From contig CAIOAN010000008.1 in NCBI GenBank assembly GCA_903855995.1, positions 372,001 to 436,000 on the forward strand: a DNA stretch of 64,000 bases, given 5' to 3'. Position 1 is the stretch's first letter. Each line of letters starts with the position of its first letter. The position numbers and the translations under genes are program-made. This document shows, in pieces, positions 1 to 64,000 of this stretch. Source of the DNA: an uncultured Opitutia bacterium (GTDB lineage Bacteria; Verrucomicrobiota; Verrucomicrobiia; Opitutales; UBA953). The notes under the pieces were generated by a model, which saw only the letters and a list, made by a program, of their open reading frames with translations, was not told the origin of the DNA and searched no databases.

Positions 1-215
1 TTGGCGACGGCGATGGGATCCGAGACGTCGACCTGGAAGGCCTTGGCCTTCTGGCCCTTGGCGACGATGTCGTTGGCAACCTGCACGCAGGTCTCGGACT
101 TCGAGACGCAAAGGACGGTGTGCCCGTGGGAAGCGAGACGTTCCGCGATGGCCTTACCGATGCCGCGACCGGCTCCGGTGACGAGGGCGACGCGAGGATG
201 GTGCGTGAGATGCAT
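1..215 (-). CDS. SDR-family oxidoreductase, FabG-like (3' end off window)
   Basis: Reverse-strand translation from 215: MHLTHHPRVALVTGAGRGIGKAIAERLASHGHTVLCVSKSE...; TGxxxGIG Rossmann motif. Truncated by window edge. Confidence 0.8.
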   Translation of the reverse strand, partial: MHLTHHPRVALVTGAGRGIGKAIAERLASHGHTVLCVSKSETCVQVANDIVAKGQKAKAFQVDVSDPIAVA

Positions 216-294
216 CGGCCTTTTATGTGCAAGGAAACATGGGCGCTGGCAAGTGGCTAATACCCCGCCCCAAAGCACCGCAGGCCGCAGAAGA

Positions 295-1443
295 TCAATA
301 GACGTCGCGCTGGTAGCGGCCTTCTTTCTTAAACTGCTTCACCCACTCCAAGGCAGCCTCAGGCGTCAGTCCACCCTGCTCCGCCACGATGGCGTGCAAG
401 GCCGCGTCGACATCCTTCGCCATGCGCTTCGCATCGCCGCAGACGTAGAAATAGGCACCCTGCTGAATCCATTTCCAGAGTTCGGCGGCGTTCTCGCGCA
501 TCCGGTCCTGGACATAGACCTTCTCAGCTTGGTCGCGCGAGAAAGCCGTGTCGAGACGGGTGAGCACGCCCGCCTGCTGATACTCCGACCATTCATCGGC
601 GTAGAGGAAATCATGGTCCTTGCGCTGGTCGCCGAAGAAGAGCCAGTTCGGGCCCTTCGCGCCACGGGCGGCACGATCCATCACGAAGCTACGGAAGGGG
701 GCGACACCGGTACCTGGGCCGACCATGATGACCGGGATATTATCGTCGGCCGGGAGGCCGAAGTGAGAATCCGCGACAAAGATCGGCAAATCTGGTTCAT
801 TCATGCGGGCGCGGTCAGCGAGGTAGCTGGAGCAGACGCCTTCGCGCGAGCGGCCATTGGTCTCGTAACGGACCACGGCGACCGTGAGATGGATTTCCTG
901 CGGATACTTCGAGGGCGCGGAGGAGATCGAATACAGACGCGGCATCAGCTTGCGCATGAGTTCGATGAGTTCCTGTGCGGATGGACGGGCAGACGGGTGC
1001 TCCAGGAAGAGGTCGAGGAATTCGCGTTGCTCCATCCAAGCTTTCTTTTTTTCGGGATCAGCTTCGCCGATGGCGGCCGCGAGACGATCCTTGTCCGCAG
1101 CGTCGGTCGCCCGGTCATGCAAGAGCTGGGCGAACTTATACGTTGGGCCATTGAGGGCGAGGCGGGTCGACAGCGCTTGCCGCAGGGTAACCGGGGATAG
1201 ATCCTTGGGGATGGTCACCTGCTCGTCGCCCGTGAAACCGGCAGCCTTGAGCAAGGCGACCACGGTGGCCGGGTTGTTGGTCGGAAACACGCCCAGGCTG
1301 TCGCCGCATTTATAGGTGAGGCCGCTGCCGGCGAGGGACACTGAGAAGTGCTGAGTATCCTTCTGGCTGGCAGGAGAACTCAGACGACGACGGTCGACGA
1401 GACGGGCCGGGAACGGGTTATTCTTATCGAAAGGGGCGGACAT
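295..1443 (-). CDS. CysJ-like sulfite reductase flavoprotein / FAD-NADPH reductase lacking the flavodoxin domain
   Basis: RLYSISSAPS (FAD), GVCSSYL, GPGTGVAPFRSF, YVCGDAKRMAKDV (NADPH), C-terminal YQRDVY; only 382 aa. Confidence 0.85.
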   Translation of the reverse strand: MSAPFDKNNPFPARLVDRRRLSSPASQKDTQHFSVSLAGSGLTYKCGDSLGVFPTNNPATVVALLKAAGFTGDEQVTIPKDLSPVTLRQALSTRLALNGPTYKFAQLLHDRATDAADKDRLAAAIGEADPEKKKAWMEQREFLDLFLEHPSARPSAQELIELMRKLMPRLYSISSAPSKYPQEIHLTVAVVRYETNGRSREGVCSSYLADRARMNEPDLPIFVADSHFGLPADDNIPVIMVGPGTGVAPFRSFVMDRAARGAKGPNWLFFGDQRKDHDFLYADEWSEYQQAGVLTRLDTAFSRDQAEKVYVQDRMRENAAELWKWIQQGAYFYVCGDAKRMAKDVDAALHAIVAEQGGLTPEAALEWVKQFKKEGRYQRDVY

Positions 1444-1503
1444 GGCGAATCCAACGCAGGATGCCTACCCGGGTGCTGATGCAAACCTCTTTTGACCGAC
1501 GGC

Positions 1504-2217
1504 TTACTTCCAGACCTTGACCCAGTCGATGTCCACGTCGTCGGGTAGTTGCTTGAGATTCAGACTCGGGCGTTCGAATTCCGCCACGCGGTGGGAAAAG
1601 GTGATATTCACCGGGAGTTTCATCTCCACGCGGTCGACCTTATGCACCTGCTTGCCGTTCACATACCAGATATAACTTTTCTCGGAGCAGAGTAGTCCGT
1701 AGGTGTTGAATTTCTTGGACGCTTCGCCCGCCTTCAGAAACTGGGTCATCTTACCTTCTGGCCGGTAATCATGCTGACCGTTATCATTCACGGTGCGCAT
1801 CCAGGGGTGAAGGGAATCGCCGCCAAGCCCCTCAAAGAGCACCAAGGTATTGGGAATAGCCTTACCATCGGCGGGCCCGAGTCGCAGGTAGCCCGTATGC
1901 CCCTTGTAAGCATTCATCCGCATCGATGCTTCAAAGTAGCCGAACAGCTGTTCGAACTTCCCCTTGGTGCTGATGCCATTCCCCTGAATCATGTCCGCAC
2001 TCTGCACGAGAGAGATACGCAGAACCTTATCCTTACCCCCCTTGACGATCGAGATGGCCTCCTTCTTGCCTTCGACAATCCACTTGGAATCATCCAAGGC
2101 GTCGCCGTTGAAGTCGTCGGAGAAAGTCAGTTTCTTGCCGCTCGTGGGATCGACGGCCATGGCCGCGGCGGCGGAAAACAGAATAAGAAGGGACGAGAAT
2201 CGCATCGAGGAAATCAT
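1504..2217 (-). CDS. Secreted GH16-fold (concanavalin-like) protein, paralog 1
   Basis: Signal peptide; LTFSDDFNGDALDDSKW, KKFNTYGLLCSEKSYIWYVNGKQ, DVDIDWVKVWK. Start taken at ATG 2217 (alternative 2205). Confidence 0.75.
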   Translation of the reverse strand: MISSMRFSSLLILFSAAAAMAVDPTSGKKLTFSDDFNGDALDDSKWIVEGKKEAISIVKGGKDKVLRISLVQSADMIQGNGISTKGKFEQLFGYFEASMRMNAYKGHTGYLRLGPADGKAIPNTLVLFEGLGGDSLHPWMRTVNDNGQHDYRPEGKMTQFLKAGEASKKFNTYGLLCSEKSYIWYVNGKQVHKVDRVEMKLPVNITFSHRVAEFERPSLNLKQLPDDVDIDWVKVWK

Positions 2218-2909
2218 TTCCAGGCTTTGACCCAATCGATGTCGATATCGTCGGGCAGCTGCTTGAGATTGAGGCCCGGACGTTCCCACTCTCCCACGCT
2301 ATGGTTGAACTGAAGCATCATCGGCTTCTTCACTTCAATCTTATCCAATTTGAAGGACTGCTTGCCGTTGACATACCAAATGCACGATTTCTCAGTCCAG
2401 AGGACGCCATAGGTGTTGAACTTCTTGGAGGCTTCGCCGCCCTTAAGGAACTGCTTGCCCGTTCCTTCCGGGCGATAGTCATGCTGGCCGTTGTCATTCG
2501 CGGTGCGCGACCAGGGCCAGCACTTGTCATCTCCCACCGCTTCCCACATCAGGTCGGCGAATGGAACCTGCTTTTCCTCGACGGGGCGGACGTGGAACCC
2601 GCCCGTGTGCCCCTTGTAGGCGTTCACGCGCATGCTGACCTCGAAATAGCCGTAAGTCTGTTCGAACTTCCCCTTCGTATTCACCCCATTCCACTGGAGC
2701 ATGTCGGCGCTCTGTTTGAGGCCGATGCGCAGGACCTTATCCTTGCCGCCCTTGACCAAGGTCAGCGCCTCCCGTGCCCCGAACACATTCCACTTGGTCT
2801 CGTCGATGGCATCGGCGTTAAAATCATCGGAGAAGACAAGCTTCTTGCCGTTCGAAGGATCCACGGCGAACACCGTGACAGCTAGAAACAGGAACAGGAT
2901 GTATCTCAT
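2214..2909 (-). CDS. Secreted GH16-fold protein, paralog 2
   Basis: Signal peptide; LVFSDDFNADAIDETKW, FNTYGVLWTEKSCIWYVNGKQ, DIDIDWVKAWK; 4-nt overlap with both neighbours. Confidence 0.8.
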   Translation of the reverse strand: MRYILFLFLAVTVFAVDPSNGKKLVFSDDFNADAIDETKWNVFGAREALTLVKGGKDKVLRIGLKQSADMLQWNGVNTKGKFEQTYGYFEVSMRVNAYKGHTGGFHVRPVEEKQVPFADLMWEAVGDDKCWPWSRTANDNGQHDYRPEGTGKQFLKGGEASKKFNTYGVLWTEKSCIWYVNGKQSFKLDKIEVKKPMMLQFNHSVGEWERPGLNLKQLPDDIDIDWVKAWK

Positions 2910-3598
2910 GGAATTTTATAGGCTTTCACCCAATCGACCTGCAGAGGCTCGGGGCCGGCCTTCGGATTCGAGAAATCCTTGAGCAAGCCGCCTTCCGGCA
3001 GGTTATGGCCGAAGTGAATGTACATCGGCTTCACCGCGCTCGGGCGGGTCATGCGCTGCACCTCGCGGCCATCGACGAAAAAAATGTAGTTCTTCAGGGT
3101 CCACTGCAGGCCGTAGGTGTGGAACTTCTTCCAGCTCACGCCACCCTGTAGATTCACCGGACTGGTCTTCGGGGTCATGCGATGCGAGCCTACCTCGTCG
3201 GTGATCCAGAGATTGGTATCAATCTTATCATCCCCCATCGCGCTAAAGGACATCGAGGCGGCCGGGAGCGGCACCTTGTCCGGATTACGAATCGTAAATT
3301 CCGCCCAGCGCCCCTTCGTCTGAATCATCCGGATCGATGCTTCAAAATAACCCTGCATCGACTCAAACTTACCCTGCGTGTTCGCCCAGCTGCCGTTCCA
3401 GAAGCCCGGCTTCACGCCCGGGGTGATTTCCAGCGAAAGCTTGCCATCGACGACCTGGGCCGCCCCACCCTTGTTCCATTTCTTTTCGTCGAGCTCCTTG
3501 CCGTCGAAATTCTCCTCCCAGACAGGCTTCAAACCCATGCTCGGGGCAGCCAGGGCGGAGACCGCGGAAAACAGGCATGAGAGGACAAGGGGGCGCAT
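2906..3598 (-). CDS. Secreted GH16-fold protein, paralog 3
   Basis: Signal peptide; PVWEENFDGKELDEKKW, FHTYGLQWTLKNYIFFVDGREV, LQVDWVKAYK. Confidence 0.8.
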   Translation of the reverse strand: MRPLVLSCLFSAVSALAAPSMGLKPVWEENFDGKELDEKKWNKGGAAQVVDGKLSLEITPGVKPGFWNGSWANTQGKFESMQGYFEASIRMIQTKGRWAEFTIRNPDKVPLPAASMSFSAMGDDKIDTNLWITDEVGSHRMTPKTSPVNLQGGVSWKKFHTYGLQWTLKNYIFFVDGREVQRMTRPSAVKPMYIHFGHNLPEGGLLKDFSNPKAGPEPLQVDWVKAYKIP

Positions 3599-3647
3599 GG
3601 GGAACGACTCTAATCAATGAAAAGGCCCGGCCGTGGCAAGCCCTACC

Positions 3648-4352
3648 CTACTGGTAGACCTTCACCCAATCGACGCGCATCGGCTCCGGCCCCTTGGTGG
3701 GGTCGTTGAAAGTCTTAAGAAAACCCGCCTCCGGGAGGCCATTGTGACTCAACCCGATTACCATCGGCTTGGTCGTACCCGGCTGGGTCATTTTCTGCAC
3801 CAATCTCCCATCCACATACCAACGATAATCCGTCGCGGTCCAGGCGAAGCCGAACTTGTGAAATTTCTTACTATAATCGCCCTTCGGTATCGGATTTTCC
3901 TTCGGGGTAAGCGAACGACCGCGCTCCTCATTCACGATGCCCAGCGAAAGCGTCACCGCATCGCCGCCAGCGTTACTGAAACCCATGCTCGCGGAGGGAT
4001 TTCGCTTGTCTTCGTTCCCGATGGAAAAGCCCGCGCCGTGGCCGCGCGTCTGCACGAAGAGGATCGAGGCTTCGATATAGCCGTAGGCCGCCGTCTTGAA
4101 CTTGCCGTTCGTATTGACGCTCGAGCCTCGCCAGAACATCGGCTTGTCGCCCGGTGTGATTTCCAGGGAAAGCTGGCCGTCGACGAGCTTGACGCCGGTC
4201 TTGCTGCTGGCGGTCCACTTCGTCTCATCCAGCGCCTTGCCGTCGAAATTATCCTCCCAGACCAGCTTCATGGAAGACTCCGGAGCGGCCACCAAGGCAG
4301 CCTGCAGGCAGACGCCAAGGCAGAAAATCAGAATGCTGCGCGGGACAATCAC
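3648..4352 (-). CDS. Secreted GH16-fold protein, paralog 4
   Basis: Likely GTG start at 4352 (VIVPRSILIFCLGVCLQAALVAAPE signal peptide); LVWEDNFDGKALDETKW, FHKFGFAWTATDYRWYVDGRLV, MRVDWVKVYQ. Confidence 0.75.
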   Translation of the reverse strand: MIVPRSILIFCLGVCLQAALVAAPESSMKLVWEDNFDGKALDETKWTASSKTGVKLVDGQLSLEITPGDKPMFWRGSSVNTNGKFKTAAYGYIEASILFVQTRGHGAGFSIGNEDKRNPSASMGFSNAGGDAVTLSLGIVNEERGRSLTPKENPIPKGDYSKKFHKFGFAWTATDYRWYVDGRLVQKMTQPGTTKPMVIGLSHNGLPEAGFLKTFNDPTKGPEPMRVDWVKVYQ

Positions 4353-4416
4353 GAGGGCGGGGTCAGGCCAATAAAAAGCCAAACCCGTAGCGGGCAAGCC
4401 CGATTGCCCCGAACCC

Positions 4417-5121
4417 TCAGTTCTCGAAAATAGAGTCGATTTCCTTGCGGGAAAGCGGGCGGCAATCGCCCAGCGGCATCTTACGCAGGACCAGGCCACC
4501 AATCTGGAAACGCCGCAATGTTTTCACGTGGAAGCCAAAAATCTCGAAGAGGCGACGGATCTCGCGCTTACGACCTTGGTCGAGATGAATCTCCAAATGG
4601 GCGGCGTGGTCCGGATGGCGAATGACTTTCTTAAAGCGGAGGTGCTCCCCTTCTTCGACGGCACCCTTGAGCAGTCGCGGGGTCAGCGTGGGATCGTAGT
4701 CGCGGTTAAGGATGATCTCGTAGCGCTTGATGACGCCCCCCGAGGGATGCATCACCTTGTTGGCTAGCTCTCCATCGTTGGTCAGGATGAGCAGCCCTTC
4801 GGAATCCTTGTCGAGACGACCGACGCAGAAAAGACGGAGCTTCCCGTATTCCGGAGGGACCATGTCAAAGACCGTCTGGCCGCCGTGAGAGTCATCGTTG
4901 GTACAAAGGTAACCCCGAGGCTTGTTCATCATCAACACGACCGTGCGGCCGAGCGGCTTCACATGCTGCCCCTGGCAAATCACCGTATCCACAGCCGGGT
5001 CGACGGGCTGGCCGGTCACGGCCAGCTTACCATTGATCATCACCGATCCCGAGGCGACTAGGCGTTCAGCCTCGCGACGGGAGCAGACCCCCGCCTGGGC
5101 GAGGAACTTGTGAATACGCAT
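4417..5121 (-). CDS. RsuA/RluB-family 23S/16S rRNA pseudouridine synthase
   Basis: S4 domain (MRIHKFLAQAGVCSRREAERL), GRLDKDSEGLLILTNDG, GRKREIRRLFE. Confidence 0.92.
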   Translation of the reverse strand: MRIHKFLAQAGVCSRREAERLVASGSVMINGKLAVTGQPVDPAVDTVICQGQHVKPLGRTVVLMMNKPRGYLCTNDDSHGGQTVFDMVPPEYGKLRLFCVGRLDKDSEGLLILTNDGELANKVMHPSGGVIKRYEIILNRDYDPTLTPRLLKGAVEEGEHLRFKKVIRHPDHAAHLEIHLDQGRKREIRRLFEIFGFHVKTLRRFQIGGLVLRKMPLGDCRPLSRKEIDSIFEN

Positions 5122-5245
5122 GGGTCCTTCAGCTGGCACGCCCTACGCATTGAGGCATTTATCCATGCAGGGCGAGACAATCAATCGGACGACGGGGGAC
5201 GGACTTTTCTCGCCCTCCAGGGCCACCTTGTCCTACTGATGGGAC

Positions 5246-6118
5246 ATGCGCCTCATTGACGGAAACGCCATCGCCCAGCAGGTCCTCGCCGAAGTCAAGG
5301 AACGGGTCGCCAAACTGACCCCGATTATCCCGCATGTCGCCTTCGTCCGCGTGGGCGATGACCCGGCCTCCGTGTCGTATGTGACCAAGAAGCAGAAGAC
5401 CGCCGCCGAAGTCGGCATGAAGGCCTCCCTTCAGCTCTTCCCCGAGACCGTCAGCAAAGAGGAGCTCTTCGCCCATCTTGACGCCTTGAATGCCGACACC
5501 TCCGTCCATGGCATCCTCATTCAGGCCCCCCTCCCTAAGCACCTGCCGGAAACCGAAGTCTTCAACCGGGTCTCCCCGGACAAAGATGTCGACGGCTTCG
5601 GCACGCAGAGTATCGGTCGCCTTGTCCAAGAACTGCCTGGAGCTTTCGCTGCCTGCACGCCTGCCGGGGTCATTGAACTCCTTCGCCGCTCGGGCATCGA
5701 AACCGCCGGCAAGCACGCCGTGGTTGTCGGGCGCTCGCTCATCGTCGGCAAGCCCGCCGCCGCCCTGCTCCTCGCCAAAGGTTGCGACTGCACCGTCACC
5801 ATCGCCCATTCGCGCACCAAGGATCTGCCGGGCATCGTCCGCCAGGCCGACATCATCGTCGCCGCGATCGGCAAGCCCCGCTTCATCACCGCTGATATGG
5901 TCAAACCCGGTGCAGTGATTATCGACGTCGGCATCAACCGCATCCTGGATGCGACCAAGAAGACTGGCTACCGCATCGTCGGCGACGTCGACTTCGAGGC
6001 CGTCTCGCCGCACTGCGAAGCCATCACGCCCGTCCCTGGCGGCGTGGGCCCGATGACCGTGGCCATGCTCATGAAGAACACGCTCGACGCCTGCGAGCGC
6101 GCCCAAGCCCGTGGCTAA
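5246..6118 (+). CDS. folD: Bifunctional methylenetetrahydrofolate dehydrogenase/cyclohydrolase FolD
   Basis: [56 protein letters not shown]. Confidence 0.97.
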
Positions 6119-6710
6119 CCCGCCCCCGATCCCGCCGCCCCCTGCGGGATACTGGTGGCGCACCCTCGCCTGCCTGGCGGACATCGTTCCGCTGCTCTTT
6201 CTCGGCTGGGCTTTGGCGGGATTACTGGCCGGCCCCGATGAATTAGCCACACGACAAGCGACGGACACTTGGACGCACAAGATGGCCGACCAATATATGC
6301 GGGCGCTCAAGTCAGGAAACTCGCGTGACCTTCAAGCCGTCATCGACATGGTCCTGCATCCGAAGGAAGCCGACCTGAAGGCGGCCGAAATCTGGATCAA
6401 TTTCCAAGGTACGGTCACATTTTTCACCCTGCTGATCCTGCTCACGCTGCAGGAATGGCAACTCAAGGGACGGACGCTCGGAAAGCTTATCTTCAATCTG
6501 CGGACGATCCAGCTCCCGGAGGCGGAAGCCCCGGGCTTCATGAGTTCGCTCCTACGTTCCGCCTGGAAGGCCGCGTTCTTCGCCTTACCTAACCCTTTCT
6601 TCATGATTCTCGGCATCGTGAATTTTCATGTGCCGCTCTTCCGCCGGGATAAGCGAGCCTGGCACGACCTCTGGAGCCGCTCCCAGGTCGTCGATAATAA
6701 ATTGTCCTGA
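6111..6710 (+). CDS. RDD-family membrane protein
   Basis: Hydrophobic segments, [48 protein letters not shown] start overlapping folD. Confidence 0.75.
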
Positions 6711-6717
6711 CCCCGCC

Positions 6718-7602
6718 ATGCGAGTCGCCCTGCTCATCCTGGCCTTGGTGACGTCACTGCATGGCGTCGATCTCACGTTGCCGTCGTTGGCCGAAGGCGC
6801 ACCGCGTCCCGGCAAACGCGCCACCGTGATCGCCCCGGAATATGCCGGCACGAAGGTGCGTCACCTAATCGCGTTGCCGGACGACTGGACGCCGGACTGG
6901 AAGGCTCGCGGAAAGCACTGGCCAGTCATCGCCGAATACACGGGCAACTACTACCCTGGCTCCGGCTCGACGGGCGAGGTCGAGGGCGCCGGCCTTGGAT
7001 ACGGCGTGGCCCGCGGCCAGGCGATTTGGGTCGTGCTCCCCTACGTCGCCAAGGACCACCTCAAGAACGAAATCACCTGGTGGGGCGACATCGACGCCAC
7101 CGTCGGCTACGCCAAAACGAACATCCCGCGGATCTGCGCCGAGTTCGGCGGCGACCCGAAGAAGGTCGTCCTCTGCGGCTTCTCACGCGGGGCCATCGGT
7201 GTCTCCTTCCTCGGCCTGCACGACGACGAAGTCGCGAAGCTCTGGTGCGGTCTCTGGGCGCACGACCACTTCGACGGCGTGACGGCCTGGGTCGCCCCTT
7301 GGGGTGCGCCTCTCGCGCGTTACCGCGAGGAAACCGCGGTGAGACTGCGACGCCTGCAAGGCCGCCCGGTGCTCATCAGCCAAGGTAACCCCGGTGAGGT
7401 GACTCGGAAATTCGTGGAACCGATCGTCCCCCAGAACGTGGACTACCTCACGATCGACATGGGCGCTCTCTTCGGCAACTTCCCCAACGACTTCGTTAAG
7501 CATCCCCATAACGACCGCTGGCCGCTGCGCGATTGCGCCCCGACGACCACGGCGCGCGCCTGGTTCGAACGCGTGACGGCGACGGATAAGACCGCGAAGT
7601 AA
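6718..7602 (+). CDS. Secreted alpha/beta-hydrolase-like protein
   Basis: Signal peptide (MRVALLILALVTSLHG), nucleophile elbow GFSRGA, C-terminal HPHND. Confidence 0.7.
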   Translation: MRVALLILALVTSLHGVDLTLPSLAEGAPRPGKRATVIAPEYAGTKVRHLIALPDDWTPDWKARGKHWPVIAEYTGNYYPGSGSTGEVEGAGLGYGVARGQAIWVVLPYVAKDHLKNEITWWGDIDATVGYAKTNIPRICAEFGGDPKKVVLCGFSRGAIGVSFLGLHDDEVAKLWCGLWAHDHFDGVTAWVAPWGAPLARYREETAVRLRRLQGRPVLISQGNPGEVTRKFVEPIVPQNVDYLTIDMGALFGNFPNDFVKHPHNDRWPLRDCAPTTTARAWFERVTATDKTAK

Positions 7603-7614
7603 GCGGGCACAAAA

Positions 7615-7640
7615 AAGGCCCCGGGGTGAGCCGGAGCCTT
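7615..7640 (-). terminator. Rho-independent terminator-like hairpin downstream of pnp
   Basis: aaggccccgg-ggtgag-ccggagcctt (one mismatch) with an A6 tract on + strand (U tract on minus-strand RNA). Confidence 0.65.
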
Positions 7641-7661
7641 GTCTGGTCGTTCAACCGGCGC

Positions 7662-9851
7662 TTAGCGACGGTCCGGACGGTCGCCACGGGGGCGATCCAT
7701 CGGCTTCGGGGCAGGAGCGTATTCGCGCCCTTCCTTCTCGGCGATGGCGGCGCGGCGAGAGAGGCGCACGCGGCCCTTGTCGTCGATGCCGACGCACTTG
7801 ACGATGATCTCGTCACCGAGCTTGCAGATGTCCTCGACGCGCTCGACGCGGTGGTCGGCGAGTTCGGAGACGTGCACGAGGCCTTCCTGGCCGGGGAGGC
7901 ATTCGACGAAAGCGCCGAATTCCTTCACCGAACGGATGATACCCTTGTACGTCTTGTTGATCTCGATCTGGGCCGAGAGGAGGTTGACCTCGTTGACCGC
8001 GCGGGCGAGGGACTCGCCGTCGGTCGCGAAGATCGTGACCCAACCGGAGTCGTCCTGATCGATGTCGAGCTGGCAACCGGTGTATTCCGTGATGCGCTTG
8101 ATGTTCTTGCCGCCCGGGCCGATGAGCGCGCCGATCTTATCGGACGGAATCTTGATGCGGTGGGTGCGAGGGGCGCAGGGCTTCAGCTCGGCGCGGGTGG
8201 CCGGCATGGTCTTGGCCATGATGTCCAGGATCGCGTCGCGGGAGACCTTGTTCTGGGCGATGGCTTCCTTGGCGATGTTTATCGGGAGACCGTGGATCTT
8301 AAGGTCCAGCTGGAAGGCGGTGATGCCTTCGCGGGTGCCGCAGATCTTGAAGTCCATGTCGCCGTAGTGGTCTTCGGCGCCGATGATGTCGGTCAGCACG
8401 CGGTGCTTCACGATCTTACCGGCGGCGTCTTCGGTCACGAGACCGCAGGAGATGCCGGCGACCGGGGCCTTGATGGGCACGCCGGCGTCGAGGAGCGCGA
8501 GGGTGCCGCCACAGACGGAAGCCATCGAGGTGGAGCCATTGGATTCCATGATCTCGGAGACGAGACGGATGGAGTACGGGAAGTCCTGCTCGGAAGGCAG
8601 CACGGAGAGCAGCGAGCGCTCGGCGAGGTTACCGTGGCCGGTTTCGCGGCGGGAGGTCATACCGAAACGGCCGGTCTCACCCACCGAGAAGGGCGGGAAG
8701 TTGTAGTGCAGGAGGAACGAGCGCTTGCTCGGGCCGCCGGTGATGGCGTCGACTTCCTGGGCATCCTTGGAGGTACCGAGGGTCGCGAGGACGAGACCCT
8801 GGGTTTCGCCGCGCTGGAAGAGCGAGGAACCATGGACGCGAGGAAGCACGTCGACTTCACAGGAGATCGCACGGAGATCCAGCGGCTTGCGGCCGTCGGC
8901 GCGTTCACCGCTCTGAATGATGGCGTTGCGGTAGACCTTCTCCTGGAGCTTTTCGAAGGCCATCTTGATCTGGCGGGAGTCGAAGACGTCACCGAGCTCA
9001 GCCTTACAGGCAGCCTTGGCCTTCTCGATCACGGCCTTCACGGCGTCGCCACGTTCCTTCTTGGAAGCGAGGAAGATCGCCTTCTTGAGCTGGTCGCCTT
9101 CGGCGGCCACGCGTTCGCAGATGGCGAGGGCCTTAGGTTCACAGACCACGAGCGGGAAGACGCGCTTGGTCTTGGAGTACATCGCGGCGAGCTTGCGCTG
9201 AGCGGCGATGATTGGCTGAATGGCCTTCTGAGCGTACTCGAGGGCGGCGATGAAATCGGCTTCCGGCAGCTGGTCGGCCGAACCTTCGATCATCATCATG
9301 TCGCTTTCGTTGCCGACGTAGATGAGATCGAGGTCGGACTCATACTGCTGTTCGTGGGTCGGATTGACGACGAACTGGCCGGCGACGCGACCAAGGCGGA
9401 TACCCGCAATCGGGCCGTTCCACGGGATGTCGGAGCAAAGGAGAGCGGCGGAAGCGCCGTTCACCATGAGCACGTCGGAGTCGTTGATCTGGTCAGCCGA
9501 GAGGAGGAGGCCGATCACCTGGACTTCGTTGAGGAAACCTTCAGGGAAGAGCGGGCGGAGGGGACGATCGCAGAGGCGCGAGGTCAGGATTTCCTTGTCG
9601 GAAGGCTTGCCTTCGCGACGGAAGTAACCGCCCGGGAAACGGCCGGCCGCCGCGAACTTCTCGCGGTAGTCGACGGTCAGGGGGAAGAAGTCCTGGTCGG
9701 GGGAGCGCAGTTCTTCGGCGGCGGTGGCCGACACGAAGAGCGTCGTTTCTCCCTTGCTGATGGTGACCGCGCCATTGGCGAGGCGGGCGATGGAGCCCGT
9801 GTTAATCGTGATACCGAGTTCTTCGATGGTCACGGAGTGTTTTTGTTTCAT
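7662..9851 (-). CDS. pnp: Polyribonucleotide nucleotidyltransferase (PNPase)
   Basis: 729 aa; RNase PH repeats, KH domain ([16 protein letters not shown]), S1 domain ([28 protein letters not shown]). Confidence 0.98.
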
Positions 9852-9979
9852 GTGTGTGTTTGCTTGGTGCTTTGTGTCGGGCGGAATTGCCCGACGGGTT
9901 TTTGTTATTGGTGGGTGAAAAGCGGACGTCCCAGCCTAGGCTGGGACGCTCGGTGAACAGAAGCGCCCGGAGGCGCCGT

Positions 9980-10240
9980 TCACTTGCGAAGGTTAAGCTT
10001 GGCCAGGAGCGCGTTATAGCGATCCAGGTCAGACGACTTCAGGTACGCGAGGAGCTTGCGACGACGATTCGTAAGCATGATCAGACCGCGACGGGAGTGG
10101 AAATCCTTGCGGTGGGTACGCAGGTGCTCGGTCAGGTGAGTGACGCGGGCGGAGATGAGGGCGACCTGGACTTCAGGGGAGCCGGTATCCTTGGCATCCT
10201 GCTGGTGCTTCTTGATGACTTCAGACTTATTGACGGACAT
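9980..10240 (-). CDS. rpsO: 30S ribosomal protein S15
   Basis: 86 aa; [51 protein letters not shown]. Confidence 0.98.
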
Positions 10241-10496
10241 GGTGGTGGTTAGTTTTGGGTTGATGATGGCCGACCTGGGAGAGATTCCCGAAAGCCCCGC
10301 CGAATGGCCGGGCTCTCCGTCTGGAATAGGCTTTCGCCTACCGACCAGCGTGAGAAGGGCTCCGCCCCTCTCCCTAACGAAGTTGACCCATGGAAATGAC
10401 AGTCGCCCCCCCTCTTAGCAAGAAGGAACTACCCCGCAGCGCCCCCCTTAAATCCGTGAATATAAGCCCGATTTCCGTCGTCTGAAGGCCTGGCCG

Positions 10497-10886
10497 TCAG
10501 TTGGGCAGCTCGAGCCAATAGACGTCCGCCTCATTCCGCTGAATGGCCGGAAAATGCCAACCGCGCGGCTCCGGGATAATCTCGGATAAATCAAAGGCCT
10601 GAACCGACTTGGGGAGCGGCTCGAAATAAAGGGTAAACTGGTAGGGACGCTCCCAGGGGACCGGCAGCCAATGCGGATACATCGAAATATTCTCGAACCC
10701 GACCAGCGAACTGGTGTGCGCCGAATCCCGATCGAGTAAAAAAGTGCTCTGCCAGATACGCAAGCTGTGGGCGTAATAAGGGGCGCAGCGCACATGGACC
10801 ACCACGGGTTGGAGCGGGCGGATCTCCACTTCCCGGAGAACGACCGGCGCGAGCACCGGAGTGAGGGTCGGGACGACTGGACTCAT
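10497..10886 (-). CDS. Hypothetical protein (129 aa)
   Basis: ORF between rpsO and yhbY-like gene; no recognised motif. Confidence 0.5.
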   Translation of the reverse strand: MSPVVPTLTPVLAPVVLREVEIRPLQPVVVHVRCAPYYAHSLRIWQSTFLLDRDSAHTSSLVGFENISMYPHWLPVPWERPYQFTLYFEPLPKSVQAFDLSEIIPEPRGWHFPAIQRNEADVYWLELPN

Positions 10887-10994
10887 GGGGAAAGATTATG
10901 CCACCCGCGCCCGCCACCGCAAGACACGGACAGGCGGGAAGCAGGCCCTATTAGCCCGTTGACTCCCCCGCCCCGCACAATCGTCATAGGAGGT

Positions 10995-11294
10995 ATGGAA
11001 TCAGGCTCTGAAGATCAACCCCGCCTCACCGGCGCTGAACGTGGCAAGCTGCGGAGTCTCGCCCAGACCCTCGACCCGAAGGTATTCGTTGGCAAGGCCG
11101 GTGTGAACGCCGGAATCGCCAAACTTCTGGAAGAGGCCTTCCGTAATGCCGACTTGGTCAAGGTACGCTTTACCGCGGAACGCGATGTCATGGATGCGCA
11201 GGCCAAGGAACTCGCCGGACTCACCGAAAGCGAAGTCATCGGCTCCGTGGGCCGAACGGCGACGTTCTTCAAGCTCGGCGCCGATATCGAATAA
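10995..11294 (+). CDS. YhbY/CRM-domain RNA-binding protein
   Basis: Preceded by AGGAGG; LDPKVFVGKAGVNAGIAKLLEEAFRNADLVKVRF, IGSVGRTATFFK. Confidence 0.9.
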   Translation: MESGSEDQPRLTGAERGKLRSLAQTLDPKVFVGKAGVNAGIAKLLEEAFRNADLVKVRFTAERDVMDAQAKELAGLTESEVIGSVGRTATFFKLGADIE

Positions 11295-11297
11295 ACG

Positions 11298-12185
11298 ATG
11301 GACGCCTCGCTGTTTCAGTCACGGCACGAGGCACTCATCCAGCAGGCGGAATCCGCGCTCCGTCGGCTGACGCCTTCGGCCGAGACCCGTCCGGCCCGTC
11401 TGCATGCCGCGATGCGTTACTCGCTCGAGGCCGGCGGCAAGCGCCTCCGCCCCGTGCTCTGCCTCGCCGCCGCCGTCGCCTTCAACCCCGAGGCAAATGC
11501 CGAGCATGCCGCCACTGCGCTCGAATGTATTCACACCTATTCGCTGATACACGACGACTTGCCCTGCATGGACAACTCGGACCTGCGACGCGGTCGCCCC
11601 TCCTGCCATAAGGCCTTCGACGAGGCCACCGCCTTACTCGCCGGCGATGCCCTCCAACCACTCGCCTTCGAGTTACTGGCCTACGGCTATGCCGCCCAAC
11701 CCGCCCTGGCCACCGCCCTTATCGCTGAACTCGCCCAAACCGCCGGGTCGACCCTGCTGGTCGGCGGGCAGACCGAAGACATGGGCGGGCTCGCCGCCGG
11801 CGCCGACGCTGAGCGGCTCGAATTCATCTTATTGGGAAAGACCGCCGCGATGCTCAGCGCACCCTTCGCCATGGGCGCGATGATCGGGGGGGCCTCTCCC
11901 GTCGACGTCGAACATTTCCGCCAAGCCGGCCGAGCCGCCGGGATTGCCTTTCAACTGGTCGACGACCTACTTGATCTGACCGCTGACGCCGCGCAGTTGG
12001 GCAAGCCGGTCGGCGCCGATGCTCAGAATGGCAAGTTCACATATGCCCGATTTCATGGCGTCGAGGCCGCCCGGCAGCGCATCCAAGCCCTCACGGAAGA
12101 AGCGAGCGGACACCTTCAGGCCAGCAACGCAGACAGTACATTCATCTGTGAACTCGTGCGTCGGATGGCCGCGCGAAAGCACTGA
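11298..12185 (+). CDS. Polyprenyl synthetase (farnesyl/geranylgeranyl diphosphate synthase)
   Basis: First Asp-rich motif DDLPCMD, GGKRLRPVLCLA, second motif DDLLD. Confidence 0.95.
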   Translation: MDASLFQSRHEALIQQAESALRRLTPSAETRPARLHAAMRYSLEAGGKRLRPVLCLAAAVAFNPEANAEHAATALECIHTYSLIHDDLPCMDNSDLRRGRPSCHKAFDEATALLAGDALQPLAFELLAYGYAAQPALATALIAELAQTAGSTLLVGGQTEDMGGLAAGADAERLEFILLGKTAAMLSAPFAMGAMIGGASPVDVEHFRQAGRAAGIAFQLVDDLLDLTADAAQLGKPVGADAQNGKFTYARFHGVEAARQRIQALTEEASGHLQASNADSTFICELVRRMAARKH

Positions 12186-12590
12186 TCAATCGTCCAGGCG
12201 TCGTCCGCCCGATGGCAGTTGATCCGGCAGGAACGCATAATAAGTTCCCACCCATAAGCGCCATGAGAGTGCATGGATGAATGGCGGCACGAGAAAGATC
12301 GCCAACACAGCCGAACGCACGAGCCAATCGTGCCCTATCAGTTCGAGACCATAAGCCAGGAGCAGCAGCGGCAGGACGCCGAAAGCCGTCAGTCCGTAAT
12401 TCCAGACAATCGCGCCCAGGAAAAAACCCTCCTTCCGGCGCAGCACCAGGCCGCAGGAGGAACACGCTGCCGGCGTATCCCAAAGTCGGGCGAAATATCC
12501 GGTCCGATCCGCCGCACCACGAACCTTCGCGCCGCAATCCGGACAACAGCCGCGGGCTGACTTCCAGAAGATATCAGAGCGAAACTGCAT
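12186..12590 (-). CDS. DUF983-like membrane protein
   Basis: CPDCGAKV and CSSCGLVLRRKEGFFLGAIVWNYG zinc-ribbon plus two hydrophobic segments. Confidence 0.75.
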   Translation of the reverse strand: MQFRSDIFWKSARGCCPDCGAKVRGAADRTGYFARLWDTPAACSSCGLVLRRKEGFFLGAIVWNYGLTAFGVLPLLLLAYGLELIGHDWLVRSAVLAIFLVPPFIHALSWRLWVGTYYAFLPDQLPSGGRRLDD

Positions 12591-12628
12591 GCCGGCAGAC
12601 TATGCGGTCGGGCTGGCTTGTAAAGCAA

Positions 12629-12655
12629 AGGGCCGACCCCTGCGGAGTCGGCCCT
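12629..12655 (-). terminator. Terminator-like hairpin downstream of rpsB-tsf
   Basis: Perfect 9-bp arms agggccgac/gtcggccct; U-rich CUUUGCUUUA on the minus-strand side. Confidence 0.65.
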
Positions 12656-12677
12656 GATTAGCTAAGCGAAACTGAGA

Positions 12678-13718
12678 TTATTCGGCCGCCGTCTCACCCA
12701 CCTGGAAGCGGGCGAAGCGCACGATCGAAACTTCTTCTCCGACCTTACCTTTGGCAGATTCGAGCAGCTGCAGGATTTTTTGATCAGGATCGCGGAAATA
12801 AGCCTGCTCAAGGAGACAGGCGTCGGCGAAGAACTTGTCGACGCGACCGGAGACGATCTTCTCCATGTTCGCGAGCTGGCCCTTCTTGCGGGATTCGGCG
12901 GCGATGATCTGCTTCTCGCCGACTGCGATACGCTTCTCAAGTTCAGCGATGGCCTCGACGTCATTGGCAGCCTTCTGCTCGACGAGCTGGCCCTTGTAAT
13001 CCTCGACGATGCGCTTGGCTTCGTCGATGGCCTTGTCGGCCTCGGACTTGGTGAACTCAGTGGCGATTTCGCGCTCCTTGGCGACAACATCAGCGGAGAC
13101 ATCTTCGCGGCGGACGAAACGGGCATTATTGGCGACGACCTGCATCGCGAGCTGGCGAGCCAGTTCAGCGACTTCGGGGTTAGAGGCAGCAGCCTGGGTC
13201 TTGAGACCCAGTTCAAGGAGAACGGCAATCTTCGCACCCGTGTGCACGTAGGCTGAAACACGACCCACTCCGGAGGCTTCAAATTTCAAGACGCGGGCAA
13301 CCTTGAGGTTCTCACCGATCTTAAGCACCTGATCATTCAGGTAATCGTTCACCTTGCGTGACTTATCGGCGTGGTAAGGCTGGTCGAGGAGACTATCGAC
13401 GCCATTAGCGGACGCCTGACCAGCGAGTTCCTTGGCGAGAGCGATGAAGGCGTCGTTCTTGGCGACGAAGTCGGTTTCGCAGTTCAGTTCGAGGAGCGTG
13501 GCGGCGCGACCATCAGCCGTCACCTGGACAGCGAGGATACCCTCGCTCGCCTTTCGGTCGGCCTTCTTGTTGCGCGTGGCGACTCCCTTGATGCGGAGGA
13601 TTTCGACAGCCTTCTCCATGTCGCCGTTCGACTCGGTGAGGGCCTTCTTGCAATCCATCAGACCGGCGCCGGTACGCTGGCGCAGATCGTTGACCGTCTG
13701 GGCGGTAATAGCGGACAT
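12678..13718 (-). CDS. tsf: Elongation factor Ts
   Basis: MSAITAQTVNDLRQRTGAGLMDCKKALTESNGDMEKAVEILRIKG, LNCETDFVAKND; start reset to 13718. Confidence 0.97.
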   Translation of the reverse strand: MSAITAQTVNDLRQRTGAGLMDCKKALTESNGDMEKAVEILRIKGVATRNKKADRKASEGILAVQVTADGRAATLLELNCETDFVAKNDAFIALAKELAGQASANGVDSLLDQPYHADKSRKVNDYLNDQVLKIGENLKVARVLKFEASGVGRVSAYVHTGAKIAVLLELGLKTQAAASNPEVAELARQLAMQVVANNARFVRREDVSADVVAKEREIATEFTKSEADKAIDEAKRIVEDYKGQLVEQKAANDVEAIAELEKRIAVGEKQIIAAESRKKGQLANMEKIVSGRVDKFFADACLLEQAYFRDPDQKILQLLESAKGKVGEEVSIVRFARFQVGETAAE

Positions 13719-13725
13719 GTCAGGA

Positions 13726-14580
13726 TTACTTGGACTTGCGAGGGCTGGGGCGCTTGGCGACGACCGCGGATCCTTCGACCTCAGGGCCTTCAGCACCAGC
13801 GAGAGCTTCAGCGGAGATATTCACCTCGGGCTGGACTGATTCGCCAGAATCCTGACGAGAAACTGCGATCACAGTCTTGCGATCCTGGCTCACGGCCTTG
13901 CGGCGGGCGAGACCAGCCTGAACGGCCTGCGTCAGCACTTCCACGATGAGGCGGATGGACTTGGCGGCGTCATCATTTCCCGGAACCGGGAACTTGAGGA
14001 GGGTCGGGTCAGAATTGGAATCACAGAGACCGATTACCGGGATGCCGAGACGAACGGCTTCGTTGACGGCGATTTCTTCGAGTTTGGTGTCGACGACGAT
14101 CATCGCGGCAGGCAGTTCGCGGTATTCAAGGAGGCCTTCGAAATTACGCTGCATGCGCAGCATCTCGCGCTTCACAGCGGCGGCTTCCTTCTTGTGCATC
14201 TTGGCAAGGGAACCGTCCTGCTCCATACGGAGGTAGGTGCGGTACTTATCGAGCGAGCGCTTGATGGTCGCGAAGTTGGTAAGAGTGCCGCCGAGCCAGC
14301 GGTTCACGGCGAAGGGCATGCCGGTCGACTTAGCGGCCTGACGCACGACTTCCTGCGCCTGGGGCTTGGTGGCGACGAAGAGCACTTCCTTGCCCTTGGC
14401 AGCGGCGTCCTCGATGAAGGCGGCAGCGGCGGCGAGGCACGCGTGCGTCTTCTCAAGGTCGATAATCGAAACACCATTGCGGTGATCGAAGATAAACGGA
14501 CGGCTGCGGGGGTTCCAGCGACGAGTCTGGTGTCCGAAGTGGACGCCGGCATCGAGGAGATCTTTGACTGTGATGTTCAT
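13726..14580 (-). CDS. rpsB: 30S ribosomal protein S2
   Basis: MNITVKDLLDAGVHFGHQTRRWNP, RWLGGTLTNFATI, IPVIGLCDSNSDP; start reset to 14580. Confidence 0.97.
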   Translation of the reverse strand: MNITVKDLLDAGVHFGHQTRRWNPRSRPFIFDHRNGVSIIDLEKTHACLAAAAAFIEDAAAKGKEVLFVATKPQAQEVVRQAAKSTGMPFAVNRWLGGTLTNFATIKRSLDKYRTYLRMEQDGSLAKMHKKEAAAVKREMLRMQRNFEGLLEYRELPAAMIVVDTKLEEIAVNEAVRLGIPVIGLCDSNSDPTLLKFPVPGNDDAAKSIRLIVEVLTQAVQAGLARRKAVSQDRKTVIAVSRQDSGESVQPEVNISAEALAGAEGPEVEGSAVVAKRPSPRKSK

Positions 14581-14801
14581 GGTATTTTGGCTCCGTATCC
14601 CGATTCCTGCCGAAGGAGGGGACATTGGATCTGTAGTATTGACTAGTTTTTGGGTTTTATGTCCGAAGCAATCGGCGGTCGCTTCAAACGGTGGAAAGTG
14701 AGTTCAAACACCCCTCCCCCGTCGGCGCAAGCGGGAAAATAGCCCCTTAAGGCCCGCTTTGGAACTGACAGGGCCCGCCGACCTCGGCACGGTCGCCTCA
14801 G

Positions 14802-16082
14802 ATGCCTTGGGCCTACCGGATACTTTTCCCGCTGCTGCTGATCCCAGCCCTGCCCTACTATGTCTGGCGGATGCTACGCCGGGGCGGTTACGGTGCCGGC
14901 TTCAGCCAAAGATTGGGCTTTTTCCCTACCCTAACCCCCAAGACCCCGGGCAAACGACGGATTTGGATCCAGGCCGTCTCCGTGGGAGAAATCGAAGCCA
15001 TCGGACCAATCCTTAAGTTACTCCAAAAGTCCGGCCAGGCGGAGATCATTCTGACGACTACGACCAGCACGGGCTACCGTCTCGCCCTCGAACGCTATCT
15101 GACCGTGGCGGACCGCATCGGCATTTTCCCCTCCGACCTCTGGCCTTGCAGCGCGCTGGCCTGGCGTCGCATCCAGCCCGACCAAATCATCCTCGTCGAA
15201 GGTGAACTCTGGCCCGAGCACCTCGCGCAAGCTCGTGCGCGCGGCGTGCCCGCCATCCTCATCAACGGACGCATCTCGGATAAATCTTTCGCGCGACACC
15301 AGCGTTTCCCGCGCGTCTCTTCCTACCTGCTCGGCCACTTCCAATGCATCGGCGCCGGAAGCGAAGAGGACCTTCGTCGCTTTCGAGCATTGGGCGCGTC
15401 GCCCGTCCTCACGGGAAATCTGAAATTCGACGTCGCCGGCGAGGCGCCGACGTCGACCGCCGAACGCACCCAGCTCCGGAGCGAACTCGGCTTCGGTGAA
15501 AATCCGCAGACGTTGGTCATCCTCGGCTCTTCCACTTGGAAAGGCGAAGAGACCCATCTCATCCGTATCGTCCGCAAACTCCGCGCCGCCAATTTCGACG
15601 TGCGCCTGCTCCTCGTCCCTCGCCACTCTGAACGCCGCGCGGAAGTCGCCGCCGAAGCCAGCGCCAGCGGCCTGGCCTGGCACCAACGCTCCACCGGCGG
15701 GGCCACGGCACCCGCCGACACGGTCATCCACCTCGCTGACACCACAGGCGAACTACGACGACTGACCCGGGCGGCCGATGTCGCTTTCTGCGGAAAGAGC
15801 CTTGCTCCACACGAAGGCGGCCAAACCCCGATTGAATGTGCCGCCGCCGGCGTGGCCATTGTCTACGGCCCCAGAATGACCAACTTCCGCGATATCTGCC
15901 AAGGGCTCGAAAGAGCCCAGGCCGCCTTCCGTGTCGAGAACGCCGACGAGCTCGACGCGCGCCTCACCCTGCTCTGCGCCGATGAGCGCCAGCGCACCGA
16001 AACCGGCCGAAACGGCTCCGCCTGGCATCAGGGCAATCGCGGAGCGACGGAACGCACGCTGGCCCTCGTCTTAGGCCGCTGA
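14802..16082 (+). CDS. waaA: 3-deoxy-D-manno-octulosonic acid transferase
   Basis: WIQAVSVGEIEAIGPIL, LVEGELWPEHL, INGRISDKSFARHQRF, GGQTPIECAAAGVAIVYGP. Confidence 0.93.
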   Translation: MPWAYRILFPLLLIPALPYYVWRMLRRGGYGAGFSQRLGFFPTLTPKTPGKRRIWIQAVSVGEIEAIGPILKLLQKSGQAEIILTTTTSTGYRLALERYLTVADRIGIFPSDLWPCSALAWRRIQPDQIILVEGELWPEHLAQARARGVPAILINGRISDKSFARHQRFPRVSSYLLGHFQCIGAGSEEDLRRFRALGASPVLTGNLKFDVAGEAPTSTAERTQLRSELGFGENPQTLVILGSSTWKGEETHLIRIVRKLRAANFDVRLLLVPRHSERRAEVAAEASASGLAWHQRSTGGATAPADTVIHLADTTGELRRLTRAADVAFCGKSLAPHEGGQTPIECAAAGVAIVYGPRMTNFRDICQGLERAQAAFRVENADELDARLTLLCADERQRTETGRNGSAWHQGNRGATERTLALVLGR

Positions 16083-17129
16083 TCAGGCGACCCGATAGGC
16101 CTCGCGCAACCGACGGGCCTCATCGCGCAAGGCGCCATTGAGGATGATGGAGCGAGCGCGGACCGCGCCCTCGGATGGGTCTTTCGATTTTCCGGCGACC
16201 CAGAGAGCAGCGCCGGCACTGAGGCACATGGTGTCCATGAGACCGTCGGAGACTCCACCCACGAGCATGTCGCTAAACATCGCGATGTTCTCTTCTGGCG
16301 ATCCGCCCTTCAGGTCGGCGACCGTGCAGGTCTTGAATCCAAAATCGCCAGGCAGCCAGACCGCATCGATCGCGGCCAGTTCGCCACAACCGCGGACGCG
16401 GACCTCACCGGTCGTCGTGATCTCATCCATGCCGCCGCCCGCGCGCGAATGTGTCACGAGCCCACGACGAACCCCCAGCTCACTCAGCGTCGCTGCCAGC
16501 GGCTCTACCCAGCGCTCGTCGTAGACACCTACGACCATGTGCGCCGGGCGGGCCGGATTGACCAACGGACCAAGCACATTAAAAACCGTCTTCGTGCCGC
16601 TCTCGGCGATTTTCTTCCGGACGCCCAAGACGGCCTTGAAGGCCGGATGAAACGCCGGCGCATAAAGGTAGCAAAAATTAGCATCCTGCAGCCCCTTCAA
16701 TAACTGCCGATCGGAAGCCTCCAGCACGACCCCAAGCCCGGCCAGAAAATCAGCGCTGCCAGATTTGGAAGTCACGGAACGATTGCCGTGCTTCAGCACC
16801 GGCACGCCTGCGGCGGCGACGACGAGCGCACAAGCTGAGGAAATATTAAAACTGCCCGAGCGGTCCCCTCCCGTGCCGACGATGTCGATACCCCGGGCGG
16901 GCCAATCACCAAAATCCGTGCGGCGGGCGAGGTCACGATAGGTGCGAGCAAAGCCCGTGACCTCCGCGGCCGTCTCTCCCTTCGCGGCCAGCGCAAGCAG
17001 GAACGCCTCCTTCGCGGCATCCTCGATGGCGGCGTCAGCCATCGCCAAAGCCGCGGTGGCGGCCTCGTCAGGCGCGAGATCGCGACCAGCCGAAACGGCG
17101 GCGGTGAGGGCGGGAAGATCCAAGGCCAT
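16083..17129 (-). CDS. trpD: Anthranilate phosphoribosyltransferase
   Basis: DIVGTGGDRSGSFNISSACALVVAAAGVPVLKHGNRSVTSKSGSADFL. Confidence 0.96.
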   Translation of the reverse strand: MALDLPALTAAVSAGRDLAPDEAATAALAMADAAIEDAAKEAFLLALAAKGETAAEVTGFARTYRDLARRTDFGDWPARGIDIVGTGGDRSGSFNISSACALVVAAAGVPVLKHGNRSVTSKSGSADFLAGLGVVLEASDRQLLKGLQDANFCYLYAPAFHPAFKAVLGVRKKIAESGTKTVFNVLGPLVNPARPAHMVVGVYDERWVEPLAATLSELGVRRGLVTHSRAGGGMDEITTTGEVRVRGCGELAAIDAVWLPGDFGFKTCTVADLKGGSPEENIAMFSDMLVGGVSDGLMDTMCLSAGAALWVAGKSKDPSEGAVRARSIILNGALRDEARRLREAYRVA

Positions 17130-17177
17130 GCGGGATTAGCCACGGACGGGGCGGCGGGGACAAGGCATTTTCACCAC

Positions 17178-17867
17178 ATGGGGTTTGCAAGCAGGGAAAA
17201 CCACCTAATGATGGACCTCATGGACGATGGCGACCACCCCCAGGGCGACTTCGACGGTTCCGGCAACGCCTCATGGGGCGAGGCCGACTGGGCTGGCTAT
17301 CTTCACCGCAACGACCTCGAGGTCGGGCGCTTCCTTTCCTACTACACCGAGGTAAAGGCCCTGCCTGACCGACTTGACATCAGCGCCCGCCGCATGGGCT
17401 GGGAAAATGCGGACTGGGGGCCCGGAGATACCGCCGAGGATCTCAGCGAAGATGAAAACGAGAACCCCGACCTCCCCTACTGCATCCACCAGCACCCGGT
17501 CTACGTCGTCGCCCGCGCCCTCGGACTGGAACTCTCGCGCTCCTTCCAGCGGCTTTGCACGGATGCCGGCCCCCTGCTGACCGCGAACGATGCCACGAAC
17601 GTGGTGCTCTCCTTCTGGGATTCGCAACATCAGGTCATTATGGCCATCAATGCGACCGATACGGGTGACCTGCCGTTGGCGCTCGTCCACATGAAGCGCG
17701 CCCTGTCGTCCATCAACTACGCCATCGGCCTGACCGCCGGACTGCCTAGCGCCGCCCGCCTGAGCTCGGCCGAAGCCACGCAGGACATCGAAGCGACTTT
17801 GTTCGACCTCCGTGAAGTCTGCCTGCGCGTGATGGCCGATTGCCGCTGGGACGAGAAGAAGAAATAA
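17178..17867 (+). CDS. Hypothetical protein (229 aa)
   Basis: Intact acidic soluble ORF between convergent/divergent neighbours; start uncertain (internal ATGs near the N terminus). Confidence 0.65.
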   Translation: MGFASRENHLMMDLMDDGDHPQGDFDGSGNASWGEADWAGYLHRNDLEVGRFLSYYTEVKALPDRLDISARRMGWENADWGPGDTAEDLSEDENENPDLPYCIHQHPVYVVARALGLELSRSFQRLCTDAGPLLTANDATNVVLSFWDSQHQVIMAINATDTGDLPLALVHMKRALSSINYAIGLTAGLPSAARLSSAEATQDIEATLFDLREVCLRVMADCRWDEKKK

Positions 17868-17871
17868 GATC

Positions 17872-18846
17872 TCAGGCCTTCTTTTCCCGTTCCTTGGTCA
17901 TGTGCTGGATGAGACGCTCACTGAATTCCTGAGCGGAATCATGGCCCATACCACGAAGGGCGTGCACCATGGCCGCGACTTCGACGAGGCGCGCCATGTC
18001 GCGTCCAGGTCGAACTGGAATCGTCATATGAGAAACCTTGCGACCCAGAATTTCGAAATTCTCCACCTCGAGGCCGGAACGCTCTTCATCCATCCCGGGC
18101 TGCCAGAGCACGAAGGTGACCACTAAATCGACGCGCTTCTCACGGCGGACCGAACGGACGCCGAAAATCGAGGCGACATTGATGATGCCGATCCCGCGGC
18201 ACTCCATATAACCGCGATTTAATTCCTTGGAGGTGCCCTGTAGCTCTCGATCAGCGATGAGCGTCACAATCACATAATCATCAGCGACCAACGAATGTCC
18301 GCGCTCGATCAAAGCCAGGGCACACTCGCTCTTGCCCACGCCTGAAGCACCACGGAGTAGCACGCCGATGCCCTTGATGTCGACCAAGGTCGCATGCAGG
18401 TTCGTCCGGGGGGCAAACTTCTCTTCGAGCAACACTGTGGCCTCGGCCGAAAAATCCTTGGACTTAAGCTGGGTGCGAATCAGCGGTACGCGATGACGAT
18501 CCGCAATGTGCCGCAGGATGTCATCGGCCGGCAGGCCGCGCGAGACCACGACCGCTGGAATCTTCTTGGCGAAGACATCGTCGAGTAGTTTTTCCCGGAC
18601 CGCGGCGGTTTGATCCGAAAGATAGGCCATTTCGCCGGCGCCGAAAAGCTGTAGACGACGATGGGCGAACTCCTTGAAATAACCGGTCACAGCCAGCGCC
18701 GGGCGGTTCAAGGACTTCTCGGAAATCATATTATCTAGGCCATCGGCCCCGGCGATCAGCTCCATCTGCAACATACCCTTGAATGAGTCGAAAAACTCAC
18801 GGACAGAGACGGATTCCGGACGAGTATCGGGAGCGGGGTCGGACAT
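17872..18846 (-). CDS. hprK: HPr kinase/phosphorylase
   Basis: P-loop [53 protein letters not shown]. Confidence 0.96.
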
Positions 18847-18849
18847 AGT

Positions 18850-19596
18850 TCAGAGTTTGAAACCTTCGCCCAAGTAGTGGCGGCGGCTCTCAGGATTATT
18901 GACGATGTCCTCGGGAGTGCCAGAAACAAGCACCCTGCCCTGGTGAATCAGATAGGCGCGGTCGACGATGGAGAGGGTTTCTCGCACATTATGGTCGGTA
19001 ATCAGCACCCCAATGCCGCGGGCCTTGAGCCTGCGGATGATGGCCTGGACCTCGGCGACGGAAATCGGGTCCACGCCGCTGAACGGCTCATCCATCAGAA
19101 GGAAGCGTGGGCCGGTGGCCAAGGCGCGGGCGATCTCAAGGCGGCGACGCTCACCGCCCGAAAGCGTGAAGGCAGGCTGACGGGCAAGTTTCTCGAGACC
19201 CAGGTCGGTCAATTGCTGAGCGGTGCGATTCTTGCGCTCCTGTTCAGAAAGATTGAGCGTCTCGACGACCGCCATGACATTCTCCCAGACCGTAAGCTTG
19301 CGAAAAATAGAAGCCTCCTGCGGCAGGTAACCGAGCCCGCTCTTGGCGCGCTGCCACATCGGCATGCGGGTCACGTTGCGACCATCCAGAAAGACCCGCC
19401 CGGAAGTCGCGGGGACCAGACCGACGACCATGTAGAAAGTCGTCGTCTTGCCGGCACCATTCGGGCCGAGAAGACCGACGATTTCACCGGCCTTTAAGGT
19501 CAGGCTGACGTCCTGCACGGCGACCTTGGCGTCGTAGTGTTTCGCCAGTGCCTCGACGCGCACGATTCCCTTTTCACTGGTGTCGGCCATGGACAT
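18850..19596 (-). CDS. lptB: LPS export ABC transporter ATP-binding protein
   Basis: [80 protein letters not shown]; start reset to about 19596/19590. Confidence 0.95.
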
Positions 19597-19609
19597 AAGG
19601 AGGGAGCGG

Positions 19610-21679
19610 TCAGCGGACCTTGTCGAGGCTTTTGACCTTAGGCAGCGTGAAGTCGTGGCCGAGGAAAATCTTCGGGCGCACGACCTGACCCGGTGCGGAT
19701 TCATCCGTCGCGGACTCCATTCGCCAGGTCTTGGAATTAAGATTGTAGGTGGCTTCCTTGGCCGGGACACCTTCGTTGCCGGATTTGTCGAGAATGCGGG
19801 CATCCCCCAAGAGGCGGGCCGTGCCCTTTTCCGGGAGGACTTCCATGGTGCGACCTTTGGCGGACACTCCCCCCGCCACGACATGCACGTTGCCGCGACC
19901 AATCATCTGGCGGGCCACTTGGTGGCCGTTTTTCTCCGGCGAGGCCAAGCCCTCCAGCAAATCGCACATCGCATGGGTGTCCTCGGAAGCCATGGCAACC
20001 GCGCCTCGCAAGAAGAACTTCGTGAGAACCGGCGTAGTCAGGATTTCATCCGCATCCGCGATGAACTCGGCGCCCTTACCATTGGCGTAAGTCACAAAAA
20101 GTCGCGGACGGGAAAGCCCCGCGCCGCCGGAAAGCGTCAACAGTCGCGGGCGGCCGGCCAGTGCATCCTTGACCAAGATTTCCTCCACCTGGACCGCGGG
20201 GGTGAGATCGATACGTTCGGCGGCGCAGCGCAATCCTGGCTGAGCATAACGCACATGGTCCGTGAGGATGGCCTTACTGAGAACGAAATCTCGGCGGCCC
20301 TTGGTTCGGGGTAGCGAGAACGCCACCATCTGCCCGGAGTCGGTGACCACGTTGCCGGCGCTGTAATGGACGTTGCCCAGCAATTCAACCTGCAGAGCCC
20401 CGTCCTCGGTGACGATCAGAGCCTGATTGGCATCGGCTTGTCCAGGAGCCTCCCCCTCTTCACCGGCTGGCAGTCGAATGGCGGCGCGAATACCCGGCCC
20501 GGAGCGGACCTCAACCCGCTCCTTGGCGATGTCGCTGCGAATCGAAAAACCGACCGCTTCGACTCCGCGCGGATCGCGGATCTTCGGAGATTGCTCCAAT
20601 TCCAGGAGGCGTTTCGTGCGATCCCAGCGAGCCTTACCAGCCTCGAAGACTGTCCCCTCAAGTTCCCCTTTCACGCCACCATCCGCAACCAGCACACTTC
20701 CCGCCTCGCGGGATTCCGTGGCCAGCAGCGTGCGCGAAAGCAGATGCCCCTGCGCCGAGGCATAGGTGGCATTATCCTGCACCTCAACCTGGGAAGAACC
20801 TTTGGCATCGCGACGAATCGTAACCAAGTCGCCACCAACGTCGGCGTCCTCGGAAAGTTTGCGATGGATATGTAATTTGACCGGCTTGCCTTCGCCGGCG
20901 AAAAGCTGTGTCACGCCGAGCTTAGATTGGTGACGCAGGCGCTGAGATGTTCCCTTGACCTCGGGTTCGTCGATCTCGACATGGCCGATGACTTCCACCG
21001 CATCCTCCTTGAGATCAAACTTGGCGGTGTCGCCGCGCAAGGTCTGCTTCTCAAAAACCCTGACCACGCTGCCCGAAGCAAAGAGCGATTTGCACGCCGC
21101 ATCTCCCCCGGGGCCATCGTTCACCAAGCATTCAAGACGTTCACAAGTCGTCCGCTCCCCGGAACGCTCGGCGATGACGCCGCCCTGAAAAACCATGAGC
21201 GTGCCGCCCTCGACAGGGCTGGCATCCATGCGCGGGGCGCGCAGACGCAGACGCTTCGTGATCGGCTTGGCGAGATCGAGTTCAGCCGAGACATTCGCCA
21301 GCACCGCGAAGCTATCGCCTTTCGGCGTCGAGCGCCAGATCCAGCCATCGCCCGTGAGGTTGAAGGCTGGTGAATTTGCCTTCACCGCGGCCGCCCCCTG
21401 GCCAGAGCGCTTCGCGGGATTCATCGTTCCATAAGGGCTGGCGAAAGTCGCTTGCACCTTACCCTGCCGATACGACTGCACCTTGAGCTGATCCATATCC
21501 CAGACCCCTGCTTCAGCCGCGGGCTTCATATACTTGGCCGTGACCTCCCAGGCCTTCTCAGCTTTTTCATCTTCCGTGAAGCCAGCGAACGAGCCGCCCC
21601 CGACCTGTTGGAAGGTGATCTCTTTCTGCTGTGCGGCGGCTTCCACCGCCAACAGGACGCAGAGAAGGAAGGCTCGCAT
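19610..21679 (-). CDS. Large LptC/LptA (OstA)-like periplasmic protein
   Basis: Signal peptide, LptC-like N terminus ([14 protein letters not shown]...), repeated OstA-like beta segments ([46 protein letters not shown]); adjacent to lptB. Confidence 0.75.
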
Positions 21680-21718
21680 AAGCCTATGACACCCCAGCGA
21701 CGCCGCCTAATCAAGCGA

Positions 21719-22711
21719 TTACGCTTTGATGACGCGGGGGAAAGGACGGTTTGACACAAAAGCAGGCATCTCGGCCGAGGCAATGACTTCACCCGCCGTC
21801 AGCGGATGGCCCGCCAAGAATTCGCCGGCGGGCAGCATCTTCCCTCCGGGGCGTTGCAAGACCTTCACCACAAGGGAGCCCGAGCCACAGGCGATGCGAA
21901 CTCCCTGACGATCAGCGGAGACAACCTGCCCGACCAGGGCGCCCGCCAAGCCGACGTCGACCACCGCCGCACCGACCTTGATGATCGTATCCGCATGCAT
22001 GAAGGTACTGCCTGGCCAGCCCTCAAGCGCGAGAATCCGTCCTTCCAGCAGGCGGGCTGACTGACGAAAATCCAAAGCTGCATCGGCCCGGGCAAGGCGG
22101 CGGGCATAACTAACCTTCGTCTCATCCTGCGGTGTCGGCACCGAAGTGCCGTCCAGAACCGCTGGCAGCGCACGCGCGGCAAGTTCGCCGGCGAGCACAC
22201 CCAAGCGCGCGCGTAAAGCCACCCGCCCTTCGCCGGCATGCATCGCAAGGGAGATCGAAGCGTGGATGGGGCCGGCATCGAGCTTGCGGACCACCTGTTG
22301 CATAGAAACACCCGTCTCGGACATGCCCAGCGCCAGCGCACCTTCCACGGGCGTCGCGCCACGAAGCAACGGGAGCAGAGAACCATGAAAATTGACGAAG
22401 CCCAAGCGCGGCGCCGCCAAGAAATCTTCCTTCAACAATTGACCGTAAGCCATCACCACGCCGAGATCCGCACGCAACAGACGAAGCTCTTCGGCATGCG
22501 TAGCCTCCAACTTCTCCGGCTGAAGCAGCAGCAAGCCCTGGGCGCGCGCCCAAGCGGCGACAGGATTGGGCTGAACCTCCTGACCGCGGCCAGCTGGCCG
22601 ATCAGGCTGCGAATAGACTGCGACTACTTCGACCTCCGGCAAAGTTCGCACGGCGGCAAAAGCCGCCAGGGCGATCTCATCCGAGCCAAGCAGGACCAGT
22701 CTCCGTGGCAT
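21719..22711 (-). CDS. fmt: Methionyl-tRNA formyltransferase
   Basis: AVYSQPDRPAGRGQEVQPNPV, NFHGSLLPLLRGATPVEGALALG, ETGVSMQQVVRKLDAGPI. Confidence 0.94.
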   Translation of the reverse strand: MPRRLVLLGSDEIALAAFAAVRTLPEVEVVAVYSQPDRPAGRGQEVQPNPVAAWARAQGLLLLQPEKLEATHAEELRLLRADLGVVMAYGQLLKEDFLAAPRLGFVNFHGSLLPLLRGATPVEGALALGMSETGVSMQQVVRKLDAGPIHASISLAMHAGEGRVALRARLGVLAGELAARALPAVLDGTSVPTPQDETKVSYARRLARADAALDFRQSARLLEGRILALEGWPGSTFMHADTIIKVGAAVVDVGLAGALVGQVVSADRQGVRIACGSGSLVVKVLQRPGGKMLPAGEFLAGHPLTAGEVIASAEMPAFVSNRPFPRVIKA

Positions 22712-22714
22712 GCG

Positions 22715-24361
22715 TCACTTGCGGGCCTGGCGCGCAGCTCGGCCTTTCAGCGAGCGCGGCTTATCCCAGCGGGTGTAGGATTTCTTGCGAACGACGCCGG
22801 TCTTGGAGCGTGCGGTTTTAGATTTGCCGAGACGCGGACCCGACGGACCCAGCGCCTTCTTCGGCTGGCCGGTCACGGACTTCGGCCCTACTTTGGTCGC
22901 CGGCTTATGGGCCACGACTGCTTCTTCGGAAATCGCCGCCGCGGGAGTGCCACCCGGACGACGCGGACCTTGCTTGGGCTTGCCGACGACATCTAGAAAG
23001 AGAGGCACGCCTGCCAAATCGAAATTCTCGTGCACGCCTTTTACCAAGAAACGCTGGTAGGCATCCTCCAGTCGCTCTTCGGAGTTACAGAAAAGCCGGA
23101 AACGGATCGGACGCTTGGAGACCTGCGTTACGTAGTAACACTTGAAACGCTTGCCAGAAACCATGCGGGGCGGGCGTTTGGTCATGAGGTCCTGAATGAC
23201 GCGATTGATACGGCCCGTAGAAATCGCCGTGCCGGCACGGACGAAGACACCTTCGGCCGCGTCGAGCATATCCTCGACCCGCAACGCGGTCTGAGCGGAA
23301 ACGAATAGCAGGGGCGGATCCGGAAGGAAGAATAGCTCACGGCGGACCGCATTACGGAACTTGGCGCGAAATTCTTCCTCGTCCTCAAAGCCGTCGATAT
23401 TCTTGTCTCGGAAAGCCTTCTTGGCCAGATCCCACTTATTGACGACCACGACCAAGCCGCAGCCAAGGAGCGCGAGCTCGCCGGCCAACTGCTTGTCGAT
23501 GCGGGTCACGCCCTGCCCTGCGTCGAGGACGAGGAACACCACATCGGTCTCGGCCAGGATTTCGTCGGCGCGGATCTGGGAAAAGAAATCCAGCGTATCG
23601 CGCTTGTTAGCGGTGCGGCGACCGGCCGTGTCCACCAACGTGAACTTGGCCTTCGAGCCGTCGGCCTTCGTGCGCGAGAGACCGGCGCGGACCGGATCGC
23701 GGGTCGTGCCCGCAATTTCGCTGACGATAAGACGTGAATTACCCAGCAGACGATTGCCCAAAGAACTCTTCCCGACATTCGGACGCCCAGCGAGGGCTAG
23801 GCGAATCGGACGCGGGCCCTCTTCGCGAGGGGTCTCGGGTTCCGGGCCGAGGAGCTTGATGATCAGCGCCATCAATTGGGCGATGCCTCGGCCATGTTCG
23901 GCGGAAATCAGCAGCGGCTCACCGAAGCCCAAGTCAAAGAATTCAGAATACAACCCGTCGCGCTCTTCGGTGTCGGCCTTATTGGCCACGACGAGCACGC
24001 GTTTGCCAGCCTGGCGAAGCTTGGCGGCGACTTCCAAGTCGAGCGGCGTGCAACCCTCGGTCGCATCGACGATCAGCAAGACGAGCGCAGCGGCAGCGAG
24101 GGCGAAATCCACCTGTTCTTCGACCGCATCAGCGACGACCTTCGGAGTCAGCTCGGCACGGTAGAGACCAATACCTCCGGTGTCCATGAGCGTGTAGCGG
24201 CCCTCGAACACATCGGCGGTGATCAGGTCGCGCGTGACCCCGGGTTGGTCATGCACAATCGAGATGCGCCGGCCGATGAGCCGGTTGAACAAGCGGCTCT
24301 TGCCGACGTTAGGACGGCCCACGATGGCTACCGCGCGGGAAATTTCAGTGTTCCGTTCCAT
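22715..24361 (-). CDS. der: Ribosome-associated GTPase Der (EngA) with basic C-terminal tail
   Basis: Two G domains (GRPNVGKSRLFNRL, GRPNVGKSSLGNRLLG), C-terminal KH-like domain, then a Lys/Arg/Pro-rich tail. Confidence 0.96.
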   Translation of the reverse strand: MERNTEISRAVAIVGRPNVGKSRLFNRLIGRRISIVHDQPGVTRDLITADVFEGRYTLMDTGGIGLYRAELTPKVVADAVEEQVDFALAAAALVLLIVDATEGCTPLDLEVAAKLRQAGKRVLVVANKADTEERDGLYSEFFDLGFGEPLLISAEHGRGIAQLMALIIKLLGPEPETPREEGPRPIRLALAGRPNVGKSSLGNRLLGNSRLIVSEIAGTTRDPVRAGLSRTKADGSKAKFTLVDTAGRRTANKRDTLDFFSQIRADEILAETDVVFLVLDAGQGVTRIDKQLAGELALLGCGLVVVVNKWDLAKKAFRDKNIDGFEDEEEFRAKFRNAVRRELFFLPDPPLLFVSAQTALRVEDMLDAAEGVFVRAGTAISTGRINRVIQDLMTKRPPRMVSGKRFKCYYVTQVSKRPIRFRLFCNSEERLEDAYQRFLVKGVHENFDLAGVPLFLDVVGKPKQGPRRPGGTPAAAISEEAVVAHKPATKVGPKSVTGQPKKALGPSGPRLGKSKTARSKTGVVRKKSYTRWDKPRSLKGRAARQARK

Positions 24362-24408
24362 AAAAATGAAGAGTCGGGCCTACCTGCCCCGCAAGCAAGC
24401 AAGGATGC

Positions 24409-25584
24409 TCAACCTTTGCGAATCGTGTCCAAGAAGCGAGCGATACGCTCCCCAGCCTCGTGGATTTTCTCGTAACTCGTCGAGAAGGAAGCACGGCAGA
24501 AGCCGGCGCCGGCGGCGCCGAACGCAGTACCCGGCACCATGGCCACCTTTTGCTGCTCGAGCAGCTTCTGGGCAAAGGTCATGGAATCCATCCCGGTCGA
24601 CGTGATGTCCGGGAAGGCGTAGAAGGCTCCTCGCGGGAGGTGGCAAGACAGGCCTAGCTCGTTGAAACGGCGGACGATGAAATCCCGGCGCTCGCGATAT
24701 TTGTCGCGCATGTGACGCATGGAATCCCAGCCGTTGCGAAGGGCCTCGACGGCGGCTTCCTGACTCATAATTGGGGCGCACATGATGCCATACTGGTGCA
24801 CCTTGAGCATGCCGTCGATGACGGCGGCGGGACCACAGGCGTAGCCGATACGAAAACCGGTCATCGCGAAGGCCTTGGAAAAGCCGTGCAGGAAGACCGT
24901 GCGCTCGCGCATGCCGGGCAGAGAGGCGATTGAAACGTGGTCACCCTCGAAGGTAAGTTCGGAATAAATCTCGTCGGAGGCGACGAGCAGGTCCTTCTCG
25001 ATCGCAAACTTGGCGATGGCCTCAAGTTTAGCGCGGTCGGCCGTGCCGCCGGTCGGATTGGTCGGAAAGTTAAGAACCAGCAATTTGCAGCCCGGTTGCC
25101 AGGCAGCCCGCAATGCGGCCGGATCCAGCGCGAACTGGTCGGCGGAGACGGTGCGAATCGGAATGGCCTCGGCATGGCAGAGGGCGACGCTCGGCGCGTA
25201 GCTCACATAGCAGGGTTCGTGGTAGAGAACCTTGTCACCGGGATTAAGGGTGGCTCGCAACAGGATGTCCAAGGCCTCGGAGACGCCGATGGTAGCCAGG
25301 ATTTCCGTCTCGGGATCATACTCCGGTCCGTAGTGCTTGGCGACGTAGCGGGAGACCTCTTCGCGAAACTGCTGGGTGCCGCGGTTATCGGTGTAGGAGG
25401 TGCGCCCTTTCTCGAGCGAGGAGATCGCCGCCTCACGGATGTGATAAGGCGTGACAAAATCGGGCTCACCGATGCCAAGCGACACCGCGTCCTTCATCTT
25501 CGACACGATGGCGAAGAAGTCACGGATGCCCGATTTAGGCAATGACGCGACATGTCGCGCGACGAAGCGGCTGGAAGAATCCAT
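24409..25584 (-). CDS. PLP-dependent class I/II aminotransferase (aspartate/aromatic aminotransferase-like)
   Basis: SLGIGEPDFVTPYHIREAA, NFPTNPTGG, SDEIYSELTFEG, FSKAFAMTGFRIGY. Confidence 0.93.
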   Translation of the reverse strand: MDSSSRFVARHVASLPKSGIRDFFAIVSKMKDAVSLGIGEPDFVTPYHIREAAISSLEKGRTSYTDNRGTQQFREEVSRYVAKHYGPEYDPETEILATIGVSEALDILLRATLNPGDKVLYHEPCYVSYAPSVALCHAEAIPIRTVSADQFALDPAALRAAWQPGCKLLVLNFPTNPTGGTADRAKLEAIAKFAIEKDLLVASDEIYSELTFEGDHVSIASLPGMRERTVFLHGFSKAFAMTGFRIGYACGPAAVIDGMLKVHQYGIMCAPIMSQEAAVEALRNGWDSMRHMRDKYRERRDFIVRRFNELGLSCHLPRGAFYAFPDITSTGMDSMTFAQKLLEQQKVAMVPGTAFGAAGAGFCRASFSTSYEKIHEAGERIARFLDTIRKG

Positions 25585-25597
25585 GGTTAGGCTGGGG

Positions 25598-26080
25598 TCA
25601 GGGGCTGACCGAAGGCTGGTCGCGCCGGGACGCTTCGGAATTCACCACGAAACCATCCTTCTTATAAGCACGAAGGAAGAAGTGGGTCGAAGTACCCTGG
25701 ACGCCGTCGATACGGGCCAGACGCTCGTGCACGAAGCCCGCGACCTTATAGAGATTGTCCGCCGTGACCACGACGAGAAGGTCATAGCCGCCGGACATCA
25801 GGTAGCAACTTTCGACCTGTTCGAAACTGGAGATGCGTTCCGCGATGCCGTCGAAACCGCCAACCCCTTCAGTGCGGATTTTGATTTCAATGACCGCGCG
25901 CACGCGATGTTCCGACTCAAACGCTGGATTGAGCACGGGGCGCATCCCGAGGAGCACGCCTTGCTGGCGGAGCGAAGTGAGCTCACGATCGACGGCCTCG
26001 GCGCCGAGTCCGAGAATCTTACCAATCTGGGCGGTGTCGAGGGCCTCGCCGTCGAGGATGAGCTTGAGTACGGAGTTCAT
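25598..26080 (-). CDS. Lrp/AsnC-family transcriptional regulator
   Basis: N-terminal HTH and C-terminal RAM/Lrp ligand domain (VESCYLMSGGYDLLVVVTADNLYKVAGFVHERLARIDGVQGTSTHFFL). Confidence 0.88.
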   Translation of the reverse strand: MNSVLKLILDGEALDTAQIGKILGLGAEAVDRELTSLRQQGVLLGMRPVLNPAFESEHRVRAVIEIKIRTEGVGGFDGIAERISSFEQVESCYLMSGGYDLLVVVTADNLYKVAGFVHERLARIDGVQGTSTHFFLRAYKKDGFVVNSEASRRDQPSVSP

Positions 26081-26089
26081 GGCGAAAAA

Positions 26090-27160
26090 TCAGGCTTTCT
26101 TGATGGCGCGACGCTGGCGAACGGCGGCGGCGAGTTCAGCAAGGACCGGCACCGTCTGTTCGAAGGAAATACAGGCATCGGTGATGCTGCAGCCGTAGGT
26201 CGAGGCATCCTTGCCCTTCCAATCCTGACGTCCTTCAACGAGATGACTCTCAATCATCACGCCGGCGATGATTTCGGAACCTTGGGCCACCTGGGCGGCG
26301 ATATCGGAGGCCACCAACGGCTGGCGGCGATGATCTTTTGAGCTATTGCCGTGGGAACAATCGATGACGAGGCGGGAGGTCAGCCCCGCCTTCAGGATGC
26401 GAGCAGCGGCGTCGGTGACGAATTCCGACCCGTAATTCGGGCCAGTCCGGGAACCCCCGCGCAGGATGATATGCGCATCAGGATTACCCGAGGTCTGGAA
26501 AATCGCGACCACGCCGTCTTTCGTGACGGAAGGGAACCAATGCGACGAGCGAGCGGAAAGGCAGGCATCTACGGCGACTTGAATCGAACCATCGGTGCCG
26601 TTCTTGAACCCGACCGGCATGGAGAGGCCCGAAGCCAGTTCGCGGTGAATCTGGCTCTCGGTCGTGCGGGCGCCGATGGCGCCATAGGAGACAAGGTCGG
26701 CCACATACTGCGGCGTGATCGGGTCGAGAAACTCCGTCGCCGAAGGCAGTCCCATCTCTGCAATATCCGCCAGTAAGCGGCGGGCGAGGCGCAGGCCGTC
26801 GTTAATCCGAAATGAGCCATCGACGAGCGGGTCGTTGATCAGGCCCTTCCAACCGACCGTCGTGCGGGGCTTCTCGAAATAAACACGCATCACCACCACG
26901 AGGTCAGCCGCATGCTTTTGAGCCTCCTTCTGCAGGAGAGCCGCATACTCGAGGGCGGCCTTGGTATCATGCACCGAACAAGGGCCGACAATGACCAGCA
27001 GGCGGTCGTCCTGGCCAGAAATGACCCGAGCGGCGTCCTTGCGGGCGGACGTGACGACCTCGGTGGCCTTCTCCGAGGGGCGGAGGTCAGAAAGCACGAG
27101 GGCAGGAGTCAGCAAGGGGTGCTGGCTGCGGATGCGAAGATCGTCCGTGTTGTGGTACAT
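26090..27160 (-). CDS. 3-deoxy-7-phosphoheptulonate (DAHP) synthase, class I
   Basis: VIVGPCSVHD, YFEKPRTTVGWKGLINDP, GARTTESQIHRELASGLSMPVGFKNGTDG, IDCSHGNSSKDH; start reset to 27160. Confidence 0.96.
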   Translation of the reverse strand: MYHNTDDLRIRSQHPLLTPALVLSDLRPSEKATEVVTSARKDAARVISGQDDRLLVIVGPCSVHDTKAALEYAALLQKEAQKHAADLVVVMRVYFEKPRTTVGWKGLINDPLVDGSFRINDGLRLARRLLADIAEMGLPSATEFLDPITPQYVADLVSYGAIGARTTESQIHRELASGLSMPVGFKNGTDGSIQVAVDACLSARSSHWFPSVTKDGVVAIFQTSGNPDAHIILRGGSRTGPNYGSEFVTDAAARILKAGLTSRLVIDCSHGNSSKDHRRQPLVASDIAAQVAQGSEIIAGVMIESHLVEGRQDWKGKDASTYGCSITDACISFEQTVPVLAELAAAVRQRRAIKKA

Positions 27161-27282
27161 CTGTAGAAAGGCCTTTCCCAAAGGGAAAAGGGGGTAAATG
27201 AAGGGGTCCGGAGGCCCCGTGTCAATGACGCGTCCCGTATTGACGCGGGGGGCGTCCAGTATCAAAACTGTCTCAAATCGGC

Positions 27283-27756
27283 ATGCCCAAGTCCCCCGCC
27301 AGCGAATCCCCGGAGCAATCCGGAGCCTTCCGAGCGTTCATCGCCCAGAAAGGCCTGCGCGCCACGCGCCAGCGAATGGCGGTCTTCGAGGCCGCCCGGG
27401 GCATCTTAGGCCACTATACCGCCGAAGACTTGCTGAAAAAGGCACGCTCCTTGGATCGGAGTGTTTCGCGTGCCACGATTTATCGGGCCATCCCCCTGCT
27501 CATCGGTAGCAGCGTGATTCGGGAAATCGATGTGGGGCGCGACCATAAGTACTACCTGGCGGAAGTGGGGAGCGCCACCTTCCGCGCCCAGCTGATCTGC
27601 GAAAGCTGCGAAACCATTGTTGAAGTCGAGGCGCCGTTCATGGAATGGTACGGTAAAGCCGTCGCCGCCAAGCACGGCATGCGACCCATCTCCCAGAAAC
27701 TCCAGGTCACCGCGCTCTGCGAACGCTGCCAGAAACGTAAGCCCCCCCGCCCATGA
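27283..27756 (+). CDS. Fur-family transcriptional regulator
   Basis: GLRATRQRMAVFEAARG, YTAEDLLKKA, SRATIYRAIPLL, CESC and CERC zinc-binding pairs. Confidence 0.93.
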   Translation: MPKSPASESPEQSGAFRAFIAQKGLRATRQRMAVFEAARGILGHYTAEDLLKKARSLDRSVSRATIYRAIPLLIGSSVIREIDVGRDHKYYLAEVGSATFRAQLICESCETIVEVEAPFMEWYGKAVAAKHGMRPISQKLQVTALCERCQKRKPPRP

Positions 27757-28730
27757 TCACCTATCCCACCGCCGCCGTCTTCCCTCCCCTGCCTGCCGGC
27801 GGCACGCCACTCTCGGACCTGCAGAAGGAAGTCATCGCCCTCAAGCAGGCCAGGGATGCCATCATCCTCGCGCATAACTATCAGTGCGAAGACATCCAGG
27901 GCGTCGCCGACTTCGTGGGCGACTCGCTCGGTCTCGCCTACAAAGCCGCCGCCGCGCAGCAATCAACCATCGTCTTCTGCGGAGTGCATTTCATGGCGGA
28001 AACGGCCAAAATCGTGAACCCCTCCCGCCGTGTGCTGCTGCCTGATCTAGCTGCTGGCTGCTCGCTCGCCGACTCCTGCCCGGCTGAAAAACTCGCCGCG
28101 GCCAAGGCGGCCGACCCCGCGCTCTACGTCGTGGCCTACATCAACTGCAGCGCTGCCGTGAAAGCGATCAGCGACGTCATCGTCACCAGCGGCAACGCTT
28201 CGAAGATCGTCAGCCGCGTCCCGGCGGATCGTCCGATTCTTTTCGTGCCTGACCAGAACCTCGGTCGCTGGGTTTCCGGAAAAACCGGACGCGCCATGCA
28301 ACTCTGGCCCGGCAACTGTTACGCCCACGTTCAGTTCACGCCCGGTGCGCTGCTCCGTGCCAAAGCCGCGCACCCAGGGGCACCCGTGGTCGCACACCCG
28401 GAATGCACCGAAGCTGTCCGCGAGATGGCCGATATGGTCTGCTCGACCGAACTCATGGTGGATTGGTGCAAACGCCAGAGCGCCGATACTATTATCATAA
28501 CGACGGAGTCTGGAATGATTCATCGCCTCCGCCGCGAGGTGCCCGGCAAGACTTTTGTCGCCGCACCGACGGATCGCTGCTCCTGCAATGACTGCCGTTT
28601 CATGAAGATGAACACGTTGCAGAAGTTACGAGATTGCCTGCGCGACGGCACTCCGGAGATCACTTTGACTGAGGAGATTCGCTCAGCCGCCGAGGTTCCG
28701 CTGCGCCGAATGCTCGAATGGAGCCTATAA
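27753..28730 (+). CDS. nadA: Quinolinate synthase A
   Basis: ILAHNYQCEDIQGVADFVGDSLGLAYKAA, DLAAGCSLADSC, HPECTEAV, CSCNDCRFMKMNTLQKL (Fe-S cysteines). Confidence 0.97.
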   Translation: MITYPTAAVFPPLPAGGTPLSDLQKEVIALKQARDAIILAHNYQCEDIQGVADFVGDSLGLAYKAAAAQQSTIVFCGVHFMAETAKIVNPSRRVLLPDLAAGCSLADSCPAEKLAAAKAADPALYVVAYINCSAAVKAISDVIVTSGNASKIVSRVPADRPILFVPDQNLGRWVSGKTGRAMQLWPGNCYAHVQFTPGALLRAKAAHPGAPVVAHPECTEAVREMADMVCSTELMVDWCKRQSADTIIITTESGMIHRLRREVPGKTFVAAPTDRCSCNDCRFMKMNTLQKLRDCLRDGTPEITLTEEIRSAAEVPLRRMLEWSL

Positions 28731-28882
28731 ACCGGGGCAAAACCCTATAGGTGCGTGAGAAGTGGCACTCGCATTTAATCATCTGACCAAGTTTGACATT
28801 CGTAAAATATTATAAACCTTGAGGTCTCATTCGTAGTTTTAAAAAAAGTATCCCCATCAATCGCGAACCAAACTTTGATCTC

Positions 28883-29218
28883 ATGAAAATAGACCTGAAT
28901 CCTACCAACTTCACCACCAAGGACGCTTACGTCCGCGCGGCTCTCTCCAAGGCCCGCGACCTCGCGGTCCAGACCTGGGAAGACGAACACAGCGAACGCC
29001 AGAGCCTGATCGAGCGCGAAGTCGCCAGCCTATCGAAACAGGAACTCTCCCGCCGACTCATCAAATTGCTCTCCCGCCCGAACCGTGCCCGCGCCCAGAT
29101 TTCCGACAGTATGCGCAGCAAGGCCCAGAACATGCGCAAGAAAGGTGCCCCGGTCCGCGAGATCGCCGCTGAGCTCGGTATTTCGATTCCATCGGTCTAC
29201 AACATCACCAAGGACTAA
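28883..29218 (+). CDS. Small protein with C-terminal helix-turn-helix (111 aa)
   Basis: MRKKGAPVREIAAELGISIPSVYNITKD resembles a resolvase/Hin-type HTH; upstream AT-rich intergenic region. Confidence 0.7.
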   Translation: MKIDLNPTNFTTKDAYVRAALSKARDLAVQTWEDEHSERQSLIEREVASLSKQELSRRLIKLLSRPNRARAQISDSMRSKAQNMRKKGAPVREIAAELGISIPSVYNITKD

Positions 29219-29220
29219 CC

Positions 29221-29937
29221 TTGCCCGCTGTTCCTGCCTCGCCGAAAATAGCGGCGATGCAGGAATGGACTCGAGGCGACCCAGCGAAGGCTCCGGCCCG
29301 TGCGCCTTTGGCGAGGGGTGGGAAGCTTGACGCGGCGCACTTGGTCGCCGCGTACCGCGCCGGCATCTTCCCCTGGTACTCCGCGGGTGAGCCAGTGAAA
29401 TGGTGGTGCCCCGATCCGCGCTTCGTCATGCGCCCTACGGATTTCCGCCTGACGGACAGCCTGCGCAAGGCGATGCGTAAAGCCGGCTGGTCCGTGACTT
29501 TCGACCGACAGTTCGAAACCGTCATGCGCCACTGTGCGGCCGCCCCGCGCCCAGGTCAGGACGGCACCTGGATTACTGAGGAAATGATCACGGCCTACTG
29601 CGAGCTCCACCGCCTAGGCATCGCGCATAGCGTCGAGGTCAGCTGGGAAGGAAAGCTTGTCGGCGGGCTTTACGGCGTCGCGCTCGGCCGTCTCTTCCAC
29701 GGTGAATCGATGTTCCACCACAAGGCCGACGCCTCCAAAGTGGGGTTCGCCACGCTCGTCGCCCGCCTGACCGCGTGCGAATACTTCCTCATCGACTGCC
29801 AGGTCCCCACGGCTCACCTCGCAAGCCTGGGTGCCTTTGCGATTGAGCGCGAAGAATTCCTCGAAGCGGTGAAGCGGTTCCGCGACCAACCGCCGGCGGG
29901 TGATGCTTTTGTTATTCCGACTTCGGACGCGACTTAA
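29221..29937 (+). CDS. aat: Leucyl/phenylalanyl-tRNA--protein transferase
   Basis: AYRAGIFPWYSAGEPVKWWCPDPRFV, TWITEEMITAYCELHRLGIAHSVE, YGVALGRLFHGESMF; alternative ATG start at 29257. Confidence 0.95.
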   Translation: MPAVPASPKIAAMQEWTRGDPAKAPARAPLARGGKLDAAHLVAAYRAGIFPWYSAGEPVKWWCPDPRFVMRPTDFRLTDSLRKAMRKAGWSVTFDRQFETVMRHCAAAPRPGQDGTWITEEMITAYCELHRLGIAHSVEVSWEGKLVGGLYGVALGRLFHGESMFHHKADASKVGFATLVARLTACEYFLIDCQVPTAHLASLGAFAIEREEFLEAVKRFRDQPPAGDAFVIPTSDAT

Positions 29938-30481
29938 GCAGCGCCCGGGCCTCGCGCTCATAGACACGCTCGACGATGACGCAGAGCTGCTGGAGCGAAC
30001 GACCGTCGGTGTAGACGGCGATGCCCGCCTTCATGTAAGCCTGCTCACGCTTCTTCATGAGTTCCCGGATCTTGGCCTCCGGATCATCCCCCTTAAGCAA
30101 CGGCCGACGCGAATTGCCGGCGGTACGACGCAGGATCGTGTCCACCGACGCGAATAGAGTAACGACGATACCCTTTGAGCGGACGAGTTCGCCCATCCCG
30201 GCAGGTACGACGAGCCCACCACCGCAGGCGATGACGCCGCCATACTCGGGCAACAAACCTGCAACTACCTGACGTTCAAGGGCACGGAAATGCTCCTCGC
30301 CGTGTTCGGCGAAGATATCAGCGATCGAGGCACCAGCGAGTTTCTCGACCAATTCATCCGTGTCGTAGAAACGACGCCGCCAGCGCTTCGCCAGTTGCCG
30401 ACCCAAGGCAGACTTCCCGGTACCCATGAATCCAGCGAGGATCAGGTTCGGGGAGTTGTCCTTGTTCGCGACTGGCGGCAT
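29912..30481 (-). CDS. aroK: Shikimate kinase
   Basis: LAGFMGTGKSALGRQLAKRW, FYDTDELVEKLAG, ACGGGLV, RRPLLKG; start reset to 30481. Confidence 0.93.
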   Translation of the reverse strand: MPPVANKDNSPNLILAGFMGTGKSALGRQLAKRWRRRFYDTDELVEKLAGASIADIFAEHGEEHFRALERQVVAGLLPEYGGVIACGGGLVVPAGMGELVRSKGIVVTLFASVDTILRRTAGNSRRPLLKGDDPEAKIRELMKKREQAYMKAGIAVYTDGRSLQQLCVIVERVYEREARALLKSRPKSE

Positions 30482-30535
30482 GCAAACATAGCAATCCCCT
30501 GCCCGCCTCTCGGCAAGCGACAAGCGTCAGGGGCA

Positions 30536-31423
30536 TTACTTAGCCGGAAGGGCTTCCAGCGCGGCTTTAGCCTTAGGCGCAAGGCGTTCGGAAAGCCCCT
30601 GCGAGGCTTCCGTCAGAACGGCGCGGTCAGCTTCGGCAAAGAGACGCGGCACGGCGGCCCAGGCGGCTTCGGTCAGTTCGTTCGCCGGACCCTTGAGCAA
30701 AGGCAGCATTGCCGCCTGGATAGCGAGTCGGCTCTTACCATGACCGTTGATGCGGGCAGAGACAATGCGGGCCCAGGCGGCCTTGGCCGCGAGCGACATG
30801 CCCGCCGGATCGACAAGCAAGAGTTTGGTGGCGAGGCCGCTCGGCAGACGGAGGATCTCATCTTCGACTTCCTGAATCTGCGATCGTTGCGTCAATTTCG
30901 CCATGCGCTCCCAAAGAATCGGGGCGGCGGCGGTGGGACTGATGCGACGCAGCAGACGATTGGCGCGCTGGGCGATGATGAAATCTTCATTTTTCGCGAG
31001 GGCGACGAGTGCATCGGTAGGCAGGGGGTATTCCTTCGGCGAACCGTGCAGGTCGAGCATGCGTTCCAATTCGGCGAGCTTGGTCTCAGGAGTGGTGCCT
31101 TCAGGCGCATCATAGTGCTGTGCCTGCTTCGGATTCAACGGCAGCAGGGGCTTGTAAGCGGGATCCAGGAGTAGGACCTGCCCCAAGGCCGCCTGGGCTT
31201 CGGGATTCTCGGAAGACTTAGCGGCGAGGCGGACCCGCTCGAACCAGACCTTGGCCTCGGGCGTTACCTTGGGAAAGCCTCGCGAGTAATCAAAAATCGC
31301 CTGCTGAGCGGCGAGACGCTTCTCAGCGATGGCGAGATCGGCGAAGGTCGCGTCGGACGGAGCCTCGGCAGCCGAACCGACGAGGCAGGCGAAACAGGCG
31401 AGGAAGAGCGGAAGATGCTTCAT
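30536..31423 (-). CDS. Secreted hypothetical protein, helical-repeat-like (295 aa)
   Basis: Signal peptide MKHLPLFLACFACLVGSAAEA; Ala/Leu-rich helical body. Confidence 0.65.
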   Translation of the reverse strand: MKHLPLFLACFACLVGSAAEAPSDATFADLAIAEKRLAAQQAIFDYSRGFPKVTPEAKVWFERVRLAAKSSENPEAQAALGQVLLLDPAYKPLLPLNPKQAQHYDAPEGTTPETKLAELERMLDLHGSPKEYPLPTDALVALAKNEDFIIAQRANRLLRRISPTAAAPILWERMAKLTQRSQIQEVEDEILRLPSGLATKLLLVDPAGMSLAAKAAWARIVSARINGHGKSRLAIQAAMLPLLKGPANELTEAAWAAVPRLFAEADRAVLTEASQGLSERLAPKAKAALEALPAK

Positions 31424-31444
31424 AATCGTGTTAATTTCGTGCGC

Positions 31445-32731
31445 TCAGATGGACCAGTTACCGCGCATGGCCGGCGAGTGGAGATGATTGGCCTGGTCGT
31501 CATCGATGAAGCCGCTGGCGTCGGACTTAAAGTTCAGCTTACGACCGAGGCGTACGCTGAGGGCGGCGAGGTTGACGAGGGTGGAACTGCGGAAGGCCTC
31601 ATTGACGCCGTAGCCGAACGGACGCTTCTCGCGCGCGCACGCGTCGAAATCATCTTCCTGATATTCAGGAAGCGGGAACTCGGCGGCCTTCACGAGAAGC
31701 TCGGGACGGCTGCAACGCATGCCAGCGAAGAGCTTGCCATTCGGCCCTTCAAGGAAGGGGTTGTTCGGGTTCTTATCGGCGAGTTCGGACTCCAGAATAA
31801 TCCGGGTGCCGTCCTTATAGGTCATCGTGACGGTCTTCCAGACGCCGCAGGCCATGGCATCCTGAGCGGGCGCATCGCATTCGACGGTGACGGGAGATTC
31901 GTTATCCTTGCCGAGGAAGTACTGCACCGGATCAAGAAAGTGCTGACCCATGTCGCCGAGGCCGCCTTGGTCGAAGTTCCAATAACCCCGAAAAGAACCA
32001 TGGGCACGATGCGGGTGGTACGGGATCAACTGTGAAGGACCGCAGTACAGGTCCCAATTGAGATGCGCAGGTACCGGCTCGGGCGTGAGATTAGGCTTAC
32101 CCGTCCAGAGATTCACCTTCCAGGCGATACCTCCAACGGGGGCGAGGCGAACGGTGAGCGGACCGCCGAGGACGCCACTGGCGATGACGCGCTTAATCTC
32201 GCGGGCCGGGCCGACGCCGTAATAGTTCGTGCGATTGAGGCGGAACCAAGTGTTTACACGAAAAGGTACGCCGGTCTGCTGCACCACACGACTCAAGGCA
32301 ATGCCTTCGCCGATCGTGCGCGTCATGGGCTTCTCGCACCAGACGGCCTTGCCACGGCGGGCGGCCATGGCCGCGATGACGCCATGCCAGTGAGGCGGTG
32401 TGCACACGTGGACCACGTCGGCATCCGGCATGGCGATGACCTCACGGAAGTCTTCAGCCGTGATAGGGCTACCCCCACCGGCCTTCTGAATGCGATCAAA
32501 CTTACGTTGCAGATGCTGCTTATCGACGTCGCAGATGCCGATGATGCGATTCTTGCCGGTCATGCGGGGCTCCGAGTGCATCGCGGAGATGCCGCCGCAA
32601 CCGACGATGACGTGGTTCAACGTCTCGCTAGGCGGAATAAAACCGCGACCGAGGACATGACGCGGGATGATCGTGAAGCCAAGCGCGGCAACAGCAGCCT
32701 TACGGAGAAAGGAACGACGGGGTAATCGCAT
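31445..32731 (-). CDS. Gfo/Idh/MocA-family oxidoreductase with Tat-like signal
   Basis: MRLPRRSFLRKAAVAALGF Tat-like signal; DVVHVCTPPHWHGVIAAMAARRGKAVWCEKPMTRTIGE. Confidence 0.93.
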   Translation of the reverse strand: MRLPRRSFLRKAAVAALGFTIIPRHVLGRGFIPPSETLNHVIVGCGGISAMHSEPRMTGKNRIIGICDVDKQHLQRKFDRIQKAGGGSPITAEDFREVIAMPDADVVHVCTPPHWHGVIAAMAARRGKAVWCEKPMTRTIGEGIALSRVVQQTGVPFRVNTWFRLNRTNYYGVGPAREIKRVIASGVLGGPLTVRLAPVGGIAWKVNLWTGKPNLTPEPVPAHLNWDLYCGPSQLIPYHPHRAHGSFRGYWNFDQGGLGDMGQHFLDPVQYFLGKDNESPVTVECDAPAQDAMACGVWKTVTMTYKDGTRIILESELADKNPNNPFLEGPNGKLFAGMRCSRPELLVKAAEFPLPEYQEDDFDACAREKRPFGYGVNEAFRSSTLVNLAALSVRLGRKLNFKSDASGFIDDDQANHLHSPAMRGNWSI

Positions 32732-32871
32732 GGGACAGGGGTATGAAGGAGGCTGACCTCGTTCAACGCTGATAGTTCCGTCAGCCCACAATCATAAGTC
32801 TATATGAAGCCATTCCTCCGTAAACGCTCCGGTTCTTTTGCCTTCTGCCTGATCTCTCGCACGGTGAAATT

Positions 32872-34116
32872 ATGCCTGCCAGCAGCACGTCCACCGCCCT
32901 CCGCGCTTCGTCAGAAGTTTCGACACCGCTCGATGCCGCCATCCGTCAGACGACGGGGATACCTTTCTACGACCAAACTCCTTGGGCAGAGGCATTACGC
33001 AATTCAAGCCAAAGCCTAGACACCCTCCCCCGCATCTCTAAATCGCAGCTCCGGGCGTTCTCACCAGAGGGTTTTCTGCGCGACGGCCTCACCGTAAAAT
33101 CGCTCCTCGCCGAAGGCATCATCGAAGAAGAGAACACCTCGGGCACCTCGGGCGCCAGTGTTCGGGTGATTTTTGGCAGAACGTGGTGGGCCGAACAGGA
33201 ACTCCGCGCCCTCCGCGGCAACCGCTTCATTGCCACCCTCCTCAACGAGTTGCCCGACGCCCGGCGCGCCGTCTTCACCACACCGGGCTGCAGCGGCGTC
33301 AGCTGTTTCAATCGGTGGCTCAATCTGGACCAAAGGCGCTTCGGCCAGAGCCTGTTCGTCAATCAGGCGCGCATCCCATTCACCTTAGGCGAAGAAAAAC
33401 TCTCCGCTATGGCCCGCGAGGCCGCCGACTGGCAGCCGGTCTTTCTCGATGTCGATCCGGTCCATGGCGCGTGGTTCGCCCTGCACTGCGAGCGAAACGG
33501 CATCCGCCTTCCTTCCTTAAGATTCATCCTTACGAGCTATGAATATACCAGCATCGTGCATCGGCGCATCATGGAGCGCGTCTTTGGCATCCCGGTGATC
33601 AACCTCTACGGCTCCAGCGAGACCGGCCATCTGCTCGTCGAGGAAAAGGATGTCATGCATCCCATTGAGGAAACCGCGCTGCTCGAAGTCGTGGAAACCG
33701 ACAGCAGCGGCATCGGCCAGCTCCTGGTGACCACCCTCACCAATCCCTACCTGCCGTTGCTCCGATATGAAATCGGAGACTACGCCGAGAAGACCAGCGA
33801 AGGATATCTCGTGCACGGCCGCCAACGGGATGCGCTACGCCGAGCAGATGGCTCCATCGCGACAACTCGCCAAGTCGATCAACTCTTCGCCTCCACCGAC
33901 GGCATCGCCCACTACCAGCTCCGACAGAAGTTCGACGGCACTTGTACCCTCCTCATCCTTCCGGAGCGGCCTGGAGCCGAACTGACGAAGCAGCGCGCAG
34001 CCTTAAGCACCACCCTGAGCCAGCTCCTCGGCCAACCCGTTGACGTCCAGATAGTCGACCTGATTCCCCCCGAAGATTCGGGCAAATTCAGGCTGACTGT
34101 CCGCGACTTGGCCTAA
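32872..34116 (+). CDS. PaaK/CapK-like AMP-forming ligase (ANL superfamily)
   Basis: ENTSGTSGASVRVIF, INLYGSSETG, LRYEIGDYAEKTSEGYLVHGRQRDALRRADG. Confidence 0.75.
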   Translation: MPASSTSTALRASSEVSTPLDAAIRQTTGIPFYDQTPWAEALRNSSQSLDTLPRISKSQLRAFSPEGFLRDGLTVKSLLAEGIIEEENTSGTSGASVRVIFGRTWWAEQELRALRGNRFIATLLNELPDARRAVFTTPGCSGVSCFNRWLNLDQRRFGQSLFVNQARIPFTLGEEKLSAMAREAADWQPVFLDVDPVHGAWFALHCERNGIRLPSLRFILTSYEYTSIVHRRIMERVFGIPVINLYGSSETGHLLVEEKDVMHPIEETALLEVVETDSSGIGQLLVTTLTNPYLPLLRYEIGDYAEKTSEGYLVHGRQRDALRRADGSIATTRQVDQLFASTDGIAHYQLRQKFDGTCTLLILPERPGAELTKQRAALSTTLSQLLGQPVDVQIVDLIPPEDSGKFRLTVRDLA

Positions 34117-34152
34117 TCGCCTAAAAGGGGCTTTCGGGCTGGAAAAACCCCT

Positions 34153-34176
34153 GCCCACCCGCCAAGGTGGGCTTTT
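34153..34176 (+). terminator. Terminator-like hairpin downstream of the PaaK-like gene, just upstream of ilvE
   Basis: gcccacc-cgccaa-ggtgggc followed by TTTT. Confidence 0.5.
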
Positions 34177-34183
34177 CACCACC

Positions 34184-35053
34184 ATGGACGTCTACATCGA
34201 CGGTAAGTTCTACCCCAAAGCCGAAGCCAAAATCTCCGTCTTCGATCACGGTTTTCTCTATGGTGACGGGATCTTCGAGGGCATCCGCCTCTACAAGGGC
34301 TGCGTCTTCCGCCTCGACGAGCACCTCGAGCGCCTCGAGATGTCCGCGAAGGCCCTCTGCCTAGAAATGCCTTGGTCCCGCAAGGAAATCGCCGAGATCG
34401 TCTGCGAATCCTGCCGCCGCAACAACCTGACCGATGGCTACATCCGCCTCGTCGTCTCGCGCGGCTTCGGCGATCTGGGCCTTTCACCCAAGAACTGCCC
34501 GACCCCTTCGATCGTCTGCATCGCCGACACCATCAAGCTCTACCCGGAAGAACTCTACACCTCGGGCATGAAGATTATCACCGCACCGACCCGCCGCATC
34601 AGCCCAGCCGCGCTACCTCCGATGATCAAGTCGCTTAACTACCTTAACAACATCATGGCGAAGATGGAAGCCCAGCAGCACGGCTTCCACGAGTGCCTGA
34701 TGCTTAACGAGCAGGGCTACGTCTCGGAGTGCACCGGCGACAACGTCTTCCTTATCCACAAGGGCCGCCTGATCACCCCCGCCTCCCACGCCGGCGCCCT
34801 CGTGGGCATCACCCGCCAGGTCGCCCTGGAGATCGCCGCCGCCCTCAAAATCCCGACCGTCGAGACGAACATCACGCGCTACGACGTCTGGAACGCCGAC
34901 GAATGCTTCCTCACCGGCACCGCCGCCGAGGTTATCCCTGTCATCGAAGTGGACGCCCGTAAGATTGGCACCGGCAAGCCCGGCCCAATCACCGCCAGCA
35001 TCCTCGCCGAATTCCGCAAGAAGGCCTCCCTCGAAGGGCAGATGATTCGCTGA
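34184..35053 (+). CDS. ilvE: Branched-chain amino acid aminotransferase
   Basis: DGKFYPKAEAKISVFDHGFLYGDGIFEGIRLYKG, KSLNYLNNIMAKMEA, GYVSECTGDNVFLI. Confidence 0.94.
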   Translation: MDVYIDGKFYPKAEAKISVFDHGFLYGDGIFEGIRLYKGCVFRLDEHLERLEMSAKALCLEMPWSRKEIAEIVCESCRRNNLTDGYIRLVVSRGFGDLGLSPKNCPTPSIVCIADTIKLYPEELYTSGMKIITAPTRRISPAALPPMIKSLNYLNNIMAKMEAQQHGFHECLMLNEQGYVSECTGDNVFLIHKGRLITPASHAGALVGITRQVALEIAAALKIPTVETNITRYDVWNADECFLTGTAAEVIPVIEVDARKIGTGKPGPITASILAEFRKKASLEGQMIR

Positions 35054-35088
35054 GCATCGCGTGCGCCCAGCGCGCGCAGCCTTGAAGC

Positions 35089-36918
35089 ATGTCCGCCGCC
35101 TCCGACCCAAGCCCTGCCGACGGCCGTGATGCCACCCTGCGCCGACTGCTGAGCATCGCGTGGTCCTACCGCAGCGACTGCCTCCAATTACTCGGACTCC
35201 AGCTCGCCGTGGTCATCCTGACCGTAGCGGTCATCGCCCTGGCTGGGGTGGGCATCGATTTCATTCGTCACTGCGCCGATCGCACCATCGCTGCGCCCGC
35301 CCTTCCATTCTTCGTCCCGAGCGGTTCCACCGACAAGGCGGTCATTGTCTGGCTCGCGCTGGGTATCCTCGCCGCAGCCCTTCTGCGTGCTGCGATCTCC
35401 TTCGTCTTCGGACTCGTCTCGGTGCGCTTCCTCCACGGACGCATCGTGGTCAACCTGCGCGCCCAGGTGTTCGCTAAACTCCAGCAGCTGAGTTTCCGCT
35501 TCTTTGACTCCAACGCCAGCGGCTCGATCATCAACCGCGTCACTTCTGACGCCCATGCGGTGCGCATCTTCATCGAAGGGGTGCTGCTCCAGCTGGCGAT
35601 TATCACGATCACCCTACTCGCCTGTTCGGCCTACATGTTCCGAACAGACTGGCGCCTCACCCTCGCCTGCCTCTCGGTGCTGCCCTTTCAAATCTGGTTC
35701 GCGATTCGGTTCTCGCGCAAAGTCCGCCCCGCCTACGAAGAGAACCGCGACCTGATGGACCGCATGGTCTTGGGCTTCTCCGAGAACGTTCAGGGGATTC
35801 AGGTCGTCAAGGGTTTCGCCCTTGAGCCCAGGGTCATGGGACGCTTTGCCCGCTGGAGTGAAGACATCCGCGTCCAGAAACGAAAAGTCTTCGGTGAAAT
35901 CGCCCTCTTCTGGCCGGTGATCGACGGCTGCAACCGACTCTCCATGGCGATCCTGATCGGCTATGGAGGGTGGATGGTCGCCCGAGGCGAAATCACCTTG
36001 GGGACAGGCCTAGTGGCCTTCGCCGGCCTGCTTCAGCAGTTCTCCGCCCAAGTCACGACCCTGGCCGCCGTCGTGGATAACGCCCAGGTTTCGCTCGCGG
36101 GGGCGAAACGCATTTTTGAGATCCTCGACACCGACCCTGGAGTAGCGTCGGCCCCTTTGGCCAGCTCCCCGGGCCGATTCCTCGGACGCGTCGCGTTCGA
36201 AGGTGTGAGTTTCGAATACCAGGAGAAAGCCACGGTCTTACGCGAACTAAGCTTCATCGCGGAACCAGGCCGGCGCATCGCTATCGCCGGCGCCACGGGT
36301 TCGGGAAAATCTGCCCTGCTTTCGCTCATCCCCCGTTTCTACGATCCCAAGCAAGGGCGCGTGACGCTCGACGGACACGATGTGCGTCTGCTGCCGCTGC
36401 AGGAGCTCCGCCGGCAAGTCGGCATGGTCTTCCAGGAAAACTTTCTCTTCTCCAATACGATCGCAGCCAACATCTCGTTCGGCCATCCTGATGCCAGTCA
36501 GGAACGCATCGAACGCGCTGCTCGGATCGCCGGCGCTCATGACTTCATCATGGCCCTGCCCGAGGGCTATGAGACGTTCCTGGGCGAGGGAGGCGTCAAC
36601 CTCTCCGGCGGCCAGCGCCAACGCATCGCCATCGCCCGCGCCCTTCTCCTCGAACCCACGGTCTTACTGCTGGATGATCCGACCTCTGCCATCGACCCGG
36701 AGACCGAGAAAGAAATCATGGACGCGATGGAGTCCGCCATGGTCGGCCGCACCACGTTCATCGTCGCCCATCGCCTCAGCACCTTGCGCCGAGCCGACCT
36801 GATTCTCGTACTAGACCATGGCAAACTAGTCCAACGCGGCACCCACGCCGAACTCATGACTCAGGATGGCCACTACCGCCGCGCGATCATGATCCAATCC
36901 GAGAGCGAAGCCGCATGA
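35089..36918 (+). CDS. ABC exporter half-transporter (TMD-NBD), subunit A with degenerate Walker B
   Basis: Walker A GATGSGKSALL, signature NLSGGQRQRIAIARAL, Walker B VLLLDDPTSAID (Glu replaced by Asp). Confidence 0.93.
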   Translation: MSAASDPSPADGRDATLRRLLSIAWSYRSDCLQLLGLQLAVVILTVAVIALAGVGIDFIRHCADRTIAAPALPFFVPSGSTDKAVIVWLALGILAAALLRAAISFVFGLVSVRFLHGRIVVNLRAQVFAKLQQLSFRFFDSNASGSIINRVTSDAHAVRIFIEGVLLQLAIITITLLACSAYMFRTDWRLTLACLSVLPFQIWFAIRFSRKVRPAYEENRDLMDRMVLGFSENVQGIQVVKGFALEPRVMGRFARWSEDIRVQKRKVFGEIALFWPVIDGCNRLSMAILIGYGGWMVARGEITLGTGLVAFAGLLQQFSAQVTTLAAVVDNAQVSLAGAKRIFEILDTDPGVASAPLASSPGRFLGRVAFEGVSFEYQEKATVLRELSFIAEPGRRIAIAGATGSGKSALLSLIPRFYDPKQGRVTLDGHDVRLLPLQELRRQVGMVFQENFLFSNTIAANISFGHPDASQERIERAARIAGAHDFIMALPEGYETFLGEGGVNLSGGQRQRIAIARALLLEPTVLLLDDPTSAIDPETEKEIMDAMESAMVGRTTFIVAHRLSTLRRADLILVLDHGKLVQRGTHAELMTQDGHYRRAIMIQSESEAA

Positions 36919-38723
36919 GCAAAGAGCGCCTTGAAATTGCGGTCCGCCGTATTCGACCCGACGAAGAGGAACCTGACCGGCTCCCCCTGCGCTGGTCCAC
37001 CATCACCCGACTGCTCGCCTTCACCCGGCCTCATGGCCAGCAGCGCAACACCCTGCTGTGCCTTTGCGTCTTCCGGGCGATGGCGCTCCCCACGCTGGCC
37101 TGGATTGTCGGCCACATCATCAAAGGGCCGGTCACCTCCGGCGACGGCGGCGAAATCGCCCGCTGGATTGTCATCTTCACGGCGTTTTTCCTGATCGCTG
37201 ACGTCGCCCTCTACTGGCGCATCCGTCTCGCCCACCAGATCGGCGAAGCCGTATTGCGCGACCTGCGCGACAAGCTCATGGCGCACCTGCTGACGCAGCC
37301 GCTTTCGTTCTTCCACGCCCGCCGCCACGGCAGCCTGATCAGCCGTATGATCTCGGACATCGAAGCGATGCGGAACGGGATACAGAATAACTTCTTCATC
37401 ACTTTCGTCTCCCTCGGGCAAATGAGCTGCGCCGCGGGTCTCATGCTCTGGGCCAATCCTCGGCTTTTCCTCGTCCTCCTCGCGATTGTTCCCTGCCTCT
37501 TACTTGTTCACGGATATTTCCGTGGGAAAATCCTACACGCGTCGCGCGTCCAACAAGAAACCTTCTCCCGGGTGACCTCGGCGTTGGCCGAGACCGTGCA
37601 AGGCATCCGCGTGACCCAGGGGTTCGCCCGCGAAGACACCAACGCCGGCATCTTCACCCGGCTGGTGCGCAGCCTCGCCGGCAACGTGGTCAAGACCGCC
37701 AGCCTGACGGCTCTCTACCTCCCCCTTCTCGAACTCAACGCCCAAGGATTCATGGCCGCGCTAATTGGCGTCGGCGGCTGGGCTGCCCTTTCGGGCACAG
37801 GCACAGGTCTGGGCGACCTCGTCACTTTCTTCTTCCTTGCCGACCTGTTCTTCTCGCCAATCACGATCATCGGCACCCAGCTTTCTGAAGCGACGCTCGC
37901 GATGGCCGGAGCCGAAAGGTACTTCCGTCTCTTGGACACCGCCCCGGCCTGGGCCGACCGACCAAACGCTCAAGAATGTCCGCCGCTCCGCGGGGCGGTC
38001 GAGTTCCGCGACGTAACCTTCGCCTACATCGAGAATCGTCCTGTCCTGCATGGTATTTCTTTCTCCGCTGCAGCCGGCAAGGTGATTGCCTTGGTCGGGC
38101 ATACCGGCTCCGGAAAATCCACCATCGTTGGATTACTCGCCAAGTTCCAACTGCCTCAAAGCGGCCAAGTACTGGTCGACGGCCATGACCTGATGGACCT
38201 GCGTCAGGAGACCCTGCGGCGCCAAATGGGCTTCGTCTTCCAGCAGAACTTCCTTTTCGCGGGCACCATCGCCGAGAACGTCAAGGCCGCCCAGCCCGAC
38301 GCCAGCGATGAAGAAGTCCGGCAGGCCTTCCGCGACCTCGATTGCCTCGACCTCATCGAAGATCTGCCGGGCGGCATCCACGCCGCCTGCTCTGAAAAAG
38401 GCCGCGGACTCTCGCTCGGCCAGCAACAGCTCGTCGCCTTCGCCCGCGCCCTGATGGCCAATCCCCGCATCCTCGTGCTTGATGAAGCCACGAGCGCCGT
38501 CGACACGCTCACCGAGGCCCGCCTGCAAATCGCACTGAATCGCCTAATGAAAGGTCGCACTTGTTTTGTCGTCGCCCACCGCCTGAGCACCATTCGCCGG
38601 GCGGACTGTGTTCTGGTGATGAACGAAGGCCGTATCGTCGAACGCGGGACGCACGAAGAGCTGATCGCCCTGCAGGGCACCTATGCCGACCTGCATCGCG
38701 ATTTCCTTAGCTCGACGACCTGA
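36915..38723 (+). CDS. ABC exporter half-transporter (TMD-NBD), subunit B with degenerate signature
   Basis: Walker A GHTGSGKSTIV, signature GLSLGQQQLVAFARAL, Walker B ILVLDEATSAVD; 4-nt overlap with subunit A. Confidence 0.93.
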   Translation: MSKERLEIAVRRIRPDEEEPDRLPLRWSTITRLLAFTRPHGQQRNTLLCLCVFRAMALPTLAWIVGHIIKGPVTSGDGGEIARWIVIFTAFFLIADVALYWRIRLAHQIGEAVLRDLRDKLMAHLLTQPLSFFHARRHGSLISRMISDIEAMRNGIQNNFFITFVSLGQMSCAAGLMLWANPRLFLVLLAIVPCLLLVHGYFRGKILHASRVQQETFSRVTSALAETVQGIRVTQGFAREDTNAGIFTRLVRSLAGNVVKTASLTALYLPLLELNAQGFMAALIGVGGWAALSGTGTGLGDLVTFFFLADLFFSPITIIGTQLSEATLAMAGAERYFRLLDTAPAWADRPNAQECPPLRGAVEFRDVTFAYIENRPVLHGISFSAAAGKVIALVGHTGSGKSTIVGLLAKFQLPQSGQVLVDGHDLMDLRQETLRRQMGFVFQQNFLFAGTIAENVKAAQPDASDEEVRQAFRDLDCLDLIEDLPGGIHAACSEKGRGLSLGQQQLVAFARALMANPRILVLDEATSAVDTLTEARLQIALNRLMKGRTCFVVAHRLSTIRRADCVLVMNEGRIVERGTHEELIALQGTYADLHRDFLSSTT

Positions 38724-38727
38724 GGAC

Positions 38728-39798
38728 TTATTTCTTGGCTGGATCGGACACCGGTCCGAAATTCGGACGGTTGGCCCGAGGCTTTTCAACCGGCTTCTCT
38801 TTCGCATTCGCCTCCAAGAGCGGCGGCGGAAATTCCGCGGAAAGACCCGGCGTCAGAATACGCGCATAAAAATCGCCCACCGGGGAGCGTCGCGTAGTCT
38901 GAATTTGCAGCGCCTGATAATGCAGTGCTTCGCCCTTCATCTTAACAAGCAAACTGACCTCCAGTTCGACCGAGGGATTTAGGCGAGCAACCCCCGCCAC
39001 GCTCACACGTTGCTGGGAATCCAGAAAGGCCATGGCCATCCCTTCGGGAGCATAGTCCACGGGGAAAGTCCAGGTCTCAGGTGCGGTCAAACCCGACGGT
39101 AGTATGAGCAGCACCGTGCGCACCGGACCTCCAGGGTTACCTGGATAGACCAAACGGCGGCGCCAAAGCGGCCAGAACCTTCGGCCTTGGTTATCGAGGA
39201 CCTCATCACCCCCAGGGCCTTCGACAACCAGCAGACGTTGCTTTAGAAATGCCATCTCCGCTGGGTTGAAACTTACCGCCACCGCACCGGGGCGACGAGT
39301 AGGCCCCTCGCCGGCTGGCACATCCGCCGAGACCAGCAAGACGACCTCCACGGGCCCGGCAACACGATGATCGACCCAGGCGATAAAGCCATAAGGCAAT
39401 ACGGTCATCGCTGCGGCCAAGAGAAAACCGCCCAATAGAGCCTTCGGAAACTGGTTGCGCACGCACAACGCCGTCATCAACGCCGCTCCGGCAAAACCGG
39501 CGGCATGCACCGAGATATCGGTGCCCAAGGTCCACTGCGCCATGGCGTAATCATCCGCATACCCGAACCAGCGAATCCGAAAGAACATCGCCACCACCCA
39601 GAGCGTCCCGGCCGTGGCACCGAGCAAAGGCGCAAAACGCGGCCCGGCTTTTTCAAAAGGCTTCGCCAGAAGAGCGGAGACAAGCGAGGCGAATAATCCC
39701 CCGAAGAAAGCCTCCTTCAACGAGGCCACGCCGGTCAGCGCGGCGGCGACCACCAAGAACGCCCAGGTGAACCAGTAGGTCCGAAAGTAAATGTTCAT
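38728..39798 (-). CDS. Hypothetical integral membrane protein with C-terminal soluble domain
   Basis: Several N-terminal hydrophobic segments from MNIYFRTYWFTWAFLVVAAALTG; start overlaps glgC stop (ATGA). Confidence 0.65.
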   Translation of the reverse strand: MNIYFRTYWFTWAFLVVAAALTGVASLKEAFFGGLFASLVSALLAKPFEKAGPRFAPLLGATAGTLWVVAMFFRIRWFGYADDYAMAQWTLGTDISVHAAGFAGAALMTALCVRNQFPKALLGGFLLAAAMTVLPYGFIAWVDHRVAGPVEVVLLVSADVPAGEGPTRRPGAVAVSFNPAEMAFLKQRLLVVEGPGGDEVLDNQGRRFWPLWRRRLVYPGNPGGPVRTVLLILPSGLTAPETWTFPVDYAPEGMAMAFLDSQQRVSVAGVARLNPSVELEVSLLVKMKGEALHYQALQIQTTRRSPVGDFYARILTPGLSAEFPPPLLEANAKEKPVEKPRANRPNFGPVSDPAKK

Positions 39799-41090
39799 TC
39801 CCCGACAATCGTCCCGGGCGGCACGACGGCACCCTTCTTGACGACAATGACGCCATCGCGGACAAAAAGTGCGTCTGTCTCCCATTTCTCAGGGAGCCCC
39901 GTGGGGGCGAGACGACAGCCAGCACCGATGCGGGCATTCTTATCAATGATCGCATTGCGAATAAGGCAATTGGCGCCGACGCCGACATCGGGGCGGCCGA
40001 GTCCATGATTCTTTGCGAGATCATGCGGACGCTCAAAGGCATCCGCTCCCATCATGACGACATTCTCCAAACGAGAGCCGGCGCGAATGACGGAACGAAC
40101 GCCGATGACGCAGCGATTGAGCTCCGAGTCATCCACGATCGCCCCATCCGCCATGAGGACCCGCTGCGAGCGCGCTCCATTCAGCTTGGCGGGCGGGAGG
40201 TATCGGGAATGCGTATAAACCGGATTCTGACCATCGAAGAAATCGAATGGCGGCACCGGATCCGTAAGCGTCAGGTTACATTCCCAGAACGAACCCACCG
40301 TACCGATATCCTCCCAGTATCCATCAAAGACGTAGGCCATCATTCGCTTCGAGGCGAGCAGGCCCGGGATGACTTCCTTGCCGAAATCGGTCTGGGTGTG
40401 GTCAGCGAGGGCCTCGCGCATGACCTTACCCGAGAAAAGATAGATGCCCATCGAGGCCAGACAGTAGGGCTTGTCGGACTTGTCGGAAAGACGACTACGG
40501 GCGGCGCCGCCGAGCACGAGCGAGGAAATAACAGCCGGATCTTTGGGCTTCTCGACGAACTCCACGACGCGCAGGTCAGCATTGACGCGCATGACGCCGA
40601 GAGCGGAGACCTGATCGGAAGGCATGGCCTTCGCGGCGATGGTGACATCGGCGGCATTCTCGACGTGCTGGCGGGCGAGTTCGTCGAAATCGAGGCGGTA
40701 TAACTGATCGCCCGAAAGAATCAGCACCAGGTCTTCATCCTTCAGATTATAATGGTGCAGATTCTGACGGACAGCGTCGGCCGTACCCTGATACCATGAT
40801 TCCTTGTCGCCGGTCTGCTCAGCGGCGAGGATATCGACAAAGCCGCGCCCGAATCCGTCGAACTTATAAGTCTGCTGGATATGCTTGTGGAGCGAGGCCG
40901 TATTAAACTGGGTCAGGACAAAAATCTGGTTGAACCCGGAGTTGAGACAGTTGCTGATCGGGATATCGACCAAACGGTAGTTGCTCGCGAGCGGGACGGC
41001 TGGCTTGCAGCGATCCTTGGTCAAGGGGTAGAGGCGAGAGCCACGCCCGCCCCCCATGATGATACTGATAACGCGAGGAAGGGAGGGCAT
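39795..41090 (-). CDS. glgC: Glucose-1-phosphate adenylyltransferase
   Basis: IIMGGGRGSRLYPLTKDRCKPAVPLASNYRLVDIPISNCLNSG, GTADAVRQN, FDGYWEDIGTVGSFWECNL; start reset to 41090. Confidence 0.96.
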   Translation of the reverse strand: MPSLPRVISIIMGGGRGSRLYPLTKDRCKPAVPLASNYRLVDIPISNCLNSGFNQIFVLTQFNTASLHKHIQQTYKFDGFGRGFVDILAAEQTGDKESWYQGTADAVRQNLHHYNLKDEDLVLILSGDQLYRLDFDELARQHVENAADVTIAAKAMPSDQVSALGVMRVNADLRVVEFVEKPKDPAVISSLVLGGAARSRLSDKSDKPYCLASMGIYLFSGKVMREALADHTQTDFGKEVIPGLLASKRMMAYVFDGYWEDIGTVGSFWECNLTLTDPVPPFDFFDGQNPVYTHSRYLPPAKLNGARSQRVLMADGAIVDDSELNRCVIGVRSVIRAGSRLENVVMMGADAFERPHDLAKNHGLGRPDVGVGANCLIRNAIIDKNARIGAGCRLAPTGLPEKWETDALFVRDGVIVVKKGAVVPPGTIVGE

Positions 41091-41194
41091 GGCGGGATGG
41101 CCTACTTTCCCTCCGGCAGCCTTCCGTCTCAAGCGGAAAAGGCTGAATGGCGGCTTGAAGGCGAGGAGGCGACAGGGTTGCATCCGAATCTCGC

Positions 41195-41989
41195 ATGGCT
41201 TTCGCCTTTCATATCCTCGGCACCAGCAGTTCCGGCAACTGCTCGCTCCTCGAGGCCTCCGGCACCCGGGTCATGCTGGATGCCGGCTTCCCCGGCCCGC
41301 GGCTGGAGGCTTCGCTGCAGAAACTCGGCCTCGAAGCGCGTGCGCTGGATGCGGTGATGATCACCCACGAGCACTCCGACCACTGTATCGGCCTGGCCGC
41401 CCTCCTCCGCCAGAACCCCCTCCTGAAGGTTTTTACTAATCGGGAGACCGCCCGCCGGATCAAAGATTCCGTCAAAGCCGATGTGAATTGGCAGCTCTTT
41501 GAGACCGGCACGACCTTCGAAATCGGCGGCCTGAAGGTCACCTCAATCCCAATCCCACACGACGCGGCCGACCCGGTCGGCTTCGCCATCGACTGCCCGG
41601 CCGAAGACGCCCGACCGGCGAAGCGACTGACCTGGCTCACCGACCTCGGGCATGCGACCACGGTCGTGAAACATCATGTCGCGCTCGCCGATATCCTGGT
41701 ACTCGAGGCGAACTACGATGAAGAGATGCTCGAGCTCTCCAAGCGCCCGCAGAGCCTAAAACAGCGCATCAAGGGAAACTTCGGACACCTCTCTAATATC
41801 CAAGCCCGCGACCTGCTGCTAGGATTGCGCGAATGGCAGACGACGGAACTCTACCTCGGCCACCTCAGCAAGGAATGCAACCGCACCATCATTGTGGACG
41901 AACTGATGAATGCCGTCCGCGACCAGAAGACCGACCTCCGCATCACGGTCATCGACCCCCTGGAAGATAATCCCGTCAGCCTCTGGTAG
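41195..41989 (+). CDS. MBL-fold metallohydrolase (YycJ/WalJ-like)
   Basis: FHILGTSSSGNCSLLEA, MITHEHSDHCIGL, VLEANYDEEML, GHLSNIQARDLLL. Confidence 0.9.
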   Translation: MAFAFHILGTSSSGNCSLLEASGTRVMLDAGFPGPRLEASLQKLGLEARALDAVMITHEHSDHCIGLAALLRQNPLLKVFTNRETARRIKDSVKADVNWQLFETGTTFEIGGLKVTSIPIPHDAADPVGFAIDCPAEDARPAKRLTWLTDLGHATTVVKHHVALADILVLEANYDEEMLELSKRPQSLKQRIKGNFGHLSNIQARDLLLGLREWQTTELYLGHLSKECNRTIIVDELMNAVRDQKTDLRITVIDPLEDNPVSLW

Positions 41990-41997
41990 GTGCGGGC

Positions 41998-43929
41998 CTA
42001 TTTCTTGGCGGGCGGGACCGCGATATCATCTCCGGCCGTCGCAGGCGGCGGAGCGGGCGTCGCTTCGGAAACCTTGCCGACCGCGCCTTCAGCCACGGAC
42101 TTCGCGAGCCGCTTCACCGCCGCACCGCAAGCGGGCGAGGCTGGGTTGAGGTCCTGCGCCGAGAGCCAGGCGGTCAAGGCCGCCGCTTCGGCGCCGTCCT
42201 TCTCAAGCTTCTCCGCCATACCGATCAACTGGGCGTAATTAGCGACGAGCGGCGCGATGTCCGAGCGGGTCTTGGCGAGCACGAGGTCATCGGACTCGGT
42301 CTTATAAGTCTCCACGATGACATCCCAGGCCAGATAGGGATTGTTCTGCGACGCCAGCACGGAAGCTTTCTGAATGTTCGCATCCAGTTCACCCACGCGA
42401 TTGACCACCTTGCGAAGCTTCTCAGAGCGCTCCTTGTCCTGGGCGAGCGCCAGGGCGAACTCCAACTTCTTATTATAGATTTCACGCCACTTGGCTTCGG
42501 TCACCATCCGATCGAATTCGGGCACCTTCTGGGCGAGCGTATCCTGGCGGCTGACCACCTGATCGGCGAACAACTTCACCCCCGGATTCTGCGGCCAGAT
42601 CTTCGTCGCACGCTCCAAGGCCGCCTCCGCCTTGGTCGTATCGCCGGTCAAGGCAGCGGATTTGGCGGACAGCAGGGACATGTTGGAGGCGTTGATCGCG
42701 TTATTCACCTTGGAGAGAATCGCGGCGCCCGGGAAATCACGGGCGCGGCCGCGCACCTTGTTCACATAGCCTTCGACATTGGCGAGATCATGCTCGTCGC
42801 CGAGGCGCTGCAATTCCCGGAGATCCTTCCAGAGCTCCAGCATCTCGCGCTTCTTGTCCTGCGGGTAGGACATGACGACGGGCTCGAATTCACCGAGGAA
42901 GAAGGTCTCCTGCAGGCGCTCGAAGGCGGAATAAAGCTCACCTTGCTTCACCAAGTCGTCGACCGTCAGCATGCCCTTGGAGACATCCTTCATCGCTTCG
43001 CGCGAAAGCATGTCGAACGACTCGAGCGTCGGGACGAAGTCAGAGATCGGGAAGAACTCTTTCACTTCCTTGGCGCCGACCACGATATTCTGGCCGCTCC
43101 CCTTGAAGAGCACGCGATAGAAGGCGCTCGTGATTATCGAGTGGCGGTAGCGGCGGGCCATCAGGAACGCCACCATCTGGGACTGGAATTCAATCTTCGT
43201 CTTGAGCCCGAGGGCCGTCATCTCGGCGTTCTTAGCAAGGATTTCGGCCTGCGTGCGGGCCTCGTCCTTCACCTTGAATGCCAACTCCGTCGTGCCACTG
43301 GAAGCCTTGCCGAGTGGCTTGGCTTTTGAGGCCGCCTGAGAGCGCGCGTCGTTGGCCTCTTCAATCATGTCAGCCCGATTCACAATGATACCTTCCTGGT
43401 GCTTGCGCAGGGTTTCGAGATTGTTCTTGGTGACCTCGATCTGCCGAAACTCGGTCTTCATGGACCAGACTTTCTGGACCTGGGTTGCGATGGTGAGGCA
43501 ATTGCTCGCGTCGACGTCGAACTCGGCGGCCTTAAACAGCAGGTTGAAAGCCTCCTGCTGGTTGCGGTAATAATTTTCCTGCGTGATATTAGCCGGCGAG
43601 AGCAGCTGCTGGATTTGATCCAACATGGCGATATAGCGCTTCAGATCGCCGGTGTCGGCTGGCGAGGCCAGGTAACGTTCAAAACGGGCCCGGACGGCCC
43701 GGGAATTACCGAGATTCATCGTCGTGCCCTTCCATTGCATCGTGCCGTTCTCGACATCGACCGAGTCGCTATTGACGTTAAAAATGCGGTCCGCACCCCC
43801 TTCGGCCGAGGAGCTCTTGTAGTCGCCGCCTCCGCCGCCGGAGACCGCGGCGCCTGGAGGCGGGGCCTGGGCGATGCCGAGCACCGTCATAGCACACCAA
43901 CCAAAACAACTGAGGAATGTGTTACGCAT
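41998..43929 (-). CDS. Secreted hypothetical protein (643 aa), helical/TPR-like C-terminal half
   Basis: Signal peptide; Gly-rich low complexity (AAVSGGGGGDYKSSS); long helical body. Confidence 0.65.
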   Translation of the reverse strand: MRNTFLSCFGWCAMTVLGIAQAPPPGAAVSGGGGGDYKSSSAEGGADRIFNVNSDSVDVENGTMQWKGTTMNLGNSRAVRARFERYLASPADTGDLKRYIAMLDQIQQLLSPANITQENYYRNQQEAFNLLFKAAEFDVDASNCLTIATQVQKVWSMKTEFRQIEVTKNNLETLRKHQEGIIVNRADMIEEANDARSQAASKAKPLGKASSGTTELAFKVKDEARTQAEILAKNAEMTALGLKTKIEFQSQMVAFLMARRYRHSIITSAFYRVLFKGSGQNIVVGAKEVKEFFPISDFVPTLESFDMLSREAMKDVSKGMLTVDDLVKQGELYSAFERLQETFFLGEFEPVVMSYPQDKKREMLELWKDLRELQRLGDEHDLANVEGYVNKVRGRARDFPGAAILSKVNNAINASNMSLLSAKSAALTGDTTKAEAALERATKIWPQNPGVKLFADQVVSRQDTLAQKVPEFDRMVTEAKWREIYNKKLEFALALAQDKERSEKLRKVVNRVGELDANIQKASVLASQNNPYLAWDVIVETYKTESDDLVLAKTRSDIAPLVANYAQLIGMAEKLEKDGAEAAALTAWLSAQDLNPASPACGAAVKRLAKSVAEGAVGKVSEATPAPPPATAGDDIAVPPAKK

Positions 43930-43938
43930 TTCGGTAAA

Positions 43939-44334
43939 TCAGAAGCGCTCGAGGCTTTCGACGACGAGCAGGTCGCGGTTGACGCGCAGCTTGCACTTGA
44001 AGCGCTGGCCGACCTCAAAAGTATCGCCGGCGGAGACCGGGACAAAAATTGGGATACGCCCGGAAGTGCGGGAGGAATCCTTCTCGATGGGCTTCACGGC
44101 GAGCACCCGGCCGCGCCCTTCGACGAAGGAGAGTTGCTGCTCGATCTGACAATCCAGTCGATAGGCGTTCCCCTGCAGCGTCGCCCAGTCTTTACGGTAA
44201 GCCGTGGGGTCAAAACGGGTGAGGTTGCCAAAGTCGCCGCCACCGCCCATGCGGGGCACCACGATGGCAACCAGGATGACAATCACCACAACGGGGATGC
44301 CGAGGGCGAAAAAGAGGGGGTTAATCTTGGACAT
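43939..44334 (-). CDS. Hypothetical protein with N-terminal transmembrane anchor (131 aa)
   Basis: LFFALGIPVVVIVILVAIVVPRMGGGG then soluble domain; 9-nt gap to the 643-aa gene. Confidence 0.7.
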   Translation of the reverse strand: MSKINPLFFALGIPVVVIVILVAIVVPRMGGGGDFGNLTRFDPTAYRKDWATLQGNAYRLDCQIEQQLSFVEGRGRVLAVKPIEKDSSRTSGRIPIFVPVSAGDTFEVGQRFKCKLRVNRDLLVVESLERF

Positions 44335-44461
44335 GAAAGGGGCGGGGCTGGCCTACACTCTTAAGCGTAACCAACTTAAGCATTAGTTCCAGCGATTTTC
44401 CTTATAAGTCAAGGCCGTCACGAACTGAGGGCTTAACCTCAACGGCCCTCACACCCCCTGC

Positions 44462-46183
44462 TTAACTCCAGCGTTTCTGCTGACAGCCAAAAACCACTAG
44501 GCAGACCCCAAGGAGGCCTTGAACCAGCAAGACGGTCAGGCCCAGCGCGGTACTGGCTACGTAGGCGTTCTGGTTAGGCATGCTCGCCGTATAGGCATCG
44601 TAGAGCGACTGACCCATCATCGACTTCATATAACCCGACCAGCCCCAGTAGGAATTGATGAAAGGCCGGCAGACCCAAGTGAGTGCGGCGGGCAAGGCAA
44701 GCACGACGCCGGACAGCGGAAGTTGGAAGCCGACGAGGTAGATGGAAAGCAACGAGGACTTCTCTGGCGAGGTCAGCATCGCGGAAAAGCCCAGGCAGAC
44801 CACGGACATCGAAACACAGCTGGCAGCCAGAATCGCCAGTTGCTCGGTCCACGGCCCGGGGAAACCGCAGATAAGTTTCACGAAGAGACACATCCAGAGA
44901 CCCTGAAAGATCGCGATCAGCGAGACGAAGGTGATCTTGGAAAAAGCATAGGACCACGGGCGAAGGCCCGTCATGCGCTCCTTCTCGTAGAGCACGCGCT
45001 CGGCGGAGATTTCGCGACCGCCGTTATTCGCCCCCATTAAGGTGAGCAGGATCACCTGGAACATGACCAGACCGGCGGCCAACCCTGCAATCTGCGCGTT
45101 CGACATCTGTACCTTGAGCGCCTGCGCCACCTCCTCCATCGAGGCCGTGTTGCGATCCATGGGGATTTTCAAGACGTTCCACTCCGCATCGAGATTGAAA
45201 ATAATCACCAGCAACGGGAAGCCGAAGGTGATTGCCAAGGTCAGTCCGAGGTAACCGGTGTCGCGGAAAAACAGCTTCAACCGACGTGATAGCAGCGTGA
45301 TAAACTGCGAGACGCCATCGGGCACGACAGGGTCGGGCAACGGTTCGATTTCGGCGGTGGCGCCGACTTTGACCAAGGCGGCCTCATAAGATTCCGGATG
45401 CTCAGCTTGATGAATCGCCCAGCGATCCCGCCACGTCGCGAGGTCCGAAGCATTTAGCACCTCGTATAAACGGAGCCCGTCTGGAATGCCGAAATAACCC
45501 AGCAATTCGGCCGGAGAGCCCTGAAACACGACGTCGCCCTGATAGACCACGGTGACCCAGTCGAACTGGTTCAACTTACCGAGATTATGAATAATACAGA
45601 CGAAGCTCTTGCCGTTGGTTTCAGCGAGATTACGCAAGAGGGCGAGGATTTGATCTTCGGACTGTGGGTCCAGCCCGGAGGTGACCTCGTCGCAGACCAT
45701 GCAAGGCGGATCCAGAGTCAGCTCCAGGCCGAGCGAGAGTCGGCGGAGCTGGCCGCCGGAAAGAGCGGACACCCGCTTGTCGCGATGGGGAGCCATCCCC
45801 GTCACGCCCAGCACCGCTTCCAGGCGGCGACTGCGTTCGCCAGCGTCCGGCACGGCGAGTTTCAGCGCATACTCCAAAGATTCTGCCACCGTCAACTGAG
45901 GCTGGGCCGCGGTGAACTGCGGGGCGAAACCGACCTTCCCGACCAGATCCTCCGTGCACGTGATGCGCTGACCGGCGAGGGAGGCTTCCCCCGTCGAAGG
46001 CAGGATACCGAGAATAGCCTTCATCAACGTCGTCTTGCCGCACCCTGAGGGGCCGATGACAGCGTTCAAACCGCGCGGCAGGAAACGAGCACTCGCGCCA
46101 TCTAGGATGACCGGGCCATCGGCCCCGGCTTGGACAGTGAGGTTTTGGCAGCTCAGCATTGGTTGTAATCTTGCTTCGGCCAT
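44462..46183 (-). CDS. ABCG-like ABC transporter, NBD fused to C-terminal ABC-2 type membrane domain
   Basis: GPSGCGKTTLMKAILGILPS, ALSGGQLRRLSLGLEL, CMVCDEVTSGLDPQSE, IIHNLG; then several TM segments; NBD-TMD order. Confidence 0.9.
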   Translation of the reverse strand: MAEARLQPMLSCQNLTVQAGADGPVILDGASARFLPRGLNAVIGPSGCGKTTLMKAILGILPSTGEASLAGQRITCTEDLVGKVGFAPQFTAAQPQLTVAESLEYALKLAVPDAGERSRRLEAVLGVTGMAPHRDKRVSALSGGQLRRLSLGLELTLDPPCMVCDEVTSGLDPQSEDQILALLRNLAETNGKSFVCIIHNLGKLNQFDWVTVVYQGDVVFQGSPAELLGYFGIPDGLRLYEVLNASDLATWRDRWAIHQAEHPESYEAALVKVGATAEIEPLPDPVVPDGVSQFITLLSRRLKLFFRDTGYLGLTLAITFGFPLLVIIFNLDAEWNVLKIPMDRNTASMEEVAQALKVQMSNAQIAGLAAGLVMFQVILLTLMGANNGGREISAERVLYEKERMTGLRPWSYAFSKITFVSLIAIFQGLWMCLFVKLICGFPGPWTEQLAILAASCVSMSVVCLGFSAMLTSPEKSSLLSIYLVGFQLPLSGVVLALPAALTWVCRPFINSYWGWSGYMKSMMGQSLYDAYTASMPNQNAYVASTALGLTVLLVQGLLGVCLVVFGCQQKRWS

Positions 46184-46206
46184 CCCGTGCGTAAAGGATT
46201 AATGCC

Positions 46207-46896
46207 ATGAGCCCCCAAGCCCTCGTCTTCGCTGCCCTCGCGTTCGCCGGCCTCAGCGCCGACGCCCTCGCCTTCAAGGTCACCCGCAACACGACGACGA
46301 TCAACAACCCCCGGATCTTCGGCATCGAAGTCAAGGGCACCGACCTCTCCTTCTACGGCAACTCCGACAAAATCGAGTCCATCTCCTTCCAGGATTACAT
46401 CATCTACAGCAAGGAATACCCCAACGGATCGATCATGGTGAGCGAGCTCGTAATCGACATGGAAGGCTCGGCCCAGCAACTCCGTATCTACTCTGCCCGC
46501 CCCCCGGGCTCAGCCGATGTGGCCGACCGCAGTAACCGCGCCTTAGTCGCCAATTCCGAAAACCGTGGCCTCGACCCTTCCACGGCGAGCAAACTCCCCA
46601 TCCCCGGCCCCCTCGCCGCCATCGAAAGCAAGTTGTCCAACATGCATAAGAGCACGACCGCCGGCCTGGTGGTAAAAAACTACCCCAGCACGACCCATGC
46701 GAAGACCATCGAAATGGTCGTTAGTTCAAAGGACGAACTCATGGCCTTCTACGGAACGATCAAGAAACTGATGTGCTCACTCCCGGCCACTGTCACGGAC
46801 GGCTCGGCCGCGCCGACAGGTACGGCAACGGCGGCAGGTACCACCAGTACGATTACCATCAGTAAGATTGGTGGCTGCCTGTTCACCTTGGAATAA
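46207..46896 (+). CDS. Secreted hypothetical protein (229 aa)
   Basis: Signal peptide MSPQALVFAALAFAGLSADALAF; Thr-rich C-terminal segment. Confidence 0.65.
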   Translation: MSPQALVFAALAFAGLSADALAFKVTRNTTTINNPRIFGIEVKGTDLSFYGNSDKIESISFQDYIIYSKEYPNGSIMVSELVIDMEGSAQQLRIYSARPPGSADVADRSNRALVANSENRGLDPSTASKLPIPGPLAAIESKLSNMHKSTTAGLVVKNYPSTTHAKTIEMVVSSKDELMAFYGTIKKLMCSLPATVTDGSAAPTGTATAAGTTSTITISKIGGCLFTLE

Positions 46897-46994
46897 GCCC
46901 TCTCCCGATACGGAGAGCCCGTAAAATCGGGCAAATCAGGCCACCCCGCCCCTGGATGCCAAGTCCGGCTTGACCGTGGCACACGGCTGGGCTT

Positions 46995-47576
46995 GTGTCC
47001 GCCTTTACTCCCATGGCCTCCCTCCCCGTCAACCGTATCAAGAAGAAGAACATCATGAGCTACAATGGTGAGCTCTGCATCGTTCTGGAGTGCCTCGTGC
47101 GCACCCCACCGAACAACGCCTCCTACGTCCAGATGGAACTCCGCTCCATCAAGACCGGCGCCAAGATCCCGGTCCGCTGCGGCATCGGAGTCAGCTTCGA
47201 CGTCTTCGACAATAGCACCAAGTCCTTGGAAATGTCCTACGAAGCCGATGGCAGCTACGTGTTCGTCGACACCAACACCAACGAGGAATACTACATCTCG
47301 GCCGCCTCCCTGGCCGACTCCAAGGAGTTCCTGATCTCGGGCACCTCCTACATGGTCCTCTTCGTGGAAGACAAGCCCATCACGGTCGACCTCCCCCCTT
47401 CCGTCATCGTCGAAGTCCTCGAAGCCCCGCCCGCCGTCAAGGGCGACACCGCCGGCAACGTCCAGAAGACGGTGACCTGCGAGAACGGCCTTCAGGTCAA
47501 CGTCCCGCTCTTCATCAAGCAGGGCGAGAAGATCAAGGTCAGCACCGAGAACAAGGAATACCTCGGCCGCGCCTAA
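46995..47576 (+). CDS. efp: Elongation factor P with atypical tip loop
   Basis: VNRIKKKNIMSYNGELCIVLECLVRTPPNNASYVQMELRSIKTGAKI..., KGDTAGNVQKTVTCENGLQVNVPLFIKQGEKIKVSTENKEYLGRA. Start may be 47013-47016 region. Confidence 0.88.
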   Translation: MSAFTPMASLPVNRIKKKNIMSYNGELCIVLECLVRTPPNNASYVQMELRSIKTGAKIPVRCGIGVSFDVFDNSTKSLEMSYEADGSYVFVDTNTNEEYYISAASLADSKEFLISGTSYMVLFVEDKPITVDLPPSVIVEVLEAPPAVKGDTAGNVQKTVTCENGLQVNVPLFIKQGEKIKVSTENKEYLGRA

Positions 47577-47600
47577 ACCCCGGCCGACCGCCGACCCGAC

Positions 47601-47629
47601 GAACCCCGGACCTCCGGGGTTCTTTCTTT
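47601..47629 (+). terminator. Rho-independent terminator downstream of efp
   Basis: gaaccccgg-acct-ccggggttc followed by TTTCTTT. Confidence 0.85.
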
Positions 47630-47668
47630 GGTCCATTCGGCCGAAGGCCGCCCCGGCCAAGGAGTGCG

Positions 47669-47739
47669 TAGACCCGCAGGGATTCGAACCCCGACAAAGT
47701 GAACCAAAATCACTTGTGCTACCGTTACACCACGGGTCT
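47669..47739 (-). tRNA. tRNA-Gln (anticodon UUG)
   Basis: Minus strand AGACCCGTGGTGTAACGGTAGCACAAGTGATTTTGGTTCACTTTGTCGGGGTTCGAATCCCTGCGGGTCTA; acceptor AGACCCG/CGGGTCT, anticodon loop TTTTGGT, T-loop TTCGAAT. Confidence 0.93.
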
Positions 47740-47831
47740 GCGCACCCCGACTGAAGAGCGACTCGCAGGTCGGAGTCAAGCGAGACCAAGGCGGGGTTGA
47801 CGCTGGGGAGTCTTCGGCTCATTTCCCCTGT

Positions 47832-48566
47832 ATGCCCGCCACCACCGCCAAGAAGCCGAAGTACCGTCGTATCGTGCTGAAAATCAGCGGCGAAGCGCTG
47901 CGCAACGACGCGACGGGCGAAGCGATTGACAGCAAGGTCCTTGACCGCCTCGCGGAAGAGCTCCGCTCAATCCAGAAAATCGGCGCGCAAGTCGCGGTCG
48001 TCGTCGGCGGCGGCAACATCTTCCGCGGCCTCGCGGGCGCCCGGGCCAACGGCACGGATCGCACGACGGGCGACAACATGGGTATGCTGGCCACGGTCAT
48101 CAACGGCCTCGCACTCATGGATCGCCTCGAAAAGGCCGGCCTGGAATGCCGCGTGATGACCGCCATCCCGATGGACCGCATCGCCGAACCGTTCATCCAA
48201 CGCCGCGCCACCCGCCACCTCGAACGCGGACGCATCGTGATCTTCGTCGCCGGCACGGGCAACCCGTATTGCACCACCGACTACGCCGCCGCCCTGCGGG
48301 CCAATGAAATCGGTGCCGACGCGATCCTTAAGGCCACCAAGGTCGACGGCGTCTACGACAAGGACCCGATGAAGCACAAGGACGCCAAACGCTACAAGCG
48401 GGTATCACACGCCGAAGCCCTCCAGAAGCGCCTCGGCGTGATGGATGCCGAAGCCTTTTCGCTCTGCGAAGCTAACAAGCTGCCGATTATCGTGTTCTCG
48501 ATGTCCGACAACGGCGCGGTGAAGAAAGCCGTACTTGGTCAGCCCATCGGCACGCTCGTCGCCTAA
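47832..48566 (+). CDS. pyrH: UMP kinase
   Basis: YRRIVLKISGEAL, VVVGGGNIFRGLAGA, DRTTGDNMGMLATVINGLA, VDGVYDKDP. Confidence 0.97.
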   Translation: MPATTAKKPKYRRIVLKISGEALRNDATGEAIDSKVLDRLAEELRSIQKIGAQVAVVVGGGNIFRGLAGARANGTDRTTGDNMGMLATVINGLALMDRLEKAGLECRVMTAIPMDRIAEPFIQRRATRHLERGRIVIFVAGTGNPYCTTDYAAALRANEIGADAILKATKVDGVYDKDPMKHKDAKRYKRVSHAEALQKRLGVMDAEAFSLCEANKLPIIVFSMSDNGAVKKAVLGQPIGTLVA

Positions 48567-48598
48567 TTTTCCTATAACACCCCACCCCCACGCATTCC

Positions 48599-49165
48599 AT
48601 GGACATCAAGAAAATCATCGCCGACGGCGGCAACGCTATGAAGAAGGCCGTCGAACACACCCAGCACGAATTCGCGACACTCCACACGGGCAAGGCCTCG
48701 CCCGGCATGATCGAAAACATCCAAGTCCACGTGGAATCCTACGGCATGACGCAGCGCCTGAAGGACATGGCGGCCATCACGACTCCCGACGCTCAGACCA
48801 TTGTGGTCCAGCCTTTCGACAAGGCCGTCATGGACGATATCCGCAAGGCCATCCAGGCCGCCAATGTGGGCATCAATCCCGTCCCGCAGGGCAACTTCAT
48901 GCGCTGCCCGGTCCCTTCCCTCTCCGGCGAACGGCGCCTTGAGCTCGCCAAGCGCGCCACCCAGATGGCCGAAGAAGGTAAGGTACGCGTGCGCAACGCC
49001 CGCCGCGATGCCCTCGAAACCCTGAAGAAGGGCAACAAGGAAAAGGTCGTCACCGACGACGATCTGAAGCGCTCTGAGAAAGAAATCCAGACGCACACCG
49101 ACAACTTCACCAAAGAGATCGAGAAGCATCTCAAGGCGAAGGAATCCGACCTGACCGGCAACTAA
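48599..49165 (+). CDS. frr: Ribosome recycling factor
   Basis: FATLHTGKASPGMIENIQVHVESYG, PSLSGERRLELAKRA, VRVRNARRDA. Confidence 0.96.
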   Translation: MDIKKIIADGGNAMKKAVEHTQHEFATLHTGKASPGMIENIQVHVESYGMTQRLKDMAAITTPDAQTIVVQPFDKAVMDDIRKAIQAANVGINPVPQGNFMRCPVPSLSGERRLELAKRATQMAEEGKVRVRNARRDALETLKKGNKEKVVTDDDLKRSEKEIQTHTDNFTKEIEKHLKAKESDLTGN

Positions 49166-49235
49166 GCCCACCCCGGCGACACCTGACGGCGCTCCGCATT
49201 GGAACGCCGCCCTCCGCCGCCGACTTTTTATTTCC

Positions 49236-50447
49236 ATGAATATTCACGAATACCAAGCCAAAGAACTGTTCGCTCAGTTCGGCGTCGCCGTGCCCAAGGG
49301 CGTGGCGGTCAAATCCGCCGCCGAATTCGAAGGCGCTCTCGCCAAGATCGATACCGCCGGTGGCATCATGGTGAAATCCCAGATTCACGCGGGCGGCCGC
49401 GGCAAGGGCACCTTCACCGATGGCTTTAAAGGCGGCGTAAAGTTCTCGCCGACCAAGGAAAAGGCGCTCGAAAACGCCACGGCCATGCTCGGCAACACCC
49501 TCGTGACCGCCCAGACGGGCGCCGAAGGCCGCAAGGTCCAGACCATTTATTTCACCGAAGCCGCCAATCTCGGCAAACGCCCCGATGGCCGTGATGACGA
49601 GTACTACCTCGCCATCCTCCTCGACCGCGCAACTTCCTGCCCGGTCATCGTCGCCTCGACCGAAGGTGGCATGGAAATCGAGCACGTCGCCCACCACACG
49701 CCCGAGAAGATTTTCAAGGTACACGTCGACCCCGCTGTCGGCCTCCAGGCCTTCCAAGCTCGCCAGATCGCCTTCTCGCTCGGCTTCTCCGGCGACCTCT
49801 TCAAACAGTGCGTTACGCTCGTCACTAAGCTCTATCAGTTCTACTGGGACAAGGATTGTGCGATGGTCGAAGTGAACCCGCTCTTGGTCACGAAGGAAGG
49901 CAAGCTCCTCGCCCTCGACGCCAAGGTCTCGTTCGATGACAACGCCCTCTTCCGTCACCCTGACGTAGTCGCCCTGCGCGACCTCAACGAAGAAGATGCC
50001 AAGGAGATCGAAGCCTCGAAGTTCGGACTCTCCTACATCGCCCTCGACGGCAACATCGCCTGCCTCGTCAACGGCGCCGGCCTCGCGATGTCCACGATGG
50101 ATATCATCCAGCACTTCGGCGGTAGCCCGGCCAACTTCCTCGATGTCGGCGGCGGCGCCACGAAGGACCAGGTGACGGCGGCTTTCAAGATCATCCTGGG
50201 CGATGCCAACGTGAAGGGCATCCTAGTGAACATCTTCGGTGGTATCATGGACTGTAACGTGATCGCCACAGGCATCATCGAAGCGGTCAAGGAAACCGGC
50301 CTCAAACTCCCCCTCGTGGTGCGACTCGAAGGCAATAACGTCGAAGCCGGCAAGGCCACCCTCGCCGCTTCGGGTCTGACGATCGTGTCAGGCGACTCGA
50401 TGGCCGACGCAGCCCAGAAGATCGTGAAGCTGGTCAACAACAAGTAA
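49236..50447 (+). CDS. sucC: Succinyl-CoA synthetase subunit beta
   Basis: [72 protein letters not shown]. Confidence 0.97.
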
Positions 50448-50466
50448 TCCCATACCGCACACTCTC

Positions 50467-51372
50467 ATGTCTATTCTCGTTAAAGAAGATACCCGCATCC
50501 TCGTCCAAGGCATCACGGGCGACTTCGGCGCACGCCACGCCCGCCTCTCGCTCGATTACGGCTCCCAAGTCGTCGCCGGCGTCACCCCGGGCAAGGGTGG
50601 CCAAGTCTTCGAACACGCCGGCAAGAAGGTCCCGATCTTCAACACCGTCGCCGAAGCCGCGAAGCAAACCGGCGCCACGGTCTCCGCGATCTTCGTCCCC
50701 CCACCCTTCGCGGCCGATGCCATCCTGGAGTGCTTCGACGCCGACCTCGACCTCGCTGTGGCCATCACGGAAGGCATCCCCGTCCGCGACATGGTCCGTG
50801 CCAAGCGCGCCATGGCCGGCCGCCGCACCCGCCTCATTGGCCCGAACTGCCCTGGCCTCGTGACCCCCGGTCGCGGCGACAAGTCTTCCGGCGGCTGCCG
50901 CATCGGTATCGCCCCTGGCTACATTCATAAGCGCGGTAACGTCGGCGTGGTCTCCCGTTCCGGCACCTTGACCTACGAGGCGGTCTGGCAGCTTACCTGC
51001 CGCGGCAAAGGTCAATCGACCTGCGTCGGCATCGGTGGCGACCCCGTCAACGGCACCTCGCACCTCGACGTCATTAAGCTCTTCAACGACGACCCGGAAA
51101 CCGAAGCCATCATCATGATCGGCGAAATCGGCGGTAACGCTGAAGTCGAAGCCGCTCGCTGGATCAAGGAACACTGCAAGAAGCCCGTCGCGGGTTTCAT
51201 CGCAGGTGCCACCGCTCCAGCTGGTCGTCGCATGGGCCACGCCGGTGCCGTCATCGGCGGCGCTGAAGATACTGCCGCTGCGAAGATTAAGATCTTCCAG
51301 GAATGCGGCATCTCCGTAGCCGTCACTCCCTCTGACATGGCCGACGCCCTGCTACGCATCTGGAAGGGCTGA
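50467..51372 (+). CDS. sucD: Succinyl-CoA synthetase subunit alpha
   Basis: [70 protein letters not shown]. Confidence 0.97.
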
Positions 51373-51396
51373 AAAGCGGTCACCACATTATAACGG

Positions 51397-51427
51397 AGAG
51401 GCCCGCCGACGGGCCTCTTTTGTTTTT
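51397..51427 (+). terminator. Rho-independent terminator downstream of sucCD
   Basis: agaggcccg-ccga-cgggcctct followed by TTTGTTTTT. Confidence 0.92.
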
Positions 51428-51459
51428 ACAGGGAATCCATCTCAACTCAGAACAATCTT

Positions 51460-51882
51460 ATGTGGTATTACGAACAAAACGGTAATCGGGTCGGACCTGT
51501 CGACGATGCCACCATGCGCGGCCTCATCGCCAACCGGACCATCACCATCGACACGCTCGTCTGGACGAACGGCATGGCCAACTGGACCCCGCTCCAGCAG
51601 ACCCAACTCACTGCCGGACTGCCCGTCCCGCCGCCTTCGCTCTACGCAGCACCCCAAGCCAATCATGGAACCGCCAAGGACCGCGTGGCCTACGTACTAT
51701 TGGCCGTCTTCTTCGGTCATCTGGGGATACACAATTTCTTCGCTGGCTATAATTCCCGAGCCGTCACCCAGCTACTCATCTGCCTACTAACGTGCGGCAT
51801 CGGGGGCATCGGCACCTGGGTTTGGGCCATCATCGAAGCCTGCACGGTGACCCAGGACGCCAACGGCGTCCGCTTCAAGTAA
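51460..51882 (+). CDS. GYF_2 (DUF4339) + TM2 domain membrane protein
   Basis: MWYYEQNGNRVGPVDDATMRGLI...TLVWTNGMANWTPL (GYF_2); LLAVFFGHLGIHNFFAGYNSRAVTQLLICLLTCGIGGIGTWVWAIIEA (TM2). Confidence 0.9.
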   Translation: MWYYEQNGNRVGPVDDATMRGLIANRTITIDTLVWTNGMANWTPLQQTQLTAGLPVPPPSLYAAPQANHGTAKDRVAYVLLAVFFGHLGIHNFFAGYNSRAVTQLLICLLTCGIGGIGTWVWAIIEACTVTQDANGVRFK

Positions 51883-51900
51883 GCTTCGAATCACCCGCCC

Positions 51901-51935
51901 AACGAAAAGGCCACCCAATGGGCGGCCTTTTCGTT
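51901..51935. terminator. Bidirectional terminator between convergent TM2 gene and leuD
   Basis: Perfect 12-bp arms aacgaaaaggcc/ggccttttcgtt, A/T tracts in both stems. Confidence 0.85.
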
Positions 51936-51950
51936 AACTCTAACTACAGA

Positions 51951-52571
51951 TTACTTCCCCGCGACGTAGGCGAGACCGGCGGCGGTCTTGGCCACGGGCT
52001 CGGAGCCTTCGAGGAGGTCGGCAATAGGGTCCCACTTACCGTTGACGAGGCCGTCGCGAGCGGAAGCGGCGATGCCAGCCTTCCAGGTCTTGGCGCCGGC
52101 GGAGACGGTGAGCTTCTCGACGTCGACGGTGACCTCAACGTCCGGATTAGCGCGCACGAAAGCATCGCACTCGGCGAGGTCTTCCTTGGAGAGGGTTAGG
52201 CAAGGCACACCGAGGGTGGTGGAGTTGCCGAAGAAGATTTCGGCGAAGCTGCCGCCCACGAAGGCCGTGAAGCCGAAGCGCCAGAGAGACTGCGGGGCAT
52301 GCTCACGGGAGCTGCCGCAACCGAAGTTGAAGCCGACGACCATGACGCCCTGCTTCGCGATGGCGATCCGCCCAGCCTGGGCCGAGTTCATCGGATGCGG
52401 GCGCTCCTTACCATCAGGGCCGGTGCGCTCGTCTCGGAAAGCGTGTTCGCCGAGACCATCGAAGGTCACGCAACGAAGAAAACGCGCGGGGATAATGCGG
52501 TCGGTATCGATGTCGTCGCCGGGGACGGCGAGGGCGAGGGCTTTGACCTGGGTGATTTTGGCGAGGGACAT
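51951..52571 (-). CDS. leuD: 3-isopropylmalate dehydratase small subunit
   Basis: DDIDTDRIIPARFLR, FNFGCGSSREHAPQSLWRFGFTAFVGGSFAEIFFGNS. Confidence 0.96.
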   Translation of the reverse strand: MSLAKITQVKALALAVPGDDIDTDRIIPARFLRCVTFDGLGEHAFRDERTGPDGKERPHPMNSAQAGRIAIAKQGVMVVGFNFGCGSSREHAPQSLWRFGFTAFVGGSFAEIFFGNSTTLGVPCLTLSKEDLAECDAFVRANPDVEVTVDVEKLTVSAGAKTWKAGIAASARDGLVNGKWDPIADLLEGSEPVAKTAAGLAYVAGK

Positions 52572-52587
52572 GGCGGTTTAAAAGGGA

Positions 52588-52878
52588 TTAGGCGGCGACG
52601 GGGCGACGGATGACGCAGACAGGCATCGCGAGGGCGGAAGCCAGGGAGGCAAGACGGTCTTCGGCGACGGAAGCGGCAACGGTCTCGTCGGCCAGCAGAA
52701 TCGCATGACCGTCGACGACCCAAGGGAGGGTCACGGTGCAGACGGGTTTTCCGTCGTAATGAGCGTCGACGAGCACGTCTCGCTGGCAGGCAAGTCCTTC
52801 GGCCGAGCAGGCCGCGGCGACATCATCACCCTGAGCGATACGCTCGAGCACGCGGTCGACTGGCGCGGAAGCGGACAT
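52588..52878 (-). CDS. Small hypothetical protein between leuC and leuD (96 aa)
   Basis: Start overlaps leuC stop (TGATG); 16-nt gap to leuD; no recognised domain. Confidence 0.65.
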   Translation of the reverse strand: MSASAPVDRVLERIAQGDDVAAACSAEGLACQRDVLVDAHYDGKPVCTVTLPWVVDGHAILLADETVAASVAEDRLASLASALAMPVCVIRRPVAA

Positions 52879-54284
52879 CAGACCTTAAAGACTTCGCGGG
52901 CGTCGGCGACCTGGCCGGTGATCGCGGCGGCGGCGACCATGAGCGGGCTCATCAGGACGGTACGGCCGGTCTGGGAGCCTTGGCGGCCCTTGAAATTGCG
53001 GTTCGAGGAGCTGGCGCAGAGCTGATCGCCGACGAGCTTGTCGGGATTCATCGCGAGGCACATGGAGCAACCCGCGCCGCGCCATTCGAAGCCGGCTTCG
53101 ATATAAATCTTATCCAAGCCTTCGTGAACGGCCTGGATAGCGGTGAGCTGCGAGCCGGGGACGACGATCGCCTTGACGTTCGGGCTGACCTTGCGGCCCT
53201 TGAGATACTTGGCGACCTCGCGAAGGTCGGAGATACGGCCGTTGGTGCAGGAGCCGAGGAAGCAGACGTCAACCTTGGTACCCTTGATCGGGGTGTTGGG
53301 CGCCAGCTTCATGTGCGCGTAGGCGTCTTCAGCGGTCTGGCGATCAGCGGCGTTGAGGGTCTCGAGCGCGGGCATCTTCTCATCGATGAACACGGCCTGT
53401 CCCGGGGTGATGCCCCAAGTGACGGTCGGGCGGATATCCTCGGCCTTGAAGACCTTGACGTCGTCGTACTGGCAACCGGCATCGGAAGCAAAGGAAGCCC
53501 AGCGAGCCACGGCGGCGTCCCAATCGGCGGCCTTGGGGGCGAAGGGCTTACCCTTGATATAGTCGAAAGTCTTCTGATCCGGGTTGACGTAACCGCAGCG
53601 GGCGCCGCCTTCGATGGACATATTGCAGACGGTCATGCGCTCCTCGAGGGAGAAGCCGTCGAAGGTCGTACCTGCGTATTCGTAGGCGAAGCCGATGCCG
53701 CCGTTGACGCCGAGGACGCGGATGATGTGCAGGATAACGTCCTTGGCGTAGACGCCTGGGGCCAGCTTGCCGTTCACCTCGATGCGCCGGACCTTAAGCG
53801 GACTGAGGGCGAGGGTCTGGGTGGCGAGGACGTCGCGCACCTGCGTGGTGCCGATACCGAAGGCAATCGCACCGAACGCACCGTGGGTGGCGGTGTGGGA
53901 GTCGCCGCAGGCAATCGTCGTGCCGGGCTGAGTGATGCCCTGCTCCGGGCCGACCATATGGACGATACCCTGGGTGCCGGTGGTGGTGTCGAAGAAGCGG
54001 ATCCCGTAGTCCTTGGTGTTCTTGCGGAGGGCCTCGATCATCTCCTGCGCAATCGGATCGGAATAGGGCTCCTTGAGTTCATTGGTCGGGACGATGTGAT
54101 CCACCGTGGCGAAGGTCCGCTGAGGGAACTTCACCTTGAGCCCGAGGTCTCGGAGCATGCCGAAGGCCTGGGGGCTCGTCACCTCATGGATGAGGTGCGT
54201 GCCGATGAATAATTGGGTCTGCCCATTAGGCAGCTTGCGCACCGTATGCGCTTCCCAAACTTTCTGGAACAGGGTCTTGGCCAT
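52878..54284 (-). CDS. leuC: 3-isopropylmalate dehydratase large subunit
   Basis: [67 protein letters not shown]. Confidence 0.97.
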
Positions 54285-54445
54285 CTGAGTAAAAGGTGAA
54301 GGGTCAACGTAGGAATGGGAAGGGGCGGGTCAATCCCGCAGGCAAGTTCCCGGATGGCCTTATTTCGTGGTAAAACCACACCCTCACCGCTGACCAGCAT
54401 CGCCGTGTCTTGACCCGCTCACCCCTCCCCTTCCATCCTCCACCT

Positions 54446-55300
54446 ATGGCCCGCACCCTCACCCTCAGCTTCTCCTGCCCCGACACCAGCGGCATCGTGG
54501 CCGAGGTGTCTTCCTTCGTGGCCGGCCACAAAGGCTGGATCACGGAAGCCAGCCAGCACACCGAACACGAACTGAAGCGATTCTTCATGCGGGTCGAAAT
54601 CAACGGCGACTCCCTCGACTTCCCTGCGGACAAGTTTGGCGAGCTTTTCACCCCGGTGGCGAAAAAGTTCCGCATGGAGTGGACCCTCTCCGATTCGGCC
54701 CAGCCCCGGCGCGTCGTTCTGCTTTGCTCCAAACAGGAACACTGCCTCTACGACCTGCTCGCCCGCCACGTCGCCCAGGATTTCCCCTTCGTCGTGCCTT
54801 GCGTGATTTCCAACCACGAAGATCACCGGAAGATCGTCGAAGCCCACGGCATCCCGTTCCATTACGTGCCCGTCACTCCCGAGACAAAGCATGCCGCCTA
54901 TCGCAAGATGGAGCAGCTCTTCCGCCAAGAGAAAGCCGACCTCGTCGTGCTCGCGCGCTACATGCAGGTGCTCGATGAAGAACTCTGCCGTAACTTCGCC
55001 GGCAAGATCATCAACATCCATCACTCGTTCCTGCCCTCCTTCGCCGGGGCAAAGCCTTATCACCAGGCCCATCGCCGGGGCGTGAAGCTTATTGGCGCCA
55101 CCTGCCATTTCGTCACGCCGGAACTGGACGAAGGCCCCATCGTCGAACAGGACGTCATTCGCATCGACCACTCCGACACGCCAGAAGACATGGCCCATCT
55201 CGGCAAAGACATTGAAAAAGTAGTACTGGCCCGCGGCCTGCGCGCCGTCGTCGAAGACCGCGTCCTCGTCGCCGGTAATAAGACCGTTATCTTCCGTTAA
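54446..55300 (+). CDS. purU: Formyltetrahydrofolate deformylase
   Basis: ACT-like N terminus, SKQEHCLYDLL, INIHHSFLPSFAGAKPYHQAHRRGVKLIGATCHFVTPELDEGPIVEQ; start reset to 54446. Confidence 0.94.
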   Translation: MARTLTLSFSCPDTSGIVAEVSSFVAGHKGWITEASQHTEHELKRFFMRVEINGDSLDFPADKFGELFTPVAKKFRMEWTLSDSAQPRRVVLLCSKQEHCLYDLLARHVAQDFPFVVPCVISNHEDHRKIVEAHGIPFHYVPVTPETKHAAYRKMEQLFRQEKADLVVLARYMQVLDEELCRNFAGKIINIHHSFLPSFAGAKPYHQAHRRGVKLIGATCHFVTPELDEGPIVEQDVIRIDHSDTPEDMAHLGKDIEKVVLARGLRAVVEDRVLVAGNKTVIFR

Positions 55301-55374
55301 AAACCCGCCCAGCCAGGGGGATTGGCGTTGGCGATGCAGGCCGGGGAAGTCATCTTGAGTCGCCCCCTCCCCCT

Positions 55375-56808
55375 ATGCGCCTGTCCGCCCTTTATCTGCT
55401 CACCGCGTGCCTCGCATTTGCGTCCACTGAACCTGAGTCCATCCAGCCCACCAAGAAGGCCCCTTTCGTCCCGCCGCCCGAAGCCACCCGTGCGGAACTG
55501 ACCGACGCCATCAAGGCTTACATGGCGAAAGAACCAGGGACTTTTGGTGCCCACCCGGCCGCCAAGGACTTCCCCGGTATCGTCGAGGCCAAGGAACGCG
55601 TCAGCCGGACGGTGTCGTACGATTCCAATCTCATTCATCGATGGGATACCACGGGCGGCAACGCCCCGAATCTAGCGACGAGCCCCGACGTCTGGCAGGA
55701 AACCGGCCTTTACGCCGCGCCGGGCGAAGTGGTCATCGTGAAGGTCGCCGGCATTCCTGAAAACCGCGTGGTGAAAGTCATCGTCGGCTGCCACCGCGAT
55801 AATCTCTTCAAGCTCGATAAGTGGAATCGTTTCCCCCAGATCGCCCGGTCGTTCGAATTGAAATCAGGCGAGAACAAAATCGCCAATGCCTTTGGCGGGC
55901 AATTGTTCATCCAGTGTCAGCATAAAGACTGGCGCAAACCCGTGAAGGCCTCGCCCGGTGCGCCCCTGCAATTCAGCAACGCAGTCGCCGCCCCCACCTA
56001 CATCCTTGGCAAGGACAGCCCCGAATCCTGGGCCAAATCCAAACTCAACCCGGCGCCCTGGGCCACGCTCGTTGGCAAACAAGTCATCCTCCATATCCAG
56101 ATTTCCGAACTCAAGAAACTCACCGACCCGAAAGGCCTGCTGGAGTGGTGGGATAAGGCGATGGCTCTTGAAGACGATCTCATCGCGCTCAATCGACTCG
56201 CCCCGGAGCGCGTCGTCCCGGACCGGCAGATTTCCGCCGGCTTCATGCACTCGGGCTACCCATTCATGTGCTGGATTGATCCCTCGCAGAAAGACAGCGT
56301 CGATCTCCCCAAACTCATGAAAGAGGGCAACTGGGGCTTCTTCCACGAACTCGGCCACAATCACCAGCGCAAAACCTGGACCTTCGACGGGCAGACGGAA
56401 GTCACTTGCAATCTGTTCTCGCTTTACGTGATGGAGAAACTCGTCGGCAAACCCCAAGGACGCGGCCATCCGGCGATGGAGAAACTCGACGAACTGCTCG
56501 GCAAACGCCTCGCCCCGGAGCCCAGCATGGGGCCCTTTGAACAGCTCGCCACCTTCGTTGTCCTGATCCGCGCCCACGGCTGGGCTCCACTGCGCGAGAC
56601 GCTGCGCTCCTACGCCACTGAACCGACGCCCAAAGGGGCGACCAACGATCAACTGCGCAGCATCTTCGCCGAACGCTACGGCAAAGCCGCCAAGGCGGAT
56701 GTGAGCGAATATTTCAAGCTAATCGGCTACCCGGTCTCCGAGAACACGAAGGCCGCCCTAAAAGGCTTCCCTGCCTTCAAGCCGACCCTTCCTTCGGCAG
56801 GTAAGTAA
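55375..56808 (+). CDS. Secreted M60-like (enhancin/mucinase-type) metallopeptidase
   Basis: Signal peptide; NWGFFHELGHNHQRKTWTFDGQTEVTCNLFSLYV (HExxH with downstream Glu, M60-type GxxHELGHNHQ). Confidence 0.85.
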   Translation: MRLSALYLLTACLAFASTEPESIQPTKKAPFVPPPEATRAELTDAIKAYMAKEPGTFGAHPAAKDFPGIVEAKERVSRTVSYDSNLIHRWDTTGGNAPNLATSPDVWQETGLYAAPGEVVIVKVAGIPENRVVKVIVGCHRDNLFKLDKWNRFPQIARSFELKSGENKIANAFGGQLFIQCQHKDWRKPVKASPGAPLQFSNAVAAPTYILGKDSPESWAKSKLNPAPWATLVGKQVILHIQISELKKLTDPKGLLEWWDKAMALEDDLIALNRLAPERVVPDRQISAGFMHSGYPFMCWIDPSQKDSVDLPKLMKEGNWGFFHELGHNHQRKTWTFDGQTEVTCNLFSLYVMEKLVGKPQGRGHPAMEKLDELLGKRLAPEPSMGPFEQLATFVVLIRAHGWAPLRETLRSYATEPTPKGATNDQLRSIFAERYGKAAKADVSEYFKLIGYPVSENTKAALKGFPAFKPTLPSAGK

Positions 56809-56907
56809 CTCTCCAGCAACAGTTCGGAGGGCGGGTGCTTCTGCCTCGCCCTGCTGGCTTATTTTAACTTACTAAACGACAGCGGCCAAGCCCGCCCCTC
56901 GCCACCT

Positions 56908-57963
56908 ATGTCCATCATTTCCCGCCTATGCGCCCGCCTCCAGAATCACCCCAAGCGCATCGTCTTCCCTGAAGGGGCCGACGCCCGCGTCATCCAGGCC
57001 GCCCGCCAGTTCGTCGTCAAGAAGCTCGGCGTGCCCATCCTCATCGGCGACCGCCAACGCATCAAGGTCAACGCCGCCCGCCTGAACATCAGCCTCGACG
57101 GCATCCGCATCATCGAGCCTGAACGCAGCGACGAATTGAAGAGCTTCACGGAGAAACTCGATTCCATCCAGCGCTACGGCAACACGAACCTTCAGGGCAA
57201 TCCGGCGGAGCTCGCCCTTAACCCGAACTACTTCGCCTGCCTGATGGTCGCCACCGCCGGCGCCGACGCGCTCATTTCCGGAGCGACGACCCACGCCGCC
57301 TCCGGCCTGCGCGCCATCCTCCAAGTCATGCCGCGCCAACACGGCGTGGAGACGGTCTCGTCGATGCAGATCCTCGAATCCGAAGAGGGCAAGTTCGGCT
57401 GCAATGGCGTCCTGTTCCTCGCCGACTGCGGCGTCATCCCCGAACCCACCGCGGAACAACTCGCCGACATCGCCGTGACGACCGCGGGTCTCGCCGGCCA
57501 CCTAACCAATACGATTCCGAAGGTGGCCATGCTCGCCTACTCCACCCATGCCGCCAACCCGCGCCTAGCCTCCGTGAAAAAAGTCCAGACGGCTACCGAC
57601 CTCGCCCGCCGCAAGGCCCGCGAACTTGGCATCACCTGCGACATCGATGGCGAAATGCAGGCGGACGCAGCGATCAATCCTTTCGCCGCCGAGACCAAGG
57701 AAGTCACGGGGGCGGTCGCCGGCCGGGCCAGCGTGCTGATCTTCCCCGACCTCAACTCGGGCAACATCGCCTCCAAGATGGCCCAGCATATCGCCGACAT
57801 CCCGGCCTATGGCCAGATTCTGACCGGCCTCGATCGCCCGGCCGCCGAAATCTCCCGCGGCGCCAGCGCCCATGACATCTTCGGCACCGCGGTCATCGTC
57901 GCGGCACAGGCCGTCGACAAGACCTACCTCTACCCGAAGCTCAAAGACGGTCCCGCCGCCTGA
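56908..57963 (+). CDS. pta: Phosphate acetyltransferase (PTA_PTB domain only)
   Basis: RIVFPEGADARVIQAA, GATTHAASGLRAILQVM, DIDGEMQADAAINP, LIFPDLNSGNIASKMAQ. Confidence 0.93.
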   Translation: MSIISRLCARLQNHPKRIVFPEGADARVIQAARQFVVKKLGVPILIGDRQRIKVNAARLNISLDGIRIIEPERSDELKSFTEKLDSIQRYGNTNLQGNPAELALNPNYFACLMVATAGADALISGATTHAASGLRAILQVMPRQHGVETVSSMQILESEEGKFGCNGVLFLADCGVIPEPTAEQLADIAVTTAGLAGHLTNTIPKVAMLAYSTHAANPRLASVKKVQTATDLARRKARELGITCDIDGEMQADAAINPFAAETKEVTGAVAGRASVLIFPDLNSGNIASKMAQHIADIPAYGQILTGLDRPAAEISRGASAHDIFGTAVIVAAQAVDKTYLYPKLKDGPAA

Positions 57964-57965
57964 AC

Positions 57966-59111
57966 ATGGCCCTTCGCAAGCGCTTCGCCGAGAATGTCCC
58001 CGGGCTGCTCTCGCGCCCGATGAACCTCGATACCCGCCGCATCTTCGTGGCGGCGACGCGCATGAATGATGGCAAGACCACCACCTGCCTCGGACTCACC
58101 GCGGCCCTGCAGGCGATGGGCCTGCACGTGGGCTACATCAAACCAATCGCCCAGCGCGTGGTGATGTCGGGCGACGATCAGGTCGACGAAGACACCCTCC
58201 TCATCGACGGCCTGTTCGATCTAGATATCCCAATCGCCGCGATGTCTCCGGTGGCCATCGGCCCGGATTTCACAAAGCAATACCTGGAGAACCCAGAAGA
58301 GATTGGCCCCCAGCTGAAGGACCGCATCTGCCGCGCCTTTGACCGCAGCGCCTACGGCAAAGACATCGTGGTCGTCGAAGGCTCCGGGCACGCCGGCGTC
58401 GGCTCCGTCTTCGGTGCCTCGAATGCCGATAACGCCCGCGTGCTTGGCTCCAAGGCCATCATCGTCGCCGCCGGCGGGATTGGTAAGCCCATCGACGAAA
58501 TTGCGCTCAACAAAGCCCTCTTTGATAAGGCCGGCGTGGAAGTGGTCGGGGCCATCCTAAATAAAGTACTACCGGATAAAATCGATTTCATCCGGGATTT
58601 TGCCGGTCGCGGCCTCCGCAAACTCGGCGTCCCCCTGCTCGGCGTCGTTCCCCTCCAGGAAACCCTCGTTTACCCCAATCTCGATCAGGTCGCCGACGAG
58701 ACCAAGGCGCGCTGGATCCACCAGCCCGATGGCCTGCGCCGCGTTCGTCGCGTCGTCATCGGCGCCATGTCAGCCCGTCGCCACGCCGAATACCTACGCG
58801 TCCCCGGCACCCTCGTCATCGTCCCCGGCGACCGCGAAGACCTCCTGGAAGCTTTTATCCTCGGCGATGGCGCTAAGTCGCTCTCGGGTGTCATTTTCTC
58901 GAACGGCTTACTCCCCAATGACGATATCGTCCGCCGCCTGAAAGATGCCGGCATCCCGCTGGCCGCAGTCGAAGCCGAATCTTTCGCCGTGACGGCTCGC
59001 ATCAATAATATGTCGGTGAAGACGATGCGGCAGGATGCCGACAAGATCCCGATTATCGAAAAGATGATTTCCGAATCGGTCGATATCGCCGGCCTGCTAC
59101 GCTCGCTCTGA
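57966..59111 (+). CDS. BioD-like P-loop + DRTGG-domain protein
   Basis: VAATRMNDGKTTTCLGLTAAL (P-loop), VVEGSGHAGVGSV, then DRTGG-like RRVVIGAMSARRHAEYLRVPGTLVIVPGDREDLLEAFI. Confidence 0.85.
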   Translation: MALRKRFAENVPGLLSRPMNLDTRRIFVAATRMNDGKTTTCLGLTAALQAMGLHVGYIKPIAQRVVMSGDDQVDEDTLLIDGLFDLDIPIAAMSPVAIGPDFTKQYLENPEEIGPQLKDRICRAFDRSAYGKDIVVVEGSGHAGVGSVFGASNADNARVLGSKAIIVAAGGIGKPIDEIALNKALFDKAGVEVVGAILNKVLPDKIDFIRDFAGRGLRKLGVPLLGVVPLQETLVYPNLDQVADETKARWIHQPDGLRRVRRVVIGAMSARRHAEYLRVPGTLVIVPGDREDLLEAFILGDGAKSLSGVIFSNGLLPNDDIVRRLKDAGIPLAAVEAESFAVTARINNMSVKTMRQDADKIPIIEKMISESVDIAGLLRSL

Positions 59112-59114
59112 ACC

Positions 59115-60086
59115 TTAGGCCGTCCGGAGAAGTTTACCTAAGCGGGTGAAGTGGCCTTCATCGAAGCCCATGGCTCGCTTGAGGAAGGCATCGCGCTCCA
59201 CGAGATTCGCGATCTTGCCGGCTTCGCACCGTTGCGCTGAAGTAATCAGACCACGGAGACTGACCCAGCGTTCACCCACGGGCACCGGATAGTCGCTGCC
59301 GTGGATAAAACGCTCAGGCCTTCCCGATTCCTTGACCTGCTTGAGTACACCGCTGCGAATCGGGCTGTTGAGCGCGCTGGTGTCAGCATAGAGTCGCGGA
59401 AACTCATCCATGAGTTTCATGAGTTCCCCGAAATAATTCGGGTCAAAAAAGTGGCTATTCCCAGAGGAGTGCGCGGCGATCACCTTCACGCCCAGTTCCA
59501 GCGGGCGACGGAGGATACGCGGGTCTTGGTAGGCGCGATTAATAACGGGGACGGTCATCTCGCCACCGGTGTGGCAAAGAAACGGCAACCCCGCCGCCGC
59601 CATGCGCCGCCAGAACTCATCATACTGCGGCAGGGCGCAATTTACGTTCTGACAGTTAGGTAAAAGCTTCAGCGCCCGGGCACCGGCCATGAGGCAACGC
59701 TCCAGCTCCTCGATGGCATCCTTACGTCCAGGGTGAATCGATACCGCTGGCACGAATTCAGGGTTTTCGGCGCAGACCTTGAACAGGTAGTCATTGGGTA
59801 CGTGGAAAGAGCCAAAGGCGATTTTCTTGCCGTCTTCGTCGTACACTTCGTCCTGCGCAAGCAAAAGGGCCTTATCTACGTAGGAGGTCCGAATCAACTC
59901 CCGCAAGGATTCGACATACTTCACGTCAAAGTCCCTATGCATCAATGGCAGCGGCATCCCGACCGCCCGGCGCATGAATTCACTCAGAACCTTCAGCCAA
60001 ACCCCCTCGACCCGCAGCCAGCAACCACTCCCGCCTTGGCCGTTCCCGACGAGGTGGACGTGGCAGTCATAGCGGACAGAGGGCAT
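59115..60086 (-). CDS. Amidohydrolase-family (Amidohydro_2-like) metal-dependent hydrolase
   Basis: YDCHVHLVG, LPFLCHTGGEM, VIAAHSSG, FIHGSDYPVP. Confidence 0.85.
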   Translation of the reverse strand: MPSVRYDCHVHLVGNGQGGSGCWLRVEGVWLKVLSEFMRRAVGMPLPLMHRDFDVKYVESLRELIRTSYVDKALLLAQDEVYDEDGKKIAFGSFHVPNDYLFKVCAENPEFVPAVSIHPGRKDAIEELERCLMAGARALKLLPNCQNVNCALPQYDEFWRRMAAAGLPFLCHTGGEMTVPVINRAYQDPRILRRPLELGVKVIAAHSSGNSHFFDPNYFGELMKLMDEFPRLYADTSALNSPIRSGVLKQVKESGRPERFIHGSDYPVPVGERWVSLRGLITSAQRCEAGKIANLVERDAFLKRAMGFDEGHFTRLGKLLRTA

Positions 60087-60089
60087 GAT

Positions 60090-62402
60090 TTATGTTTGGG
60101 GGATTTTCTTATCGGGATTCATGCGACCATAAAGCCAGGCCACACCGAGGAAGGCCATGGCGATGACGCCGCAGGCGATGACGCGGGACATGGCGTCGAC
60201 AAGGTCATGAGTGAAAATCCGCCAAGTCGTGATCGCAAGTGCAACCAATCCAATCATCCGGAAACTCTTCGAGATCCAGAGATACCCCGTCAGGAAGATG
60301 AGAACGGAAGCCAGAGCCCACACCACGGAGGGGACTACGTTTAACTTATCCATATTTGCAGCCACCAAGAAAGTGTGACCCATCAGAAGTATGCCGAAAA
60401 TCGTACGCTGCATGGATTCCCCCAAACTATCTGCGTACGCCTCGGTATGCTTGATCAGCATGCCAAGCAAAAGGCCGACTCCGATCAACCAGAGCAAACC
60501 GTCCACCACATCTACGGGGTGGTTCAAAAATGGGGGGAAGCCCCAGTCCGTTGCGAGGATGACGATATAACCCGCCAAAAAACCAGGTAAGGCTAAGACT
60601 AATTTATTGGCCGGAAAAGCCGTGAGACGGAGCCCGCCCGTCACCGCGGATACAAGCAAGGCGCCGCCGAACCAGAGCGAGACCTGCGAAGGAAATGCAG
60701 GGGTGTGAGCCCAAAGACCGAAAAACCAAGCTGCCCACGCCATCAAGAACGCCATCGAAAAAAGGAGGGCGTGATGCAAAGCGTGGATCCACTCCTCTTT
60801 CCGTTCAGCCGTTCGCCAGATGACGCCCGCCAGAGTCAGCCCAATCACCAAAATCCAAAATGGATGCCAGCCGTTCGAGGCAGTTGCAGGAGAGGTCGCA
60901 GAAATCCAGGCAAGGACGTGGTAACAGCTGACCACATACGCAGGAAGGGCCGCCCAGATAAGCCCCTTCCGGTAGCGCACCATGGCGACCAGACCGACCG
61001 CCAGCCAAGGCCAACCGGTCATCTCCGGAGTAGCTTGCCATTGTTGCACGCCGACTAAAACAGTCCCGAGGACGACCAACCCGCACATTCGGAGGAGATA
61101 CTGCCATTCATCGGCCTGCTCCAGGTCTTCACGGAACGAGATCAAGGTCGCCATGCCGGCGATACCGACCATGGAACCCCAGGGAATCTGCGATGATAAA
61201 TCATGCGGCCCAAAGATTAGATAATACGCCGCAACGGCGCTAAGCACTTCGGTCGCTGAACGACCCAGGCGTGACTTCATCCGGCTCGCCAGCAGCTGAG
61301 CGAGGGCGGCGACCAACAACCAAGGAATCCACTGGTCGGTTGTCAATCGCGCCGCAACCCCTGCCGCAGCGAAGACGAGCGCCGAAATCAGCATGATCTG
61401 AGATACATTGGTCGATCGCACACGCTCCATCAGACCTAACACCAAGGCTAGAACCGCCACCGCCAGAGCCAAGTCCGTGCGGCCGTGGTGAGCAGGATTA
61501 CAGGCGGCGAAAGCAATCGCGGCCGGGGCGAAAAAACTACATAACTGGAAGGTATCATGCGATCTGATGTCTCCCAGGATTTCGGAATTATTCAAAAGAC
61601 GACCTCCGACCCAAAGAACCGTAAAGGAAAATAAGGCGGCCCACTCGATCGGATACGAAGACAAGTAAGATCCAGGCGAGGTGCTAAACTGCCAATAAAC
61701 CAAGCATAACTGAGAGATGAGCAGCCCGAGCCAGCCAACCGAACCCCAAGAACCGCGCAACATGAGCACCACGCCGATTAAGGCGACCATGGCTATGCCC
61801 AATACGTTGACGTAATCGTCGATTTTAACCTCACTGTCGGGATTCTGGATAGCGAAGAAGACGGCTAAGCCGGCAAAGACTACCGCCAACTGGGCAAACA
61901 ACTTGTCTTGGCGCCACAGGGCGATGACGACGACACCGATGGCGGTCACGAATTGCAGCAAGGAGGAGCCAAGGATCGATGAACCAAAGAGATTGAAGCT
62001 CTTCAGCCCGTAGGTTGCCCAAGCGTCGAACTGCAAGACACCAAATCCGGCGGCGCCGATGACCCTCCCCAGGTCCTGATTCCGAAGCGAGAGCCTCAAG
62101 CTGAACCAGAAGATTGCGATGCCGATCGCAGCGATTTCACTGACCATGAACCAGGCCGGGAAATGCTGGGTGGCGTTAAGCCAGACACCATAGAAAATCA
62201 CTGCGGCGAGGGCCAGCACGCCGCCGATGCGACCCGTCCACCAAGCGCCCAGCGCATACTCCCCTTTGAGGTTCAAAGGCGGCAGCATGCCGAGCTCACG
62301 CAGTTTTTCGGCAAGCGGGCTCGGGCCTCCCTCCGCGGGAGGTCCGGCAGCGATCGGTCGGCCGGAGGGCGTAGGCAACGGAGGGGGAGTCGAGTTAGGC
62401 AT
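60090..62402 (-). CDS. DUF2339-like polytopic membrane protein
   Basis: 770 aa with very many hydrophobic segments after a short Pro-rich N terminus; LKGEYALGAWWTGRIGGVLAL. Confidence 0.75.
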   Translation of the reverse strand: MPNSTPPPLPTPSGRPIAAGPPAEGGPSPLAEKLRELGMLPPLNLKGEYALGAWWTGRIGGVLALAAVIFYGVWLNATQHFPAWFMVSEIAAIGIAIFWFSLRLSLRNQDLGRVIGAAGFGVLQFDAWATYGLKSFNLFGSSILGSSLLQFVTAIGVVVIALWRQDKLFAQLAVVFAGLAVFFAIQNPDSEVKIDDYVNVLGIAMVALIGVVLMLRGSWGSVGWLGLLISQLCLVYWQFSTSPGSYLSSYPIEWAALFSFTVLWVGGRLLNNSEILGDIRSHDTFQLCSFFAPAAIAFAACNPAHHGRTDLALAVAVLALVLGLMERVRSTNVSQIMLISALVFAAAGVAARLTTDQWIPWLLVAALAQLLASRMKSRLGRSATEVLSAVAAYYLIFGPHDLSSQIPWGSMVGIAGMATLISFREDLEQADEWQYLLRMCGLVVLGTVLVGVQQWQATPEMTGWPWLAVGLVAMVRYRKGLIWAALPAYVVSCYHVLAWISATSPATASNGWHPFWILVIGLTLAGVIWRTAERKEEWIHALHHALLFSMAFLMAWAAWFFGLWAHTPAFPSQVSLWFGGALLVSAVTGGLRLTAFPANKLVLALPGFLAGYIVILATDWGFPPFLNHPVDVVDGLLWLIGVGLLLGMLIKHTEAYADSLGESMQRTIFGILLMGHTFLVAANMDKLNVVPSVVWALASVLIFLTGYLWISKSFRMIGLVALAITTWRIFTHDLVDAMSRVIACGVIAMAFLGVAWLYGRMNPDKKIPQT

Positions 62403-62436
62403 GAGGAAATATTATAACAGCGAACCCCGCTTAGGC

Positions 62437-62459
62437 GTTCATCGATAAAATCGATGAAC
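62437..62459. promoter_or_regulatory. Perfect inverted repeat upstream of the DUF2339-like gene
   Basis: gttcatcgat-aaa-atcgatgaac, 10-bp arms, 3-nt spacer, 34 nt upstream of the start codon. Confidence 0.5.
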
Positions 62460-62645
62460 CGCATCGGCGGAGACGACGGCGGCACATCTTGCGGAAAACT
62501 CAGCAAAACGTCTGAAAAATGAGATACCCCTCAAGGATGACGGGGTGATCACGCCGACATCATGCCCCCCGCCTCATACAATGCGAGGGTCATTAAATAT
62601 ATTATATAGAGCCAATGACGGACCTCACTGAAATCCAGTCCGGAC

Positions 62646-63803
62646 TCAGCGTGCGGCGTGGCCCCGCAGCCAGACGCTGACGACTTCCGGCCGGGCCGAC
62701 GAACCATCCCAGCGAAAAGCGACCAAGTCGGCGGATTGACCCACGGCCAGCACTCCCCTACCCCCGACGAATCGTCCCGGCGCAGCGGTCAGCAGCGCGA
62801 GGGCTTCACCCAAGGTGAGTCCAACCTGGTTCACAAGCACAGGGATCGCCACGAGCTGCGGCAGCGCCGCCCCTGCAAGGTATTTGCCCGTCCCGTCATC
62901 CATGGTCAGTAATCCGTCGGCGCGTAGCTCCACCTTGCCGCCGATGGGTGTCGTATACTTGCCGGCGGGCATACCACCCAGCACCACTACATCTGAGACG
63001 ACCAAAGAACGTTCGTGACCTTTCGCCCGCAACATGACCTTGAGCTGCGCGGGCGTGATATGATGGCCGTCGGCGATGAACATGGCCGTGAGGCGATCAT
63101 CGGCCAACTGCGGCCAGAGATGATTATGCCGACGATCCAAGAGCGCGTGCGAGCCGTTGCCGAGATGCGTCGAGAGCGTCGCGCCCGCGTCGACTGCGGC
63201 GGCGATCTGCGCAGCGTCCGCGGAAGTATGGCCAAGCGAGACGACCACGCCGGCTTTCACGAGATGGCGAATATAAGCTGGCGCCTCTGGCCAGTGCGGG
63301 GAAAGCGTGACGAGTTTCACGAGCCCGCCCGCAACCAGCTGCCAGCGGTCGAACTCGGCGGTGGAAGGCGGGCGGACGTCCGCTGAGGGATGAGCGCCGC
63401 GCGGTCCGTCCTCGGGGGCGATGTGCGGGCCTTCGACGTGGATGCCGGCCACCATCGCGGCGACGTCAGCATGCTGAGCGCACGCCTCACGGATCGTCCG
63501 CAAGGCCGCGATGAGGCGGGCCTCGGGCGCTGTGACAAGAGTCGGGAGGAAAGTCGTGACGCCGACCTTGAGCATCGCCTGGCAAAGGGCCTGCACGGTC
63601 GCGACATCGAGCGTCAGCCCGTTGAGGTCATGTCCAGCATAGCCATTAACCTGCAGGTCGATGAAGCCCGCGCTGAGCCACTGCTTCTCACCATGGTCCA
63701 GGAAATCTATCGCCCTGATCAGCTCGCCTTCGATCGTGATCGCGATGCCCCTGCCCGTCGAGGGATCGCGGCCAAGGATGCGCTGGGAAGAGGCGGCAGA
63801 CAC
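62646..63803 (-). CDS. nagA: N-acetylglucosamine-6-phosphate deacetylase
   Basis: GFIDLQVNGYAGHDLNG, GIHVEGPHIAPEDGPRGAHPS, LGHTSADAAQI, STHLGNGSHALLDRRHN. Confidence 0.93.
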   Translation of the reverse strand: MSAASSQRILGRDPSTGRGIAITIEGELIRAIDFLDHGEKQWLSAGFIDLQVNGYAGHDLNGLTLDVATVQALCQAMLKVGVTTFLPTLVTAPEARLIAALRTIREACAQHADVAAMVAGIHVEGPHIAPEDGPRGAHPSADVRPPSTAEFDRWQLVAGGLVKLVTLSPHWPEAPAYIRHLVKAGVVVSLGHTSADAAQIAAAVDAGATLSTHLGNGSHALLDRRHNHLWPQLADDRLTAMFIADGHHITPAQLKVMLRAKGHERSLVVSDVVVLGGMPAGKYTTPIGGKVELRADGLLTMDDGTGKYLAGAALPQLVAIPVLVNQVGLTLGEALALLTAAPGRFVGGRGVLAVGQSADLVAFRWDGSSARPEVVSVWLRGHAAR

Positions 63804-63806
63804 GGG

Positions 63807-64000
63807 TCAGCGGGAAAGTTCCGAAGACGCCGCGGCGTCAATATAGATCGTGCAATCGGGGTGTTGCTGAACGATCGAAGCTGGGCAGAGAGACGTGATC
63901 GGACCCTCGACCGTCCCCTTCACGGCGGCGGCCTTGCGCTGATCAGGCACTGAAAGGATCATGCAGGCGCTCTTCATAATCTGGCGGATCGACATCGAGA
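63807..64000 (-). CDS. nagB: Glucosamine-6-phosphate deaminase (C-terminal part only)
   Basis: Truncated at window edge: SMSIRQIMKSACMILSVPDQRKAAAVKGTVEGPITSLCPASIVQQHPDCTIYID; adjacent to nagA. Confidence 0.85.
   Translation of the reverse strand, partial: SMSIRQIMKSACMILSVPDQRKAAAVKGTVEGPITSLCPASIVQQHPDCTIYIDAAASSELSR

Follow-up and report, generated by a model that had tools for sequence, protein, structure and literature searches.

The window, by which we mean the whole stretch of 64,000 nucleotides analysed here, carries near its beginning four consecutive genes for GH16-fold proteins (P1 to P4), each predicted to be secreted, between two conserved neighbours. The features of this locus are as follows, in the order of their coordinates.

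295..1443, minus strand: CysJ-like FAD/NAD(P) reductase (PF00667, PF00175), conserved downstream neighbour, recognised from Pfam and synteny
1504..2217, minus strand: P1, array position C1, secreted GH16-fold protein, PF00722 at 34.9 bits
2214..2909, minus strand: P2, array position C2, secreted GH16-fold protein, PF00722 at 48.5 bits
2906..3598, minus strand: P3, array position B, secreted GH16-fold protein, PF00722 at 43.8 bits
3648..4352, minus strand: P4, array position A (subfamily A from the tree and gene order), secreted GH16-fold protein with a GTG start at 4352, PF00722 at 37.3 bits
4417..5139, minus strand: RluB-like pseudouridine synthase (S4 and PF00849 domains), conserved upstream neighbour, recognised from Pfam and synteny

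The extent of this four-gene tandem cluster agreed with an earlier sequence-only reading of the same DNA, all genes lying on the minus strand, as did the coupling of three of the genes by 4-nt overlaps. An ATGA, in which the start codon lies inside the stop codon of the preceding gene, was found at both P3/P2 and P2/P1; between P4 and P3 there is a spacer of 49 nt. Each product is a single-domain protein of about 230 amino acids in which PF00722 was the sole profile over its cut-off. The hydrophobic N-termini of P1-P4, also present in 139/141 members of the wider family, support the secretion proposed in that reading. No lipoprotein signal was evident in the four window genes, and neither a sorting tag nor a repeat was seen in their products. 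P1 and P2 are 65% identical, P3 and P4 50%. Near the array, a 324-aa open frame (window positions 6628-7602) was without a Pfam match at E <= 0.001.

The PF00722 scores of the four proteins all exceeded the curated cut-off of 22 bits, and the profile was matched at E <= 0.01 by 86/86 tested family members. A profile built from the family and its catalytic relatives retrieved the laminarinase 5wut with an E-value of 5e-45. AlphaFold2 models were obtained for P2 (pLDDT 92.3, pTM 0.87) and P3 (pLDDT 90.4, pTM 0.87), and their top Foldseek matches were all GH16 enzymes with a probability of 1.00. The best PDB match of the P2 model was 3azx (E 2.6e-13), with 4crq also recovered (TM 0.76), and among solved structures P3 best matched GH16 laminarinases such as 4dfs (E 8.9e-13). 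The NCBIfam models gave sub-threshold matches only, to glucanases and carrageenases. The GH16 ancestry and the duplication of these genes were thus supported by Pfam for all four proteins and by AlphaFold2 and Foldseek for P2 and P3, which supports the descent of P1-P4 from a catalytic, laminarinase-like GH16 enzyme. The terminal GH16 motifs described in the sequence-only reading were present although their consensus had been slightly idealised, since P2 has DDFNADAIDETKW and P3 has FFVDG. Membership in the 3-keto-disaccharide hydrolases (PF06439) was considered and rejected: this profile weakly matched 11/86 family members, with a best E-value of 0.00026 against 4e-15 for GH16, and was not listed for P1-P4 at E <= 1.

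The active-site strands of the four proteins read TLVLFEGLG (P1), ADLMWEAVG (P2), ASMSFSAMG (P3), and ASMGFSNAG (P4), and align at the GEIDIMEFKG of a catalytic GH16 enzyme encoded elsewhere in the same genome. One Glu is kept in the P1 and P2 strands, and the P4 strand has no catalytic acid. These strings, and the loss of the canonical triad in all four copies, were confirmed as originally read by eye. To place them in a broader frame, we compared the family, whose 142 distinct members come from the window's genus and, for two genes, from a sister genus, with 47 other GH16 relatives. In the MAFFT alignment, the ExDxxE/ExDxE motif was present on the active-site strand of 43/47 relatives and of 0/142 family members. 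The nucleophile Glu was absent in 140/142 members of the same alignment, and the assisting Asp was absent in 142/142 whichever register was considered. There was no Glu at the acid/base site in 71/142 members, the acid/base Glu was the only one left in 69/142, and both Glu were kept, with Tyr in place of Asp, in 2/142, which are the two sister-genus genes (SEIYVAE in L140 and AELYIAE in L141).

The assignment of individual residues to the catalytic acids is uncertain by ±1 in the family strand, which is about one residue shorter (its bulge being shortened) and for which hhalign preferred a register one residue off. In the register without the bulge, Asp121 of P2 falls at the nucleophile site, but Met123 then occupies the site of the Asp. 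We also searched the 142 members without any alignment for the pattern ExDx(1,2)E, which was found in five of them, four times in the loop preceding the strand and once near residue 41. The absence of the motif from the strand is therefore independent of the register, and an alignment artefact was rejected as its cause; neither the shifted hhalign register nor the pattern search restored an intact triad in the strand. The canonical GH16 retaining mechanism needs two carboxylates and an assisting Asp. With the nucleophile and the assisting Asp gone, this double-displacement mechanism cannot operate, and the array proteins are very probably non-catalytic in the canonical sense. According to published figures, one or both catalytic residues are missing from 0.7% of GH16_3, 9% of GH16_4, and 1% of most of the remaining GH16 (PMC6827312). 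A loss shared by four neighbouring genes and all 142 relatives is thus more than would be expected by chance.

Loss of catalytic residues in every copy could also be the signature of decaying pseudogenes left from a former laminarinase cluster. Against this, the median dN/dS (Nei-Gojobori) was 0.11 over 231 family pairs at 80-98.5% identity, no internal stop was found in the listed family members, and gene order is conserved across species. The values for individual window genes against their orthologs, 0.096 for P1 (ortholog in L009) and 0.051 for P3, are rough because synonymous distances were high. The family is therefore not decaying but retained under purifying selection, and we consider pseudogene decay ruled out by the dN/dS of 0.11. 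The earlier suggestion that the proteins were repurposed from hydrolysis was supported as regards the loss of the triad and the continued selection, and the specific roles that had been offered, glycan binding or matrix building, are candidate functions.

The changes extend beyond the triad. Several residues of the substrate subsites that are conserved among the 47 other GH16 relatives were lost in the family: two Trp (found in 43/47 and 47/47), one His (42/47), and one Arg (37/47). An N-terminal loop was absent from nearly all 142 members. Other positions have become conserved (P2 numbering): an acid at position 209 in 142/142 members (Glu in 131, Asp in 11), Arg or Lys at position 212 in 138/142, and His, Gln, or Asn at position 205 in 140/142. 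The former acid/base Glu was found in all members of three groups, C (16/16), D (17/17), and Y-type (15/15). At the same site, His was present in 15/16 E members, A members mostly had Ser or Gly, and B members mostly Val, Thr, or Ser; Glu was lost from the majority of A, B, and E members and from every q2, q3, r1, and r3 member. Mapped on the tree, this Glu showed nine state changes, from which the number of losses can be counted only approximately.

The strict conservation of Glu in the C, D, and Y types suggests that the residue still has a chemical or structural role, and residual or altered chemistry is conceivable since all 48 of these members have kept it. Some of the proteins (C, D, and Y types) might thus be altered enzymes, such as a transglycosidase, an inverting enzyme, or a lyase, in which the Glu that is left would serve as general acid alongside H205, E209, and R212. 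This reading, which we consider unlikely, would fit the invariant acid at 209, the near-invariant positions 205 and 212, and the retention of both Glu in the sister genus, as well as the weak PF06439 matches mentioned above. It is opposed by the absence of Glu from so many array positions, by the complete loss of the assisting Asp, and by the much stronger match of the family to PF00722 than to PF06439.

Within the window's genus, 43/55 genomes yielded strong family members, as did two genomes of the sister genus, the next matches within the order scoring about 90 bits or less. Relatives in the named collections were mostly Opitutae/Verrucomicrobia metagenome genomes, with isolate names pointing to lakes. 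The family was separated from the 18 catalytic rows in the tree (SH-aLRT 100), in which insect sequences were left out; the deep branching among subfamilies is approximate because this was a quick tree, with SH-aLRT support only and several long branches. Paralog order was never permuted, and the arrays were fixed as A-B-(C2)-C1-D-E, X-Y, q1-q5, or r1-r4, usually with one copy per position. The window has A, B, C2, and C1, while relatives reach A-E. The division of the four proteins into 1/2 and 3/4 in the sequence-only reading was therefore right but incomplete, as they represent four positions of an ordered array. Over all arrays, 28/69 gene junctions were 4-nt stop/start overlaps.

In the genus loci whose flanks could be read, the array lies between rluB and the cysJ-like gene. 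The RluB-like gene marks the insertion site both in array loci and in empty sites, the latter being observed in five genus members with genomes of 1.3-1.5 Mb (L189-L193) in which the rluB-like and cysJ-like genes are directly adjacent. These five relatives suggest that the array is a discrete unit, and the sequences support tandem duplication between the two flanking genes as the origin of the copies, which became fixed positions, each with its characteristic residue at the former acid/base site. Two contigs (L041, L053) whose species labels are Akkermansia muciniphila and Polynucleobacter meluiroseus carry the Opitutales rluB-array-cysJ locus, and these labels look wrong. Separately, the B and C1 copies of genome G036 are joined in one 414-codon frame (L039:5434-6675 and L014:1501-2742), either a fusion or a sequencing error.

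The fixed order, the usual single copy per position, and the 4-nt coupling would also be expected if the GH16 fold were a mere scaffold for the subunits of a surface or periplasmic assembly without glycan ligand. The divergence of the grooves among family members, compared with their conserved termini and backbone motifs, points in the same direction, and the groove may indeed have no glycan ligand at all. Nevertheless, such purely structural subunits appear improbable: neither sorting tags nor repeats were seen in the window proteins, nor a secretion-system gene in their flanks, and the existence of genomes with a single copy (L059/L152, L142, L143) indicates that hetero-assembly is not obligatory.

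The source genome (2.66 Mb) also has two further GH16 genes with intact motifs (GEIDIMEF and VEIDILE), so that the array proteins might be accessory or decoy partners of these enzymes, acting in targeting or product sequestration. Both catalytic genes, however, are located away from the array, and several array-bearing draft genomes, such as G057 and G043, the latter 96% complete and with five copies in its array, were without detectable orthologs of both enzymes. This weakens the case for a dependence of the array on the two catalytic genes, and we regard a partnership of this kind as very improbable.

The interpretation that we prefer, with a probability of roughly 0.5, is that the array encodes a set of secreted pseudoenzymes that derive from GH16, are restricted to the genus, probably bind glycans, and possibly form heteromers. 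The four genes make up an array that is ordered and operon-like, and each encodes an exported protein of a single domain. As beta-jelly-roll, lectin-like subunits, these proteins would work as a set, either periplasmic or on the cell surface, the remodelled groove binding a polysaccharide that may be cell-derived or algal. We give glycan binding about an even chance of being the job of these proteins. Since the family has also lost the aromatic platforms on which glucan is usually held, we do not expect it to bind the ancestral substrate. A heteromeric assembly of the array subunits is conceivable because gene order and gene coupling are conserved, but we hold it only tentatively. A more elaborate arrangement seems a long shot: up to five paralogs, some with one carboxylate and others with none, might combine at the surface into a heteromer with a novel site for catalysis or binding (H205, E209, R/K212 in P2 numbering) and handle polysaccharide by a mechanism unrelated to GH16 hydrolysis. 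The conserved array neighbours are of housekeeping type, and no SusCD-like or transport gene pointing to polysaccharide uptake was found among them, the nearest flanking genes in the window being the rluB-like and cysJ-like genes, followed by a short-chain dehydrogenase.

The array family has in common with the GH16 laminarinases 3azx, 5wut (ULam111), and 4crq (ZgLamC), which we take to be members of the GH16_3 subfamily, the beta-jelly-roll fold, a full-length profile match, and the N- and C-terminal motifs. It differs from them by the missing triad, the shortened strand, the loss of the N-terminal loop and of the subsite Trp, His, and Arg, and the new acid and base. Most of the known GH16 pseudoenzymes come from insects (PMC6403176), whose GNBPs/beta-GRPs, non-catalytic relatives of GH16_4 glucanases, resemble the array family as GH16 homologs without catalytic Glu that are proposed to bind glycans (PMC6403176, PMC6827312). 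In contrast to the insect proteins, which have an extra N-terminal region or carbohydrate-recognition domain (PMC6403176), the array proteins are bacterial, single-domain, only about 230 aa long, and organised in ordered tandem arrays. Their loss of catalysis was likely independent of that in insects, because the nearest catalytic relatives found were bacterial (Bacteroidota). A working analogy is provided by the surface glycan-binding proteins of Bacteroides beta-glucan loci, which are non-catalytic exported binders acting beside cell-surface glycosidases (PMC7157763), although the array has neither SusCD-type neighbours nor, in the window genes, an evident lipoprotein signal.

In the literature searched, largely outside subscription journals, no bacterial example of GH16 pseudoenzymes in an ordered array came to light. 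The present case is an entire clade of 142 proteins, all without the motif, that purifying selection maintains in ordered arrays; among GH16 sequences outside GH16_4, such loss is reported for about 1% or less. The family also offers a series from enzyme to non-enzyme, running from catalytic GH16 outside the family to ExYxxE in the sister genus, one Glu in some array positions, and none in others. Annotation based on PF00722 would assign to each of these freshwater bacteria as many as five additional glucanases, although the proteins are probably no such enzymes, and would distort estimates of carbohydrate degradation from metagenomes.

Deviations from the GH16 motif were also observed elsewhere. 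In three genomes of another Opitutales genus, proteins of about 900-1100 aa (L144:2206-2862, L146:2071-2727, and L147:2059-2715) have a C-terminal GH16 domain reading PEIDVLD, with Asp for the acid/base Glu each time, and L145, from another family, reads EEIVVFD. Finally, an otherwise catalytic GH16 ortholog of the L002 type contains one internal TGA in two genomes (G041:C7:22981-23715 and G034:C41:748-1491).
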